Source: Prochlorococcus sp. AG-347-L02
GTDB lineage: Bacteria > Cyanobacteriota > Cyanobacteriia > PCC-6307 > Cyanobiaceae
Length of the DNA: 64,000 nucleotides
Assembly: GCA_003281255.1 (NCBI GenBank)
Contig: QCCL01000001.1
Span: 1 to 64,000, forward strand
Direction: 5' to 3'
Of the stretch, positions 1-64,000 are shown piece after piece. A program made the translations under genes and the position numbers. The notes below the pieces were generated by a model that did not search any database, was not told the DNA's origin, and worked only from the letters and a program-made list of their open reading frames with translations. The stretch's first letter is position 1; each line of letters starts with the position of its first letter.

Positions 1-240
1 TCAAAGCAGTTTATTCAAAGTAAATCAAGCGAAGAATCTTCTCATGGTTCTGCTCGAAATGATTTTGAAAGAGATGATGATGACCCCTTAAGTATAAGGA
101 GTTTATCAATAACATCTTTAGGTATTATTTTTGCCTTTTTGACAATTTTTTTACCTTCAATAAGCATTTTAATTGGCAGACCTTTATCTCAAGGTAACGA
201 GATAATTCATAATCACGATTTTAAAAAAGATGGACCTTAG
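1..240 (+). CDS. C-terminal end of an unidentified membrane protein (partial)
   Basis: The frame is open from the first base to the TAG at 238-240, giving the last 79 residues of a protein that begins before the window. An acidic, serine-rich stretch with four aspartates in a row (about residues 25-28) is followed by one clear hydrophobic segment (about 40-60, rich in Ile, Phe and Leu) and a short polar tail. This suggests a small membrane protein with a C-terminal anchor. The stop lies inside the start of the pyrophosphatase gene (11-base overlap), so the two are probably co-transcribed. I do not recognise the family. Confidence 0.6.
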   Translation, partial: SKQFIQSKSSEESSHGSARNDFERDDDDPLSIRSLSITSLGIIFAFLTIFLPSISILIGRPLSQGNEIIHNHDFKKDGP

Positions 241-784
241 TTCAATACCTCCATCTCCAATGAAGGGAATAGTGAATATTGTTGTTGAAATACCTGCAGG
301 GAGTAGGAATAAATATGAATATTGCTCTGACGCAGGAATAATGGCCCTAGACAGAGTATTACATTCTTCAGTGAGGTACCCTTTTGATTATGGTTTTATC
401 CCAAATACCCTTGCTGATGATGGAGCTCCCCTTGATGCAATGGTGATAATGGACGAACCTACTTTTGCGGGTTGTCTAATAAAAGCTAGACCTATTGGAG
501 TTTTGGATATGCATGATTGTGGTGCATATGATGGAAAACTTTTATGTGTGCCTATGGCTAATCCTAGGCAGGCTAATATAGTGAGTATTAATCAAATTGC
601 TCCTAATCAGCTTGAGGATGTTGCAGAATTTTTTAGAACAAGTAAAGGACTCGATGGAAGAACAGTTCAAATCGATGGTTGGAGGGATTTTGATGTAGTT
701 GAAAATTTATTGAAAAGTTGTATGCCTCTAAAAAAGAAAAACTTTAAAGTACTTAAGAAATCAAATATTAGTAAATTAAATTGA
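230..784 (+). CDS. ppa: Family I inorganic pyrophosphatase, altered active site
   Basis: Cytoplasmic soluble PPase family, which hydrolyses pyrophosphate to drive biosynthesis; 184 aa, the usual length. Seen: EIPAGSRNKYEY near the N terminus, LDRVL, YPFDYGF, RPIGVLDMHD and the downstream D-x-K, all family landmarks. Odd: the metal-binding loop usually written D-G-D-P-x-D reads D-G-A-P-L-D (about residues 65-70), so the aspartate equivalent to E. coli Asp67 is alanine. The position equivalent to E. coli Tyr141 is serine (FFRTSKGL). The fold is clear; activity should not be taken for granted. The ATG lies inside the preceding gene, and the TGA overlaps the next gene's TTG. Confidence 0.9.
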   Translation: MDLSSIPPSPMKGIVNIVVEIPAGSRNKYEYCSDAGIMALDRVLHSSVRYPFDYGFIPNTLADDGAPLDAMVIMDEPTFAGCLIKARPIGVLDMHDCGAYDGKLLCVPMANPRQANIVSINQIAPNQLEDVAEFFRTSKGLDGRTVQIDGWRDFDVVENLLKSCMPLKKKNFKVLKKSNISKLN

Positions 785-1137
785 AAAAAATAATTTTTTA
801 TAGTTATTTAAAATGCTCTACATGCCGAAAAGCTGCAAAGTGGCTTAAAAGCAAAGATTTTGAATTTCAGTTAATTGATATTGTAAAAGAACCTCCAATT
901 GTTAATTATTTAAATCTAGCCCTAGAACAATACTCTGGTGATAAGAAAAGGATTTTTAATACAAGAGGTAAATCCTTTAAAACTCTTAAACTTGATATTG
1001 ATCGTTTGTCAAAGGAAGAAATTATTCAACTTCTTTTAAGTGATGGCAAATTAATAAAAAGACCATTTTTGATTTACGAAGGAAAAAAAGTAATATTAGG
1101 TTTTAACGAAATTGAATATGCAAAAGATTTTAAATAA
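781..1137 (+). CDS. ArsC/Spx-family thioredoxin-fold protein
   Basis: 118 aa. The N terminus reads FYSYLKCSTCRKAAKWLK, the CxxC-type start of the ArsC/Spx/YffB family, and RPFLIYEGKKVILGF near the C terminus matches the family's conserved arginine-proline segment. Members are arsenate reductases, RNA polymerase regulators (Spx) or unassigned; the sequence alone does not separate these, and no arsenic genes lie nearby. The TTG start shares four bases (TTGA) with the end of ppa, so translational coupling is likely. Confidence 0.75.
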   Translation: MKKIIFYSYLKCSTCRKAAKWLKSKDFEFQLIDIVKEPPIVNYLNLALEQYSGDKKRIFNTRGKSFKTLKLDIDRLSKEEIIQLLLSDGKLIKRPFLIYEGKKVILGFNEIEYAKDFK

Positions 1138-1166
1138 GTTTAGAAAATCAAGATTTTATTAATCCT

Positions 1167-1826
1167 ATGCCTGCTTCCATAAAAAGTTTTATAAAAGAAT
1201 GGGGTCTACTAATTCTATTAACTTTTTTTGTTTCTTCTTGTCGATCATTTTTCGCAGAACCACGTTATATCCCTTCTGGTTCAATGCTCCCAGAATTACA
1301 AATAAACGATAGGTTAATTATTGAAAAATTTTCGCTAAGACACTCTTTACCAGAAAGAGGAGATATTGTTGTTTTTAACTCACCTTACTCCTTTGACGAA
1401 AAATTAATTTCATCAAGATCTAAGCCTTTACCAAAAAAAAGATATTGTTTTTTTATGAGTTTTCCTCCAATGACTTTTATTCCTGGTTTGAGGGATCAAG
1501 CTTGCGATGCTTATATTAAAAGAGTGGTTGCACTTCCAGGAGAAATTGTAAGTGTAAACACAAAGGGTGAATTAATAATAAATAATAAATTAATTCCTGA
1601 ACCTTATGTCTCTTATAAGTGCGGATTATCATTGTTTAATCAATGTGGAAAATTTGAAAACATAAAAGTTCCAGAAGATCATTTTTTAGTTTTAGGCGAT
1701 AATAGGTCAAATAGCTGGGATGGAAGATATTGGCCTGGAAGTAAATTTCTTCATAAAAAAGAGATAATTGGTAAAGCATATTTCAGATTTTGGCCTCTTA
1801 GTCAAGTTGGCTTTTTAAATAAATAA
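1167..1826 (+). CDS. lepB: Type I signal peptidase
   Basis: 219 aa. Cleaves signal peptides from exported proteins at the outer face of the plasma or thylakoid membrane. An N-terminal membrane segment (about residues 10-27) is followed by the box with the nucleophilic serine (YIPSGSMLPEL), the box with the general-base lysine (YIKRVVALPGE), and the C-terminal box LGDNRSNSWDGRYWPG. An insert of about 25 residues between the serine and lysine boxes contains two cysteines; another two follow later, so a disulfide is possible. Complete, with ATG start. Confidence 0.93.
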   Translation: MPASIKSFIKEWGLLILLTFFVSSCRSFFAEPRYIPSGSMLPELQINDRLIIEKFSLRHSLPERGDIVVFNSPYSFDEKLISSRSKPLPKKRYCFFMSFPPMTFIPGLRDQACDAYIKRVVALPGEIVSVNTKGELIINNKLIPEPYVSYKCGLSLFNQCGKFENIKVPEDHFLVLGDNRSNSWDGRYWPGSKFLHKKEIIGKAYFRFWPLSQVGFLNK

Positions 1827-1881
1827 AACCTTTTTTCTGACTCTGACATCATCAAAATAAATTTTTAAAATGGGTTTTAAC

Positions 1882-3210
1882 TTAAAGTGCTCCTGAAGCA
1901 GTTGAATCAATTATTCCTCCTAGATGTGTTGTAATGTTAAGAGCGCTAATCACAGGGGGCTTTTGGGGATCATTAAAAAGGTCAATTATAGTTATGCCGC
2001 CATTACCTTGTTTTATCATCCAAATATTTGAATAATTAATCCCAAGGATGTTGCAAATTAGAGTTTTATTGACTGCATCATGAGCAACCAGAAGGCTTAG
2101 ATCATGAGCCTTCTGAGATAAACAAATTTTTTCAAAAGCTTCTACGGCTCTTTCTGATACATCTTTTATAGATTCACCTTCGGGCATTATTACTTCTTCG
2201 GGTTTATCATGCCAAGTTTTTAGTAAATAAGGCCACTTTTCTCTGATTTCTGCTTCCAGTTTACCCTCCCACAATCCGTGACTAATTTCTATAAGTGAAT
2301 CTATTCTTTCTATTTCTAAATCTTGGATATTTTGAAGGATTATTTGTGCAGTCTCATAAGGCCTATGCATTGAACTTGAAAATGCCTTATTGAAAGAAAT
2401 ATTTCTCAAATATTCAAAGGTCTTTCTAGCTTGATCTTTCCCGTTTTCATTTAAAGGGACATCAATTTGGCCTTGAAATCTACCTTCTTTGTTCCAATTA
2501 GTTTCACCATGCCTTACTAGAAATATTCTTGAATCTCCAATTTGATTTGGAATATTTTTATTCAGATGGGAAGTTTGATTTAAGCATTCAATTTGGGTCT
2601 TAAACAAGTTATCTTTCCTTGAAATATTGAGTATAGAGAAAGAGGCATTTTCTAATCTTATTTTCCTAAAACCTTGCTTAGGCTTTCCTAATAATAAGAG
2701 AATTAAACATCTGAGAATCGCATTATGTCCTACAATTAAAATATTTACATCATCTTTGCCTAGATAAATTTTTAAAATATTTTCTACAAAATTTGTTGCT
2801 TGAAAAAATAACTCTTGGATTGGTTTATAAGTTTTATTGTCATTTCTTTTTAAGATTAGATTTTCTGGATCATTTTTCCATATAGGATAAATTTCTGGAA
2901 ATTTCTTTTTTATTTCATCAATTTTTAAACCAGACCATTCACTAAGATCCACCTCTAGCAAATTATCATCGAATACAATATTTTGTTCTTTCTTGAATGT
3001 CTTTTTTATTGTTTTTGCAGTTTCTGCCGCTCTTACAAGTGGGGAGGAATAGATTTTATCAAAGTTTATTTTTGATAATGCTTTTCCTGCTTGTCGGGCT
3101 TGTTCATATCCTTCATCAGTTAATAATGAATCATCTGTTCTTCCTTGAATTAATCCTTTTGCGTTGAAACTGCTTAGTCCATGCCTAACTAAAACTAATC
3201 GTATAGCCAT
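1882..3210 (-). CDS. Tandem two-domain histidine phosphatase (phosphoglycerate-mutase superfamily)
   Basis: 442 aa built from two complete histidine-phosphatase domains. Domain 1 has RHG at 9-11 and its second histidine in VGHNAIL (His162). Domain 2 has RHGET at 233-237 and VAHDAV (His377). Both keep the acidic residue expected between these motifs, so both look catalytic. Commonly annotated as GpmB or alpha-ribazole phosphatase; the closest plant relatives of such double-domain proteins include 2-carboxyarabinitol-1-phosphate phosphatase, which would link it to Rubisco. The substrate cannot be read from sequence. It diverges from the protease gene at 3327, with 116 bases between. Confidence 0.85.
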   Translation of the reverse strand: MAIRLVLVRHGLSSFNAKGLIQGRTDDSLLTDEGYEQARQAGKALSKINFDKIYSSPLVRAAETAKTIKKTFKKEQNIVFDDNLLEVDLSEWSGLKIDEIKKKFPEIYPIWKNDPENLILKRNDNKTYKPIQELFFQATNFVENILKIYLGKDDVNILIVGHNAILRCLILLLLGKPKQGFRKIRLENASFSILNISRKDNLFKTQIECLNQTSHLNKNIPNQIGDSRIFLVRHGETNWNKEGRFQGQIDVPLNENGKDQARKTFEYLRNISFNKAFSSSMHRPYETAQIILQNIQDLEIERIDSLIEISHGLWEGKLEAEIREKWPYLLKTWHDKPEEVIMPEGESIKDVSERAVEAFEKICLSQKAHDLSLLVAHDAVNKTLICNILGINYSNIWMIKQGNGGITIIDLFNDPQKPPVISALNITTHLGGIIDSTASGAL

Positions 3211-3326
3211 TATATAAATTTGAAAATTAAGATAATTTAATCATCTCATGGCGTGATTAAAATAGATACATAAATATGAGGATTTTCAATGATAACTAAG
3301 TATAGTTTTCAATAATATAATAAATT

Positions 3327-4688
3327 ATGATCTTTAAAAATATTTCTAAGTCAAAACTCATTTTAGCTTTTATTTCTGTAGTCATAACTTTTTTTGTATG
3401 GCAGCAAGGCTTAAGAGATAGTTTAAATAGACCATCTGTTTCATTTGATATAAGTCAAAAAGAGCAAGAAATTGCTGAATTATCGGTCCAATCAATACCT
3501 GTAAATCTCAAAAGATTTTTTATTATTAATGATCCGGTTGATCAAATAAATAAATCACTCGTTGCGGTCTCATTTGAGGAACTTACAGAAAGAAATAAAT
3601 TAATTCGAATAATTTCTTCAGAATCGAATGATCCTATAATCTATAAAAATATATCCAAAGATTTTGAAAATAAAAACTTTAAATTTCTGATTGATGAGAT
3701 AGAAAAAAAATCCAACAATAATTCATATAAACCAAATTCTGAAAGATTTGATTTATTTAAAGGTGATAGATTTTTATATCACCTTTTAAGCAGGGAATTT
3801 GATTTTGACGATAGTTCATTAATAACAAAATCATATTCAAGCAAAATGTTTTTAAAAATATTAGCCATCAGACTAATACCACTTTTAACAATACTTATTG
3901 GATCTATTCTGGCTTTAAAAATATTATGGACCATCATATCTTTGAAGAAGTTTAGTTGGCCAGAATTTAAATCTTTAGATTTAGAATTAATAGATATGGT
4001 TTTATTAATTGCAGGGGGATTTGTTGTTTTAGGAGAAGTAGTATCACCTTTGTTTTCTATCAGTTTGGTTGAACTTTTTTCTAAAAATATCTCTAATGAA
4101 TTGTCTCAATCTTTTAAAATATTCTTTGGATATCTTTTTATGGCTATTCCTCCATTAGGGATAGTTTATTATCAAATTAAATCTTTGAATGGTGAATTTA
4201 CTTTTAAAAAGGATTATTTACAGTTCAATTTCTTGCCAATAAAATATCCAATAATTCAGGGAATTAAAGGTTGGTTAACAATTGTTCCTTTTGTTTTATT
4301 GATTTCTTTAATTATGAATAGTCTGATCGATAATCAGAATGGTAGTAATCCTTTGCTGGAAATTGTTCTCAACAATAATAATTATTTATCATTTTTTCTA
4401 TTATTTGTAACAACAACTCTATTAGCCCCTCTATTTGAGGAGATTATATTTCGCGGTATTTTACTGCCAACTCTTTCAAGAGAGTTTGGAATAATTCCAG
4501 GCATCATAGTTTCAGCTTTTATTTTTGCGTTAGCACATTTAAGTTTGGGAGAAATGCCGCCATTATTCGTTCTAGGTATTGGATTAGGAATTACAAGAAT
4601 TGCTTCAGGGAGTTTGTTTTCTTCTGTGATTATGCATTCTTTATGGAATGGATTGACTTTCGTAAATTTGTTCTTATTAAGGACATAA
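3327..4688 (+). CDS. CPBP-family (CAAX/bacteriocin-processing type) membrane protease
   Basis: 453 aa. After a signal-anchor helix (about 10-28) there is a soluble region of roughly 140 residues, then about seven hydrophobic segments. The C-terminal part carries the Abi/CPBP motifs: FEEIIFRG (Glu-Glu and Arg), the histidine in FALAHLSLG, and HSLWNG. These are the putative metal or catalytic residues of the intramembrane protease family. The long N-terminal soluble part is typical of cyanobacterial members. The substrate is unknown. ATG start after an A+T-rich leader. Confidence 0.8.
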   Translation: MIFKNISKSKLILAFISVVITFFVWQQGLRDSLNRPSVSFDISQKEQEIAELSVQSIPVNLKRFFIINDPVDQINKSLVAVSFEELTERNKLIRIISSESNDPIIYKNISKDFENKNFKFLIDEIEKKSNNNSYKPNSERFDLFKGDRFLYHLLSREFDFDDSSLITKSYSSKMFLKILAIRLIPLLTILIGSILALKILWTIISLKKFSWPEFKSLDLELIDMVLLIAGGFVVLGEVVSPLFSISLVELFSKNISNELSQSFKIFFGYLFMAIPPLGIVYYQIKSLNGEFTFKKDYLQFNFLPIKYPIIQGIKGWLTIVPFVLLISLIMNSLIDNQNGSNPLLEIVLNNNNYLSFFLLFVTTTLLAPLFEEIIFRGILLPTLSREFGIIPGIIVSAFIFALAHLSLGEMPPLFVLGIGLGITRIASGSLFSSVIMHSLWNGLTFVNLFLLRT

Positions 4689-4773
4689 AGAATTTCATTT
4701 CTTACTTGCGAATCAACCAAAAAGATGTTTATTTAATTAATAACACCTCTTTCATTTAAAAAATAAATAATAG

Positions 4774-5202
4774 ATGAAACCTTATGGGAATCAACTTAAT
4801 TTAAAAAAAAAAGTTTCAAATGAAAGTAAAAAAAATTTCGAAAAAATATTCATAATTAATATCAAATTAATACATAATATTTTCGACACCATTAATATTT
4901 CTCTATTGGCATTAATTTTTACCTTATTGTTCCTTTCTTTTGATAGTCAAAGGAAATGGTCAAATACATATAAAAACTTATCTAACACAAGAGTTATCAA
5001 TAATAATCTCATTGAGTATATTTCTAAAATTGAGGAATATTATATTAGTAAACTTGAGTCTCTAAATATTTATAGAAAAACTAAACCAGAAGATTTAATC
5101 TATCTTGATAAACTCACAGAAAAAAAAGAAGGTTTATCTAGGAAAAATTTAAGTAGTTTCATTGAAGGTTTTAGTGATAGCAAATATCAAAGGGGATATT
5201 GA
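4774..5202 (+). CDS. Small bitopic membrane protein upstream of ftsI, FtsL-like in shape
   Basis: 142 aa, not recognised by sequence. A basic N-terminal region (about 1-40) is followed by one membrane segment (about 42-60) and a charged periplasmic region (about 62-105) rich in Glu, Lys, Leu and Ile, which could form a short coiled coil. Its TGA overlaps the ATG of ftsI (TGATG). FtsL in many bacteria has this size, topology and place, just before ftsI, and its sequence is poorly conserved. By position and shape this is a candidate FtsL counterpart; that is inference. Confidence 0.55.
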   Translation: MKPYGNQLNLKKKVSNESKKNFEKIFIINIKLIHNIFDTINISLLALIFTLLFLSFDSQRKWSNTYKNLSNTRVINNNLIEYISKIEEYYISKLESLNIYRKTKPEDLIYLDKLTEKKEGLSRKNLSSFIEGFSDSKYQRGY

Positions 5203-6953
5203 TGAAAAAATACAAAAATATTGTTCATCTAATGCCCCTTGATCAAAAAAGATTTAAATTTCTCTATATTTTTAGCTTGTTATTAATATTTTGTTTGTTT
5301 GGTAGGTTAATTAAATTACAAGTCTTTAATGCCTCTGATTTGCAAAGGAAAGCTAGATTAATACAGTCTTCTAAAACTAACTCCTTAAAAAAAAGGAGAT
5401 CAATTGTTGATAGAAATAATAGACTAATTGCTTACGATAAACCGCTCTATAAATTATGGGCCCATCCAAAATATTTTAATTTTCCTGGTGATTCAAATAA
5501 TAGAGTACGCAGTATTGAAGAAGTTACAAAAAAACTGTCGCCTATCGTGAATATTAATGATGAAATACTCTTGGGGAAATTTAATAAAAAAATGAGTGGT
5601 ATCAAGCTTTTGGATAGAATTTCTGAAGAGAATGCAGAAAAGATTAAGAAACTTCAAATAAGCGGTCTTGATTTGTTTAAATATTCGCAGAGATATTATC
5701 CACAAGGGGAGCTTTACTCTAATCTTGTCGGTTTTGTTAATGATGAGAATAAAGCTTCAGCAGGTTTAGAGCTTTATTTGGATAATCAAATTAAAGTTTT
5801 TAATAAAAGTTATTTAATAAAAAGAGGAGGAGATGGAACTCCTCTACCTGATAATTCAGCACCAGGTGATTTTATTTCTGATTACAAAAATTTAGGCCTA
5901 ACTATAGATTCAAAATTACAGAAATCGTCATTCAATGCATTATCAAAGCAAGTACGTAAATGGAAAGCAAAGAAGGGATTTGCCATAGTTATGGATGTTA
6001 ATAATGGTCAAATTCTTTCCTTGGTAACATTTCCGTCATATGATCCAAATAAATTCTGGCAGTACGATTCTGAATTGTTTAGAGGTTGGTATTCTCAAGA
6101 TTTATTTGAGCCTGGTTCAACTTTTAAACCTATTAATCTTGCCTTAGCTTTGGAAGAAAAAGTAATCCGAAAAGATGGATTAGTTGAAGATATTGGAAAG
6201 ATAAATGTTGGAGGATGGACACTTTCTAATTGGGATAAAAAAGGCAACGGATATATTAACTATCCAGAAGTATTACAGGTTTCAAGTAATGTTGGGATGG
6301 TAAAAATAATGCAAAATTTAGACCCCACAATTTATTGGGATTGGCTAAAAAATTTAGGTATAAATAATAATTTAGAGACTGATTTATTTGAATCAACTGC
6401 TGGCCAACTAAAGAGAAAAGATTTATTTGTAAATCAATCAATTGAGCCTGCCGTAACTTCTTTTGGTAAAGGGTTCTCAATCTCGCCACTTAAATTGGTT
6501 CAACTTCATGCGGCTCTTGCAAATGGGGGTTTTGAAGTGACTCCACATGTAACCTCAACTTTCAATGAAAGAGTTAATAAAAATCCAAAAAAACAATTTT
6601 TTTCACACGATGCCTCGAAAACTGTTCTTGAATGGATGGAGAGTGTAGTTGAAAAAGGTAGTGGATCTGGAGTAAAAATCGATGGTTATAGGATAGCTGG
6701 GAAAACGGGCACTTCTCAAAAAGCCTTAAATGGTTCGTATACAAGTAAAAAAGTTTGCAGTTTTGTGGCGACCTTACCAGTTAATGATCCGAAATACGTT
6801 GTCCTAGTAGTCGTTGATGAGCCATCTAAATCATATGCCTATGGTTCAACTGTTGCTGTACCAGTTGCGAAAGAAATTATCGAGAGTTTGATTGTAATTG
6901 AAAAAATACCTCCTAAGATTAAAGATCATGGAATGATTGTTAAAAAACCCTAA
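5202..6953 (+). CDS. ftsI: Penicillin-binding protein 2/3 (septal transpeptidase FtsI)
   Basis: 583 aa from the ATG at 5202 (a TTG one codon upstream is also possible). Cross-links peptidoglycan at the division septum. N-terminal membrane anchor (about 19-37), a dimerisation-type domain, then the transpeptidase domain with SxxK (Ser306 in EPGSTFKP), SxN (QVSSNVGM, about 363) and KTG (Lys501 in AGKTGTSQK). All catalytic residues are present. A purine-rich AAGGGGA lies just before the start, inside the end of the preceding gene, so the two are probably translated together. Confidence 0.93.
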
Positions 6954-7047
6954 AATTTTTCAATTATATAAATATTTAGTTCATTATCAGATGATTTCAT
7001 TTGGAATAAAAGCTAGTTTATGTATATATATATATGATTACCCAGAT

Positions 7048-8049
7048 ATGAAATCAATTTTAGAACAATTGTCCTCAATGACCGTAGTTGTTGCCGATAC
7101 TGGAGATTTAGATTCGATAAAAAAATTTCAACCAAGGGACGCCACTACCAATCCATCGCTAATACTTGCTGCTGCTAAGAATCCTGATTATGTGAAATTA
7201 ATTGATAAAGCTTTAGAAAGTTCAGAAAATGTATTGCCCCAAGGATTCTCTGAAATTGAATTAATTAAAGAAACTGTTGACCAAGTTTCAGTATTTTTTG
7301 GAAAAGAGATATTAAAAATTATTTCAGGGCGAGTATCTACAGAAGTTGATGCAAGACTGAGCTTTGACACTGAAGCTACTGTGGAAAAAGCGAGAAAATT
7401 GATCAATCTTTACAAAAATTTTGGAATTGAAAGAGAAAGAATTTTGATTAAGATTGCGGCAACTTGGGAGGGAATTAAGGCTGCTGAAATTTTGGAAAAA
7501 GAGGGTATTAAGTGCAACTTGACTTTACTTTTTAACTTCTGCCAAGCTGTAACTTGTGCCAATGCAAAGATAACTCTAATTTCTCCGTTCGTTGGCCGTA
7601 TATTAGATTGGCATAAAGCGAAAACTGGTAAAACTAATTTTGTTGGTGCTGAAGACCCTGGCGTTATTTCGGTTACGCAAATTTATAAGTACTTTAAAGA
7701 AAAGGGATTTAAGACAGAAGTAATGGGAGCCAGTTTTAGAAATCTTGATGAAATAAAAGAATTAGCAGGTTGCGATCTTTTAACAATTGCACCAAAATTT
7801 CTTGAGGAACTGAAAAAAGAAAAAGGAGAGTTAATTAGAAAATTAGATGTTAGTACCCAAATTAATAATTCTATTGACTACGATTTTGAAGAAAAAGATT
7901 TCAGATTAAGTATGTTAGATGATCAGATGGCGAGTGAGAAGCTTAGTGAAGGTATCACTGGATTCAGTAAGGCTATAGAAGAATTGGAAGAACTTCTGCT
8001 TCAAAGATATTCTGAAATTAAAAATCATAAATTGATTTCTGCTAACTAA
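7048..8049 (+). CDS. tal: Transaldolase
   Basis: 333 aa from ATG 7048. The frame is open further upstream, but that extension overlaps ftsI and has no family similarity; the chosen start [20 protein letters not shown] matches the transaldolase N terminus. Moves a dihydroxyacetone unit between sugar phosphates in the pentose phosphate pathway. Seen: the DATTNPSLI motif, the Schiff-base lysine in [12 protein letters not shown], and [11 protein letters not shown]. In Prochlorococcus this enzyme supports sugar breakdown at night; cyanophages carry their own talC. Complete. Confidence 0.95.
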
Positions 8050-8071
8050 ATTTTAGTTTGTATCAAAAAAA

Positions 8072-9205
8072 TTAAGTCCCACTTTTTGTTAAAAGTCTTC
8101 TGATAACTCTTTTTGCAATATCTTCATAACTCATTTCTCCTGATAATATTTGAGCAATACGTTTGGGTGCTGTTTTTCTTTTAACACCTAATTGGTATCC
8201 AGTTCTAGGAAATCTATAAAAAACCTGAGCTATTCTCCTCCCCCAAGCCATTGATTTCCCCCAAATGTTGTTAATTTTTTTCGTATAAAGATTTAAATCA
8301 TCTACTTTTCCTGATAGGCACTGATCTATATATTCTGCAGCATAATAACTGCTAATTAAAGATGGTCTAATTCCTTCAGCTAAAAATGGATCACATAGAG
8401 ATGCTGCATCTCCAACCGCTAAAACATTGTCACCATTAATTGAGTGGAAGCCATTCCATATTCTCAGTTTCTTACTAATTGTTTTATGAGGAAAATCATC
8501 AAAACCGAAGCTTCTGATTACTTGTTTATTTATAGCCTGATTTTCTAGGAGACCATTATTTATAAAAGTACCTAAACCAATATTTAAGCTTTCTCTTAAG
8601 GGGAATGCCCATGCAAAACCATATTTTATAAATCCAAACTCAAATCTAACTGCATCTTTAGGTATTTCACCTAAACCTTTCAATCTTAATGAGATTGTGT
8701 TCGCAAATTTCGGTTTTCTTGGCCCTAAATTGAAATAACCCGCCCATTTCGATTGGGACCCATCTGCAATTACAAGAAATTCTGTAATATATTTTGTTTT
8801 GTTATTGCAAGTAATTTCCCATTTATCATTTTTTTTTATGATTTTTTCTATCAATAACGGCCTCATTATCTGAGCTCCATTACTCAAGGACTCATCAAGA
8901 AATAATTGATCAAGCTTCTCTCTTTTAATAATCCAAAATGGGGACTCACCAGTCAGATCAGCAGTTACATTATCTGAGGCCTTCCATCTAAATTCAACAT
9001 TCTTAATTTTTGATTCTATGGAATCTTTTATATCTAGAGGAATAAATCTTTGCATTGAGGATGCCATTCCACCCGCACATGGTTTGTAATCTTGGGATTT
9101 TTCTTTTTCGATAATTAAAACTGAATATCCTTTCTTTGATAGATTAAGAGCGGTGGAAGATCCTGATAAACCTCCACCAATGATTACGACGTCAAATCCT
9201 ATCAA
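8072..9205 (-). CDS. Geranylgeranyl-reductase-family FAD oxidoreductase
   Basis: 377 aa. The N-terminal FAD-binding signature [19 protein letters not shown] is followed by the PCAGG motif of geranylgeranyl reductases, and [18 protein letters not shown] forms the second FAD contact. These enzymes reduce prenyl chains or act as monooxygenases. It resembles, but need not be, the ChlP that makes the phytyl tail of chlorophyll. The gene starts four bases inside the end of frr, so it is probably the last gene of a pyrH-frr unit. Substrate undecided. Confidence 0.8.
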
Positions 9206-9750
9206 ACTTTTAGAATTTCCTTTTCTTTTTCAGACAATTTAGTTTCTATTAAGGCAATATTTTTATCAGTAATTTTCTGAATTTCAGATTGATTATCTCT
9301 CGATTCGTCAATAGAAATAAGACCTTCTTTTTCGTCTTTTTTTTCTTTATCAACAGCATCTCTTCTGATATTTCTCAAAGCTACTTTTCCTTCCTCTGCA
9401 TATTTAGAGGCTAATTTACAGAATTCTTTTCTTCTTTCTTCTGTTAAAGGAGGAACATTTATTCTTATTACTTTACCATCATTATTTGGAGTAATACCTA
9501 AATCACTCATAGAAATAGATTTCTCAATTGCTTGTAAACATGAAATATCAAACGGTTGAATTGATATTGTTTGTGAATCAACGGTGCTTATTGTGGCAAG
9601 TGATTTAATTGGTGTTTCTGCTCCGTAATACTCAACACTTACTCTGTCTAGCAATGAAGCATTAGCTCTGCCTGTCCTAATTGTATTAAAGTTTCTTTGT
9701 GTTGCTTCAATACTTTTATTCATATTTTCTTGAATTTCTTGTTCTTTCAT
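9202..9750 (-). CDS. frr: Ribosome recycling factor
   Basis: 182 aa, the usual length. Together with EF-G it splits ribosomes after termination. Family landmarks seen: [48 protein letters not shown] and [12 protein letters not shown], forming the long three-helix bundle. Encoded directly after pyrH with 23 bases between; pyrH-frr is a common bacterial pairing. Confidence 0.96.
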
Positions 9751-9773
9751 AATAAAAAAAATTTAAATAAGCT

Positions 9774-10478
9774 TTAGCTAATTAATGAACCTATAGGATC
9801 TCCAGCAACAGCTTTAGAAATGTTCCCTTTTTTGAATATATCAAATACCATGATAGGGATATTATTATCTTTGCATAGTGCAATTGCAGTACTATCCATT
9901 ACTGCAATTTCATCGCTAAGAACTTGCTGATAACTAAGAGAGGCATATTTTTTTGCATCTTTAAATTTATTAGGATCACGATTATATACTCCATCAACTT
10001 TGGTCGCCTTCATAACAACTTCAGCATTTATCTCCGCTGCCCTCAGAGCGGCCGTAGTGTCAGTTGTGAAAAATGGATTTCCGCATCCACCTCCGAAGAC
10101 CACAACTCTCCCTTTTTCAAGGTGTCTCATTGCTCTTCTTCTGATATAGGGTTCTGCAATTTCCTGCATTTCTATTGCAGTTTGAACTCTAGTTGCAACT
10201 CCTACTCTTTCTAAACCATCTTGAAGTGAAATAGCATTCATTACTGTTGCGAGCATCCCAACATAATCAGCTGTAGCTCTATCCATGCCATCTGCAGACC
10301 CTTTAAGGCCTCTAAAAATATTCCCGCCCCCAACAACTATTGCAAGTTGCACATTATTTTCGACTACTTTTGAAACATCCTCTGCAATTGACTGAACTAT
10401 AGCAGGATCAATACCATAAGGTTTTTCACCCATTAGTGCTTCACCACTAAGTTTTAAGAGAACTCTTTTGTAAGTCAT
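9774..10478 (-). CDS. pyrH: Uridylate kinase
   Basis: 234 aa. Phosphorylates UMP to UDP in pyrimidine synthesis. Seen: [16 protein letters not shown] at the N terminus, the glycine loop [30 protein letters not shown], and [14 protein letters not shown], all typical of the hexameric bacterial UMP kinases of the amino-acid-kinase fold. First gene of the pyrH-frr-oxidoreductase set; its promoter should lie in the 128-base gap 10479-10606. Confidence 0.96.
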
Positions 10479-10606
10479 TCAATGATTGTACTTTTAAGAC
10501 CTTAGCAAGTAAATACACCAAATTTATTTTTTGTTCAGATATTGCTTGCGTCTTTAAACATTTCTAAACTTGCCTAAAGAAAATTTTAAATAATAATTTA
10601 CTTCAA

Positions 10607-11299
10607 CTAAAATTCAACACACTTTTGTGCTTTTATTCCTTGATCTTTAAATGGATGTCTTATTAGTTTCATTTCTGTAACTAGATCAGCGTAATTGATA
10701 ATTGAATCAGATGCTCCCCTTCCAGTTAAAACAATATGATTTTTTCTATTATTTAAGCTTTTTAAAAAAGTGATTATTTCTTCGGGTGCAAGATAACCAA
10801 GTTTTGTCGCAATATTAATTTCATCAAGAATGATAAGTTTATAGGATTCGTTTTGTATGTATTTTTTGGCTAATTGCCAAGCCTCTTGAACTAATTTTTC
10901 ATCTCTTACTCTGTCTTGTGTTTCCCAAGTAAATCCCTCTCCTAATGAATGCCAAGATAGGTTTGAAGAAAAGATTTTAAGTGCTTTTGCCTCTCCAGTG
11001 GTCCAGCCGCCTTTGATAAATTGAATTATTGCTACTTTATAGCCATGCCCTATCGTCCTTAAAGCCATACCTAAAGATGCAGTTGTCTTGCCCTTTCCAT
11101 TTCCTGTGAAAACAATCAATAATCCTTTTTTTGTTTTTCTAATTTGTAGTCTTTCGGATTGAATATTTTTTCTTTGCTGCATTCTTTTTTTATATGAGCT
11201 TTCATCGCTATCTGGCGCTATTTTACCTCCCATTCCAAGTTTATTTGCTTGATTATCGAGGTTAAACATTTTCTCGGAAGATGAAGGTTTCTCTTTCAT
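10607..11299 (-). CDS. cobO: Cob(I)yrinic acid a,c-diamide adenosyltransferase
   Basis: 230 aa. Adds the adenosyl group to the cobalt of corrinoids; Prochlorococcus makes B12-type cofactors. The P-loop is GNGKGKTTASLGMALR, followed by the CobO/BtuR motifs FIKGGWTTGEAKAL, the Walker-B-like LIILDEINIA, and VLTGRGAS. The N-terminal 50 residues are a basic, low-complexity extension (KKRMQQRKNIQSERLQIRK) common in cyanobacterial members. It is preceded by the recombinase gene on the same strand, 34 bases away. Confidence 0.93.
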   Translation of the reverse strand: MKEKPSSSEKMFNLDNQANKLGMGGKIAPDSDESSYKKRMQQRKNIQSERLQIRKTKKGLLIVFTGNGKGKTTASLGMALRTIGHGYKVAIIQFIKGGWTTGEAKALKIFSSNLSWHSLGEGFTWETQDRVRDEKLVQEAWQLAKKYIQNESYKLIILDEINIATKLGYLAPEEIITFLKSLNNRKNHIVLTGRGASDSIINYADLVTEMKLIRHPFKDQGIKAQKCVEF

Positions 11300-11333
11300 A
11301 AGACCCTTATTTTTATTTTATTATTATAAATCT

Positions 11334-12503
11334 TTAAATATTTTTAACTCTTTTAACTTTTAAAAGTGCATTATTCACTGCCTGTTGTTGATCTCTTTTA
11401 GTAATCCAGTGATGATAAGTTTGAGTATGTAAACTAACCGAATGTCCCATCATTCTGGCAGCTACAGTATCAGGTAAATCATAAAAAATTGTTCTTACTG
11501 CCCAAGCATGCCTTAGATCATAAGGTTTTATTTGTAAAGAGTACCGCTTAAACTGATCTGTAATTTTTTTTCCAATATTTTGTAAGGTTGTAATTTTAAG
11601 GTCTCTATTAATATTTGGTAATAGTTCTGGATTTTCACCAAGTTTTGATAATTCGAACTTTTCAACCCATTCAGGATGAAATGGCCAAACTTGATGTTCC
11701 CCAGTTTTAGTGGTAGGTAAAACTCTAATAATTTTGTCCCCAAAATTAGTAAGAGAACTTAAATCACAAAAAAATACTTCATGATTCCTCAATCCATATG
11801 TAGCCATCAAACCAAAAACAAATTTCCAAGACTTGTTTGGTATCGTCTCCCACAGTTTTTCTATCAACTCGTCTTTAGGGAGATCCCTAAAGCCTGCTTT
11901 GTTCAGACCATATCCTCTGGAATTTAATTTCCAATCTTCTGGAAGTTTAATGTCCAAAAACTTAGCCAAAACACTTAAAGAAGTAGCACACTGTTTCCTA
12001 CTTCTAGTGCCTTCCTTATAACTTTCAAGTGTTTTTTGAAATATTTTTTCTAAAGCTTCATTCTCATAATCATTGTAAATATTTAGGATTCTTTTCATAT
12101 ATGGTTTGTAAGAACTTCTCCAAGTGGTTTTTCTAGTGCTGGTTCGAAAATCACTTTTATTTTCTTTAAAAAAAAATTCCTCAAATTGATTTAATCTATT
12201 TGGGAATTCAAAACCATCTTTTATTTCCTTTTTAAAAGGTTTGCCTATCCAATTAATCCAATCAAATTGATTCAATTCCAATTGCAAATTAATTAATTGT
12301 AATTTTTTTTTGGCCTCCTCTAACCCAAAAATATCAGCCTTTAAACCAAGAGATATTCTTTGAATTTTAAAGTTATTTTTATCTTCTTTAGAGGGTAGTG
12401 AACCACGGATATTTAATTTCTCTCCTCTTTTCTCAATTTTTAGCTTGCTGCCTTGAGTAGCAAATTTATCATTGACATTATTAATTTCCTGAATTAAATT
12501 CAT
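11334..12503 (-). CDS. Tyrosine recombinase (phage-integrase family)
   Basis: 389 aa. The C-terminal catalytic domain has the family residues: Arg239 in YGLRNHEV, Lys266 in TTKTGEHQ, Arg331 in YDLRHAWAVR, His354 in MMGHS, and the nucleophile Tyr363 in HTQTYHHW. The usual first histidine of box II is tyrosine (Tyr328). The N-terminal 200 residues are lysine-rich and would hold arm- and core-binding domains. No att-like repeat, tRNA, excisionase or phage gene lies nearby, and it sits between cobO and hemH, so it looks like a resident gene rather than an active element. It could serve chromosome-dimer resolution or another site-specific role. Confidence 0.85.
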   Translation of the reverse strand: MNLIQEINNVNDKFATQGSKLKIEKRGEKLNIRGSLPSKEDKNNFKIQRISLGLKADIFGLEEAKKKLQLINLQLELNQFDWINWIGKPFKKEIKDGFEFPNRLNQFEEFFFKENKSDFRTSTRKTTWRSSYKPYMKRILNIYNDYENEALEKIFQKTLESYKEGTRSRKQCATSLSVLAKFLDIKLPEDWKLNSRGYGLNKAGFRDLPKDELIEKLWETIPNKSWKFVFGLMATYGLRNHEVFFCDLSSLTNFGDKIIRVLPTTKTGEHQVWPFHPEWVEKFELSKLGENPELLPNINRDLKITTLQNIGKKITDQFKRYSLQIKPYDLRHAWAVRTIFYDLPDTVAARMMGHSVSLHTQTYHHWITKRDQQQAVNNALLKVKRVKNI

Positions 12504-12568
12504 TTACTTATATAATTGACCTTATAATGACGTTTTAAATGTTTATTTTCAATCTCCATAAATTTTAA

Positions 12569-13744
12569 ATGGATAGAATAGGCGTCTTACTAATGAATTT
12601 AGGAGGGCCTGAACGCATTACTGATGTTGGCCCATTCTTATATAATCTCTTTTCTGATCCAGAAATAATCAGGACTCCATTCCCTGTTTTTCAAAAGCCC
12701 CTAGCTTGGTTAATTAGTACGCTTAGGAGTACTACTTCACAACAGGCCTACCTTTCAATAGGTGGAGGTTCACCTATCAGAAGGATAACTGAACAACAAG
12801 CAAGAGAATTACAATCTAAATTAAGGGATAAAGGGTTTAATGCTACTACTTATATTGCTATGAGGTATTGGCATCCTTTTACCGAATCAGCAATTGCTGA
12901 TATGAAAGCAGATGGCATAGATCAAGTTGTTGTAATACCCTTGTATCCACATTTTTCGATAAGTACTAGTGGTTCGAGCTTTAGGGAATTAAAAAAATTG
13001 CGAGATTCCGATAATGAATTTAAGAAGGTACCAATGAGATGTGTAAGGAGTTGGTTCAGTCAAGCAGGTTATTTAAAGTCTATGGTCGAATTAATTTCTG
13101 AACAAATTTCACTTTGTGAATCACCTTCAAAAGCTCATATATTTTTTACTGCTCATGGAGTCCCTAAGAGTTACGTAGAAGAAGCTGGAGACCCTTATAA
13201 ACAACAAATTGAAGATTGTTCTTTGTTAATTATAAATGAGCTGGAAAAATGTTTAGGGCATAGTAACCCGCATACACTTTCTTATCAAAGTCGAGTTGGT
13301 CCTGTTGAATGGTTGAAGCCTTATACAGAAGAAGTGTTAGCTGATCTTGGAAGGTCAAATGTTAATGATCTGATTGTGGTCCCTATTAGTTTTGTTGGAG
13401 AGCATATCGAAACATTGCAAGAAATTGATATTGAATATAAAGAAATTGCTGAAAAGGCTGGTATTAAAAACTTTCGGAGAGTTAAGGCTTTAAATACCCA
13501 TCCTACTTTTATTGAAGGCCTTAGTGATCTAGTGATTTCCTGTTTGGAAGGACCTCTAATTAATATAGAGGAGGCTTCTCAGTTGCCTGAAAAAGTAAAA
13601 CTTTATCCCCAAGAGAAGTGGCAATGGGGTTGGAATAATAGTTCAGAAGTTTGGAACGGGAGGGTTGCAATGATTATTTTCCTTGTGCTTTTTATTGAAC
13701 TTATCTCAGGCTCTGGACCTCTTCATAAATTAGGTATTTTATAA
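12569..13744 (+). CDS. hemH: Ferrochelatase with C-terminal Hlip-like helix
   Basis: 391 aa. Inserts Fe2+ into protoporphyrin IX, the last step of heme synthesis. Seen: [11 protein letters not shown] at the N terminus, [12 protein letters not shown], the catalytic histidine region [10 protein letters not shown], and [16 protein letters not shown]. After residue about 345 a linker leads to a membrane helix with [16 protein letters not shown] and G-x-G-x-L-x-x-LG, the high-light-inducible-protein type chlorophyll-binding motif (Glu, Asn, Arg) known from cyanobacterial and plastid ferrochelatases. It diverges from the recombinase gene. Confidence 0.95.
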
Positions 13745-13879
13745 AGAACAAGTGAAATTTATTTAAAAATTTTAAATTGACTTATAATTTTTTTGAATAC
13801 ATTTCTGACATTACATTTCTAAATGAGGCAAAAGTATTTAATTAAGTTTAATATTTATAGTAAATATTGAATTTCTTTA

Positions 13880-15643
13880 GTGACCCTTACTTCGAGATCC
13901 TTTTCAAAGGGTAGTTCAAAACATAAAAATCCAGTTTGGATAACTGGTGCAGATGCACTAATGGATTCTTTAAAAATTCATGGGGTAAAAGTTATATTTG
14001 GATATCCCGGAGGAGCCATACTACCAATATATGATGCTGTGCATAAGGCAGAACAAGAAGGTTGGTTAAAGCATTATATGGTTAGGCATGAACAAGGTGG
14101 TTCACATGCGGCTGATGGATATGCAAGATCTACTGGTGAAGTAGGAGTATGTTTTGGGACCTCAGGCCCAGGTGCAACAAATTTGGTAACTGGAATTGCC
14201 ACTGCGCAAATGGATTCAGTCCCGCTTGTTGTAGTTACAGGTCAAGTCCCAAGACCTGCTATTGGGACAGATGCTTTTCAAGAAACTGATATTTTTGGGA
14301 TAACTCTTCCAATAGTGAAACATTCATGGGTAATAAGAGATCCTTCAGATATTGCGAAAGTAGTTTCTGAAGCTTTTTTTATAGCCTCATCTGGAAGACC
14401 TGGCCCTGTCTTAATTGATATACCTAAAGATGTAGGTCAGGAATTCTTTAATTACCAAAGAGTTTTGCCCGGTGAGATTATTCCTAAAGGATTTAAAAGG
14501 AATGGAGAAATTAACGATTGCGATATCAATAAAGCAATTAAATTAATAGAAGATTCTGAAAGACCTCTTTTATACGTGGGAGGTGGAGCAATATCTTCAG
14601 GGGCTCATGATGAAATAAAAACTTTGGCAAAGAATTATCAAATACCAGTCACCACAACCTTAATGGGAAAGGGCGTTTTTGATGAAAAAGACAATTTATC
14701 AGTAGGGATGTTAGGAATGCATGGAACTGCTTACGCAAATTTCGCTGTTACAGAATGCGATCTTTTAATTGCGATTGGAGCTAGATTTGATGATAGGGTG
14801 ACAGGGAAATTAGATACTTTTGCAACTAATGCAAAGGTAATTCACATTGATATTGATCCGGCAGAAGTTAATAAAAATAGACGTGTAGATGTTGCAATTG
14901 TTTCTGATGTTTCTAAAGCTGTTCTCAAAATTAATGAACAATATCTAAGTAACAAATTTACTTGTAAGACGAAAAAATGGTTAGAAAAAATTGATTTTTG
15001 GAAAAATAAACACCCTTTATATGACCCACCTAAAGAAGGAGAAATTTATCCCCAGGAGGTTCTTTTAAAAGTGAGGGAACTTTCACCCGATGCTTATGTA
15101 ACTACAGATGTAGGACAACATCAGATGTGGGCTGCTCAATATCTTAGGAATTCTCCAAGAAAATGGATTAGTAGTGCAGGCTTAGGAACTATGGGTTTTG
15201 GATTGCCAGCTGCAATTGGAGTAAAAGCAGCCTTACCTAATTCAGATGTAATTTGTATTGCAGGAGATGCAAGTGTCCTTATGAATATTCAAGAATTGGG
15301 AACTTTATCTCAATATGGTCTAAATGTGAAATTAATTATTATAAATAATCGCTGGCAAGGGATGGTAAGGCAATGGCAGGAAAGTTTCTACGATGAAAGA
15401 TATTCCTCATCTGATATGAGTTGCGGCGAACCTGATTTTGTGAAACTTGCTGAATCTTTTGGAGTTAAAGGATACTTAATTTCAGATAGAAACCAATTAC
15501 AGAATAAATTAAAGAATGCGTTTGATCATGACTGCCCTGCCTTGATTAATATTCTTGTCAGAAGAGGTGAAAATTGTTATCCAATGGTTCCACCAGGTAA
15601 AAGTAATGCTCAAATGGTTGGATATGTTAATTGTGAAGAGTAA
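13880..15643 (+). CDS. ilvB: Acetolactate synthase, large subunit
   Basis: 587 aa with a GTG start. A thiamine-diphosphate enzyme of branched-chain amino acid synthesis. Seen: [15 protein letters not shown] with the catalytic glutamate downstream in [15 protein letters not shown], the central FAD/regulatory domain, and the ThDP-binding motif beginning at [12 protein letters not shown] and ending with [13 protein letters not shown]. The first 17 residues are a poorly conserved basic extension; the homology begins at [14 protein letters not shown]. The small subunit gene (ilvH) is not next to it here. Confidence 0.95.
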
Positions 15644-15708
15644 TTTTTTTTAAACCTTCATTTTAAAAAATTAACTTTAAGATAATTTAAAGCTTAGATA
15701 TTTCTGAA

Positions 15709-16059
15709 TTGAAAAATTTTTTAAAAAATTTAATTATAGTCTGTCTGATTGTTCTTAATCCTTTAATAGTTAACTCAGCCGAAATACTTCAAATTAAAAG
15801 TTCAAATACTATTTTGGTAGGTGATCAAAATAGAAATTTAACTATTGGATTATTTTGTGTAGATGTAAATGAAAATGATGAGATTGAAGCAACTAATTTA
15901 CTCAAGAGTGAATTCCCAAGAGGGAGCAAAGTGAAAATAAAGCCTTTTGGTTTTAAAGACAATGTTTTGTTAGCCAAAGTTTTTAATATTAAAGGTACTA
16001 AGGAGATGACCGAATTATTAGTCGGTAAAGACTTAACTAGTGATATCTGTCCAAGTTAA
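15709..16059 (+). CDS. Secreted protein with a staphylococcal-nuclease-like core
   Basis: 116 aa from a TTG start. A signal peptide (about 1-23, LIIVCLIVLNPLIVNSA) is followed by a compact beta-rich domain resembling the SNase/TNase fold (ILQIKSSNTILVGD, then EATNLLKSEFPRGSKVKI). The catalytic Arg and Glu of active nucleases are not evident, so binding or structural work seems more likely than nuclease activity. Four cysteines or fewer; no membrane segment after the signal. The fold call is tentative. Confidence 0.5.
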   Translation: MKNFLKNLIIVCLIVLNPLIVNSAEILQIKSSNTILVGDQNRNLTIGLFCVDVNENDEIEATNLLKSEFPRGSKVKIKPFGFKDNVLLAKVFNIKGTKEMTELLVGKDLTSDICPS

Positions 16060-16065
16060 TTATCT

Positions 16066-16848
16066 TCATGAGCAAATAAGACTCCATTGTCTCGAGATTG
16101 TTTTACTCCTTCTCCAGGAATTAAATTTATTTTTGAATTTGTATGTACATAAATTTGAGATGTCTATATTTGTATAAGGGATGTTCTCATGTAAAAGTTG
16201 TCTATATGCAGATCTTTTTAGATCAAGTTGATTTAAGTTTTGTTCTTTGAAGTGATTTGAATCACTAAAACAAAGATCTTTTTTAGTTTTAGTCAATTTG
16301 AGCGTTATGTTTTTGTTTTCGGCCTTTCTATAAAATTCTTTGAGTGTCATTTTATCAACTAGATAATGTTCCTTCGAAATCGCTGGCCCTATTGCAACAA
16401 GTAAGTCATCTCTAGATGTTCCAAAATTATCGAAAATTTTAACCAGATTTTTAATTATTTTTTTTTCTAAACCTTTTCTTCCACAATGCAAGGTTGCTAC
16501 ATTTCTGGTCCTTTTATCTGCAAAAAATATTGGCATACAATCAGCGGTGTAAACCCATAAGTTTTGATTGCATTTATTACCAACAAGACCATCTGCATCT
16601 GTCTTAGTTCCTTCTTCCGTATGAGATCCAAACACTATCACGTTACTGTGAATTTGATTTGAAACACAATTAATGGAATTTTCATTAAATTGATTCCCTA
16701 ATAATTGAAGAAATTTCTTGGAGCTAGACTTAGTAAAGTATGCATGTTTGAAATTATTTTGACTAAGGATAGGTGATGAATAATACTCAAATTTTTTGTT
16801 TTGAATATAAATTTCATCTTTTGAGAAATATATTTCTTTGTAGGTAAT
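16066..16848 (-). CDS. pgeF: PgeF/YfiH-family (DUF152) protein, probable ATT start
   Basis: Related to peptidoglycan-editing / purine-nucleoside-phosphorylase-like proteins. The conserved body is clear: VYTADCMPIFF, the histidine-cysteine pocket ATLHCGRKGLEKKI, VAIGPAISKEHY, and the C terminus CTYKFKNKFNSWRRSK followed by RQWSLI. The first ordinary start in this frame is GTG at 16639-16641, but the frame stays open upstream and encodes the expected N-terminal part (FKHAYFTKSS). No ATG, GTG or TTG occurs before the stop at 16879-16881. ATT at 16846-16848, with AGGAG eight bases upstream, would give 260 aa, the usual family length. It lies 22 bases after the Tab2 stop. Confidence 0.65.
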   Translation of the reverse strand: MTYKEIYFSKDEIYIQNKKFEYYSSPILSQNNFKHAYFTKSSSKKFLQLLGNQFNENSINCVSNQIHSNVIVFGSHTEEGTKTDADGLVGNKCNQNLWVYTADCMPIFFADKRTRNVATLHCGRKGLEKKIIKNLVKIFDNFGTSRDDLLVAIGPAISKEHYLVDKMTLKEFYRKAENKNITLKLTKTKKDLCFSDSNHFKEQNLNQLDLKRSAYRQLLHENIPYTNIDISNLCTYKFKNKFNSWRRSKTISRQWSLICS

Positions 16849-16870
16849 AGTTCCTGCTCCTAAAGTGAAT

Positions 16871-17776
16871 TTATGTAATTAGTTCAATATCTCTCAAGAT
16901 CCAGAATCCTGCAAATTTTTCGACATATGGCGTTGACTGTATGGAAATAAATTGATAACCAAAAGAATTTTTTTTATTCTCTAAAAACTTTTTAGTTAAA
17001 ATGTTTGCATCTTTTTCTGGTAAATCAGTTACCAGCCACTTATCGTCTTCTGATGCTTCAAGTATTAGTTGGTTCTTATTGACGACTAATTTAATAGGTT
17101 CTAAACAACTGAACCATGCAGAAAGTGCTAAAGATCTATCTTTGCTAAAAAGTCTTAATCCTGCGATTAAGTAATTATCATCCATATCTTGCTGAATTGG
17201 GAAAATATCTCCAAATTCCATAGGCCAATTTTCTGCTGATTTTAATTCACCAATTGATATTTCAGCGATAGTTAAAGCATCACCCCTTACTGCTTCTGGT
17301 AGAGGTGTAGGAGGGTTTTCCATTTTAGAAGTAAAAGTAGGAGCTAATACACCTCTTACATAACCTTTTTCCTTTGGATAAATCTCTTTTTCAAGAAATT
17401 CGATTCTATCTAATAAATCGTAAGTTCTCCTACTTACAAGAGCTTCAATACTAACCGCCTCCAGGGATTTCTTAATGATCGATTTCATTGAGGACCTCCA
17501 GAATCGCACTACAGAAGGTTTCTCCCACCCTTGTTTTTTTGCTTCACTTATTGCTTCATTTAGTGCCTTGGTAAGCCACGCTGAATTAACTTCATTGGCA
17601 GGGCATTTTTTATTCCAAAGAAAAATATCTTCCGTCTTATAACTTCTTGTAGAGCAAATAATTAATTCCCACCTTTTTTTTCCATTTGATTCAATAATTG
17701 GTCTTGAGTAAAAGTCTAATTCCCAATCTGAAATTTTTAATTTAAGACTTGACTCCATTTTTTTATTAATGTTCAT
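16871..17776 (-). CDS. Tab2/Atab2-family RNA-binding protein (DUF1092)
   Basis: 301 aa. The N-terminal signature WELDFYSRPIIESNGKKRWELIIC and later RTYDLLDRIEFLEKEIYPKE followed by the alanine-proline-rich PPTPLPEAVRGD place it in the Tab2 family, known in algae and plants to bind the 5' leader of psaB mRNA and promote its translation. In cyanobacteria the role is probably photosystem I expression or RNA handling. Its start overlaps the end of the S1-domain gene by four bases (17773-17776), which pairs two RNA-binding proteins in one unit; that supports a translation-related role. Confidence 0.8.
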   Translation of the reverse strand: MNINKKMESSLKLKISDWELDFYSRPIIESNGKKRWELIICSTRSYKTEDIFLWNKKCPANEVNSAWLTKALNEAISEAKKQGWEKPSVVRFWRSSMKSIIKKSLEAVSIEALVSRRTYDLLDRIEFLEKEIYPKEKGYVRGVLAPTFTSKMENPPTPLPEAVRGDALTIAEISIGELKSAENWPMEFGDIFPIQQDMDDNYLIAGLRLFSKDRSLALSAWFSCLEPIKLVVNKNQLILEASEDDKWLVTDLPEKDANILTKKFLENKKNSFGYQFISIQSTPYVEKFAGFWILRDIELIT

Positions 17777-18978
17777 TTATCTTGTTCTTTTTTATCGAAG
17801 AGTGCTTTAGTTTTTAGTGCTCTTTCTGTGGCTTCTTGCATAACTTTTTGCTTATCAATAATTAATTCTCCCGCAGAGTTTTCTAAGAGTGCTGTATTAA
17901 GACCAATGCGACCTTTTTCGAGGTCTATTTCAGTTATTAATGCTTTAATCATTTCCCCTTCTCTAAAAACTTCTCTTAAAGAACGAATAGATCCATTTGA
18001 CAGTGAGGATTGATGAAGAAGTCCACTAGCTCCACCTAAATCTATAAAGAAGCCATATGGTTTCACTGCTAAAACTTCTCCTTCAATTAATTGACCTAAT
18101 TCTAGACTTGTAAGTTTAGAGACTAATGATGCTTTCTTTTCAGAGAGAACTAATTTTCTAGATTCTGGATTCACCTCAAGAAACGCTACTTTTAGAGTCT
18201 TGCCAACAAAAGATTGATAATCTTGACCATTTTCAAGTTGGGATCTTGGGATGAATCCTCTCAATCCATCTACGTCACACGTAAGCCCACCTCTATTAAA
18301 TCCATTAATAAAAACGTTAATTAATTCTCCATTTTTTGCGGAACTTGATACTTTCTCCCAACTTTGCCTGAGAATTAATGCCCGAGCGCTCACTGTTACC
18401 ATCCCATCAGCATTTTGTTCTTTGATTACCAAAACTTCCATTTCAAGGCCTATAGAAAACTTTTCTTTAAAGTTAGTGATGACACCCAAACCACATTCTT
18501 TTTTAGGCATATACCCAGGTGCTTTCCCGCCAATGTCAACATATAGTCCATCACTTTCTATTGCTATAACCTTACCTGAAATTGTTTCTCCTGTAGCCCC
18601 AATTGGCTCATTTGCATTTAAAGCCTCCAAAAAAGCACTTTCATCAAAATCAAATTCATCAACTATTCTTTCTAATTGAAAATCTGTGTTTTGCTCAGAA
18701 AAATTAAGGGGTCTATTTAAGTCTTGTTGAGTTAAATTTTTCTGAGAAATATCAAAATCCTTGGTGCTTTCATTATTGTTCTCAATTTTTTTTAATGAAT
18801 CATTTTTAATGATTTGCGGTTTTATTGCGATATCTTCTTTTTTAATTTCTTCTTGCGAATTGGTTTGCTCATTATCTATTTTTTGAGTATCTTTCTTGCT
18901 TATGTGAAGTACCTGAAGAGGTTTTTTATTGCCCTTTGGTTGGATATTATCTTGGGCATTTTTATTACTGACTCCCAT
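17773..18978 (-). CDS. rps1b: S1-domain RNA-binding protein (second ribosomal protein S1 homologue)
   Basis: 401 aa. Three S1 RNA-binding motifs are visible: GETISGKVIAIESDGLYVD (from about 131), GELINVFINGFNRGGLTCD (about 217) and GQLIEGEVLAVKPYGFFID (about 298). The first 120 residues are a charged Lys/Asn/Gln-rich extension without obvious fold. Cyanobacteria have S1 proteins with three S1 repeats that bind A/U-rich mRNA leaders; in Prochlorococcus, where Shine-Dalgarno sequences are rare, such proteins may matter for initiation (inference). It diverges from the creatininase gene. Confidence 0.88.
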   Translation of the reverse strand: MGVSNKNAQDNIQPKGNKKPLQVLHISKKDTQKIDNEQTNSQEEIKKEDIAIKPQIIKNDSLKKIENNNESTKDFDISQKNLTQQDLNRPLNFSEQNTDFQLERIVDEFDFDESAFLEALNANEPIGATGETISGKVIAIESDGLYVDIGGKAPGYMPKKECGLGVITNFKEKFSIGLEMEVLVIKEQNADGMVTVSARALILRQSWEKVSSSAKNGELINVFINGFNRGGLTCDVDGLRGFIPRSQLENGQDYQSFVGKTLKVAFLEVNPESRKLVLSEKKASLVSKLTSLELGQLIEGEVLAVKPYGFFIDLGGASGLLHQSSLSNGSIRSLREVFREGEMIKALITEIDLEKGRIGLNTALLENSAGELIIDKQKVMQEATERALKTKALFDKKEQDK

Positions 18979-19044
18979 TGTAGGTAAAATAAGAATAATT
19001 AATTATTAACATACTTTAAATGTTAGTACTCAAAATTAAAATTA

Positions 19045-19839
19045 ATGAACTTTAAACCAATACCTAATAAATTCGAATATTTAAATTGGCAAGAAATTGA
19101 GTGTGTTGCAAAAAACAAAAGATCAACAGTGATTTGGCCATTCGGTGCTGTTGAGCAACATGGGCCGCATTTGCCTCTTGCTACAGACAGTATTTTTGTT
19201 GATGAAATTATTAGCGAAGTTTTTAAATTATTATCTGCCGATATTCCATTAAAAAAACTTCCAACCCAATATATTGGTTTTTCTCCAGAACATAAGGGTT
19301 TTGCAGGGACAATTTCACTTTCCTCAAATTTAATAACCTCAATGATCAAGGAAGTCGGAGGCCAATTATCTGAAATGGGTTTTAAAAGATTGATAATAAT
19401 TAATGGACATGGAGGTCAAATTTCATTATTGAATACAGCTGCAAGAGAGCTAAGAAGTGTCGCACCCGGGATGGCAGTTTTCCCTTGTTTCTTATGGAGT
19501 GGTGTGAATGGATTGAGTGAATTGCTAACAAAAACTGAGATTGAGGATGGCCTTCATGCTTCTTTAGCTGAAACAAGTTTGATGCTTGCTTTGAAACCAG
19601 AATTAGTAGGTGATGAACGTCCAAATGAGGGTAATAAACTAGAGATCCCTGAAGGTTGGAGTCTAGAGGGCAATGCGCCTACTGCTTGGCTTACAGACGA
19701 TTTCAGTAAATCAGGTGTTATTGGAGATAGTAGAGGAGCAAATGAGTCTTTAGGGAAAAATTTAAAGGAATTATTGATTAATCATTGGTTCAAATTGATT
19801 ATGAATCTGATGCAATCAGATTGGCCAAACAATTCTTAA
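19045..19839 (+). CDS. Creatininase-family amidohydrolase
   Basis: 264 aa. The metal-site motifs of the creatininase superfamily are present: WPFGAVEQHGPHLPLATD near the N terminus, SPEHKGFAGTISLS, INGHGGQISLL, and the glutamate in HASLAETSLML. The superfamily includes creatininase and enzymes that hydrolyse cyclic amides or formamides in cofactor pathways; no creatine pathway is expected here, so the true substrate is open. Monocistronic in appearance, with ado starting 111 bases downstream. Confidence 0.8.
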   Translation: MNFKPIPNKFEYLNWQEIECVAKNKRSTVIWPFGAVEQHGPHLPLATDSIFVDEIISEVFKLLSADIPLKKLPTQYIGFSPEHKGFAGTISLSSNLITSMIKEVGGQLSEMGFKRLIIINGHGGQISLLNTAARELRSVAPGMAVFPCFLWSGVNGLSELLTKTEIEDGLHASLAETSLMLALKPELVGDERPNEGNKLEIPEGWSLEGNAPTAWLTDDFSKSGVIGDSRGANESLGKNLKELLINHWFKLIMNLMQSDWPNNS

Positions 19840-19950
19840 ATAAGTTTAGGTAGTAAATGTGACTTAACAATTGAAACTATTTTCATGATATTTAAATAAA
19901 CTCTCTATAATCGTGTAATATTCATGCATAATGAGCAAAAGATTACTGAC

Positions 19951-20679
19951 ATGCAAACTCTAGAATCAAATAAAAAAACTATTGAAGAATCGACTAATCC
20001 GATTTCTTTAGATTTGCCCGACTTCACGACAGATTCTTATAAGGATGCTTACAGCAGAATAAATGCAATCGTTATAGAAGGAGAGCAAGAGGCTCATGAT
20101 AATTACATTTCAATAGCAACTTTAATTCCAAATGAGTTAGAGGAGTTAACTAAATTGGCGAGAATGGAAATGAAGCATAAAAAAGGCTTTACTGCATGTG
20201 GAAGAAATTTAGGTGTAGTAGCTGATATGGAATTTGCTAAAAAGTTCTTTTCTAAATTACATGGTAATTTTCAAGTTGCTCTTGAAAAAGGAAATTTAAC
20301 AACATGTCTTTTAATACAAGCTATCTTAATTGAAGCATTTGCAATATCTGCTTATAACGTCTACATAAGAGTTGCGGATCCTTTTGCAAAAAAAATAACA
20401 GAGGGAGTTGTTAAAGATGAATATCTTCATTTAAATTATGGTCAAGAGTGGCTTAAAGAGAATCTATCTACTTGTAAACAGGAATTAATGGAAGCTAATA
20501 AGGCTAATCTCCCTTTAATTAAAAAGATGTTAGATGAAGTAGCAGATGATGCATCAGTTTTAGCTATGGACAGAGAAGAACTAATGGAAGAATTTATGAT
20601 TGCTTATCAAGATACATTGATGGAAATAGGTCTAGATAATAGAGAAATTGCAAGAATGGCTATGGCAGCTATCGTCTAA
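19951..20679 (+). CDS. ado: Aldehyde-deformylating oxygenase (alkane synthase)
   Basis: 242 aa from the ATG at 19951. A nine-codon upstream extension is open, but from this start all di-iron ligands fall exactly on the numbering known for Prochlorococcus ADO: Glu45, Glu73, His76, Glu128, Glu157 and His160. Converts fatty aldehydes to alka(e)nes plus formate, making the C15/C17 hydrocarbons of cyanobacterial membranes. It is followed by aar, its aldehyde supplier, after 108 bases that may hold a separate promoter. Confidence 0.97.
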   Translation: MQTLESNKKTIEESTNPISLDLPDFTTDSYKDAYSRINAIVIEGEQEAHDNYISIATLIPNELEELTKLARMEMKHKKGFTACGRNLGVVADMEFAKKFFSKLHGNFQVALEKGNLTTCLLIQAILIEAFAISAYNVYIRVADPFAKKITEGVVKDEYLHLNYGQEWLKENLSTCKQELMEANKANLPLIKKMLDEVADDASVLAMDREELMEEFMIAYQDTLMEIGLDNREIARMAMAAIV

Positions 20680-20787
20680 TTACATTTCTAATTAATTGAG
20701 GATTTTAATAATTAATCAATCCTATTTAAGTAGTTACCTCTGTGCTATTGTTCATAACATCGTATAGAAACCATTTATAAATTTTAA

Positions 20788-21828
20788 ATGTTTGGGTTAA
20801 TAGGCCACTCAACCAGTTTTGAAGATGCAAAAAGAAAAGCTTCGATGTTAGGCTTTGATCATATTGCTGATGGCGACTTGGATGTTTGGTGTACTGCTCC
20901 TCCTCAGCTTGTTGAAAATGTAGAAGTTAAGAGTGCTACTGGAATATCTATTGAAGGTTCGTATATAGATTCGTGCTTTGTTCCTGAAATGCTTTCTAGG
21001 TTTAAAACGGCTAGGAGAAAAGTACTAAATGCTATGGAACTAGCTCAGAAAAAAGGGATTAACATTACCGCTTTAGGAGGATTTACTTCTATTATTTTTG
21101 AGAATTTTAATCTTCTACAGCATAAACAAATTAGAAATACTTCATTAGAGTGGGAAAGGTTTACTACTGGCAATACTCATACCGCCTGGGTTATCTGTAA
21201 GCAACTAGAAATAAATGCGCCTCGCATTGGGATAGACCTTAAAAAAGCAACTGTTGCTGTAATTGGTGCTACAGGTGATATTGGTAGTGCTGTTTGTAGA
21301 TGGCTTCTCAATAAAACTGGGATTTCAGAACTTCTTATGGTAGCAAGACAACAAGAACCACTAGCGCTATTACAAAAAGAATTAGATGGTGGCACCGTAA
21401 CAAACTTAAATGAGGCATTGCCTAAGGCGGATATTGTTGTATGGGTTGCAAGTATGCCTAAAACTATTGAAATTGATACAGATAACTTAAAAAAACCATG
21501 TTTAATGATTGATGGCGGATACCCCAAAAATCTTGATGAGAAATTTCAGGGCGAAAATATTCATGTTTTAAAAGGAGGTATAGTAGAGTTTTTTAATGAT
21601 ATTGGTTGGAATATGATGGAACTTGCGGAAATGCAAAACCCTCAGCGAGAGATGTTCGCATGCTTTGCAGAAGCTATGATTTTAGAATTTGAAAAATGTC
21701 ATACAAACTTTAGTTGGGGAAGAAATAACATTTCCCTTGAAAAGATGGAGTTTATTGGAGCAGCATCTTTAAAGCATGGTTTTTCTGCGATTGGACTTGA
21801 TAAGCAGCCTAAAGTATTAACTGTTTAA
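20788..21828 (+). CDS. aar: Long-chain acyl-ACP reductase
   Basis: 346 aa. Reduces acyl-ACP to fatty aldehyde with NADPH for ADO. Seen: the N terminus [18 protein letters not shown], the Rossmann loop [18 protein letters not shown] (about 152-169), and [16 protein letters not shown]. The C-terminal part contains [12 protein letters not shown], conserved in the family. It is followed three bases later by accA, so fatty-acid supply and alkane synthesis are probably co-expressed. Confidence 0.96.
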
Positions 21829-21831
21829 ATT

Positions 21832-22839
21832 ATGGCTAAACGCTACCTCCTTGATTTTGAAAAGCCTCTTGTTGAACTTGAGAAGCAGATAGAGCAAATT
21901 AAAGAATTAGCTCGAGATTCAGAAGTAGATGTTAGTCAACAGCTTCTGCAGCTTGAAACCTTAGCTGCTAGGAGAAGAGAAGAAATATTTAAATCTCTCA
22001 CCCCTGCTCAAAAGATTCAGGTAGCTAGACATCCTCAAAGACCTAGTACTTTGGATTTTGTTCAAATGTTTTGTGATGACTGGATCGAATTACATGGAGA
22101 CAGAAATGGTGGCGATGACATGGCACTAATTGGGGGGATAGGCTCGATAAATAATAGACCAGTGTTGATGTTAGGGCATCAGAAAGGAAGGGACACAAAA
22201 GAAAATGTAGTAAGAAATTTTGGGATGGCAAAACCAGGAGGTTACAGAAAAGCTCTTAGATTAATGCAACATGCAAATAGATTTTCTTTGCCAATTCTTA
22301 CATTTATTGATACTCCTGGAGCTTATGCTGGTTTAAAAGCTGAAGAACAAGGTCAAGGTGAAGCGATTGCAAGAAACCTTCGAGAGATGTTTGGATTGAA
22401 AGTCCCAATTGTGGCTACTGTAATTGGAGAAGGAGGTTCTGGAGGAGCACTTGGAATAGGTGTTGCCGATAGGTTACTAATGTTTGAACACAGTGTTTAC
22501 ACAGTTGCTAGTCCAGAAGCATGTGCATCAATTCTGTGGAGAGATGCTGCGAAGGCACCAGAAGCTGCATCAGCACTTAAAATCACAGGTAAAGATTTAC
22601 TTAAATTAGGTATAATAGATGAGGTATTACCAGAACCTTCTGGTGGGAATAATTGGGCTCCTTTAGATGCTGGTAACACACTAAAAGAGGCTATTGAGAA
22701 ACACCTTAATGCTTTACTGCAAATGCCTGAAGACGAATTAATTGAGGAAAGATACAAAAAGTTTAGGGTTTTAGGTAAATTTATCGAAGCAAATAATATT
22801 GAAGAAATTTATAGTGAAATCCCCCAAAAAACTGAATAA
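21832..22839 (+). CDS. accA: Acetyl-CoA carboxylase carboxyltransferase, alpha subunit
   Basis: 335 aa. Works with AccD to transfer carboxyl from biotin-carrier protein to acetyl-CoA, giving malonyl-CoA. The N-terminal helix pair ([18 protein letters not shown]), [18 protein letters not shown], the crotonase-like core [26 protein letters not shown], and [16 protein letters not shown] are all present. Three bases after aar and followed directly by a short-chain dehydrogenase. Confidence 0.97.
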
Positions 22840-22840
22840 C

Positions 22841-23548
22841 TTGAAACTAGCTTTTATAACGGGTGCTACGAAAGGTATTGGTAGATCTACCGCAATTACT
22901 TTTGCCAATGCTGGCTGGGATTTAATTTTACTCTCCAGGAATATGGATTTAATGGAGAAACTAAAGAGCGAACTGTTGACCACTAAATCAAAAATTAACC
23001 TAGTAAAATGTGATTTATCTAATTCACTAGAAATAGAGCATTGTGTTAAAGAGGCAATTGAGAAGTATGGGTGCCCTTCAGTATTGATAAATAATGCAGG
23101 TTGCGCATTTAATGGCCCTTTAGTTGAAATGGAATTAGGTCAATGGGAACAAACTATTCAAATAAACCTCACAAGTGTTTTTCAAATTTGTAGTTCAATA
23201 ATTCCTCAAATGAGAAAAAATGGTGGTTTAGTTATTAATGTTAGTAGTCATGCTTCTTATAATGCATTCCCCCAATGGGGAGCTTATTGTGTTTCAAAAT
23301 CTGCACTAGCTATGTTTACTAAATGCTTGAGGGAGGAGGAGAGATCTAATTCAATAAGAGCGTGCACAATTACTCTTGGTTCAGTAAATACTCCTCTTTG
23401 GGACTCAGAATCAATCAATTCTGATTTTGATAGAACTTCTATGCTCTCCTCAAAAGAGGTATCGGAAACTATTCTCTACATGGCTCAAAAACCTGAATCA
23501 CAATTGATCGAAGACTTGACTTTGATGCCCTCTGGCGGAGCCTTTTAA
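22841..23548 (+). CDS. Short-chain dehydrogenase/reductase
   Basis: 235 aa from TTG 22841, two bases after the accA stop. An ATG further upstream (22799) would overlap accA by 41 bases and add 14 residues without similarity. Classical SDR: TGATKGIG nucleotide motif, NNAG, the serine in NVSSHAS and the YCVSK active site. Similar to FabG-type 3-oxoacyl-ACP reductases; with accA directly upstream a fatty-acid or aldehyde/alcohol role is reasonable but unproven. Confidence 0.83.
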   Translation: MKLAFITGATKGIGRSTAITFANAGWDLILLSRNMDLMEKLKSELLTTKSKINLVKCDLSNSLEIEHCVKEAIEKYGCPSVLINNAGCAFNGPLVEMELGQWEQTIQINLTSVFQICSSIIPQMRKNGGLVINVSSHASYNAFPQWGAYCVSKSALAMFTKCLREEERSNSIRACTITLGSVNTPLWDSESINSDFDRTSMLSSKEVSETILYMAQKPESQLIEDLTLMPSGGAF

Positions 23549-23701
23549 ACATTCTGTTTATCTGATTCATCTTAAAACAGTGATTTTTTTTAGTGCTATT
23601 TGAACCCGATTGAACAAGAGAATGTGATATAGTATATGAGCAATCAAGCTTTTGGAAGATACAGTTAATTAAGTTGCATACAATTTTCTGTTTAAAATTT
23701 T

Positions 23702-24442
23702 ATGACCTCTACATTACCCAACGATAATATTAGAAACTTTGACGACCAGATTACTAATAAACTAATTTCTGAAATTATTAGAGACAGAATTAAGAATACT
23801 GGGACAAGATTTAGTGCCAATGATAATATATCAGATTTTATAAATCCTGGTGAATTAGAAATTTTAGAAAAAGAAGTTGCCTCAAGGGTTAAAGACTTAC
23901 TAAAGTCCCTCATAATAGATGTTGAAAATGATCATAATACTCAAGAAACTGCTGAAAGAGTTTCAAAAATGTATTTAAATGAAGTTTTTAAAGGCAGATA
24001 TCATGAACAACCTAAAGTTACAAGCTTCCCTAATGACAAGAATCTTGATGAAATTTATACGGTTGGCCCAATTTCTGTCAGATCTGCATGTTCACATCAC
24101 TTAGTTCCAATTCTAGGGGAGTGTTGGATAGGTATTAAACCTGGAAATAAAGTCATAGGGCTTTCAAAATTTGCGAGAGTTGCTGATTGGGTTTTTTCAA
24201 GACCTCATATTCAGGAAGAAGCTGTAATGATTCTTGCAGATGAAATTGAAAAACTATGCGAACCTAAAGGTTTAGGCATTATTGTAAAGGCCCAACACTA
24301 TTGTATGAAGTGGAGGGGAGTCAAAGAACCAAATACAAGTATGATTAATTCTGTGGTGAGAGGCGATTTTAGACACGATTTGAGTTTAAAACAAGAATTC
24401 TTTGAGCTCGTAAAACAGCAGTCCTCTACTAATAATTACTAA
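23702..24442 (+). CDS. folE: GTP cyclohydrolase I
   Basis: 246 aa. First step of folate/pterin synthesis from GTP. Zinc-binding cysteine and histidine in SACSHHLVPILGE, then GLSKFARVADWVFSRPHIQE and the second cysteine in AQHYCMKWRGVKEPN. The N-terminal 60 residues are variable. A likely promoter lies in the 153-base gap before it. It converges with trpF, with the two stops overlapping by four bases. Confidence 0.96.
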   Translation: MTSTLPNDNIRNFDDQITNKLISEIIRDRIKNTGTRFSANDNISDFINPGELEILEKEVASRVKDLLKSLIIDVENDHNTQETAERVSKMYLNEVFKGRYHEQPKVTSFPNDKNLDEIYTVGPISVRSACSHHLVPILGECWIGIKPGNKVIGLSKFARVADWVFSRPHIQEEAVMILADEIEKLCEPKGLGIIVKAQHYCMKWRGVKEPNTSMINSVVRGDFRHDLSLKQEFFELVKQQSSTNNY

Positions 24443-25110
24443 TTTCTTTTCAAAAACTTAAAAAGATCCTCTGTTTTTTTAATATTTTTTAAACCTGGAG
24501 ATATTTCGATACTACTTGAAATGTCTAATCCATCTGGTTTGTAATCAGTGAGGATTTCATCAATCCATTCAATTGATATTCCACCTGCTAACCACCATGG
24601 TTTGCTAAATTGCAAATTCTTTAGATGTATAGAATTTATTTTTTTCCCTGAACCTCCATAAGTTTCTTTATTCCAAGAATCAAGTAGTATCGCATCTACA
24701 AAATTCTCAAAAGGTTTTATTTTATCTATGTCCTTTTCTGTTTTTATTCTGAAAGCTTTCCACAGGCCAATATTAGGAATTTTTTCCCTTATTCTTTTGC
24801 AATAATCAATATCTTCATCTCCATGTAATTGAATGATAGTTTCAGTGGGGTTTCCTAAGAAATTTTTAATAATTAAGTCTATTGGACAATTTTGTACAAC
24901 TGATACCCTATCTATATTTGGATAAAGATTTTCTACGGTTTTAAATATTTTTTTCTTAATTTCAGCTGATACATACCTTGGAGATTCTTTAACCGAAATA
25001 ATGCCAATAGCATTCGCTCCTAATTTAGCGACTTGAAGAGCTTGTTCTTCAGAAGTTAGTCCACAAATTTTAACTAAAGGATTAGTCTTGGGCATATCAT
25101 TATCCTGCAT
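24439..25110 (-). CDS. trpF: Phosphoribosylanthranilate isomerase
   Basis: Up to 223 aa; an internal ATG at 25095 (MPKTNPLVKICG) is an equally good start. Third step of tryptophan synthesis. The catalytic cysteine is in VKICGLTSEEQAL and the catalytic aspartate in AILLDSW; PWWLAGGISIEW and DGLDISSSIEISPGLK complete the TIM barrel's phosphate site. trpA lies 30 kb away, so tryptophan genes are dispersed. It diverges from the site-2 protease gene. Confidence 0.93.
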   Translation of the reverse strand: MQDNDMPKTNPLVKICGLTSEEQALQVAKLGANAIGIISVKESPRYVSAEIKKKIFKTVENLYPNIDRVSVVQNCPIDLIIKNFLGNPTETIIQLHGDEDIDYCKRIREKIPNIGLWKAFRIKTEKDIDKIKPFENFVDAILLDSWNKETYGGSGKKINSIHLKNLQFSKPWWLAGGISIEWIDEILTDYKPDGLDISSSIEISPGLKNIKKTEDLFKFLKRN

Positions 25111-25150
25111 GTAAAATTAATATTATTGCTAAATATAGCGGAGATTATTT

Positions 25151-26374
25151 TTGAGAAGTTGGCAAATTTTTAAAATATGGGGAATTCCCTTTAAAGTTCA
25201 CCCCTATTGGTTTGTTATTCTCTTTTTATTCTCATGGAGTATAAGTAATCAGGTCAATTTATCTTCTGGCGATATCTACAATAATAAAGAAGCTTGGATT
25301 ATAGGGTTTTTAACTTCTTTTTTCTTATTATCTTCGATTATTTTTCATGAGGTTTTTCATACTTTTGTTGCACTTAATCAGGGTGTAAAAATAAAAAAAA
25401 TTACTTTTTATTTTTTAGGAGCAATTTTACAAATAGATAAGTATTGTCAAACTGCTTTAGGTAATATAAAAATTGCAATTGTTAGACCTCTTTTATGTTT
25501 CGCTACAGCATCAATCCTACTTTTAATTAGTAATAACAGTGCATCTCAAGAACAAATAGCACTTAATGTAATTTCAAGGGTAGGTATATTTAATTTATTC
25601 TTAGGCTTCTTAAATTTGATTCCAATTGGTTCTTTAGATGGGGGGAATTTATTAAAAAGTATTATTTGGCATTTCTCAGGGAGTAAAAATAAAGGAAGAA
25701 ATTTTCTCAACAAAGTAAATTTATTATTATCTTTTTTTGTTTTATTTTTTGGGATAGTTTGTTTATTTAGATTTAACTTTTACTTTGGTTTTATTCTTTC
25801 TTTTTTGGGCTTGTTTGGAGTTAATTCTTCAAAATCTGAAAGTCAATTTTTTAAAATTGAAAACATACTAAAATTTAGTAAAGTTTCTGAGATTAAACTA
25901 AAGCCTTTAAGGAAAATCGAATACGATTCAAATTTCTCAGAATTTAATAAATTAATAAAAAATAAGAAGGATGCATCGGATAAATATTTTTTTGTTACCA
26001 ACAATGGTAGATGGACCGGTTTTGTTGATGAGAATATTTTAAAAACTGTTTCCTTAAAAAAATGGGAACGGAACTTTGTTGGAGATTTTATGAAACCAAT
26101 CGACAGTTTTGAAAGAGTATCTTATAACGATAAATTATGGAGAACTGTAGAAAGAATTGAAGAAACAAATGAAGGTTTTTTACTGGTTCTTAATGCTGCA
26201 GATATCCCTTTAGGGATAATTGATAGGTCAAAAATTGGGAACTTTGTATTGAACAAATTAGGTTTTAATTTACCTTCAGATATCGTTAACAAATTAAACT
26301 TTAAAAATCATTATCCCTTAGGGATTGAATTGCCGAGAATAATTAATTCAATGAAACAGAAAGGAGATCTTTAA
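25151..26374 (+). CDS. Site-2-protease-type membrane metalloprotease (M50) with CBS-like domain
   Basis: 407 aa from TTG. N-terminal half: about six membrane segments, the zinc motif HEVFH (in FHEVFHTFVAL) and the third ligand region NLIPIGSLDGGNLL, the arrangement of the cyanobacterial/archaeal S2P subgroup with CBS domains. C-terminal half (about 245-400) is soluble and resembles a CBS pair (FVTNNGRWTGFVDE, later LNAADIPLGIIDRS). Cleaves substrates within the membrane, possibly anti-sigma factors; the target is unknown. Confidence 0.82.
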   Translation: MRSWQIFKIWGIPFKVHPYWFVILFLFSWSISNQVNLSSGDIYNNKEAWIIGFLTSFFLLSSIIFHEVFHTFVALNQGVKIKKITFYFLGAILQIDKYCQTALGNIKIAIVRPLLCFATASILLLISNNSASQEQIALNVISRVGIFNLFLGFLNLIPIGSLDGGNLLKSIIWHFSGSKNKGRNFLNKVNLLLSFFVLFFGIVCLFRFNFYFGFILSFLGLFGVNSSKSESQFFKIENILKFSKVSEIKLKPLRKIEYDSNFSEFNKLIKNKKDASDKYFFVTNNGRWTGFVDENILKTVSLKKWERNFVGDFMKPIDSFERVSYNDKLWRTVERIEETNEGFLLVLNAADIPLGIIDRSKIGNFVLNKLGFNLPSDIVNKLNFKNHYPLGIELPRIINSMKQKGDL

Positions 26375-26396
26375 GAATTCTTGTCATTAAAATTTT

Positions 26397-27125
26397 CTAT
26401 TTTTTATTACCTATATCAATATTTTTGAAATTTATATTTGATTTATTTTTCACGAATGAATTTCTCAAATATTTAATTATTTCATCATTTGTTAGTTTTA
26501 AATTTACTTTTTGTGGAGCTTCTTCTTTGAATAATTTGAACCACAAATCTCTTGAAGGATTTGTTTGAATTTCTCCATGTTGAAGGAATGCGCCTTTTTT
26601 ACGAAATTGAGCACTACCTATTCTTTTAAAGCCATCCTGATCAACTAAATCGGAAATTAATGAAGTCCCAAAACAATTTGTTTTAATGCTTGATTTTCGT
26701 AAATTTCCATATTGTAAGTTTAGACCTAATTCTCTAAAACTTTTAATTAACCAATTATTAACCATTTCATAACTTAAGAATTTATAGTAATTTTTTTTAA
26801 ATGTTAATGCATATGTTATGCCTCCTGAATGCAAAACAGCACCCCCTCCAGAGGGACGTCTAACTATATTAATTTCCCCATTTGATAATAAATTTTTCCA
26901 ATGAAGAGGAATTTCCTTTTGGTGATAGCCAATTGAAAGCCAATCCCCAGTCCAATAGTAGAATCTCAATGTGAGAATTATTTCAGGATTCGAAATTGTC
27001 TGATCTAAAGAATTTAAATCTAAAGCCATTTGATCAAATCCAGGTAAATTATTTGTTGAAAAAATTAAAGCTTGATTTTCAATTCCCAAAATTAACTTTG
27101 TAGGTTTATTTATGATAATTTTCAA
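26397..27125 (-). CDS. lplA: Lipoate-protein ligase A / biotin-lipoyl transferase family
   Basis: 242 aa. Has the family signature RRPSGGGAVLHSGGITYAL and the lysine region GSAQFRKKGAFLQHGEI. Attaches or transfers lipoyl or octanoyl groups to the E2 and H proteins. It could be the LplA-type salvage ligase or an octanoyltransferase (LipM-like); sequence reading alone does not decide. The upstream side faces psaM, so 27126-27226 must hold divergent promoters. Confidence 0.8.
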   Translation of the reverse strand: MKIIINKPTKLILGIENQALIFSTNNLPGFDQMALDLNSLDQTISNPEIILTLRFYYWTGDWLSIGYHQKEIPLHWKNLLSNGEINIVRRPSGGGAVLHSGGITYALTFKKNYYKFLSYEMVNNWLIKSFRELGLNLQYGNLRKSSIKTNCFGTSLISDLVDQDGFKRIGSAQFRKKGAFLQHGEIQTNPSRDLWFKLFKEEAPQKVNLKLTNDEIIKYLRNSFVKNKSNINFKNIDIGNKK

Positions 27126-27226
27126 TAAATTTTTTCTTTCAATTTGTTAATTAAGTAACATCATTTTGTAATAGTGTTTCAAATTTTCTCTTTTCGGTGG
27201 AGAATATAGAAAATAATTTTTTTACC

Positions 27227-27331
27227 ATGGAGCCAACTCAAACAATAAACCTTATTGCATTAAGCCTCATAGTTGTTATGCATGCAGGAGTTTTAGCATT
27301 AAGACTAGGAATTAGTTTAGGTAGGAACTAA
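27227..27331 (+). CDS. psaM: Photosystem I subunit XII
   Basis: 34-aa single-helix protein, [18 protein letters not shown] at the N terminus and ending in [10 protein letters not shown]. Length and sequence match PsaM, a peripheral PSI subunit at the trimer interface. The helix covers about residues 8-28. Nothing else overlaps it, and a promoter is expected in the 101 bases upstream shared with lplA. Too short for most gene finders. Confidence 0.93.
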
Positions 27332-27377
27332 AGTCTATTAGAAAATTTAAAATTTATAAGGTAATAATAAAGTAAGG

Positions 27378-27395
27378 CTGAATTGATTTATTCAG
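27378..27395 (+). other. Small inverted repeat after psaM
   Basis: CTGAAT and ATTCAG form a perfect 6-bp stem with a six-base loop, 46 bases after the psaM stop and 21 before the next gene. It could be the 3' end of a psaM message; no strong T-run follows, so this is weak. Confidence 0.35.
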
Positions 27396-27416
27396 TAAAA
27401 ATATCAAGTACTTAAT

Positions 27417-27764
27417 TTGTCAAAATCTTTTTATAAAAATAGTATTTTCCACAAAAAATATTTGGGGTCTTTATTTATAAAAAGACAACAGAAACAGGAT
27501 AATTTTGTATCGTTGATTTTTTTAATTATAAAAATTAGCTTTTCCCTTTTAGCAATAATAAGCCTGATTAAGCTTGGCTATAGTTCTAAAGTAAGATTAA
27601 CTAGATTAAGAGAAATTGAAGAATCATTTTTATACGAAAAATATAGATTTAATTTTTTAACAGATAAGTTTGATGATTTATTTTCTTCTGAAGGTGAGCA
27701 AAGATTTATGAAGGATCAGGATCAAATAATTTCTAGGGACATTATCAGAGTAATATGGCGTTGA
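27417..27764 (+). CDS. Small single-helix membrane protein, function unknown
   Basis: 115 aa from TTG, not recognised. A basic N-terminal 30 residues, one membrane helix (about 33-52, LIFLIIKISFSLLAIISLI), then a charged region with an evident heptad-like run (about 58-85) ending in IISRDIIRVIWR. Its position between psaM and por, on the same strand, hints at a thylakoid or pigment connection, but topology alone also fits a division-type DivIC/FtsB protein. No function assigned. Confidence 0.6.
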   Translation: MSKSFYKNSIFHKKYLGSLFIKRQQKQDNFVSLIFLIIKISFSLLAIISLIKLGYSSKVRLTRLREIEESFLYEKYRFNFLTDKFDDLFSSEGEQRFMKDQDQIISRDIIRVIWR

Positions 27765-27812
27765 TAAGGATGATCTTGAATTATTCTACTTTTCATTTTT
27801 CAGTTAACTTTT

Positions 27813-28823
27813 TTGCTAGTGAGTAAGAACATTAAAGGTTTAGTCCTGATAACAGGAACAACTTCAGGAGTTGGATTAAATACTCTAAAACCTTTATTAA
27901 GATTTGGATGGGAGGTTATAGCAGTTAATAGATCAAACAAAATAGCTATAAAAATAGCTGAGGAATTTTTGACAAAAGAGGAAGTTAAAAATGTTCACTT
28001 TATAGAAATAGATCTTTCTAACTTGGATGATGTGAGAAAAGGTTGCGATGAAATATTAGAAAGATTTAAGAAGCCAATAAATTCTCTTATTTGTAATGCA
28101 GCAGTTTATAAACCGAGACTAAAGAGACCTGAAAGGTCTGCTCAGGGGTTTGAAAACTCTATGGCAGTAAATCATTTTGGGCATTTTCTTATGATAAATC
28201 TACTTATGGAAAATATTTTATCTTCTGAAAGAGAAATTGTTTTAAATGGCAAATCAACTGTATTCAAGCCAAGAGTTACAGTATTAGGGACTGTTACGGC
28301 TAATTATTCAGAACTTGGAGGAAGGATCCCCATTCCTGCCCCAGCTGATTTGGGAGATTTATCTGGATTCAAAAATGGTTTTTTATCTCCAATAAGTATG
28401 GCGAATGGAAAGAAATTTAAACCTGGTAAGGCTTATAAGGATAGTAAACTTTGCAATATGGTGACCGTTCAGGAATTATCAAAAAGATATCCTGCTGAGA
28501 AGATTATTGTAAATTCTTTATATCCTGGATGTGTTGCTGATACAAAACTTTTTAGAGATACACCTTGGTTATTTAGATTCCTTTTTCCGATATTTCAAAA
28601 ATTTATAACAAAAGGATATGTTTCACAAAGACTGGCAGGAGAGAGGGTCGCTCAAGTGGCAACTTATAAAGAATTTGCTAAACCATCAGTCCATTGGAGC
28701 TGGGGAAATCGTCAGAAAACTGACAGAAAAGCTTTTTCTCAAAAGTTGTCAAAAAGAATAATTGATACGAAGACCTCTCAACAAACTTATGATTTAACAA
28801 GCCAATTGGTTGGATTAGATTAA
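27813..28823 (+). CDS. por: Light-dependent NADPH:protochlorophyllide oxidoreductase
   Basis: About 336 aa; TTG 27813 or GTG 27819 could start it. Reduces protochlorophyllide to chlorophyllide in light. Seen: LITGTTSGVGLNTLKPL, LICNAAVYKPR, the LPOR-specific region after VNHFGHFL, and the catalytic YKDSKLCN. It also has AERV and the LPOR C terminus WSWGNRQK. Its stop is 6 bases from the chlL stop on the other strand, so the light-dependent and light-independent routes sit tail to tail. Confidence 0.95.
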   Translation: MLVSKNIKGLVLITGTTSGVGLNTLKPLLRFGWEVIAVNRSNKIAIKIAEEFLTKEEVKNVHFIEIDLSNLDDVRKGCDEILERFKKPINSLICNAAVYKPRLKRPERSAQGFENSMAVNHFGHFLMINLLMENILSSEREIVLNGKSTVFKPRVTVLGTVTANYSELGGRIPIPAPADLGDLSGFKNGFLSPISMANGKKFKPGKAYKDSKLCNMVTVQELSKRYPAEKIIVNSLYPGCVADTKLFRDTPWLFRFLFPIFQKFITKGYVSQRLAGERVAQVATYKEFAKPSVHWSWGNRQKTDRKAFSQKLSKRIIDTKTSQQTYDLTSQLVGLD

Positions 28824-28829
28824 TTTAGA

Positions 28830-29717
<888 letters not shown>

Positions 29718-29906
29718 TTAAAGCTTAAAACACATTATTATTTATATTCTTGCAGCGCAAATACACATGAAATATGTTTCTAAACAAATATGTATTTAAT
29801 TGTATTAAAAGCGGGAAATATGTTCTTATAACTGAATTTTTAGGATTAAATCTATTAGATTATGAGTGATAATACTCATGACTTAATTATAGTTTATTAG
29901 TAAAAA
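29718..29906 (-). promoter_or_regulatory. chlB-chlL gap with repeated octamers and an inverted repeat
   Basis: Upstream region of chlL. AAATATGT occurs three times on the plus strand (29770-29777, 29786-29793, 29816-29823). ATGAGT (29862-29867) and ACTCAT (29874-29879) form a 6-bp inverted repeat with six bases between, near the chlB end. No T-run follows the repeat on the minus strand, so an operator is as likely as a terminator. No coding frame seen. Confidence 0.4.
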
Positions 29907-31478
29907 TTAACTGAAATATGCTTTGGCGTCGTAAAGAGTTTCATCGCTTATCTCTGGAATTCCTCTCAAGATTGCGTATTTTTCAGTATTTGTTTTTACT
30001 TTACCTCTTACAAAAAATGGAACTTTTGTTAATTCAGCTCTACCAGATTCAGTCCAGATAATTCCTTCTTTACTATTTTTTTCTTTTTTTTCGTCAGAAT
30101 TTAAAATGTCCTTCGTGTTTGTTGCTGTATGTCCTAAATGGCTTTGATGACCATCAACAAACTCAAAGTCATGTTTGAACATATCAATAAGATGCTCTTC
30201 TAAGCCCATCATTAGGGGATGTACCCAGTCATCAAAAATTACATTTGCTCCTTCCCATCCCATTTGAGGGCTATATCTTGCAGGAACATCTTGAACATGC
30301 ATTGGAGTACTAATTACTGAGCATGGAATGCCGAGTCTCTTTGCACTATGCCTTTCCATTTGGGTCCCTAAAACTAGTTCAGGGGAGGCTTTTTTCATGG
30401 CATCTTCCACTTCTAGATAATTGTTAGTTATCAGAGCTTCTACATTTAGATCTTTTGCAGTAGCTCTTACTTGCCTGGCCATCTCCCTGCTGTATGTTCC
30501 AAGACCTACTACTTCAAAACCCAATTCTTCCTTAGCAATTTTGGCTGCTGCAATTGCATGTGTTCCATCACCAAAAATAAAAACTCTTTTGCCAGTTAGA
30601 TAATTTGAGTCAACTGATTTTGAGTACCAAGGAAGTTTTGACTTGTGTTCTAATTCTTGTTTATTAGTCAAAGGGAGATCCAACTTGTTATGAACTTCAT
30701 TTATAAATTCAATTGTATTTTTTATTCCAATTGGAATAGTATTTGTATATTCCATTCCAAAGTTCCGTCTAAGCCATTCACATGATGCTTCAGCAATTTC
30801 TTGATAAAGACAAATATTTACTTCAGCATCAATTAATCTTTCGATATCTTCTGGACTCGCACCTAGTGGAGCAACAACGTTTGTATCTATTCCTTGTTCT
30901 GAGAGTATCCTTTGGATTTCAATAACATCATCCCTGCATCTAAATCCCAGTAATGAAGGTCCTAGAATATTGACTTTTGGTCTGCGACCTAATTCCTTCC
31001 ACCTCAGAGGACTTATTTTTTCTGAAGAACTTACTTTCTCTTTTAAAAGCGTTCTTGTTAATTGATAAAAAGTTTCTGAAGCTCCCCAATTTTCTTTCTT
31101 GCTATAAGCAGGTAATTCAAGATTAACAATTGGCATATCAAACCCCATACCTTTTGCAAGAGCTCCAGGTTGGTCTTGGATAAGTTCTGCTGTACAACTT
31201 TCTCCAACTAAAAGAGTTTTTGGTTTAAATCGATCAACTGCTTCCTTAATATTTTTCTTAACTAATTCAGCTGTATCGCCTCCGAGGTCTCTAGCCTGGA
31301 AAGTTGTATAAGTCACTGGAGGCCTTTGCCCCCTTCTCTCAATCATGGTAAAAAGAAGATCTGCATATGTATCACCTTGAGGTGCATGAAGTACATAATG
31401 TATATCTTTCATTGAAGATGCAATTCTCATCGCACCAACATGTGGTGGTCCTTCATATGTCCATAGAGTTAATTCCAT
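29907..31478 (-). CDS. chlB: Light-independent protochlorophyllide reductase subunit B
   Basis: 523 aa. With ChlN forms the NB protein that binds protochlorophyllide and a 4Fe-4S cluster (three Cys from ChlN and one Asp from ChlB). Seen: [17 protein letters not shown] at the N terminus, [39 protein letters not shown], and the C-terminal PCP-red-like domain [15 protein letters not shown]. It starts 6 bases after chlN, so chlN-chlB are co-transcribed. Confidence 0.97.
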
Positions 31479-31484
31479 ATTCTA

Positions 31485-32750
<1,266 letters not shown>

Positions 32751-32899
32751 TCAAGAGCTTATATTCCAAGCTTGCATAAACTTTTTAATTTAAGAAAGTA
32801 ATTAATAAGTTCTCTTACAAAATGAACACATTTAAAAAACTTATATGAATGTTTAAATACTTAAATCAGAATTATGAAAATTATTTTTAGGAGTATATT

Positions 32900-33268
32900 T
32901 TAATTTCTATAGAAGGAACTTCCTTGACTTGTTTTCGAAAGCTTCCACACATTTCTAGCTATTTTCGTCGCTAATAATCCGGCCCTTTCTAACTTAGATT
33001 TTCCGGGCTTAGCTCCAATCAGAGCTGTCACTTCTGAAGTGGTTAAAGGTGCTCCAGTATTTATAGCTAATTGGGTTAACTCCAATCTATCTCTAAGGTT
33101 CTTAAGATTTACTTTCTCAATTTTATCTTCTTCTAACCAGCTAAAAGATGGGTCTTTCTGAGATAGTTTTTGCATCAAGCTTAGGCTAACTAATCCAAGA
33201 GTTTGATCAGGAGTTAATTCTTTTTCAGTACCAGAAACATTTGGTTCTTTTTTTTGAGAAGTTCCCAT
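32900..33268 (-). CDS. Conserved unknown gene facing csoS1D
   Basis: 122 aa, hydrophilic, no signal or membrane segment. A Gln/Thr-rich start (about 1-30) is followed by helices; [22 protein letters not shown] (in parts) resembles a helix-turn-helix-like or nucleic-acid-binding arrangement, with a basic patch before the C terminus. I do not recognise the family. It starts 98 bases from csoS1D on the opposite strand and separates the chl genes from the carboxysome locus, so shared control with csoS1D is possible. Confidence 0.6.
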
Positions 33269-33365
33269 AAAAATGCATATCTTTTACTTGAAGTTATCGT
33301 TTTGTGGTAAGCATGCAAGTAAATTTAATAGAAAAAATGAACCATTATCCGTTATAGTCGCCTCA

Positions 33366-34136
33366 ATGGAACCAACTTCTAGCTTAAACAGAGGGGAACG
33401 AAAAAAAGGGAGTTCTCTAGTCACAGGATCTGAGGTGCAATCTCAGGCTAGTGGTGCTAGCTGTTTTATTACTACTGATTCAGAAAAGTCTCTCGTATCC
33501 CGACAAGCAAGTCAAGTTGAGCAAATTGAGTTAAGAACATATGTTTTTTTAGATTCTCTGCAACCTCAATTAGCAGCATATATGGGAACTGTTAGTAGAG
33601 GTTTTTTACCTATTCCTGGTGATTCATGTCTTTGGATGGAAGTTTCACCTGGTATGGCTGTTCATAGAGTTACTGATATTGCTCTAAAAGCAAGTAATGT
33701 AAGACTTGGACAGATGATTGTTGAAAGAGCATTTGGATCTCTTGCTCTTTACCATAAAGATCAAAGCACGGTTTTACATTCTGGTGATGTTGTTTTAGAT
33801 GCTATTGGGAGTGAAGTTAGAAAAAGAACAAAACCTGCTACGAGTTGGACTGAAGTTATTAGAGCAATTACTCCAGATCATGCAGTTTTAATAAATAGAC
33901 AAAACAGAAGTGGATCAATGATTCAATCTGGAATGAGCATGTTTATATTAGAAACTGAACCAGCTGGTTATGTGTTAAAAGCAGCTAATGAAGCTGAAAA
34001 GGCATCTAACATAACTGTTGTTGATGTTAAGGCAGTTGGAGCTTTTGGTAGATTAACTCTCGCCGGGAAAGAAGGGGATGTAGAAGAGGCAGCAGCAGCT
34101 GCTATAAGAGCAATTGAAGAAATTTCAAATTATTGA
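33366..34136 (+). CDS. csoS1D: Tandem-BMC carboxysome shell protein
   Basis: 256 aa from ATG 33366 ([17 protein letters not shown]); the open frame extends 31 codons upstream but has no similarity, and 256 aa is the CsoS1D length. Two fused bacterial-microcompartment domains form a trimeric pseudohexamer whose stacked pores are thought to gate metabolites. Domain 1 spans about 50-150 ([19 protein letters not shown]), domain 2 about 155-256 ([32 protein letters not shown]). It lies upstream of the main operon, with rdgB convergent between. Confidence 0.93.
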
Positions 34137-34160
34137 GAATTTTTTAACTTAAAACTTTTT

Positions 34161-34745
34161 TTAACTTAAACCTATTTCTTTTTTTAAAAAAGGTGACATA
34201 ATTTTTGCAGCTTTACCTCTACTACCTAATTTATTTAGTTGTGATTGTGAGAGCTCACCGTAAACACAATTAGCTTCCTTAACCCAAAAAATAGATTCGA
34301 ACTCCCCATTAGGATATTTGGGGTTCTTAAGAATTTCTCCCCAGCATATTCCTGTTGTATCTTTAATTAAGTTTCCTGAGGGATCGCACAAAACCATACA
34401 ACTTATAAATCTTGCACTCCTATATGGACTATCAGAAAGTTCATTAATTAATTTTTTAATTTTCTCATCATTATTTTTGGCATATCGAGCAGAATAAATT
34501 CCTGGTCGACCATTTAAAACATCTACTTCAAGACCTGAGTCATCAGCTAATGCCCAAGTTTTTGTCTCTAGAGAGGCTGCCTTGGCTTTAAGTAGTGCAT
34601 TCTCAAAATATGTTTTCCCAGTTTCTTCGACATTTAAATATTCTGGTTGCTTCTCAACCTTTAAAGACAAAACATCCAGCATCTCTGAAATTTCAGATAC
34701 TTTTCTTTGATTGCCACTCGCAATAGTTAGAACTGGAAGGTTCAA
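34161..34745 (-). CDS. rdgB: dITP/XTP pyrophosphatase (HAM1/RdgB)
   Basis: 194 aa. Removes deaminated purine nucleotides (dITP, XTP) from the pool. Seen: LTIASGNQRKVSEISEML, the metal site WALADDSGLEVD with LNGRPGIYSARYA, and a C-terminal SHRGKA-like LGSRGKAAKIMSPF. A housekeeping gene set between csoS1D and csoS1; its leader (34746 upward) contains the structured element described for this region. Confidence 0.94.
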   Translation of the reverse strand: MNLPVLTIASGNQRKVSEISEMLDVLSLKVEKQPEYLNVEETGKTYFENALLKAKAASLETKTWALADDSGLEVDVLNGRPGIYSARYAKNNDEKIKKLINELSDSPYRSARFISCMVLCDPSGNLIKDTTGICWGEILKNPKYPNGEFESIFWVKEANCVYGELSQSQLNKLGSRGKAAKIMSPFLKKEIGLS

Positions 34746-34793
34746 AATAATATAAAAAATTTATTGTGAATTTTATCTTACTTCAAAGCTTGA

Positions 34794-34850
34794 TACGGAG
34801 ACAGGAAAGGTTGAACATTCCACACCTGTGTAGACAGGGCCTGTCTCGTA
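34794..34850. ncRNA. Candidate structured RNA element or sRNA upstream of csoS1
   Basis: TACGGAGACAGG (34794-34805) can pair with CCTGTCTCGTA (34840-34850) leaving one bulged base. Inside, CCTGT (34825-34829) and ACAGG (34834-34838) form a hairpin with a four-base loop. The remaining 34806-34824 is unpaired and contains TTGAACATTCCACA. The stretch 34794-34853 has 32 G/C in 60 bases, far richer than its surroundings, as is usual for structured RNA in such genomes. Strand and transcription are unknown. A rival fold is the perfect palindrome-like AGACAGG/CCTGTCT at 34832-34846. Confidence 0.4.
34811..34824. repeat. Copy 1 of the 14-base motif TTGAACATTCCACA
   Basis: Lies in the unpaired part of the structured element; an exact second copy is at 35042-35055. 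Confidence 0.8.
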
Positions 34851-35012
34851 CGGAAATAACATAATGTAAATTTTTTCTTAACACAACAGTATGTTTTGAT
34901 GCACTAACTAATTTGCATAAGTATTGACATATCAATAGTACCAAGGGTGATAAGTTAAACTTATGAATGATAGAAAAAACATTAATGGAGATTTTGTCGA
35001 AAACGCTTGACT

Positions 35013-35018
35013 TATAAG
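35013..35018 (+). promoter_or_regulatory. Possible -10 box for csoS1
   Basis: TATAAG, about 56 bases before the csoS1 ATG. If used, the leader would begin near 35025 and include the second copy of the 14-base motif. No convincing -35 at standard spacing was seen, as is common in Prochlorococcus. Weak. Confidence 0.3.
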
Positions 35019-35041
35019 TACTTAATGAAGCATTCTTCGAA

Positions 35042-35055
35042 TTGAACATTCCACA
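35042..35055 (+). repeat. Copy 2 of the 14-base motif, in the csoS1 leader
   Basis: TTGAACATTCCACA ends 18 bases before the csoS1 ATG. It is identical to 34811-34824, 231 bases upstream, in the same orientation. It could be a protein site, or the target of a minus-strand RNA from the upstream element. Confidence 0.8.
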
Positions 35056-35073
35056 TTTAGTATTTAGTAGACA

Positions 35074-35385
35074 ATGGCTACAGAAACAATGGGTATCGCT
35101 CTCGGCATGATCGAGACACGCGGACTTGTACCTGCAATCGAAGCAGCAGACGCAATGACAAAGGCAGCAGAAGTTCGCCTTATTGGTCGTGAATTCGTTG
35201 GTGGCGGTTATGTCACAGTATTAGTTAGAGGCGAAACAGGCGCAGTTAACGCAGCTGTAAGAGCTGGTGCTGATGCTTGTGAAAGAGTTGGTGACGGTTT
35301 AGTTGCAGCTCACATTATTGCTCGTCCTCATAGAGAAGTTGAACCTGCTCTAGGTAACGGTGAATTTCTTGGTCAAAAGGACTAA
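35074..35385 (+). CDS. csoS1: Major hexameric carboxysome shell protein
   Basis: 103 aa single BMC domain: GIALGMIETRGLVPAIEAAD, the pore loop region with EFVGGGYVTVLVRGETGAV, and a C-terminal HREVEPAL. Hexamers tile the shell facets; the narrow positively charged pore admits bicarbonate and RuBP. First gene of the operon, so expected to be the most abundant shell protein. In contrast to neighbouring genes, its codon use shows many C-ending codons (GGC, ATC, CGC), consistent with high expression. Confidence 0.97.
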   Translation: MATETMGIALGMIETRGLVPAIEAADAMTKAAEVRLIGREFVGGGYVTVLVRGETGAVNAAVRAGADACERVGDGLVAAHIIARPHREVEPALGNGEFLGQKD

Positions 35386-35454
35386 TTAAATAAAGCAAAA
35401 TTTATAAATTTTGCAAAATAATTATTTTCCCTACACAGACCTAAATTTATCCTT

Positions 35455-36870
35455 ATGAGTAAGAAGTATGACGCAGGGGTAAAGGAGTACAGAGATACCT
35501 ACTGGACTCCAGAATATGTACCCCTAGACACCGATTTACTAGCCTGTTTCAAATGTACAGGTCAGGAAGGTGTTCCAAGAGAAGAAGTTGCAGCAGCTGT
35601 TGCCGCTGAATCTTCAACAGGTACTTGGTCAACAGTTTGGTCCGAGTTACTTACAGACTTAGAATTTTATAAAGGGCGTTGTTATCGAATCGAAGACGTT
35701 CCTGGAGATCCTGAAGCTTTCTATGCTTTTATTGCATATCCTTTAGATCTTTTTGAAGAAGGCTCAATTACAAACGTATTAACATCTCTTGTAGGAAACG
35801 TTTTTGGATTTAAAGCTCTAAGACATCTACGTCTAGAAGATATTAGATTCCCAATTGCTTTCATTAAAACTTGCGGTGGCCCACCAAACGGAATCGTAGT
35901 TGAAAGAGATCGACTTAACAAATACGGAAGACCTCTACTTGGTTGTACCATCAAACCTAAATTAGGATTATCTGGTAAAAACTATGGTCGAGTTGTATAT
36001 GAATGTCTTAGAGGCGGTCTTGATTTAACGAAGGATGATGAGAATATTAATTCTCAACCATTCCAACGTTGGAGAGAAAGATTTGAGTTTGTTGCAGAAG
36101 CAGTTAAGCTTGCTCAGCGAGAAACTGGAGAAGTTAAAGGTCACTATCTAAATTGTACTGCTAACACTCCTGAAGAACTCTATGAAAGAGCTGAATTTGC
36201 AAAAGAGCTAGATATGCCAATCATCATGCATGATTATATAACTGGTGGTTTTACTGCAAATACTGGATTAGCTAATTGGTGCCGTAAAAATGGCATGCTT
36301 CTGCATATTCACAGAGCTATGCATGCTGTTATTGATAGACATCCAAAGCATGGTATTCACTTCAGAGTTCTTGCTAAATGTTTGAGACTATCTGGAGGAG
36401 ACCAATTACATACTGGAACCGTGGTTGGAAAACTAGAAGGTGATCGTCAAACAACTCTTGGTTATATTGACAACCTAAGAGAGTCATTTGTTCCTGAAGA
36501 TAGATCAAGAGGTAACTTCTTTGATCAAGATTGGGGTTCAATGCCTGGAGTATTTGCAGTCGCATCAGGTGGTATCCATGTTTGGCATATGCCTGCACTT
36601 CTAGCGATCTTTGGGGATGATTCCTGTCTTCAGTTCGGTGGAGGAACACATGGTCATCCATGGGGTTCAGCTGCTGGAGCTGCAGCTAACAGAGTTGCTT
36701 TAGAAGCTTGTGTAAAAGCCCGTAATGCTGGTCGCGAAATCGAAAAAGAGAGTAGAGACATTCTTATGGAAGCTGCTAAGCATAGTCCTGAATTAGCTAT
36801 TGCTCTAGAAACTTGGAAGGAAATTAAGTTCGAGTTTGACACTGTCGACAAGCTTGATGTTCAGGGTTAA
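35455..36870 (+). CDS. cbbL: Ribulose-1,5-bisphosphate carboxylase/oxygenase, large subunit (Form IA)
   Basis: 471 aa. Fixes CO2 in the carboxysome lumen. The carbamylated lysine is Lys193 in [13 protein letters not shown] (spinach Lys201); the active-site segment [17 protein letters not shown], loop 6 with KLEGDR, and [15 protein letters not shown] are intact. The proteobacterial-like Form IA type matches its place in a cso operon. It is followed by a hairpin and cbbS. Confidence 0.98.
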
Positions 36871-36884
36871 CTCAAGTTTCGAAA

Positions 36885-36907
36885 TTGAGGAGATTTATTC
36901 TCCTCAA
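36885..36907 (+). other. Hairpin between cbbL and cbbS
   Basis: TTGAGGAG (36885-36892) and CTCCTCAA (36900-36907) form a perfect 8-bp stem with a seven-base loop, 15 bases after the cbbL stop. No T-run follows, so it looks like an mRNA-stability or processing hairpin rather than a terminator. Confidence 0.6.
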
Positions 36908-36959
36908 ACTTATTAAAATCTCGTTTTTACGAGTAATTACATTCACATTCTGATTAATT

Positions 36960-37301
36960 ATGCCTTTCCAGAGCACAGTAAGCGACTATCAAACAGTTGC
37001 AACCCTGGAAACATTCGGTTTCTTACCACCGATGACCCAGGAAGAAATATATGACCAAATTGCGTACATAATTGCTCAAGGCTGGAGTCCAGTTATTGAG
37101 CATGTTCATCCAACTGGATGTATGCAAACTTATTGGTCATATTGGAAACTCCCATTCTTTGGGGAAAAAGATCTTAACTTGATCGTGAGCGAATTAGAGG
37201 CATGCCATAGAGCATACCCTGATCATCATGTAAGAATCATCGGATACGATGCTTACACTCAAAGTCAAGGAACAGCTTTTGTAGTTTTCCAAGGACGTTA
37301 A
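36960..37301 (+). CDS. cbbS: Rubisco small subunit
   Basis: 113 aa, complete. Caps the L8 core to make L8S8. Typical segments: ETFGFLPPMTQEEIYDQIAY, the YWSYWKLPFFG loop, EACHRAYPDHHVRIIGYD and the C terminus TAFVVFQ. In alpha-carboxysomes CsoS2 N-terminal repeats bind at the CbbL-CbbS junction. It follows cbbL by 89 bases containing the hairpin. Confidence 0.97.
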   Translation: MPFQSTVSDYQTVATLETFGFLPPMTQEEIYDQIAYIIAQGWSPVIEHVHPTGCMQTYWSYWKLPFFGEKDLNLIVSELEACHRAYPDHHVRIIGYDAYTQSQGTAFVVFQGR

Positions 37302-37323
37302 AGCTACTTATCGTAGTTAATAT

Positions 37324-37356
37324 CTTTCTCCAAAAATTTTTTTGGAGAAAGTTTTT
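37324..37356 (+). terminator. Terminator-like hairpin between cbbS and csoS2
   Basis: CTTTCTCCAAAAA and its exact complement TTTTTGGAGAAAG are separated by two Ts and followed by five Ts at 37352-37356: a factor-independent terminator shape, though A/T pairs weaken it. It lies inside an operon, so it would act as a partial terminator, lowering csoS2 and downstream expression relative to Rubisco, or as a 3'-end protecting hairpin for the cbbL-cbbS message. Confidence 0.65.
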
Positions 37357-37392
37357 CAAAAAAGTTTTTAAAGAATTTCAAACTTGAAGATT

Positions 37393-39687
37393 ATGTCAAA
37401 AAAAACCAGTAGAGAGATTGCACTTGAAAGAAGAAAAGCTATGAGTGATAGCGGTAAAAAAGCTGCTGCTTATTCTTCAACTACCAAAGATAGAGTTCGA
37501 TCTTCTCAAGATGTACAGATTTCTGGGACTCAGTCTTCTCCTAATAATCATAATATTTCTAAAACAGCTACAAAACATATCCCAAAAACTCAGGTAAACA
37601 GAAATTCTTCAACAACTTTATCTAGTAAAGAGTTAGTAATAGAGAGAAGAAAAGCAATGTCTACCCATGGGAAATCAGCTATAACTTCATCCGATAGAAC
37701 CCGTACTGATGTTAAAAAAGAAAATCCTATAAACATAGTTAAATCAACTATAAATAAAAATCAAGAAAGTCAGGAATCAACAAGTATAGAATCTAAGTCC
37801 CTAAAACCCAACGTTAAGAGAAGAATTAATCAGAAGAGAAAGCCTATTACTAATACAAGTAGAGATATTGTTTTAGCGAGAAGAGAAGCTCAATCTAAGC
37901 ATGGTAAATCAGCAACTAAACAAAATACCAGTGCCGCTTCTTTAGCTAGAAGGGGAGATCCAGATTTAAGTAGTAGAGAAATTTCTCAGAGAGTGAGAGA
38001 GCTAAGAAGTAAAACTGGTGCTACAGGCAAAAAAGGTAATGGTAAATGTAGACCATGTGGTCCAAATAAAAATGGCGCCAAACAAAATATTGCAGATGCT
38101 AGCTTGAAAGTTGGTAAAAGTGAAACTGATTCAGGTCAAATAGTTACTGGAACACAAGCTAATAGATCTGTAAAAACAACAGGTAATGAAGCAAGTACAT
38201 GCAGAACTGTAACTGGTACCCAATATATGGGAGCAGAAGTTATTAATCAATTTTGTCAAGATAGACCAAGTTATAAACAACCACTTAGATCTACTGTTAC
38301 CTCTACAACATCAGGTAATAAAGTAACTGGAAATGAAGTTGGTAGATCTGATAGGGTCACAGGCGATGAGCCAGGGACTTGTAAAAACCTTACAGGTACT
38401 GAATATGTATCTTCTAATCAATCACAGAAGTATTGTGGTGATGTTCCAAAAAATCCTTCAAAGGTTAAACACAGTACTACAACCGATGGATTAAAAGTAT
38501 CTGGATCACTTCCTGGTAGATCAACCCTAGTTACTGGAGATGAATCAGGTTCTGGACATCAGTTAACTGGAGATCAATATCTAGGCTCTGAGCCAAATCC
38601 AAAAGGTAAAGCATTTGAAAAAGTAGGCAGTTATAACACTCTTAATGGGAATAATGTAACTGGTACAGGGGTTGGAAGATCAGACCATATGACAGGCAAT
38701 GAACATGGGAGTTGTAAGAATGTAACTGGCGATGAGTACATAGGATCTCAACAATACGAGAAGTTTTGCGCTTCAAAACCAAGACCAGAAGCTAGAAAAG
38801 TAGGTTTAAGCCTTTCTTCAAAGTCAAATTTAATAAGCGGCACTATGACAGGAAGATCAGAAATAGTAACTGGGGATGAACCAGGTTCATGCAAAGTGTT
38901 AACAGGAACACCATACGCAGGCTTAGATCAGATTAATGAAAATTGTAGTACTGAGATTTCTGAAGATATGAAATCCCGATCAACAGTTAATTCTGGAAAT
39001 AATTCAAATGCCAGACTTACAGGACAGCAACCAGGAATTGGCGGAGTAATGACAGGTGCTAAGAAAGGTGCATGTAAAAATCTAACAGGTACTCCCTATG
39101 TTGGTGGAGATCAGCTCTCAGAAGCTTGTGATAATCCTCCAAATGATACGGCTTATGCGAATCCGGAAAAGTCAGCAGGTAACTCTTGGGAGGAATTCTC
39201 TGTTAAATCACCATCAAGAGATAAATATTCTGAAAAAAATACTCAAGGTGTTACAGGTAATGAATATGAAAATGGTTCCAAGGTGACAGGACCTTTTGAT
39301 ATGGCAGTTGATAAAGTCACTGGCACTGAAAAATTTAGATTTGAACCGAATAAAAATATTACTTATAAACAAAAAATGGAAATTGAAGAGGCAGACCGTG
39401 CTGCAAAGACGCCAGAAAAAAGAGTCGCATCAAGGATTACTGGTGAAGGACAATCAGTAGGAAACGTAACTGGTGATGATTGGGATCGCGGCGATAAGGT
39501 AACAGGCACAGAGGGAGCTTCTTCTAGAAAGAGAAATCCATCAAGAGCGGGATTCATGAGTGCAATGCCCCCTATGGAAGTTAAAAGAAATGACGAAACA
39601 GAAAAACCAGATTTCTTGATAACCGGATCAAGTGGTAATACTCGTGAAGGACAACTTGTTACCTTTTCAGGTGGTGCAAGAGGTTAA
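37393..39687 (+). CDS. csoS2: Carboxysome scaffold protein CsoS2
   Basis: 764 aa from ATG 37393 (a TTG three codons upstream is open but unlikely). Intrinsically disordered protein linking Rubisco to the shell. Four N-repeats that bind Rubisco: around residues 4-22 (REIALERRKAMSDSGKKA), 78-96, 157-175 and 195-212. Six M-repeats (about 251-580) with VTG and cysteine motifs; the third (about 369-409) lacks both cysteines. A C-terminal domain has further VTG repeats and ends in the shell-binding tail VTFSGGARG. No obvious programmed-frameshift signal was recognised. Confidence 0.97.
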   Translation: MSKKTSREIALERRKAMSDSGKKAAAYSSTTKDRVRSSQDVQISGTQSSPNNHNISKTATKHIPKTQVNRNSSTTLSSKELVIERRKAMSTHGKSAITSSDRTRTDVKKENPINIVKSTINKNQESQESTSIESKSLKPNVKRRINQKRKPITNTSRDIVLARREAQSKHGKSATKQNTSAASLARRGDPDLSSREISQRVRELRSKTGATGKKGNGKCRPCGPNKNGAKQNIADASLKVGKSETDSGQIVTGTQANRSVKTTGNEASTCRTVTGTQYMGAEVINQFCQDRPSYKQPLRSTVTSTTSGNKVTGNEVGRSDRVTGDEPGTCKNLTGTEYVSSNQSQKYCGDVPKNPSKVKHSTTTDGLKVSGSLPGRSTLVTGDESGSGHQLTGDQYLGSEPNPKGKAFEKVGSYNTLNGNNVTGTGVGRSDHMTGNEHGSCKNVTGDEYIGSQQYEKFCASKPRPEARKVGLSLSSKSNLISGTMTGRSEIVTGDEPGSCKVLTGTPYAGLDQINENCSTEISEDMKSRSTVNSGNNSNARLTGQQPGIGGVMTGAKKGACKNLTGTPYVGGDQLSEACDNPPNDTAYANPEKSAGNSWEEFSVKSPSRDKYSEKNTQGVTGNEYENGSKVTGPFDMAVDKVTGTEKFRFEPNKNITYKQKMEIEEADRAAKTPEKRVASRITGEGQSVGNVTGDDWDRGDKVTGTEGASSRKRNPSRAGFMSAMPPMEVKRNDETEKPDFLITGSSGNTREGQLVTFSGGARG

Positions 39688-39694
39688 GTAAGTA

Positions 39695-41224
39695 ATGCCT
39701 TTAAGAGGACTGGCTAAAGCCAAGAACTTCACATTGGGGCCAACAGCTCCAATGAAAACTTTTACTGAAAATATCCATATACAAACTAAAGAATCAAATA
39801 ATTTCCGAAATTCTGGAAAGTCTCATAAATTAACCAATAATATCCAAAATGAAAATCTATTTAGGTATGAAAGCAAAATAAAAAGTGATTTTGATGAAAT
39901 TGTTCCAACTCTTAAGGAAATTGCTCGAATTCAACATCACGAAGATTTTATAAATAAGGCTCAGAAAATATCAAGAAAAAATTTGGGAATAGATTTACCC
40001 CTACATGTATTAGATAAATCTTGGGTTAAACCTCTTGATATGAGAGCTTTATATGCATGGTGTGCTTTCAAACAGCATGAGAAACTTAGCGACAATTTTT
40101 TTAAAAATGATCCACTTAAAGGTGCTGCTGGAAGTAGGGATGCGGAAGACTTTGAAAAATTTCTCTTAGATTGTGGAATACATTTACTTGATATAACTCC
40201 TTGTTCAGATGGAAGATTAGCTCATTCAGTTGCTTATGTAATGAGAATACCTTTTAGTTCGGTAAGAAGAAGATCCCATGCTGGGGCACTGTTTGATATT
40301 GAAAATACTGTTAATCGATGGGTAAAAACTGAACATAAAAGATATAGAGAGAATGTCCCTAATGAAGCACATAAAGATACCAGGTACTTAAAAGTTGTAA
40401 CTTATCACTTTAGTTCAGTAGATCCTTTGCATCAGGGATGTGCAGCTCATGGGAGTAATGACGAGTTAGCTGCAGCAGAAGGTAGAAATAAATTATATGC
40501 TTTCAAAGAGGCTGTAGAGAATAGCTTTTGCTGCGGAGCTTCTGTGGATTTAATGTTAATTGGACTTGATACGGATACTGATTCATTAAAAATACATTTA
40601 TCAACTAGCGATGGCGGTATAGATTTAGAAAAAACTATTTCTACATTAGAAATTTATAATTCAACAATAAATTTCCCAAGAGAGGATGCAGAAAGAGAAA
40701 TTTGCCAGACAATTTCTAAGCAATCTTCAAAAGATAAACTCAGTGGACTGGAAAAATTTATGTATAAATTAATTGTCAATAATATTTCTCAAATTGATTA
40801 TGTTAAGAGTTTTCATAATGGTTCTTATAAAGATATTGGACATGCAGAGAGGTTTATTGGAGTAGGTATAGGTTTCAAAGAAGTACATCTAAGAAATTTA
40901 ACTTATTTTGCTCATTTAGATACAGTCGAAGAAGGGGCACCAGATTTAGATGTAGGAGTGAAGATTTTTACTGGATTAAATGTTTCTCAAGATCTACCTA
41001 TTCCGGTAGTAATAAGATTTGATTACTCTGGGAAAGTCCCCGGTGCAAAAGAGAGGGCAATAAATGATTGTGAAAGAGTTAATAATGCGATATCAATTAG
41101 ATATAAAAATTTAGTTGATCAAGGTTTGTTACATACTTGCTCTACTATTAGAGATAGGGACAAAATTCATTCCGCCCAAATTATTGGAATGTCTTTAGAT
41201 AAAAAAACAGAGGAGGCTCACTAA
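39695..41224 (+). CDS. csoSCA: Carboxysomal carbonic anhydrase
   Basis: 509 aa (also called CsoS3). Converts HCO3- to CO2 inside the carboxysome; a diverged beta-type enzyme. Zinc ligands Cys170 (ITPCSDGRLAHS), His238 (VTYHFSS) and Cys249 (HQGCAAHGS) match the spacing in the Halothiobacillus enzyme, and the Asp172/Arg174 dyad is present. The first 100 residues are the poorly conserved, partly disordered region that docks on Rubisco. Seven bases after csoS2. Confidence 0.96.
   Translation: MPLRGLAKAKNFTLGPTAPMKTFTENIHIQTKESNNFRNSGKSHKLTNNIQNENLFRYESKIKSDFDEIVPTLKEIARIQHHEDFINKAQKISRKNLGIDLPLHVLDKSWVKPLDMRALYAWCAFKQHEKLSDNFFKNDPLKGAAGSRDAEDFEKFLLDCGIHLLDITPCSDGRLAHSVAYVMRIPFSSVRRRSHAGALFDIENTVNRWVKTEHKRYRENVPNEAHKDTRYLKVVTYHFSSVDPLHQGCAAHGSNDELAAAEGRNKLYAFKEAVENSFCCGASVDLMLIGLDTDTDSLKIHLSTSDGGIDLEKTISTLEIYNSTINFPREDAEREICQTISKQSSKDKLSGLEKFMYKLIVNNISQIDYVKSFHNGSYKDIGHAERFIGVGIGFKEVHLRNLTYFAHLDTVEEGAPDLDVGVKIFTGLNVSQDLPIPVVIRFDYSGKVPGAKERAINDCERVNNAISIRYKNLVDQGLLHTCSTIRDRDKIHSAQIIGMSLDKKTEEAH
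41211..41216 (+). promoter_or_regulatory. Strong Shine-Dalgarno for csoS4A
   Basis: AGGAGG, ten bases before the ATG at 41227 and inside the end of csoSCA. Such a complete site is unusual in this window. Confidence 0.75.
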
Positions 41225-41226
41225 TT

Positions 41227-41478
41227 ATGTTAATTTGCAAGGTTGTAAAACCACTTGTTTCTACCAATAGGATTCCTGGTTTTGAACATAAACATCTGCA
41301 GGTTGTATTAGATGGTTCTTCTAATAAAGTTGCAGTTGATGCTGTTGGCTGTAAGCCAGGAGATTGGGTTATTTGTGTTGGAAGTTCTGCAGCTAGGGAA
41401 GCAGCGGGAAGCAAATCTTATCCAAGTGATTTAACGATTGTTGGGATAATTGATCATTGGGATCCTGACAAGTCATAA
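41227..41478 (+). CDS. csoS4A: Carboxysome vertex (pentameric) shell protein A
   Basis: 83 aa, BMC-vertex (CcmL/EutN) fold: MLICKVVKPLVSTNRIPGF at the N terminus, then VAVDAVGCKPGDWVICVGSSAARE and IVGIIDHWD. Pentamers close the twelve vertices of the icosahedral shell. Two bases after csoSCA, with a strong ribosome-binding site in the end of that gene. Confidence 0.95.
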   Translation: MLICKVVKPLVSTNRIPGFEHKHLQVVLDGSSNKVAVDAVGCKPGDWVICVGSSAAREAAGSKSYPSDLTIVGIIDHWDPDKS

Positions 41479-41482
41479 AAAA

Positions 41483-41488
41483 AGGAGG
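41483..41488 (+). promoter_or_regulatory. Strong Shine-Dalgarno for csoS4B
   Basis: AGGAGG with nine bases to the ATG at 41498. It favours that ATG over the second ATG at 41507. Confidence 0.75.
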
Positions 41489-41497
41489 ATATAAATT

Positions 41498-41746
41498 ATG
41501 GAAATTATGAAGGTATTAGGAAGGATGGTATGCACTCAAAGAGTCGCTGGCTTAGGTTATATGAATTTACGAATTTTAGAAAATAATAAAGGAAAGAAAT
41601 TAGTTGCTGTTGATCCTGTTGGAGCTAGAGAAGGTAACTGGGTTTTTACTGCTAGTGGCTCTGCCGCTAGATTTGCATGCCCTAATCCAGAAGTTCAAAC
41701 CGATTTAACAATCGGCGGTATTATTGATTATTGGGAGAGTGACTAA
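41498..41746 (+). CDS. csoS4B: Carboxysome vertex (pentameric) shell protein B
   Basis: 82 aa, second BMC-vertex protein: VLGRMVCTQRVAGLGYMNLR, VAVDPVGAREGNWVFTASGSAARF, and IGGIIDYWES. About half identical by eye to CsoS4A. Both pentamers are needed for a tight shell in Halothiobacillus. Last clear shell gene of the operon, 19 bases after csoS4A. Confidence 0.95.
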   Translation: MEIMKVLGRMVCTQRVAGLGYMNLRILENNKGKKLVAVDPVGAREGNWVFTASGSAARFACPNPEVQTDLTIGGIIDYWESD

Positions 41747-41820
41747 AAATTTTAACTTCAAAAATTTATTGAGAAACTTTGTTGAAGGTATAGTGTAATT
41801 AGTCTTGAATAAAGAATGTA

Positions 41821-42060
41821 ATGTGGAATGAAAGAGAATCACCTTTGAGGATTGAAAAAAGATTTGAATTTGATCAATACTCAAAAATTAGTAAATTCAT
41901 GGGGGAAATTGAGAAATTATGTAAAGAAAGGGATATCTATCCAAATATCAGCTTCGGAAAAAATTTTGTAAGTCTTTCAATATTTTTAGATAATAAAGAA
42001 ATATCAGAAAAGGAAAAAGATTTTTCAATGATTATCGATAAATTTTATTTAGAAGACTAG
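41821..42060 (+). CDS. Alpha-carboxysome Rubisco assembly factor (pterin-dehydratase fold)
   Basis: 79 aa. The start WNERESPLRIEKRFEFDQYSK and the short PCD-like alpha-beta fold match acRAF, a pterin-4a-carbinolamine-dehydratase-like chaperone that acts on Form IA Rubisco. The catalytic histidines of true dehydratases are not evident, consistent with a non-enzymatic role. It follows csoS4B by 74 bases on the same strand and may be the last gene of the operon. Confidence 0.85.
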   Translation: MWNERESPLRIEKRFEFDQYSKISKFMGEIEKLCKERDIYPNISFGKNFVSLSIFLDNKEISEKEKDFSMIIDKFYLED

Positions 42061-42066
42061 TCGTTT

Positions 42067-42294
42067 TTAATAATTATTTGGTTTTGCAATATCTCTTTTG
42101 ATTAAAGCCATTAAATATGTTGGTGCTTTATATCTACCAGGTAGACATCTATTTAAAGTTTCAAGATGACTCCAACACACTGTCTTTTCTATATCTTTAA
42201 CTGAGTTTCCTTTTAAAATTAATAGTCTAAGAGCTTTGCAAAATAAAGGATAACCTGCTTCTAGTTCATCTATATTTAGCTTTGCTGCTGACAT
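42067..42294 (-). CDS. Small conserved unknown beside the carboxysome operon
   Basis: 75 aa, no membrane or signal segment. It contains YPLFCKALRLLILKGNSVKDIEKTV (in two parts), CWSHLETLNRCLPGRYKAP and a basic tail. It may belong to the picocyanobacterial DUF3136 family, stated from memory and tentative. It converges on the acRAF gene with six bases between. Function unknown; conservation next to the cso genes is the only hint. Confidence 0.6.
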   Translation of the reverse strand: MSAAKLNIDELEAGYPLFCKALRLLILKGNSVKDIEKTVCWSHLETLNRCLPGRYKAPTYLMALIKRDIAKPNNY

Positions 42295-42379
42295 AGATCA
42301 AAGATGAATTATCAACTAATAATCTATACAACTATGGTGCACATTTGGTTCATATTACAAATTTCTCAATAATTAGAAA

Positions 42380-42772
42380 TTAATCTACAAATGCGACGCA
42401 ATCTATTTCAACTAAAACTCCTTTTGGAAGAGATGAAACTTCCACACAGGCCCTCGCTGGAGGATTCTCTATATTAAAAAAATCACTATATATTTTATTA
42501 ACAATTTGAAAATTACTTAAGTCCGTCAAGTAAATAGTTGTTTTTATTACATCCTCTATTTTGGCTCCACCAGCTTTAAGAACTTCTGCGAGATTTTTTA
42601 AAACTTGAATAGTTTCCTTCTCTATATCACCTAAACATGTTATTTCATTTAAAGCTGGGTCTATAGCAATTTGACCAGAACAATAAATAAAATCCCCCGC
42701 TTTTATTGCTTGATTATAAGGTCCTACTGGATCTGGAGCATTTGATGTTTTAATTACTTGTTTGGGGGACAT
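42380..42772 (-). CDS. ridA: RidA-family enamine/imine deaminase
   Basis: 130 aa. Hydrolyses reactive 2-aminoacrylate-type intermediates from PLP enzymes. The family signature with the key arginine is RACVEVSSLPKGVLVEIDCVA, and the N terminus APDPVGPYNQAIKAGDFIYCSGQIA is typical. Cytoplasmic trimer. It probably shares a unit with gloB (24-base gap, same strand). Confidence 0.95.
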   Translation of the reverse strand: MSPKQVIKTSNAPDPVGPYNQAIKAGDFIYCSGQIAIDPALNEITCLGDIEKETIQVLKNLAEVLKAGGAKIEDVIKTTIYLTDLSNFQIVNKIYSDFFNIENPPARACVEVSSLPKGVLVEIDCVAFVD

Positions 42773-42796
42773 TTGTTTAATAAGATACCTATCTAT

Positions 42797-43537
42797 TTAA
42801 ACCCATAAATCTTTATTTGCTCTTAAAAAAGTAAATTCTTCTAAATTTTTCGCTCTTAAAAAAAGGTTTATTTTCATCTCTTCTTCAAGTAAAAATGGAA
42901 TTGTCAATTCATTAAGAGAAATTTTTTTTTCAACTTCCGAAAGTTTATTTTTTATATCTTGATCTTCTGGCCTGAGATTCAATGCCCACAATATATTTTT
43001 CTTTGTATATTCATGTGCACAATATATGAGAGTATTTTTTGGTAAAGATTTGATTCTTTCTAGTGAAGAATACATTTGTTGATAAGTTCCCTCAAAAATT
43101 CTTCCACAGCCTCCAGAAAATAATGTGTCACCAATAAAAAGAACAGGATTTTCTCCATTCAAAAAGAAGGCAATATGTGAGCTTGTATGTCCTAATACTT
43201 CAATTATTTTTACTTCTTCACCTAAAATACTCAAACTTTCTCCATCCTCTACGGATATATTTTGAAAAGGTATTCGCCTTTTTTCTTTGGAAGAAGCAAT
43301 CACTTTTACATTTGGGCATCTTTCAATAAGACTCTTCGTCCCTCCTATATGGTCTGGATGATGATGAGTTTGCAAAATAGCTTCTAAGTGAAAATTGTTT
43401 TCATTTAAATATCTAATGACTGGTTCGTGAACAGATGGATCTACAACTACAACGGATTTATCTTTTACCATCAACCAAATAACGTTATCACTTAAAACTC
43501 TAAGTCCGATTATATTTCGAGCTTTATTAAATTCCAT
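42797..43537 (-). CDS. gloB: Hydroxyacylglutathione hydrolase (glyoxalase II)
   Basis: 246 aa from ATG 43537 ([18 protein letters not shown]); the frame runs on upstream but overlaps hisG and is not conserved. Metallo-beta-lactamase fold with the two-metal motif [10 protein letters not shown], the histidine in [27 protein letters not shown], and CAHEYT. Hydrolyses S-lactoylglutathione in methylglyoxal detoxification. Starts 40 bases from hisG on the opposite strand. Confidence 0.94.
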
Positions 43538-43577
43538 TGTTAATTTAGAATGAAGAATCCTTGGAAGAAATTGATCT

Positions 43578-44216
43578 ATGTTTACTATAGCTTTACCAAA
43601 AGGAGCTCTGTTAAAAGATTCAATTTCAACTTTTAAAAGAGCTGGGTTGGATTTCTCTGACGCGTTGGACGACAATAATAGATCATTAACCTTTGAGTCA
43701 AATTGCAAACGGGCAAAAGCTTTATTAGTAAGAAATGGAGATGTGCCTGTTTATGTAAGTTATGGTCAGGCTGATTTAGGTATTGTTGGGTATGACGTTT
43801 TGAGAGAATCTGAATTAAAAGTGGCAAAGTTATTAGATTTAGGATTTGGTGGTTGTCATATGTCTTTGGCGGTTAAGAAAAATAGTAATTATTCAAAACC
43901 AACTGATCTTCCAGCGAATTGTAAAGTAGCAAGTAAATTTATAAAAACAGCAAGATCTTATTTTGAAGAATTAAATATTCCTGTAGAAATAGTTCATTTG
44001 ACAGGATCAGTCGAGCTTGGTCCCATTACAGGTATGGCAGAGGCAATAGTTGATTTGGTGGCAACAGGAAAGACTCTTAAAGAGAATGGGTTGATTAAAA
44101 TAGATGATCTTTATTACTCGACTGCAAGACTAATTGGAAATCCACTATCTATGAGGTTAGATGATAATCATCTCAGAGATACAATTTTATCAATAGAATC
44201 TACTAATGCTTTATAG
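43578..44216 (+). CDS. hisG: ATP phosphoribosyltransferase, short form
   Basis: 212 aa: the short HisG that lacks the C-terminal regulatory domain and works with HisZ. First step of histidine synthesis. Seen: [15 protein letters not shown], the phosphate-binding segment [28 protein letters not shown]. HisZ is not in the window. hisIE lies 15 kb away, so histidine genes are scattered. The ABC gene follows after 12 bases. Confidence 0.95.
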
Positions 44217-44228
44217 AAGATTAGCTAA

Positions 44229-46025
44229 ATGTTTTTTAAAGATTTTAGAAGGATTAAAAAGTTAGGTAAATATTTAACTAAAGATAAAAAAACAATCTAT
44301 CTAATCTTGATAGTTTTGTTACCTGTTTCTTTTTCTGGAGCTATTCAACCATTATTAGTTGGTCAAGCAATTACTCTTCTAAAGAAGGAAACTACAGATG
44401 TTTGGCTAAGTAAAACTTTCTTTGGGCAGTCAATAAATGCCATAATCCTAACTTTATTCATAACTGTATTATTCAGATTAGTTCTGCAGGGATACCAAAC
44501 TTACAATATCCAAGCAGTGGGGCAACGTTTGACAGCAAGAATAAGAAGAGAACTTTTTGATCATTCAATATCTTTATCTCTTAAGTATCACGATAAAATG
44601 CCTGTAGGGAAATTATTGACTAGATTAACAAATGATGTAGATGCATTAGCCGAGGTTTTTGGTAGTGGGGCAGTTGGAGTCATTGCCGACTTCGTCAGTT
44701 TGATAGTAATTTCTTTGACAATGCTTTCAATTGATCGAGGGCTTGCAATTTTATTACTTTTGACTCAAATCCCAGTTTCATATTTTATTATTTGGCTTCA
44801 AAAACGTTATAGAAGAGCCAATTATCAAGTAAGGGAAGAATTGTCTCAACTCAACTCTGATTTTCAAGAGAATCTTCAAGGTTTAGAAGTCGTTCAGATG
44901 TTCAGAAGAGAAACTTTTAATAGCAAGAAATTTTCCAATACTGGAGTTGCCTACAAGAAAGCAGTTAATGGAACAATATTTTATGACAGTAGTATTTCGG
45001 CATTTATAGAATGGATTTCTCTTGCCGCAGTTTCCTTAGTTTTGGCGGTTGGAGGATATCTTGTTACTTCTGGAAATATTGGTTTAGGAACATTAACAAC
45101 TTTTATTTTATATTCCCAAAGACTTTTTGAACCTTTAAGGCAGCTTGCAGAAAGATTTACTCAAATACAAGGAGGTTTAACAGCTGTCGAAAGAATAAAC
45201 GAATTATTGGACGAAGAAATTCAGATTAAGGACTCTACTTCCGCAAAGCATTTTTTAGAAAATGCTAAAAATATAAATAAAAAATTTAGGGGCAAAATTG
45301 AGTTCAAGAATGTTAATTTTTTCTACAACGAAGGAGAACATATCATAAAGAATTTGTCTTTCAAGATCAATCCAGGAGAACATGTGGCTTTCGTAGGGCC
45401 AACTGGTTCAGGTAAAACAACCATAATAAGACTATTATGTAGATTGTATGAACCTCAATCAGGCCAAATTTTAATTGACGATATAGATATCCAAAATATT
45501 CCTTTAGCAACTCTTAGAAATATGTTAGGAGTAGTTTTGCAAGATACCTTTATCTTTAGTGGAAATGTCGCAGATAATTTAAAACTTAATTCGAATATAG
45601 ACAATCTTGAATTAGATAATCTTTGTAACGAATTAGGGTTAGATAATTTGTTGAAAAAATTACCAGAAGGTTTGAACACCTTGCTAAGAGAAAGAGGGGG
45701 AAATTTATCTTCTGGAGAGAGACAACTTCTTTCAGTAGCTCGAGTAGCGATTAGAAATCCTGTCGTTTTAATAATGGACGAAGCAACAGCGTTTATGGAT
45801 CCCTCTACAGAGGCTACTTTGCAGAAAGATCTTGAGAGAATTCTGTCAAAAAGAACAGCATTAGTAATAGCTCACAGATTAGCAACTATTGAAAGTTCTG
45901 ATAAGATTTTAGTCTTAAAAGGGGGATCATTAGTTGAAGAGGGAACACACAGTGAATTGAGACTGAAAAAGGGTTTATATTTTCAGCTCTCTGAGCTTCA
46001 ACAAAAAGGATTCGTGAATTTTTAA
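44229..46025 (+). CDS. ABC exporter half-transporter (MsbA/multidrug type)
   Basis: 598 aa, membrane domain fused to ATPase. Six membrane helices in the first ~320 residues, then a nucleotide-binding domain with Walker A GPTGSGKTT (about 394-402), the signature LSSGERQLLSVARV and Walker B VLIMDEATAF. It acts as a homodimer and probably exports lipids or hydrophobic compounds. The substrate is not shown by sequence. The acetyltransferase gene starts at the next base. Confidence 0.9.
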   Translation: MFFKDFRRIKKLGKYLTKDKKTIYLILIVLLPVSFSGAIQPLLVGQAITLLKKETTDVWLSKTFFGQSINAIILTLFITVLFRLVLQGYQTYNIQAVGQRLTARIRRELFDHSISLSLKYHDKMPVGKLLTRLTNDVDALAEVFGSGAVGVIADFVSLIVISLTMLSIDRGLAILLLLTQIPVSYFIIWLQKRYRRANYQVREELSQLNSDFQENLQGLEVVQMFRRETFNSKKFSNTGVAYKKAVNGTIFYDSSISAFIEWISLAAVSLVLAVGGYLVTSGNIGLGTLTTFILYSQRLFEPLRQLAERFTQIQGGLTAVERINELLDEEIQIKDSTSAKHFLENAKNINKKFRGKIEFKNVNFFYNEGEHIIKNLSFKINPGEHVAFVGPTGSGKTTIIRLLCRLYEPQSGQILIDDIDIQNIPLATLRNMLGVVLQDTFIFSGNVADNLKLNSNIDNLELDNLCNELGLDNLLKKLPEGLNTLLRERGGNLSSGERQLLSVARVAIRNPVVLIMDEATAFMDPSTEATLQKDLERILSKRTALVIAHRLATIESSDKILVLKGGSLVEEGTHSELRLKKGLYFQLSELQQKGFVNF

Positions 46026-46556
46026 ATGATTTTTAGAAACCAAGGATCGTTAATAAAAAAATCAAACACTTTATTAAGGGAAGAGCTGATAGATCTTTAT
46101 GGTTTAAATTCTTATGAGTTCACTCAAACAAATAAAGAAGAAATATTTGTATGTAGTAAAAATAAAGATTTAGATCTAATAGAACTAGATCAACTTTTGC
46201 AAACTGTTGGTTGGAGCAGAAGACCTATAAGGAGGGTAAAAAGAGCTTTAGATTTCAGTATTTTGGTGGTTGGGTTATGGCGTCATGATGATAAATTCCC
46301 CAGACTAGTAGGATTTGCAAGATGCACTGGTGATGGAATTCTAGAAGCAACAGTTTGGGATGTGGCCATTAACCCTGTCTATCAAGGACTTGGATTGGGG
46401 AAAGAGTTAATGAAATATGTCCTAAAAGAATTGAAAAAAATTGGAATTTCTAAAGTAACCCTTTTTGCTGATGCCGAAGTGGTTTCATTTTATAAAAGAC
46501 AAGGTTGGACATTAGAACCTAGAGGCTCTAAATGTGCTTTTTGGTATGCAAATTAA
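46026..46556 (+). CDS. GNAT-family N-acetyltransferase
   Basis: 176 aa. GNAT core with the acetyl-CoA pyrophosphate loop in AINPVYQGLGLGKELMKYV (Q-x-x-G-x-G/A type), then TLFADAEVVSFYKRQGW. The N-terminal ~70 residues are specific to a cyanobacterial and plastid group that includes the GNAT proteins of chloroplasts. Substrate may be a protein N terminus or lysine. The start abuts the ABC gene stop. Confidence 0.85.
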   Translation: MIFRNQGSLIKKSNTLLREELIDLYGLNSYEFTQTNKEEIFVCSKNKDLDLIELDQLLQTVGWSRRPIRRVKRALDFSILVVGLWRHDDKFPRLVGFARCTGDGILEATVWDVAINPVYQGLGLGKELMKYVLKELKKIGISKVTLFADAEVVSFYKRQGWTLEPRGSKCAFWYAN

Positions 46557-47239
46557 TCATTTCTGTAGTAGTCAGAATATATAGATTTTAACGATTCGCC
46601 TTTTAACCATCTTCTTCTAAATTGCCAGTTCTTAATTGCTTGGAGAAAAATATTAGTTCTTTCCCATTTTCTTGAACTTATAAAAATAGGTAAATTTAAT
46701 TGTTTTAAATCTTTTTTTTTGTTTAATCTCCTTAAAAAATCTACATCTTCCATCAAAGGTATTTTTCTAAAACCATTATTCTTAAAGTAGGTAGTTCTAT
46801 GAATTATCAAACCTTGATCACCATACGGTTGTTTAAAAAATTTACTTCTAAAATTAACGAGAATTTCGAGAACTCTATAAATTATCTTTTTGTGATTAAT
46901 TTTGAATTCAAAATAGTAAACACTATTCTTGTTTCCCTCCAATAATGAATTTATTTTTTTTAACCAATCATGAGTTAATCTTGTGTCTGCATGTAAAAAT
47001 ATAAGCCACTCTCCTTTTGAATTTTTAGCTCCAATATCTAACTGTAAACCTCGATTCCTTTCTTTGGATATAAATACTTTCGCTCCATAAATATTTGCTA
47101 CATCGATAGTTTTATCTTCACTTCCAGAATCAACAATTATGATTTCGCCCTCTTTCTGAATACTTGATAAGTCTGAAAGCAATAATGGCAAATTACTAGC
47201 TTCATTAATAGTTGGAATGATAATTGAAATTTTTGACAA
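46553..47239 (-). CDS. Family 2 glycosyltransferase (TIGR04283-like)
   Basis: 228 aa. SIIIPTINEASNLPLLLSDL, VDSGSEDKTIDVA, and GLQLDIGAKNSKGEWLIFLHADTRL define the small GT2 group with a DxD-like HAD. A C-terminal basic region lacks obvious membrane helices. The next gene upstream on the same strand is a CofC/rSAM-like nucleotidyl-transferase relative, a pairing seen in many bacteria. The glycan is unknown. Its end overlaps the acetyltransferase by four bases. Confidence 0.82.
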   Translation of the reverse strand: MSKISIIIPTINEASNLPLLLSDLSSIQKEGEIIIVDSGSEDKTIDVANIYGAKVFISKERNRGLQLDIGAKNSKGEWLIFLHADTRLTHDWLKKINSLLEGNKNSVYYFEFKINHKKIIYRVLEILVNFRSKFFKQPYGDQGLIIHRTTYFKNNGFRKIPLMEDVDFLRRLNKKKDLKQLNLPIFISSRKWERTNIFLQAIKNWQFRRRWLKGESLKSIYSDYYRND

Positions 47240-47244
47240 GTCGA

Positions 47245-47925
47245 TTACTTTCTATTTTCAATATCAATAATTGTATCTATATCTATTTTTTTATCTAAAA
47301 ACTTATATTTGAATTTTTTAGAAGCAAAATTATCAATTGTATTTTGAAGAACATTTTCTGTCCCCCACTTTATGTTGATAAAAGGTAAATATGTATGAGA
47401 TAACATTATTTTCTCTGATAAACCAATAAGCCAATATCCTCCATCGTTAGATGGTCCTAAAATAAGATCATTATGTTGAAGCTCCTTTAGAGTATTCAAT
47501 AAATCTTGATGACATAAATCTGGAAGGTCAGTTCCAATAAAAATAATATTTTTGATCTTATGTCTTGCACAAAATTTTTTGTTAATAATTATTTGCCGTT
47601 TCATTTTTTCTCCCAAGCAGCCTTTCCCCTGCAAATTAAATTTCTTGATGCCTAATTCTCTAGACCATTTCCTACAATTTCCTACTCCCAAACCAGTTAT
47701 GGCAACAGAAATATCAAGTAGTTTATTTTCTTGAAGAAATTTTGCGACTGAAATTGTGTGTTTAGTCATTACACTTTGTACTTTCGCCGAATTGCTTTTA
47801 CCTATATCTTTTGATAATCTTGTTTTGCATCTTCCAAAACCATGCCATTTCGCCATGATAATAAGTAATGCTTTATCCAATAATTTAGTGAAATTTAAAA
47901 TAATTATATGCCCATTAAAAAACAT
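47245..47925 (-). CDS. TIGR04282/DUF2064 glycosyltransferase-like protein
   Basis: About 226 aa from ATG 47925; a longer frame opens at 48021, with 32 non-conserved residues. Homology starts near LLIIMAKWHGFGRCKTRLSKDIG, the family's FxKxPxxGxxKTRL motif. Also seen: FIGTDLPDLCHQDL and LGPSNDGGYWLIGLS. A nucleotidyltransferase-type fold of unknown activity, probably working with the adjacent GT2. Start choice uncertain. Confidence 0.72.
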   Translation of the reverse strand: MFFNGHIIILNFTKLLDKALLIIMAKWHGFGRCKTRLSKDIGKSNSAKVQSVMTKHTISVAKFLQENKLLDISVAITGLGVGNCRKWSRELGIKKFNLQGKGCLGEKMKRQIIINKKFCARHKIKNIIFIGTDLPDLCHQDLLNTLKELQHNDLILGPSNDGGYWLIGLSEKIMLSHTYLPFINIKWGTENVLQNTIDNFASKKFKYKFLDKKIDIDTIIDIENRK

Positions 47926-48021
47926 AAAATTTATTTTTATAAATTTAGTCGATACTTTGTTAAATAATTTTAAATTTGTCGTGATCTTGTGATTTGATAA
48001 TGGCCAATTATTAAATTCCAA

Positions 48022-48038
48022 CTAGATTAATAATCTAG
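48022..48038. promoter_or_regulatory. Perfect 8-bp inverted repeat just before dnaA
   Basis: CTAGATTA and TAATCTAG with one base between, ending 11 bases before the dnaA start. Symmetric and G/C-poor; too tight to be an RNA hairpin loop without opening bases, so a protein-binding dyad is the simpler reading. No DnaA-box sequence was recognised in 47926-48049. Confidence 0.55.
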
Positions 48039-48049
48039 AGAATAAAACT

Positions 48050-49444
48050 TTGCAAGCAACTAATCCTATTTGGGCGGAAGTTCAACAATCACTCCAAAAA
48101 ACTTTAAGTAAGCCTTCATTTGAGACATGGATAAGGCCTGCTAAATTTAATTGTTTTGAAAATGGCTTATTAACTTTAATCGCCCCAAATACATTTTCTA
48201 GTGATTGGTTGAGAAAGAATTATTGTGAAACTATTGAAAAAGCTGCAAAGGAAATCTGCGGTCATGATGTAAAAGTTGTTTTTAAATCTGAAACGAATAC
48301 CAGCAGCGATTTAACAAATGAAGATAAACCTAACGAACAGAACGTTCATCATAAAACAAGATCTTTTTCTAGTAATAACCAAAATAATTCTTCAAAAAAT
48401 CAATTCAAAAATCCTAATGGTTTAAATTTACGCTACGTATTTAAAAGATTTGTTGTAGGTCCAAATAGTAGGTTGGCTCATGCCGCAGCTCTAGCCGTTG
48501 CCGAATCTCCTGGGAGAGAATTCAATCCATTATTTATTTGTGGAGGAGTAGGTCTTGGTAAGACTCATTTAATGCAAGCAATAGGTCATTATCGAGTAGA
48601 AATAGATCCAGAAGCAAAAGTTAAATATGTATCTACAGAGACTTTTACAAATGATGTTATTAGTGGCATTCGAAGAGACGGAATGACAGCTATTCGAGAT
48701 AAATATAGAAATGTAGATTTGATTTTAATAGACGATATACAGTTCTTAGAAGGCAAAGAGTATACACAAGAAGAATTCTTTCATACTTTTAACGCACTTC
48801 ACGAATCAGGAAGTCAAATAGTTATTGCAAGTGACAGACCACCAAATCAATTGTCAGGAATTCAAGAGAGATTGATTTCTAGGTTCTCAATGGGTATGAC
48901 CGCAGATATTCAACCACCTGACCTTGAGACGAGGACTGCCATCCTTCAAAAAAAGGCAGAACAAGAGAGGATGAGTCTTCCAAGAGATTTAATTCAATTT
49001 ATAGCAGGAAGATTCACTTCGAATATTCGAGAATTGGAAGGAGCATTTACTAGAGCTGTTGCATTTGCATCAATAACAGGCTTGCCAATGACAGTACAAT
49101 CAATTGCTCCAATGCTTGATCCTAATAGTGTTGGAGTAGTTGTTACTCCAAAACAAGTTATTAATAAAGTGTCAGATTTCTTTAAAGTTTCTGCTGATGA
49201 ATTGATCAGTTCAAGTAGGAGAAAACCAGTAAGTCAAGCTAGACAAATAGGTATGTATCTTATGAGACATGGTACGGATCTAAGCTTACCAAGAATTGGA
49301 GATGAGTTTGGGGGTAAGGACCATACAACAGTTATGTATGCTATTGAACAAGTTGAAAAAAAATTATCTATTGATCCAAATATTGCAAGTCAAGTTCAAA
49401 AAATAAGAGATTTACTTCAAATAGATTCAAGAAAAAATTTATAG
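48050..49444 (+). CDS. dnaA: Chromosomal replication initiator protein DnaA
   Basis: 464 aa from a TTG start (reading [15 protein letters not shown]). Domain I about 1-85, a Ser/Asn-rich linker to about 125, AAA+ domain with [10 protein letters not shown] and [12 protein letters not shown], and a C-terminal DNA-binding domain with the [11 protein letters not shown] helix. In Prochlorococcus dnaA is not next to dnaN, and no origin is evident here. Complete. Confidence 0.96.
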
Positions 49445-49449
49445 TTTTA

Positions 49450-50682
49450 CTAATAACTAGAAATGAAATTTATAGGATCTTGATCATATCTATGCCTGAA
49501 AGGTATCATATCTACTTCATTGATATCACTAAGCGATTCAATTTTATTTAATGATTGCCTTAATAACCTTGCTGAAATAATTGGCATATCTCTTGGAACT
49601 GAGATTCTATTTTTTAAGTATCTTAGAGAGATTCCTGAAAGTTTTTTAGGGATTAATACTTCACCTGTGATCATATGGCTCAAAGCTGATCTCAATGCTT
49701 CGTCAAAGGATTCTTTATTGTATGGGTTTACCTTTAATAAATTGTCTTTATGCTTTATCACTCTTTTAAGAGCAATTGTTGCATAATATTTTGGATCATA
49801 ACTTTGGTTTAATTCATAATTACCTAAACCCTCCCCAGTATCTATTAGCTTAGAGAAATTAATCTGTTGTTCATTACTTTCTTTATAGCATCCTCCCATT
49901 TGTGGGGGTAAATCATGAGAATGAGTATGAAAATCTCCTTGAGTGCCTCTATAAGCACTTGTCTCCTCAAAAAGGGTAAGCCAGTTATCTACATGACGGT
50001 AATTAGATCTTAAATTAAACCCTTTATAATAAATGAGTGAAGCATTCATTCTCTCCATATAGGGAATAAAAATTATATCTCCAACACCAGGTTCTATATC
50101 ACCCGAGTTAGAAACAGATGGATCAATAAACCCTGATTTTGAGCTACTTAAGATTTCATCGAGTTTAGAAATGGATTCTTTAAATCTTTTTTTTCTAAAA
50201 GAATTATCTATAAAATTAACGCTTTCTCGACAGAGCCAATTACACCAGGATCTGAAAATTTCTCTTTCTAACTTTCGAATTTTGAAAAGGTGACTAGATG
50301 TTATAAAAGATCCAAGTGCTCCAAATTCATTTTCTAAAAAAGCTATGATATCGTCGCTTTCAGTTATAACTTGCCCTTTAAATTCAATTGCAGGTAATTT
50401 CCCGGATCTGACTTTTTCAAGGAACCAACTTTCTTTTTGGCCGTAGCAAAACATATTTATTTTCTTGACTCTGTATGGAATTTTTTTAAATTCAAGCCAT
50501 AACCATATCTTCTGACAGTAAGGGCACCAAGAATGCCTATCCCTATAAAGGGTAACTAATACATCATTTTCACTATGTCCAAATAATCTTAAATTTGCGT
50601 AGGAATTATTTATACCATGGACTCTATCAAGAACTTCAACTTCAAATTTATTTAAATCATCCCATGTCAAAATCCCATTCAT
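49450..50682 (-). CDS. Glutathione S-transferase-like protein with CPYC motif
   Basis: 410 aa, much longer than a normal GST (about 220). The N-terminal thioredoxin-like domain has HSWCPYCQKIWLWLEFKKIPYR and GKLPAIEFKGQVITESDDI, as in omega-type GST and glutaredoxin. The remaining ~280 residues hold a GST-C-like helical domain and an extra C-terminal region with no clear match. It is convergent with dnaA and divergent from gor (52 bases), which fits a glutathione link. Activity (dehydroascorbate or glutathionyl reductase) is a guess. Confidence 0.75.
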   Translation of the reverse strand: MNGILTWDDLNKFEVEVLDRVHGINNSYANLRLFGHSENDVLVTLYRDRHSWCPYCQKIWLWLEFKKIPYRVKKINMFCYGQKESWFLEKVRSGKLPAIEFKGQVITESDDIIAFLENEFGALGSFITSSHLFKIRKLEREIFRSWCNWLCRESVNFIDNSFRKKRFKESISKLDEILSSSKSGFIDPSVSNSGDIEPGVGDIIFIPYMERMNASLIYYKGFNLRSNYRHVDNWLTLFEETSAYRGTQGDFHTHSHDLPPQMGGCYKESNEQQINFSKLIDTGEGLGNYELNQSYDPKYYATIALKRVIKHKDNLLKVNPYNKESFDEALRSALSHMITGEVLIPKKLSGISLRYLKNRISVPRDMPIISARLLRQSLNKIESLSDINEVDMIPFRHRYDQDPINFISSY

Positions 50683-50734
50683 TATTTGAATTAAAGCTAT
50701 AAACTAACGTTATAATAATTGATTAAAAAAAGTC

Positions 50735-52099
50735 TTGGAATTTGAATTTGATTTAATTGTTGTTGGCGCTGGATCTGGAGGACTCGCGGCGGCTAAACGT
50801 GCGGCTAGTTATGGAGCAAAAGTCGCAATCATAGAGGCAAATCAAATAGGAGGAACTTGCGTGATAAGGGGATGTGTTCCTAAGAAATTAATGGTTTATG
50901 CAGCTAAAAGTAAAAAAAATATGGATTCTTCTGAAGGATATGGATTAAAAAATGAAGGCATTAATTTTGAATCAAATATTTTGTTGAAGAATGTTAGAGA
51001 GGAGGTTTCTAGATTAAGTAATTTACATAGAAATTCTTTAAAAAAGTTGAATATAACTATTTTTGAAGGCTTAGGAAGATTTATTACTCAAAATGAATTA
51101 GAAATTATTTGTTCAAACACAAAGAAAATTAAAAAAAAAATAAGTTCAAAAAAAATTCTTATTTCAGTTGGAGGTAAACCAAAGAAATTAAATATTCCTG
51201 GGGTAGATTTGGCATGGACTAGTGATGATATTTTTGAATTAGAAAAGTTTCCCAAATCAATATTAATAGTAGGAGGTGGATATATTGCTTGTGAATTTGC
51301 TTCTATTTTCAGGAATTTAGGTACTGAAGTGACTCAATTAATTAGAGGTCAACATTTACTTAATGGTTTTGATGAGGATCTTTCTTCATGCCTAGAGGAA
51401 TCACCTACTTTTAATGAAATCAATATAATCTCGAACACTCAATTAAAGTCTATCAAGAAAGTAAATGGAAATCTGGAATCTGCCCTAGACTCGGGAGATA
51501 AACTCCTAACTAATAATATCCTTATTGCTACAGGAAGAGAACCAAATCTTTTGCCATTAAATTTAGATTTTTTAAATCTAAAGATGGATGGCCAATATTT
51601 AGATGTCAATGAACTTAATCAAACAAGCAATGCAAATATTTTTGCAGTTGGCGATATAATAAATAAGCCAAACTTAACTCCAGTAGCAATAGAACAAGGG
51701 AGAGTTTTTTCGGATAATTTTTTTAATGACCAAAAAAGAAAAGTAAATTATGAATTTATCCCTAAGGCAATTTTTACAATTCCGGAAATTTCAACAGTTG
51801 GCTTAAGTGAGAAAAGAGCTAAAGAGATTTACTCTGAAAAAAATATAAAAATTTTCAAATGCAAATTTACCCCTATGTCTAATACCTTTAAAAAGAATAA
51901 ATCAAAATGTATGTTGAAGATTGTAGTTCATAAGCTAACTGACAAAGTCCTAGGATGTCATATGTTTGGAGAAACATCGTCTGAGATTATTCAAATGGTA
52001 TCAATTTCATTAAATGCTGGGATAACAAAAAAAGACTTTGATATTACTATGGCTTTACACCCAACTATCTCAGAAGAATTTGTGACTATGTATGGATAA
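50735..52099 (+). CDS. gor: Glutathione reductase
   Basis: 454 aa from TTG. FAD-dependent flavoprotein reducing GSSG with NADPH. FAD motif VVGAGSGGLAAAKRAA; redox-active disulfide in GGTCVIRGCVPKKL (Cys45/Cys50 region); NADPH loop VGGGYIACEFASIF; the C-terminal HPT with the active-site base in ALHPTISEEF. It diverges from the GST-like gene. Convergent with the antiporter gene. Confidence 0.94.
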   Translation: MEFEFDLIVVGAGSGGLAAAKRAASYGAKVAIIEANQIGGTCVIRGCVPKKLMVYAAKSKKNMDSSEGYGLKNEGINFESNILLKNVREEVSRLSNLHRNSLKKLNITIFEGLGRFITQNELEIICSNTKKIKKKISSKKILISVGGKPKKLNIPGVDLAWTSDDIFELEKFPKSILIVGGGYIACEFASIFRNLGTEVTQLIRGQHLLNGFDEDLSSCLEESPTFNEINIISNTQLKSIKKVNGNLESALDSGDKLLTNNILIATGREPNLLPLNLDFLNLKMDGQYLDVNELNQTSNANIFAVGDIINKPNLTPVAIEQGRVFSDNFFNDQKRKVNYEFIPKAIFTIPEISTVGLSEKRAKEIYSEKNIKIFKCKFTPMSNTFKKNKSKCMLKIVVHKLTDKVLGCHMFGETSSEIIQMVSISLNAGITKKDFDITMALHPTISEEFVTMYG

Positions 52100-52101
52100 A
52101 A

Positions 52102-53181
52102 TTATGAATTAGAAAATTTTAATTTTTCTTGAACAATCAGAAATACTATAAGTAATGCAAAGTAAATAAATAAACCTATCCTTAATTCAGAAAGGAAGTT
52201 AAATCCATTCAGGAAAAGTATTTTATCGAGAATGTAGAAAATATAAAGATTAAGCAAAATAAATCCTTCAATTCTCGTGATTTTCCCTTTGCTCCAGAAA
52301 ATTGGTAAGCATGCAAAGGTAGTTAAAACCATAAAAGGCAAGTCAACTTTTATTAGACTCTGTTCAATTACTAAACCTTTAAATCCCGAAAAAATACTGC
52401 AACTTCCAAGGATTAAAAGTTGATTGAGTAAATTACTTCCTACTACATTCCCAATCGCAAGATCTGTTTTGCCTTTAAATGCAGCAATTATTGAAGTTAC
52501 TAATTCTGGTAAAGATGTCCCAGTTGCGACGATAGTTAAACCAATAACAATTTCATTTACACCCAAAAGAGTAGCGAGCGTTTGAGAACCATTTACTAAA
52601 ATATTTGAACCAAAGCTTAAAAGAAATATTCCCAATATTAACTTTAGTAAAATATTCATTTTCCCTTTGTAGTTATCTTTTAATTCTTCTATCTCTGGTT
52701 CTGCATCTTTTGTCTCCTCTCCTTTCTCATTAATGGTATTGATTTCCCATATTGTATTTAAGATTAAACAAAATATTAGAAATACCCCTGCTTGCAATGT
52801 TAATAAGCCTGTTGATGACATAGCCCAAACTGCACAAGAAATTGCCATTAAAAGAGGCACATCTCTTCTGACTATTCTGCTTTTTACTTTAAGAGGTGTT
52901 ATCAATGAGCTTATGCCCAAAACAACGAGAACATTAAAAATATTGCTTCCAATTACATTGCTTGCCGCAAGCGAATCACTGCCTTTTAAAATTGAACTCA
53001 AACTTACCAACAACTCGGGAGAGCTTGTTCCAAGAGAAACAACTGTCAAACCAATTACTATTTGAGGTATTCCTAAAATTAAAGATAAAAATATGGCTCC
53101 TTGAATAAAGAACTCTCCTCCAGCAAAAAGTAGAACTACGCCTAAAAATATTTCTATTATTGGGAATAAAAAATCACTCAT
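52102..53181 (-). CDS. CaCA-family Ca2+/cation antiporter
   Basis: 359 aa, about ten membrane segments in two inverted halves. The two alpha-repeats are plain: GLTVVSLGTSSPELLVSL and GLTIVATGTSLPELVTSI, with the acidic ion-binding residue in each. A charged loop (about 150-170) separates the halves. Exchanges Na+ or H+ for Ca2+. Of the YrbG-like subgroup. Two bases after the end of gor on the other strand. Confidence 0.9.
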   Translation of the reverse strand: MSDFLFPIIEIFLGVVLLFAGGEFFIQGAIFLSLILGIPQIVIGLTVVSLGTSSPELLVSLSSILKGSDSLAASNVIGSNIFNVLVVLGISSLITPLKVKSRIVRRDVPLLMAISCAVWAMSSTGLLTLQAGVFLIFCLILNTIWEINTINEKGEETKDAEPEIEELKDNYKGKMNILLKLILGIFLLSFGSNILVNGSQTLATLLGVNEIVIGLTIVATGTSLPELVTSIIAAFKGKTDLAIGNVVGSNLLNQLLILGSCSIFSGFKGLVIEQSLIKVDLPFMVLTTFACLPIFWSKGKITRIEGFILLNLYIFYILDKILFLNGFNFLSELRIGLFIYFALLIVFLIVQEKLKFSNS

Positions 53182-53299
53182 ATTTAGGATTTAATTTAGA
53201 TAATAAAAATTTTCATAATTGGTTAATAACTATCCTCGAATATCTATAATTTATTGTCAATTTTTATTTGCTGTTAAAATTGACTAAATAGAAAAAATT

Positions 53300-54349
53300 T
53301 TGAAGACTTTAAACATAATAAAACCTGATGATTGGCATTTACATTTAAGAGAAGGTCTTGTATTAAAAAATATCATTCAGTTTACTTCGGAATATTTTGG
53401 AAGAGCTATTGTTATGCCAAATACTAAAAGTCCCATAACATCAATCAATAGGGCTATTTCTTATAGGAAATCTATTGTTGAAGCGCTACCAGAAAATTCT
53501 AAGTTTGAACCATTAATGACAATTTATCTTACAGATGACACTGATAAAGGAGAACTAATTAATGGTTTTAAAAATAATGTTTTTTTTGCAGCAAAATTAT
53601 ATCCTGCTAATGCCACAACAAATTCCAGCCATGGAGTTAGGAAAATAGAAAATCTATATAAGATCTTTGAATTAATGCAAGATTCTGGAATGCCTCTTTT
53701 AATTCATGGGGAAGTGACTGATTCTGAAGTAGATGTATTCGATAGAGAAGAAGTTTTTATAGATAAAGAACTTTCTCAAATAACCAAAAGATTTCCAAAA
53801 TTAAAAATTGTTCTAGAACATATAACCACCTCTTACGCAGTGGATTTTGTGCAAGAAAATAATATTGGGGCTACTATTACTCCGCATCATTTGCATATAA
53901 ATAGAAATGCAATGTTTTTTGGAGGTTTAAATAGTGATTTTTACTGCTTACCAGTTGCTAAGAGGGAAAATAATAGACTCGCTTTAAGGAGAGCGGCAAC
54001 AAGTGGGAAAAAATGTTTTTTCTTGGGTACTGACTCTGCTCCACACCTTAGGAAGTGGAAGGCTTTTTGTGGATGTGCAGGCATTTTTAATTCCCCAGTA
54101 GCAATAGAAAGCTACTTAACAGTTTTCGAAGAGGAGGATGCTCTAGATAATTTTGAAAAGTTTGCAAGTTTGAATGGCCCTAATTTTTATAATGTCCCAC
54201 CAAATAAAGAAAAATTAAAAATAGTTTCTAGACCTAACAAAATTAAAGAATATTTTGATGTTGTTGAAGAAAAAAATATTGTCGGGCAAATAAAACCATT
54301 TCATGCAGGAGAAACTTTACAATGGCAAGTAGAAGGAATAGTAAATTAA
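53300..54349 (+). CDS. pyrC: Dihydroorotase
   Basis: 349 aa from TTG, type II (E. coli PyrC-like). Third step of pyrimidine synthesis. Zinc site DDWHLHLREG; carboxylated-lysine segment FAAKLYPANATTNSSHGV; HGEV; LEHITT; and the catalytic aspartate in GTDSAPHLRKWK. Complete. It is followed by tRNA-Leu. Confidence 0.95.
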   Translation: MKTLNIIKPDDWHLHLREGLVLKNIIQFTSEYFGRAIVMPNTKSPITSINRAISYRKSIVEALPENSKFEPLMTIYLTDDTDKGELINGFKNNVFFAAKLYPANATTNSSHGVRKIENLYKIFELMQDSGMPLLIHGEVTDSEVDVFDREEVFIDKELSQITKRFPKLKIVLEHITTSYAVDFVQENNIGATITPHHLHINRNAMFFGGLNSDFYCLPVAKRENNRLALRRAATSGKKCFFLGTDSAPHLRKWKAFCGCAGIFNSPVAIESYLTVFEEEDALDNFEKFASLNGPNFYNVPPNKEKLKIVSRPNKIKEYFDVVEEKNIVGQIKPFHAGETLQWQVEGIVN

Positions 54350-54448
54350 AAAATTAGATTTAATCTGACAATTAAAAGTGTAAATATTCCAATTTTTTTT
54401 GGTTAAATGGGTTACTTTCAGCTACGATTAGAAAGCATAAATTCCTTT

Positions 54449-54534
54449 GGGAGTGTGGCGGAATTGGTAGACGCGCCGGACTTAAAATCCGTCGAGCGAT
54501 TTAGCTCGTGGGGGTTCAAGTCCCCCCACTCCCA
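54449..54534 (+). tRNA. trnL-UAA: tRNA-Leu(UAA), intronless
   Basis: The acceptor GGGAGTG pairs with CACTCCC (54527-54533) plus discriminator A; D-arm with GGTAGAC; anticodon loop CTTAAAA with TAA at 54483-54485; a long variable arm closed by CGAGC/GCTCG (class II); and T-arm GGGGGTTCAAGTCCCCC. No CCA is encoded. The anticodon stem closes with a C-T mismatch. The group I intron carried here by many cyanobacteria is absent. Confidence 0.97.
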
Positions 54535-54612
54535 TTATTCAATAATTTATTTTTAGTTCTGACGATAACTTCCAATAATTGTTATGTTTTAACTAAGCAA
54601 CCATCAACTAAA

Positions 54613-54846
54613 ATGGAAAGTTTTTTCAATAATTCATTCGCTACTTTAATTGCCTATGTCGGAATTATTTCTACCTATTTATTGGTTATCCCATTGTTAC
54701 TATTTTACTGGATGAATAATAGATGGAATATTATGGGCAAATTTGAAAGATTAGGAATTTATGGCCTTGTATTTCTTTTCTTTCCAGGTTTAATTTTATT
54801 TTCTCCTTTTTTAAATCTTAGACTAAAAGGAAGTGGTAAAGGGTAA
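54613..54846 (+). CDS. ndhL: NDH-1 complex subunit L
   Basis: 77 aa from ATG 54613 ([17 protein letters not shown]); the frame upstream runs back into the tRNA and is ignored. Two membrane helices (about 10-33 and 44-65) joined by FYWMNNRWN, as in the cyanobacterial and plastid NdhL that belongs to the photosynthetic NDH-1 complex (cyclic electron flow and respiration). It is followed by the DUF3007 gene after four bases, and then trpA, an order found in many cyanobacteria. Confidence 0.92.
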
Positions 54847-54850
54847 ATAA

Positions 54851-55171
54851 TTGACTAAAGGAAAAGTTATACAAATAGGTTTATTTATTTCATTAATAGG
54901 ATTAATTAGTTATAAATTTGCACCGCAAATTGGTATCGATAATTTAACAGCCACTACTCTATCAAGTTGTATCTTGATTTTGATTGTTATTACTTGGGTA
55001 ACATCTTATGTTTATAGAGTTGTAAATGGGAAAATGACTTTTATGGAACAGAGGAAGCGTTATAGAAAAGAGTATGAAAAAGTTGTTAATGATAAACTAG
55101 AAACCAAATTCAACTCATTGTCAAAGGAAGAGCAGCAAAAACTTATGGAAGATTTAGAGAAAAATTCATAA
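54851..55171 (+). CDS. DUF3007 membrane protein
   Basis: 106 aa from TTG. Two membrane helices (about 7-23 and 40-57), then a strongly basic-acidic tail with MEQRKRYRKEYEKVVNDK, and LSKEEQQKLMEDLEK. Matches the cyanobacterial DUF3007 family by pattern. Function unknown; its constant place after ndhL suggests an NDH-1 assembly or thylakoid role. Confidence 0.8.
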   Translation: MTKGKVIQIGLFISLIGLISYKFAPQIGIDNLTATTLSSCILILIVITWVTSYVYRVVNGKMTFMEQRKRYRKEYEKVVNDKLETKFNSLSKEEQQKLMEDLEKNS

Positions 55172-55199
55172 ATTTTTCATAGAAAAATATCTAAAAATT

Positions 55200-56042
55200 A
55201 TGAAAGATAACAAAATGCAAATTACTAAAAATGAATCTTTATCTAAGGTAGATGAGATGTTTTGTGAGTTAAAAAATAAAAAAAAATTTGCTTTAATGCC
55301 TTTTATAATGGCTGGGGATCCCAATATTGAAATAACGTCTGAGATCTTATTAAAGTTACAAGAAAATGGGGCTGACCTTATTGAATTAGGTATCCCGTAT
55401 AGTGATCCACTTGCAGATGGACCTGTTATTCAAGTGGCGGCCTCTCGCGCCTTAAAGTCAGGTACTAGCCTAAGAAAGGTAATTAAACTTTTAGAGTCTT
55501 TAAAAGGTAAATTAAATATTCCCATCATCCTTTTTTCTTACTTGAATCCATTACTATGTTTTGGCTTTGAAAGGTTTTGCGAGATGGCATCTGATGCTGG
55601 AGTTTCTGGACTAATAGTTCCTGACCTCCCTTTGGAGGAAGCTTATAAATTTTCTAAAATAGTTAGTAACCATTCTATGGACTTAATTCTATTGGTAGCG
55701 CCAACTACTCCTTTTGACAGAATGAAACAAATATCAAATCATACAAAAGGCTTTACTTATTTAGTAAGTGTTACAGGTGTCACTGGTGAGAGAAACAAAA
55801 TGGAAAATAGAGTGGAAAATCTTATTGCTAAATTAAAAGATGTAAATAACAATCCAATTGCTGTTGGTTTTGGAATATCAACTCCAGAACATGTTAATAA
55901 AGTTCGTGAGTGGGGAGCAGATGGCGTAATTATTGGGAGTGCATTTGTAAAACGAATCTCGAGCTCAAGTGAAAAAGATGTTGTCGATCATGTTGGTGAG
56001 TTTTGTAAAGAAATGCGTTTAGCTGCTGATCAAAAAAAATAA
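55200..56042 (+). CDS. trpA: Tryptophan synthase alpha chain
   Basis: 280 aa (an internal ATG at 55215 is possible). Converts indole-3-glycerol phosphate to indole and G3P. Catalytic Glu in DLIELGIPYSDPLADGPVIQ and Asp in GLIVPDLPLEEA; phosphate site VGFGISTPEH and ADGVIIGSAFVKR. Complete TIM barrel. 28 bases after the DUF3007 gene. Confidence 0.95.
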   Translation: MKDNKMQITKNESLSKVDEMFCELKNKKKFALMPFIMAGDPNIEITSEILLKLQENGADLIELGIPYSDPLADGPVIQVAASRALKSGTSLRKVIKLLESLKGKLNIPIILFSYLNPLLCFGFERFCEMASDAGVSGLIVPDLPLEEAYKFSKIVSNHSMDLILLVAPTTPFDRMKQISNHTKGFTYLVSVTGVTGERNKMENRVENLIAKLKDVNNNPIAVGFGISTPEHVNKVREWGADGVIIGSAFVKRISSSSEKDVVDHVGEFCKEMRLAADQKK

Positions 56043-56124
56043 ATACAAAGATAATTTATTAATTAAAAGAATTATTTATAGAAAATTAATTAAAAATGTT
56101 ATGACCAATTTATTTTTGTTGTCT

Positions 56125-56481
56125 TTATGATTCTTCTGTAGGTAATAATCTAATTTGTTTTCTTCCAAGCTTAATTTCGAATTCATCACCTGCTTTTAAA
56201 TCAAGAAGTGCTGTATATGCTTTCCCAATAAGAAGATTTCCATTGCCTTGAACTGTGGCGATATAACTAAGTTTTCTTCCACCTTTTCCAATACCTGCAA
56301 CTCCAGAATCACCAAGATTAACCCCTTTTGCTTCTAAAAGTGCTTCATAAAATGCGGTAAAGTTTAAGCGTTCACCTCCGTTTTTCTTAGTGGAAACATA
56401 TCCACAGGCGCGAACTAGGTCAGATTTGCTAACATCACCAAGTTCTTTAACTTTTGCAAGGAGATCGCTACCAGTTAGCAT
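56125..56481 (-). CDS. cyAbrB-type transcriptional regulator
   Basis: 118 aa. Cyanobacterial AbrB: a helical N-terminal part (LTGSDLLAKVKELGDVSKSDLVRACGY) and a C-terminal AbrB-like swapped-hairpin domain with IKLGRKQIRLLP. These regulators affect carbon and nitrogen metabolism in other cyanobacteria. It converges with trpA and diverges from the YciI-like gene. A 97-base gap separates it from that gene. Confidence 0.88.
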   Translation of the reverse strand: MLTGSDLLAKVKELGDVSKSDLVRACGYVSTKKNGGERLNFTAFYEALLEAKGVNLGDSGVAGIGKGGRKLSYIATVQGNGNLLIGKAYTALLDLKAGDEFEIKLGRKQIRLLPTEES

Positions 56482-56578
56482 AATTAATTAAAAGAAAGTT
56501 GTATTAAATAACATAGCAATCTGCGTGTAATATATGCAATTATTAAGTATCTATTCATTCTATTATTTATATTTAAAA

Positions 56579-56848
56579 ATGGAAAAGTTTGTAGTTTTTG
56601 GAAGGTACTGTGAAGATGCAATTATTAAAAGGGAACCATTTCGAGAACAACATCTTAGGAGACTTAAAAACTTAAAAGATAGCGATATTTTAGTTACATT
56701 AGGGCCAACAAAATGTACCAAATATTTGTTTGGAATTTTTAATGCTAATGATGTAAACGAGTTAAAAGTTCTTATTGAGGAGGATATATATTGGGAAAAA
56801 GGTATATGGATTAATTATGATATTTACCCATGGATTCAAGCATTTTAA
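56579..56848 (+). CDS. YciI-like small protein
   Basis: 89 aa from ATG 56579 (MEKFVVFGRYCEDAIIKREPF); the 15-codon upstream extension is A+T-rich and not conserved. The ferredoxin-like YCII fold is suggested by REQHLRRLKNLKDSDILVTLGPT, with the family histidine in REQH, and by WINYDIYPWIQAF at the end. Activity unknown. Confidence 0.75.
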   Translation: MEKFVVFGRYCEDAIIKREPFREQHLRRLKNLKDSDILVTLGPTKCTKYLFGIFNANDVNELKVLIEEDIYWEKGIWINYDIYPWIQAF

Positions 56849-57043
56849 ATATGATTTATGAAAAAATTTAGTAATTATTAACTATTTATTAAAAGCGTTA
56901 ATTTAGCTTAAAAATTACATAATATTTTTGCTTTAATATTTCAATTATTTATCTTATTTAGGAGTTCAAACGATATTTATTTAGACGTTAGTTTTAAGAG
57001 GTTATATAATTTTTAATTAAAAATATATTATTTTAAATAATAT
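56849..57043. other. A/T-only inverted repeat in a 195-base gap
   Basis: No gene seen. ATATTATTT and AAATAATAT (57025-57043) form a perfect 9-bp dyad around one T, directly beside the stop of the HTH gene at 57044. It may be a weak terminator or just A/T-rich coincidence. Confidence 0.35.
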
Positions 57044-57364
57044 TTATTTACTAGTATCTTGATTTATCTGGTTTACTAATGAGTCGATATCTAATTGATT
57101 ATATGGTGGTGTTTGTTTTGTTTCTAGATAATCGTTCTTGATATTGTTTAACCATTTTTGCTCAATCTTTATAAGATTTTTTGCAATATTGAACATGCCG
57201 CCTTTTTTATATAATTCTTTAATTTTGAGAATAATCTCGGAGGTTCTACTCGATTTAATATTTAATTCATTTGCTAAGTCTTTTTGGGTAAATCCATGCG
57301 TTTTTAACCAATCTTTAATGAAGGAGACGAGTTCTTTTTCTTCTTGTATAGATAATTTACTCAT
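57044..57364 (-). CDS. Helix-turn-helix protein
   Basis: 106 aa. The N-terminal segment LKTHGFTQKDLANELNIKSSRTSEII (in part) is an Xre-type HTH. The rest is helical and Lys/Asn-rich. Its ATG follows the stop of the DUF1232 gene with no gap. Probably a DNA-binding regulator of unknown target; not a toxin-antitoxin pair by any evidence seen. Confidence 0.65.
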   Translation of the reverse strand: MSKLSIQEEKELVSFIKDWLKTHGFTQKDLANELNIKSSRTSEIILKIKELYKKGGMFNIAKNLIKIEQKWLNNIKNDYLETKQTPPYNQLDIDSLVNQINQDTSK

Positions 57365-57733
57365 TCAATAAAAAGGAAATAACTTATTAAGCTTATTTTC
57401 TGCTCTTGCTCTTATTGAAGGAGTCATGTATTTGCTCCATATACTGAGTACTGCTGTGAGGGCTACAAAATCATCACTAAAACCAACTAAAGGCATAAAG
57501 TCAGGGAAAAGATCAAATGGCATAATCAAATATGCTAAGGCAGCCATTAATGAAACTCTCACTTGTGCAGGAGTATAAGGATCTAATGTCATCTCCAAAA
57601 CTTCTAAGGCAGGCTTGGCAATTGTTCTTCCCGCTTTAATAAGAATCTTTATAATGATATTTTCATCAAATGTTGAACTTTCTAAAACTTCAGCATCATA
57701 GATTTTTTCTTGAGTTTTGTAATTCTCTTTCAT
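57365..57733 (-). CDS. DUF1232 (YkvA-like) membrane-associated protein
   Basis: 122 aa. The family core is YTPAQVRVSLMAALAYLIMPFDLFPDFMPLVGFSDDF (split as YLIMPFDLFPDFMP and GFSDDF), found in small proteins with two amphipathic helices. Its N-terminal 50 residues are variable. Function unknown. Co-directional with the downstream HTH gene. Confidence 0.82.
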   Translation of the reverse strand: MKENYKTQEKIYDAEVLESSTFDENIIIKILIKAGRTIAKPALEVLEMTLDPYTPAQVRVSLMAALAYLIMPFDLFPDFMPLVGFSDDFVALTAVLSIWSKYMTPSIRARAENKLNKLFPFY

Positions 57734-57770
57734 CCTAATAAATGAAATTTAAATATTTTTAATGAAATTT

Positions 57771-58694
57771 TTAGCTAATACTATCAACTAATCCATTCTG
57801 TATTCCTGCTTTTCTAAGTTTTCTTAAAGCACGTTGAACAACTTGTCGGCAATATTCCCTGCTACAACTCATATGTCTTGCAACTTCAGCTAAAGTTCTC
57901 CATTCATTTGAGCCGTCTAAACCAAATCTTAAGCTTACTATCTTTCTTTCTTTCTCAGTTAAATTTGCTTTATCTAATAACTTCCAAGCCGAGGCTGTCC
58001 TTTCGGCTAATTCGGCTAATTCCATTGGGGGAGTTTGATCACTAGGAAGAATATCAACTAACTCAGAAGGATCTGATTTTGATTTAACAGTACCTTGGAG
58101 ACTAACAGTGATGCTTCTCAATTCACAAGAAAGGAGTTCGTCAATTTCCTCTTTGGTTATTTTCATTTCTTCAGCTAGCTCATCACTAGTGGGTGGAATT
58201 CCCTTAAGTTGCATAAGCTTTGATTTTGCTGATCTTAGTTTTGTAAGTTTTTCATTGATGTTAACAGGGATCCTTATCGTTCTACTTTGAGTTGACAATG
58301 CTCTATTTAAACCTTGCCTAATCCACCAATAAGCATAGGTAGAAAATCTATGTCCTCTAGACGGATCATATTTTTCTACGGCCCTTGTAAGACCTAATGT
58401 CCCCTCCTGAATTAAGTCTAGTAATTCTAATCCTTTCCCTTGGTATCTCTTGGCAAGATTGACGACTAATCTTAGGTTGGCTGTTATCATCTCGTTTTTA
58501 GCTTTTTCACCAATTTTGATCTTTTTTCTCTCAGCTTCGGAATATTCACAAGCGGGACCTTTCCCTCCTGCCTCTTGACATCTATTTATAAGTACAACCA
58601 TTTCTTGGACTTTTCTGCCCATTGTGAGTTCTCTTTCGGGAGTCAAAAGTTGATGACGACCTATTTCACCAAGAAAATCGCTTAATGAACTCAC
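57771..58694 (-). CDS. Group 2 sigma-70 factor
   Basis: 307 aa. Contains region 1.2, region 2 (LIQEGTLGLTRAVEKYDPSRGHRFSTYAYWWIRQ, in parts), region 3, and region 4 with the HTH SCSREYCRQVVQRALRKLRK. The absence of the long region 1.1 marks it as a group 2 (non-essential, stress or light/nutrient-responsive) factor, several of which occur in Prochlorococcus. Which Sig letter it corresponds to is not decided. Confidence 0.92.
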   Translation of the reverse strand: MSSLSDFLGEIGRHQLLTPERELTMGRKVQEMVVLINRCQEAGGKGPACEYSEAERKKIKIGEKAKNEMITANLRLVVNLAKRYQGKGLELLDLIQEGTLGLTRAVEKYDPSRGHRFSTYAYWWIRQGLNRALSTQSRTIRIPVNINEKLTKLRSAKSKLMQLKGIPPTSDELAEEMKITKEEIDELLSCELRSITVSLQGTVKSKSDPSELVDILPSDQTPPMELAELAERTASAWKLLDKANLTEKERKIVSLRFGLDGSNEWRTLAEVARHMSCSREYCRQVVQRALRKLRKAGIQNGLVDSIS

Positions 58695-58753
58695 GATTTA
58701 CCTCATTGTTGATATATTCAACTTATAGTCAATTTAGTAATAAGCCATACATG

Positions 58754-58806
58754 TAATAATTAATTAATAATTAATTAATAATTATTAATTAATTAATTAA
58801 CATTAT
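58754..58806. repeat. AATTAATT-type simple repeat
   Basis: About 50 bases of near-perfect AATTAATT/TAATTAAT units in the 161-base gap between the sigma factor gene and hisIE (both on the minus strand). It lies upstream of the sigma gene, so may form a curved promoter region. No gene seen. Confidence 0.6.
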
Positions 58807-58855
58807 TTTTAAAATTTTTAGGTTAAAAAATTTATAATTTTTAAATTTTAATTAT

Positions 58856-59515
58856 TTAATTTTTTCTTCTTGATTCTAATACAGCAAGTACATCTCTCCA
58901 CTCAACGCCTTTATGCATAAGGGCTACTTGTAGATGATAAATTAAATCAGCAGCTTCATTTGAAATTGAATTTTTATCATTATCTTTGCAAGCCATTATA
59001 AATTCTGCAGATTCCTCTCCTATTTTTTTCAAAATAGTATTACTACCTTTTGTTAATAATTGATTTGTGTAACTTTTTTCTGATGGATTTATTGATCTTT
59101 CCTTAATTGTATTAAATAATTCAGAGCAAATATTTGAGAAGGGAGTTGTTTTTTTCTCTTTTTTATCACTTTGATTAATTTGGATTTCGTTGAAAAAACA
59201 ACTTTTTTCCCCAGTGTGACATGCTCCCGAACCATTTTGTTCAATTAAGAGGATTAGTGCATCATTATCGCAGTCGAATCTTACCTCCTTAAGTATTTGG
59301 GTACTTCCACTTGTAGCTCCTTTTCTCCAAATTTCGGATCTTGATCTACTCCAATAATGAACGTTTTTGGTTTCAAGTGTCATTGTCAAAGATTCTTTGT
59401 TCATCCAAGCAAGCATAAGAATTGATCCGTCAAGCCAATCTTGTGCAATTGCAGGGATTAATCCATAATTATCAAAGCGTAGATCTTCTATCGAAAAATT
59501 AGTTGAATAAGTCAT
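58856..59515 (-). CDS. hisIE: Bifunctional phosphoribosyl-AMP cyclohydrolase / phosphoribosyl-ATP pyrophosphatase
   Basis: 219 aa. HisI domain about 1-115 (WRKGATSGSTQ, FDCDNDALILLIEQ, GACHTGEKSCF with the zinc cysteines) fused to HisE about 125-219 (KKIGEESAEFIMACKDND, EAADLIYHLQVAL). Steps two and three of histidine synthesis. Complete. It diverges from the pterin-synthase-like gene by 63 bases. Confidence 0.96.
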   Translation of the reverse strand: MTYSTNFSIEDLRFDNYGLIPAIAQDWLDGSILMLAWMNKESLTMTLETKNVHYWSRSRSEIWRKGATSGSTQILKEVRFDCDNDALILLIEQNGSGACHTGEKSCFFNEIQINQSDKKEKKTTPFSNICSELFNTIKERSINPSEKSYTNQLLTKGSNTILKKIGEESAEFIMACKDNDKNSISNEAADLIYHLQVALMHKGVEWRDVLAVLESRRKN

Positions 59516-59578
59516 TATGTTCGTTACGTTAAATCCTATTCAATGTGTTTTATTAAAAATTATCCTAACAGTTAATTG

Positions 59579-60049
59579 ATGTATATTCATTCTCTGAAAT
59601 TTTCATGCAGCAAAAGTTATGAGGATTTTCCCTGTTCTCATAGGCAATGGCGCCATGAAGGTCACTGCAGATTTGTCCATGGATATTCAAGATCATTCAC
59701 ATTTTGGTTCACTGCAAAAAAATTAGACCTAAATGGCTTTGTTGTGGATTTTTCAAGTCTAAAGCCCCTACAAAATAGACTAAAGAAGCAATTTGACCAT
59801 ACTTTTTTAATAAATAAAGATGACCCTTTGCTGAATTACTGGGAAAAATTACATGACTTAGATGCTTTAGATCTTAGAATTATGGACAATGTGGGAATGG
59901 AGTTCACCTCTGAACTAATTTGGAGATGGGCTAATGAATACTTACAGGATATGGATAAGGGCAGAACATGTTGTTGGAAAACAGAATCAAAAGAAAATAA
60001 ATCGAATAAAGCAAGTTATGAGGAAATTCCTGAATGGTTCAAATCTTAG
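59579..60049 (+). CDS. 6-pyruvoyl-tetrahydropterin synthase / QueD-type protein, variant zinc site
   Basis: 156 aa from ATG 59579 (a TTG one codon earlier also possible). Pattern FSCSKSYEDFPCSHRQWRHE, EGHCRFVHGYSR, VVDFSSLK and FDHTFL follow the PTPS/QueD fold, with the catalytic cysteine as Cys30 and zinc His21 and His34. The second His of the usual HGH is Tyr36. A like variant is known from cyanophage and picocyanobacterial proteins (from memory). Roles could be queuosine or pterin synthesis; the altered site leaves activity open. Confidence 0.78.
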   Translation: MYIHSLKFSCSKSYEDFPCSHRQWRHEGHCRFVHGYSRSFTFWFTAKKLDLNGFVVDFSSLKPLQNRLKKQFDHTFLINKDDPLLNYWEKLHDLDALDLRIMDNVGMEFTSELIWRWANEYLQDMDKGRTCCWKTESKENKSNKASYEEIPEWFKS

Positions 60050-60098
60050 ATTAGAATTGTTAAATTTCAATTTATATAGGATTCTTTAATTAAGATCT

Positions 60099-62684
60099 TC
60101 AATCAACAATTATCTCTCCATTAACCAGACAAATATTAATTTCGTCTTTATTAAGGTAATGATTATTCAATATATTATTGGAAATTTTTGTCTCAATTTG
60201 TTTTTGAATAATTCTTTTTAAAGGCCTTGCACCATAGGCATGATCGAAACTATTTTCGACAAGTTGGTTAATTGCCTCATCCGTAATTTTGAATTTTAAG
60301 TTTTTTTTGTTAAGTCTTTTTTCTAAATGATGAAGCTGTATTTTTGCAATTTCTTTTATGTCATTTAATTCTAAATTATTAAAAATAACTATTTCATCAA
60401 GTCGATTTAAAAACTCAGGCTTGAAAAATTTTTTAATTTCATTATTTACAACTTTTTTAATTTCATTTGTATCTTCTTTTCTAACTGATAAATCATTTAT
60501 TGATTGACTTCCTAAATTACTTGTGAGAACAATGATTGAATTTTTGAAATTGATTGTACGACCTTGACCATCAGTAATGATTCCATCATCAAGAACCTGC
60601 AAGAGAATATCTAAAATATCTTTGTGAGCTTTCTCTATTTCATCTAGGAGTATTAATGAATAAGGATTTTTGCGTATAGCTTCAGTTAGTTGACCGCCTG
60701 ATTCGAAACCTAAATATCCAGGAGGCGCTCCTATAATTTTGCTCACTGAATGCTTTTCCATATATTCAGACATATCCAGTCTTGTAATTGAAGAATTTGA
60801 ATCGAATATTATTTTGGCTGTTACTTTACTTAGCTCTGTTTTCCCAACACCAGTTGGACCTAAAAAAAGAAAACTGGCTAATGGCTTGCTTGGATCATTT
60901 AGACCAGTCCTTGATCTCTTAATGGAATCTGCAACAGCCCTAATTGCACTATCTTGACCAATAATTTTTTCTTTAAGGATTGACTCGAGGCTCAAGAGTT
61001 TATCTTTTTCTGACTGGTTTAAGTTCTGTACTGGAATAGAGGTCCACTTTGAGACAACTTCTGCAATATCATCAAAAGTTACCTCTTGTCTTAAAAGACT
61101 TGTATCTCCATTTTTTTGGGAATTTACTAGGGACTCACTTTTTTCTTTCAATTTTTTTTGCAAAGAATTTAAAGTTCCAAATTCTAATTCTGCTGCTTTG
61201 TTGAGGTCAAAACTCCTTTTGGCTTGATCTATTTGCAATTGAACAGATTCAATTTCTTCTTTTATGGTACTAATCTCATCAATTTCATCTTTTTCTTTTT
61301 TCCATTGAGCGCCTAATTCTGCCTGTTTATCCTTAAGGGATATAAGTTCATTATTGATTTTTTTTAATCTTTCTAAAGAAAAATCATCCGTTTCTCTTTT
61401 TAAAGATAATTTTTCCATCTCAAACTGTAGAACTTTTCGATCAATTTCATCAATTTCTTCAGGTTTGGAAGTTATGACCATATTTAATCTTGAGGCTGCT
61501 TCATCGATTAGATCTATTGCTTTGTCAGGAAGAAATCTATCGTTAATATATCTTTCGCTAAGAGTTGCAGCAGCAACTAAAGCATTATCAGAAATTCTCA
61601 CACTATGATGAACTTCGTATCTTTCTCTCAATCCTCTTAAAATCGATACAGTATCATCTACTGAAGGAGCATCAACTTTTATCTTTTGAAATCTTCGTTC
61701 TAAAGCAGGATCTTTTTCTATATTTTGTTTATGTTCATTTATAGTTGTAGCACCAATACATCTAAGTTCTCCTCTTGCAAGCATTGGTTTTAATAGGTTG
61801 CTTGCATCTAAAGAACCTCCACTAGAGCCTGCACCAACTACCGTATGAATTTCATCAATAAAAAGAATAATCTTACCGACTGATTCTTTCACTTTCTTTA
61901 GAATATTTTTTATTCTTTCTTCAAATTCTCCACGGTATTTTGCTCCAGCTAAAAGTGAACCCATATCTAATGAAATTAGTTTCCTATCTTGTAGCGCAGA
62001 AGGTACATCGCCATTAATAATTCTTTGAGCCAACCCTTCTACAATGGCTGTTTTGCCAACCCCAGGTTCTCCAATAAGAACTGGATTATTTTTTGTTCTT
62101 CTACTCAATATTTGAATTGTTCTTCTAATCTCTTCATCCCTACCAATAACTGGGTCTAACATCCCATCTCTTGCAGATTGAGTTAGATCAATACCATATT
62201 TTTCCAAAGATTCATTAGAACTATTAAATTCATTTTTTACTGCAGGATTTGAATTCATTTTCTTTATAATTTCAAGAAATTCTGGAATACCTATTTGATT
62301 TAAAATTTGAAATCTATATTTATTATCATAAGTGAAACCGTAAACTATGTGTTCTGTTGATATCACTACATCATTTAGAGTATTTTTGATATCATTCGCC
62401 CTTAAAAATATTTTGTAAAGAGTATCTCCAATATATAAATTATCTTGTTTATATTTCATTTTTGCCTTCGCATTCAATGAAGAGATTATTTCCCCCTCAA
62501 GATATTTCAGATTTACATTATTTTTATCTAAGATCTTTTTTGTAAAATTATCCTTTTTTATAAGAGTTAATAATAAATTATCAGAGTCTACGTTTTGTTG
62601 ATGATTTTCATAAGCAATTTCTTTTGCATACATAAAACAATTCCAAGCTGAATTTGAAAATTCGCTTGGAACTATTTTCATCAA
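60099..62684 (-). CDS. clpB: ClpB-family disaggregase chaperone
   Basis: 861 aa. Hexameric AAA+ machine that rescues aggregated proteins with DnaK. N domain about 1-150, NBD1 with GEPGVGKTAIVEG and LFIDEIHT, a coiled-coil middle domain (about 400-520), and NBD2 with GPTGVGKTELSK and LLDEIEKAHKD. The N domain is divergent from canonical ClpB (IVPSEFSNSAWNCFMYAKEIA), as in the cyanobacterial ClpB2-type proteins. Start at one of two adjacent ATGs. Confidence 0.93.
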   Translation of the reverse strand: MMKIVPSEFSNSAWNCFMYAKEIAYENHQQNVDSDNLLLTLIKKDNFTKKILDKNNVNLKYLEGEIISSLNAKAKMKYKQDNLYIGDTLYKIFLRANDIKNTLNDVVISTEHIVYGFTYDNKYRFQILNQIGIPEFLEIIKKMNSNPAVKNEFNSSNESLEKYGIDLTQSARDGMLDPVIGRDEEIRRTIQILSRRTKNNPVLIGEPGVGKTAIVEGLAQRIINGDVPSALQDRKLISLDMGSLLAGAKYRGEFEERIKNILKKVKESVGKIILFIDEIHTVVGAGSSGGSLDASNLLKPMLARGELRCIGATTINEHKQNIEKDPALERRFQKIKVDAPSVDDTVSILRGLRERYEVHHSVRISDNALVAAATLSERYINDRFLPDKAIDLIDEAASRLNMVITSKPEEIDEIDRKVLQFEMEKLSLKRETDDFSLERLKKINNELISLKDKQAELGAQWKKEKDEIDEISTIKEEIESVQLQIDQAKRSFDLNKAAELEFGTLNSLQKKLKEKSESLVNSQKNGDTSLLRQEVTFDDIAEVVSKWTSIPVQNLNQSEKDKLLSLESILKEKIIGQDSAIRAVADSIKRSRTGLNDPSKPLASFLFLGPTGVGKTELSKVTAKIIFDSNSSITRLDMSEYMEKHSVSKIIGAPPGYLGFESGGQLTEAIRKNPYSLILLDEIEKAHKDILDILLQVLDDGIITDGQGRTINFKNSIIVLTSNLGSQSINDLSVRKEDTNEIKKVVNNEIKKFFKPEFLNRLDEIVIFNNLELNDIKEIAKIQLHHLEKRLNKKNLKFKITDEAINQLVENSFDHAYGARPLKRIIQKQIETKISNNILNNHYLNKDEINICLVNGEIIVD

Positions 62685-62748
62685 TCAAAGTTTAGATAGG
62701 ATGTACTAAATATTAAGTAAAAAAAGAGTGTTTAACTGTTTAGAGGAT

Positions 62749-63099
62749 TTATTCAACAATAACTTTACCTACCATTCCAGCACCTCTATGTGGCTCGCAA
62801 TAGTAATCATAAGTTCCAGCAGTATCAAATGTTTCTTCCCAAGATTCTCCTGGAGCAAAAGCCAAGTCTGCATGACTTAATTCCTCATGCCCATCAAAAA
62901 CAGCATTGTGAGGAGCAAGTTTATTATTGACGAATTTAACTGTATCACCAGCACTAATGGTTACTGTACTTGGTTCAAATGCGAGCATTCCAGCATCCGT
63001 TCCGAGTTTTACTTCAACAGTTTTAGCTGAAACCGACGAAATACCTAGACCTAGAGTTAAAACTATTGCAAATAACCCTGCAAAGATTGAACGTAACAT
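62749..63099 (-). CDS. petE: Plastocyanin
   Basis: 116 aa. Soluble blue-copper carrier from cytochrome b6f to photosystem I in the thylakoid lumen. Signal peptide about 1-25, cleaved after SVSA. Copper ligands His64 (APHNAVF), Cys101, His104 and Met109 ([11 protein letters not shown]). Complete. Plastocyanin is expected in Prochlorococcus, where it replaces cytochrome c6 under most conditions. Confidence 0.97.
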
Positions 63100-63117
63100 A
63101 ATTAAAATTTGCTTATT

Positions 63118-63130
63118 TATATATATTACA
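63118..63130 (-). promoter_or_regulatory. Possible extended -10 box for petE
   Basis: On the minus strand TGTAATATATATA, an extended -10-like sequence about 20-30 bases before the petE ATG. It would give a very short leader. Weak, as the region is A/T-rich. Confidence 0.3.
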
Positions 63131-63158
63131 AGGCTTTGGTAACCTAACTGCGAGAATT

Positions 63159-64000
63159 TTAATTGTTATTACAGCTTGGTAACTTTGATAACCTTAAAAT
63201 ATCATTCAGTGATTTGGCATAACTTTTAAGTTTGAAAGTCTCAGGATTAGTGATGGGGACATGATTAAAGTCATATTTTTTGATACTGAAGCTATCCCAA
63301 GGAGTAGTTTGTATGGGGAGAATTCTTAATAATATTTTTAGAATATTTTTTGTAAGCGGTATCGCAAAAAATCTCCTCATATTATGTCTTTTTAAAAGTG
63401 TAATTATTGCATCATCAATTGAAATGAATTTCTGACCTAGCACAAATTTTCTAAAGCCTTTGTATTGCTCTTCTTTATGATTTTTAATTAGAAACCCGCA
63501 AATCTGGGCGATATCATTAGCGTGTATAAAGTGAAATTTTGAATTGAGTTTTAAGAATCTTGCTAACCAAAGCCATTTCCCAATTTCTTTCAATCCACTA
63601 GTTAAATAACTAACAGGATATTTACTTTTTTTTCCAAGATTTCCTCCAAATACCAAGGTAGGGAAAACAGCGAATGTTTTTTCTGCAAATGAGCTTTCTC
63701 TAAGTCTCTGGAAACATTCATATTTTGTTTGAATGTATTCTGTTCCATAAATCAATGATTCCCTCATTAATTCTGTTTGGGTATCAAGAATACTTGCTGT
63801 TGAAAAATAAATAATCTTTTCTAACTTTTCAATATCAAGCATTTCAAGTAATTCTTCAAAAGCTTTAATATTTACTTCATAGGCTCTTCTTGGATCTCCC
63901 CAAGCTGTAGCAGTATGTATAAGGTAATTAATTTGGCTTATTTCCTTTTTATACCTATTTGATTCCCTGATATCACAAACCATCAACTTGACTTTTTTAT
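63159..64000 (-). CDS. NAD-dependent epimerase/dehydratase-type protein (truncated by window end)
   Basis: The frame runs to the last base, so the true N terminus with the GxxGxxG nucleotide loop lies beyond the window. Seen: the strand ending [41 protein letters not shown], and the catalytic YIQTKYE. Extended SDR fold. The C-terminal ~110 residues are basic and hydrophobic. Substrate unknown, possibly sugar nucleotide or isoprenoid. It sits 59 bases from petE on the same strand. Confidence 0.78.

Follow-up and report, generated by a model that had tools for sequence, protein, structure and literature searches.

In the 64,000-nucleotide stretch of Prochlorococcus sp. AG-347-L02 DNA analysed here (the window), a folded element between rdgB and the carboxysome gene csoS1 probably encodes an RNA that acts by base-pairing at the 5' terminus of the carboxysome mRNA. 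The structure of the element, the promoter-like geometry beside it, its complementarity to the csoS1 leader and the co-evolution of the two copies of its seed are all read directly from the sequences compared. Picocyanobacteria account for a large share of the carbon fixed in the ocean, and their transcription factors are few. In MED4, the transcription-factor set is reduced (PMC6778093). If our reading is correct, a folded RNA of ocean and freshwater picocyanobacteria could set the amount of CO2-fixing machinery, and a seed that matches the first letters of the carboxysome-Rubisco mRNA would be a direct control point for the level of the operon.

The repeat and the folded element

The original prediction had described an exact 14-base repeat with one copy in the unpaired part of a foldable element and the other shortly before the csoS1 ATG. 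The window bears this out: TTGAACATTCCACA occurs at both 34811-34824 and 35042-35055, with the downstream copy lying 18 bases 5' of the csoS1 ATG (35074). The predicted outer 11-bp stem with one bulge and inner 5-bp hairpin are likewise present, with TAC and GAGACAGG (34794-34796 and 34798-34805) pairing with CCTGTCTC and GTA (34840-34850) around the bulged G34797, and with CCTGT at 34825-34829 pairing with ACAGG at 34834-34838. The G+C count given for the element, 32/60, became 29/57 (30/60) on recounting, in a window with 32% G+C. The parts of the element are:

34794-34851, minus strand: conserved structured RNA element (anti-csoS1 RNA), which would form the initial ~58 nt of the rdgB leader (covariance model and covariation)
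34798-34847, minus strand: outer stem, 8 bp (34798-34805 with 34840-34847), plus 3 bp across the bulge (covariation)
34825-34838, minus strand: inner hairpin, 5 bp, loop of 4 (sequence and folding)
34811-34824, minus strand: seed, TGTGGAATGTTCAA, a complement of the 5' ends predicted for csoS1 and rpoD (sequence comparison)

When the 328-nt gap was shuffled with its dinucleotides preserved, a 14-base repeat arose in 3 of 2000 shuffles. The genome itself holds four exact copies of the 14-mer, none with one mismatch and none of the reversed control; two of the copies are at the csoS1 gap, one is upstream of rpoD (L004), and one is within an ABC-transporter gene (L003). Folded as a single sequence, the window element did not stand out on the plus or the minus strand (z -1.7 to -2.5). 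At the gathering score, Rfam matched tRNA alone in the whole window and no family at the element, and at a loose threshold psRNA6 reached 15.9 bits, below its cut-off of 60, with nothing relevant among the matches. An 88-aa minus-strand open frame (34783-35049) covers most of the gap and is probably spurious.

Across 49 diverse elements, the outer stem has been rewritten by paired changes (GAGACAGG/CCTGTCTC, GGGGCAGG/CCTGCCCC, GCAGCGGT/ACCGCTGC, GAAACGGT/ACCGTTTC, and others), while the loop GGTGGAATGTTCAACC is nearly invariant. Ten columns are fully invariant, eight of them inside the seed (34811-34824) and the other two within two bases of it. In an unfitted alignment of these 49 elements, 87.6% of cells were paired and 11 of 12 pairs had changed on both sides, including all eight of the outer stem; none of 500 shuffles reached any of the five measures used, and slid versions gave 59% or less. 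A model-fitted alignment (89 matches, 68 distinct sequences, with L162 and L213 being one element) had 91% of cells paired overall vs 58% or less when slid, and again none of 500 shuffles reached any of the five measures. Its outer stem was paired in 95.4% of cells, with 8/8 pairs changed on both sides (0/500 shuffles), and its inner hairpin was less conserved (81.4% of cells for four aligned pairs). RNAalifold alone recovered six outer-stem pairs. Counts of G·U vs A·C in the stem, taken in three versions (36:21, p 0.06; 11:15, p 0.56; 14:5, p 0.06), lean toward the minus strand in two of the three, none significantly.

The covariance model, of which the window element is itself a part, matches the window at 34786-34865 on the minus strand (E 1.6e-21), the sole other match in the genome having an E value of 0.11. 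At E 0.01, 198 of the 271 genomes of Cyanobiaceae contain a match, mostly one each, in a search whose strict filters may miss weak elements. A scan of named genomes gave 80 csoS1 loci, 77 of which have the element (some of these were used to build the model), in 77/77 cases on the strand opposite csoS1; the loci without it are L046, which is incomplete, L066, and L085. The window's genus (g1) is, judging by strain names, the high-light group (HL). The window 14-mer occurs in 247/266 genomes of this genus, and in 87/87 of those with a completeness of 90% or more and a contamination of 5% or less. We aligned the regions upstream of csoS1 in 43 representatives of the 80 loci; almost every one keeps both copies, the HL form being GAACATTCCACA and the usual form elsewhere GAACATTCCAYCC, and L066 and L085 are without a good upstream copy. 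CsoS1 is 100% identical in 41 named loci, all of them Prochlorococcus. GAACATTCCAYCC is found in 136 of the 271 family genomes, often paired on one strand, a count that HL, with its CACA form, mostly falls outside. Beyond the family, the model search of 146 genomes of the class gave nothing convincing; the best matches, at E 0.0014 (G560) and E 0.0032 (G470), belong to one genus; they are unlike one another, each sits within an unrelated open frame or at the end of one, and both were therefore put down to chance.

The predicted csoS1 mRNA start and its proposed pairing with the seed

Judging from the comparison of csoS1 leaders, the downstream copy is predicted to be the 5'-terminal ~14 nt of the csoS1-rbcL message. 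The features on this side of the gap are:

35007-35012, plus strand: csoS1 -35, TTGACT (leader comparison)
35031-35036, plus strand: csoS1 -10, CATTCT (leader comparison)
35042-35057, plus strand: target site, with the predicted csoS1 mRNA start at G35044 and pairing over about +1 to +14 (comparison)
35074-35385, plus strand: csoS1, carboxysome shell protein (Pfam BMC, E 1.5e-26)
35455-36870, plus strand: rbcL, Rubisco large subunit, the next gene on the same strand as csoS1 (Pfam RuBisCO_large, E 7.1e-139)
34950-34964, plus strand: dyad ATAAG-N5-CTTAT (ATAAGTTAAACTTAT), perhaps a LysR-type (RbcR) site (leader comparison)

GAAC stands at the predicted csoS1 start in 92 of 94 distinct leaders and is absent in two. 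TTGAC starts exactly 37 nt 5' of GAAC in 91 of the 92 GAAC-bearing leaders, NANNNT lies exactly 7 nt 5' of it in 91 of 92, and the csoS1 start codon follows at 26-37 nt. Farther upstream, a dyad of the form AT[AC]AG-N4-7-CTTAT is present in 79/92 distinct csoS1 upstream regions, with the window dyad centred about 87 nt before G35044. Synechocystis RbcR is described as activating from about -90 with the consensus ATTA(G/A)-N5-(C/T)TAAT (PMC13249358); since the dyad does not fit this consensus, its RbcR label is a guess.

Both copies were compared in 105 locus records (some sharing a genome), which yielded 58 distinct 24-nt pairs. With the upstream copy (copy 1) read as antisense, the uninterrupted standard pairing that begins at the predicted first nucleotide extends for a median of 14 nt (range 4-16 nt) in 27 distinct 16-nt pairs. 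Seeds and their own partners paired at 399 of 432 positions, vs 384.7±2.85 when partners were permuted, a level reached in 0/5000 permutations. With HL left out, 356/384 positions were paired vs 348.3 permuted (6/5000), and HL pairs alone were uninformative in this test. At positions 1-14, we counted 18 G·U vs 2 A·C cells. Antisense transcription of copy 1 would produce a bias in this direction; the cells share descent and so are not independent, and T-rich drift in csoS1 leaders may contribute. The same T-to-C change is found in both copies in L068 and G417, perhaps as a single event, and mismatched seed-target pairs occur in L043, L074, L075, and G347. A conserved seed that co-evolves with its target, as found here, is a mark of trans-acting base-pairing sRNAs. 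The original prediction had proposed to look among relatives for conserved stems, a conserved repeat and matched drift of the two copies, and it came through this comparison unrefuted, as the stem covaries and the copies drift together.

The computed duplex with csoS1 has an energy of -38.5 kcal/mol (1/1000 shuffles as good) and that with rpoD -37.8 kcal/mol (4/1000). Duplex energy was dropped as a target filter because it was not discriminating, the csoS1 site being second of 6381 window segments.

The GAAC kept in 92/94 distinct leaders is also kept in most genomes that lack the element, as would be expected if the shared string were a mere conserved csoS1 start sequence, with a complement that has no pairing role and a hairpin that is a cis element of rdgB. 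The csoS1 start sequence does have constraint of its own, since the leader pattern GAACATYC occurs in 225 of the 271 family genomes and 31 of these 225 (e.g. G412) are without the element at E 0.01. However, the element is found in 194/225 genomes with the pattern vs 4/46 without it (G303, G347, G370, G449), a table of unpicked genomes whose entries are not independent events because genera cluster. We also fetched the csoS1 loci of 28 genomes chosen for a missing motif, a missing element or a low score, of which 24 had no element by the model at E 0.01 or by eye, among them G362 with a weak match in place (E 0.03). GAACATTCCA is present in 55/58 distinct pairs with an upstream copy vs 5/24 element-less genomes, a contrast inflated by the picking of these 24 for a missing motif or element; the other element-less genomes differ at the csoS1 start (e.g. 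GAACCTCCCC, GAACTTCCGC, GAACATTCCCCC). Seed and target co-vary, and a second locus with the seed exists in another genus (see below), both of which argue against a start sequence without a pairing role, an explanation that we regard as very improbable. On these comparisons, some constraint on the csoS1 start sequence exists in genomes without the element, and the constraint is tight in those that have it.

The alternative named in the original prediction was a pair of protein sites around the promoter. Two sites for a DNA-binding protein would flank the csoS1 promoter and repress it by occupancy or looping, an arrangement suited to an exact repeat in the same orientation, to a spacing that for the majority of pairs (58 distinct) is 230-238 nt, and to an upstream copy that is partly dyad-symmetric (GGTnGAAnnTTCnACC, by inspection). 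However, the spacing is 257 and 292 nt in two pairs and 1617-1889 nt in seven, the left half of the dyad is not preserved at csoS1, and the seed sits in a hairpin at another locus. The covarying stem at the upstream copy and the G·U-type asymmetry between the copies also count against protein sites, which we disfavour and consider improbable.

The predicted minus-strand promoter, rdgB and other copies of the seed

Comparison of the elements points to a promoter on the minus strand of the gap, in the direction of rdgB:

34881-34886, minus strand: predicted -35 of the minus-strand promoter, TTGTGT (comparison)
34858-34863, minus strand: predicted -10 of the minus-strand promoter, TATGTT, with a 17-nt spacer and a predicted start near 34851 (comparison)
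34161-34745, minus strand: rdgB (Ham1 family), downstream of the element on the same strand (ORF of 194 aa, TTG start; Pfam Ham1p_like, E 6.8e-47), its start codon uncertain

Both gap promoters, this one and that of csoS1, were found by comparison only, and a sigma-70 scan of the gap gave no promoter reaching the cut-off. Minus-strand TAnnnT is present in 41/41 clustered elements, in 40 of them at 43-51 nt before the seed's end; the one at 73 nt is probably not a real -10. The best -35 partner (16-18 nt upstream) begins TTG in 21/41 elements, and about half of the elements have a weak -35 or none. The mean minus-strand promoter score was 6.98 vs 3.63±0.48 for mononucleotide-shuffled flanks, and 29/41 elements scored at least 7 vs an average of 12 and a maximum of 20 in 200 shuffles. 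As a control, the plus strand gave a mean score of 2.54, with no candidate in 26/41 elements and nine scoring at least 7.

The element therefore has, in silico, the promoter of its own that is characteristic of a trans-acting base-pairing sRNA. A discrete sRNA would also have its own terminator, and no intrinsic terminator-like site was detected on the minus strand between 34500 and 35300. Because the promoter stops just short of the stem, the RNA would be the start of the rdgB leader or derived from that leader, and the lack of a terminator-like site 3' of the element on this strand leads us to call it an rdgB leader or its processed product. A discrete small RNA, one of the two forms originally envisaged, would in that case come from processing of the leader. 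The element RNA is not cis-antisense and would act from the rdgB side, since the element (34786-34865) does not overlap the csoS1 transcript predicted from 35044.

In several freshwater-type genomes, sbtA and a P-II-like gene lie between rdgB and csoS1, and the two copies are 1617-1889 nt apart. The genes were called by Pfam Sbt_1 (L147) and Pfam P-II (L152); in the L147 stretch examined, Pfam gave no match for a P-II-like gene. With sbtA in between, the stem-loop copy is still about 40-130 nt from the candidate rdgB start (start codons uncertain), and because it keeps near rdgB when these genes intervene, we assign the element to the rdgB side. This position would also be compatible with a riboswitch or other cis leader of rdgB. 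As a separate observation, the position of sbtA (L147:1239-2945, L149-L153) puts a bicarbonate transporter beside the carboxysome operon in freshwater-type Cyanobiaceae.

The rpoD copy of the 14-mer in the window's own genome lies at L004:1501-1514 (C13:11360-11373), 301 nt before the start codon of rpoD, a sigma-70 gene by Pfam. In HL, a promoter-like TTGCCG-N17-TAGTAT (by inspection) directly precedes this copy, which is about 300 nt from the start codon, and the rpoD site made up 23 of 30 genus loci fetched (one per genome, first match). The ABC-transporter copy (L003) sits in coding sequence and recurs in L097 and L111. Other GAACATTCCAYCC copies in relatives, in 14 regions, were attributed to chance, several being inside open frames or away from shared genes; one of these regions (L165, G307) spans a single long open frame. 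In IMG/VR, 23 places selected by the 16-base seed scored 28.5 bits or less with the model, which is about chance by a rough estimate.

A different locus in genus g22 carries the seed, as GGAATGTTC, together with a CCTCACAC motif in 7/17 genomes:

L264-L270 (genomes G365, G368, G371, G372, G373, G376, and G379): g22 second locus, seed plus CCTCACAC

A stem of at least 8 bp surrounds the seed in four of the seven (L264, L266, L269, L270), with none in L265, and a terminator-like end is present in four (L264, L266, L268, L270). The CCTCACAC motif resembles that of Yfr1/Yfr10; Rfam searches of three of these loci did not name the locus. An eighth match, in G421, was taken as chance. At another g22 locus (L158:1486-1543, G366), the seed GGATGGAATGTTCAACC lies in a CGGTG/CACCG stem without CCTCACAC and scores 19.8 bits with the model.

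Taken together, the covarying stem, the minus-strand promoter, the matched drift with its G·U asymmetry, and the second g22 locus favour the core of the original prediction, that a minus-strand RNA pairs with the csoS1 leader. The same pairing could in principle serve the reverse direction: the 5' end or a fragment of the csoS1 mRNA would pair with the rdgB leader and control rdgB, so that carbon-fixation status would gate nucleotide house-cleaning and the structured leader would be the regulated part. Such an arrangement would agree with an element tied to rdgB rather than csoS1 when sbtA and its neighbour intervene, with a csoS1 start sequence kept in some element-less genomes, and with a csoS1 mRNA that is probably the more abundant of the two. 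However, the second seed locus of g22 and the rpoD site fit a seed acting on csoS1 and rpoD better, and we find control of rdgB by the csoS1 mRNA unlikely.

Proposed mechanism and known regulators

In the explanation that we favour, regulation of the csoS1-rbcL mRNA by the element, the promoter between the element and csoS1 would drive a minus-strand RNA. This RNA would have its 5' end at the foot of the outer stem and extend toward rdgB, either as the rdgB leader or as a short product of that leader. Outer stem and small hairpin would leave a single strand exposed (GGUGUGGAAUGUUCAACC in the window), which would pair with the 5'-terminal ~14 nt of the csoS1-rbcL mRNA; in the window's genus, it would likewise pair with the beginning of the rpoD transcript. 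Rather than block ribosomes, pairing would mainly alter how stable the mRNA is, its 5' end being covered or marked in the manner of RoxS on yflS; the 5'-end duplex could shield the mRNA from RNase J or RNase E, or it could be a substrate of RNase III. A stability effect is favoured because csoS1 and rpoD share a predicted 5' terminus and not their distance to the start codon (18 vs 287 nt). From the features described above, we infer that the RNA is transcribed, that it pairs in the cell, and that pairing has an effect, which may be of either sign; as a counterpoint, the csoS1 mRNA may outnumber the rdgB leader.

A broader, family-wide switch can be put forward tentatively and with some doubt. 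The rdgB leader would cover the start of the mRNA for carboxysome and Rubisco and, in the genus of the window, that of the rpoD mRNA. A single 14-nt seed would thereby link CO2 fixation with transcription capacity and nucleotide hygiene, while a second, differently built RNA would carry the same seed in another genus. The searched genomes supply natural variants of seed and target.

Our literature search found no description of this RNA, and dRNA-seq of MED4 and MIT9313 or surveys of ncRNAs in marine Synechococcus may already list the transcript. The former is reportedly the subject of Voigt 2014, and the latter is said to be covered by Gierga 2012. The words csoS1 and carboxysome are absent from the available part of PMC7368042 and, by text term searches, from PMC2518516 and PMC5069720. 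Axmann et al. 2005 listed, as cluster 87, a 336-base structured-RNA candidate upstream of the rbcLS cluster (Z -4.24/-3.64, two sequences), which they ascribed to a conserved promoter and marked NT, apparently not tested (PMC1242208). Cluster 87 would appear to be the same stretch as the gap that holds the element, but the antisense relation is absent from its table row (PMC1242208).

The kind of regulator proposed here is already known, and the element would be a new member. In Bacillus subtilis, the sRNA RoxS pairs with the extreme 5' end of the yflS mRNA, blocks RNase J1 and stabilises the mRNA (PMC5419742). The likeness lies in pairing at the 5' end of a target mRNA, which for the element is predicted; RoxS is a demonstrated trans-acting sRNA, whereas the element is a predicted RNA tied to the rdgB leader, and we claim no sequence relation between them. 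RNase J is encoded by a single gene in every sequenced cyanobacterium and appears essential, its role being unclear (PMC10989914), so the element would, if our reading is correct, be a case of 5'-terminus pairing in organisms where this enzyme appears essential. RblR of Synechocystis PCC 6803 is a 113-nt, fully complementary antisense RNA of rbcL (PMC5306279). Like RblR, the element is a regulatory RNA, here a candidate, for Rubisco expression in a cyanobacterium; unlike RblR, it lies off its target, and the pairing would span ~14-16 nt at the start of the operon.

The Yfr10-specific enriched targets in MED4 include the csoS1 and csoS2 mRNAs (PMC6778093), a sign that some RNA targets the csoS1 mRNA in that strain, at whichever site. 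The element shares with Yfr1/Yfr10 and Yfr2 a short conserved pairing motif, but in the window it is without CCUCACAC (by inspection) and falls below every Rfam cut-off. The g22 second locus, unlike the window element, has CCTCACAC together with the anti-csoS1 seed. Beside the g22 locus, Rfam identifies a cobalamin riboswitch and Yfr13 (L264:2751-2897 on the minus strand and L267:1769-1842 on the plus strand).
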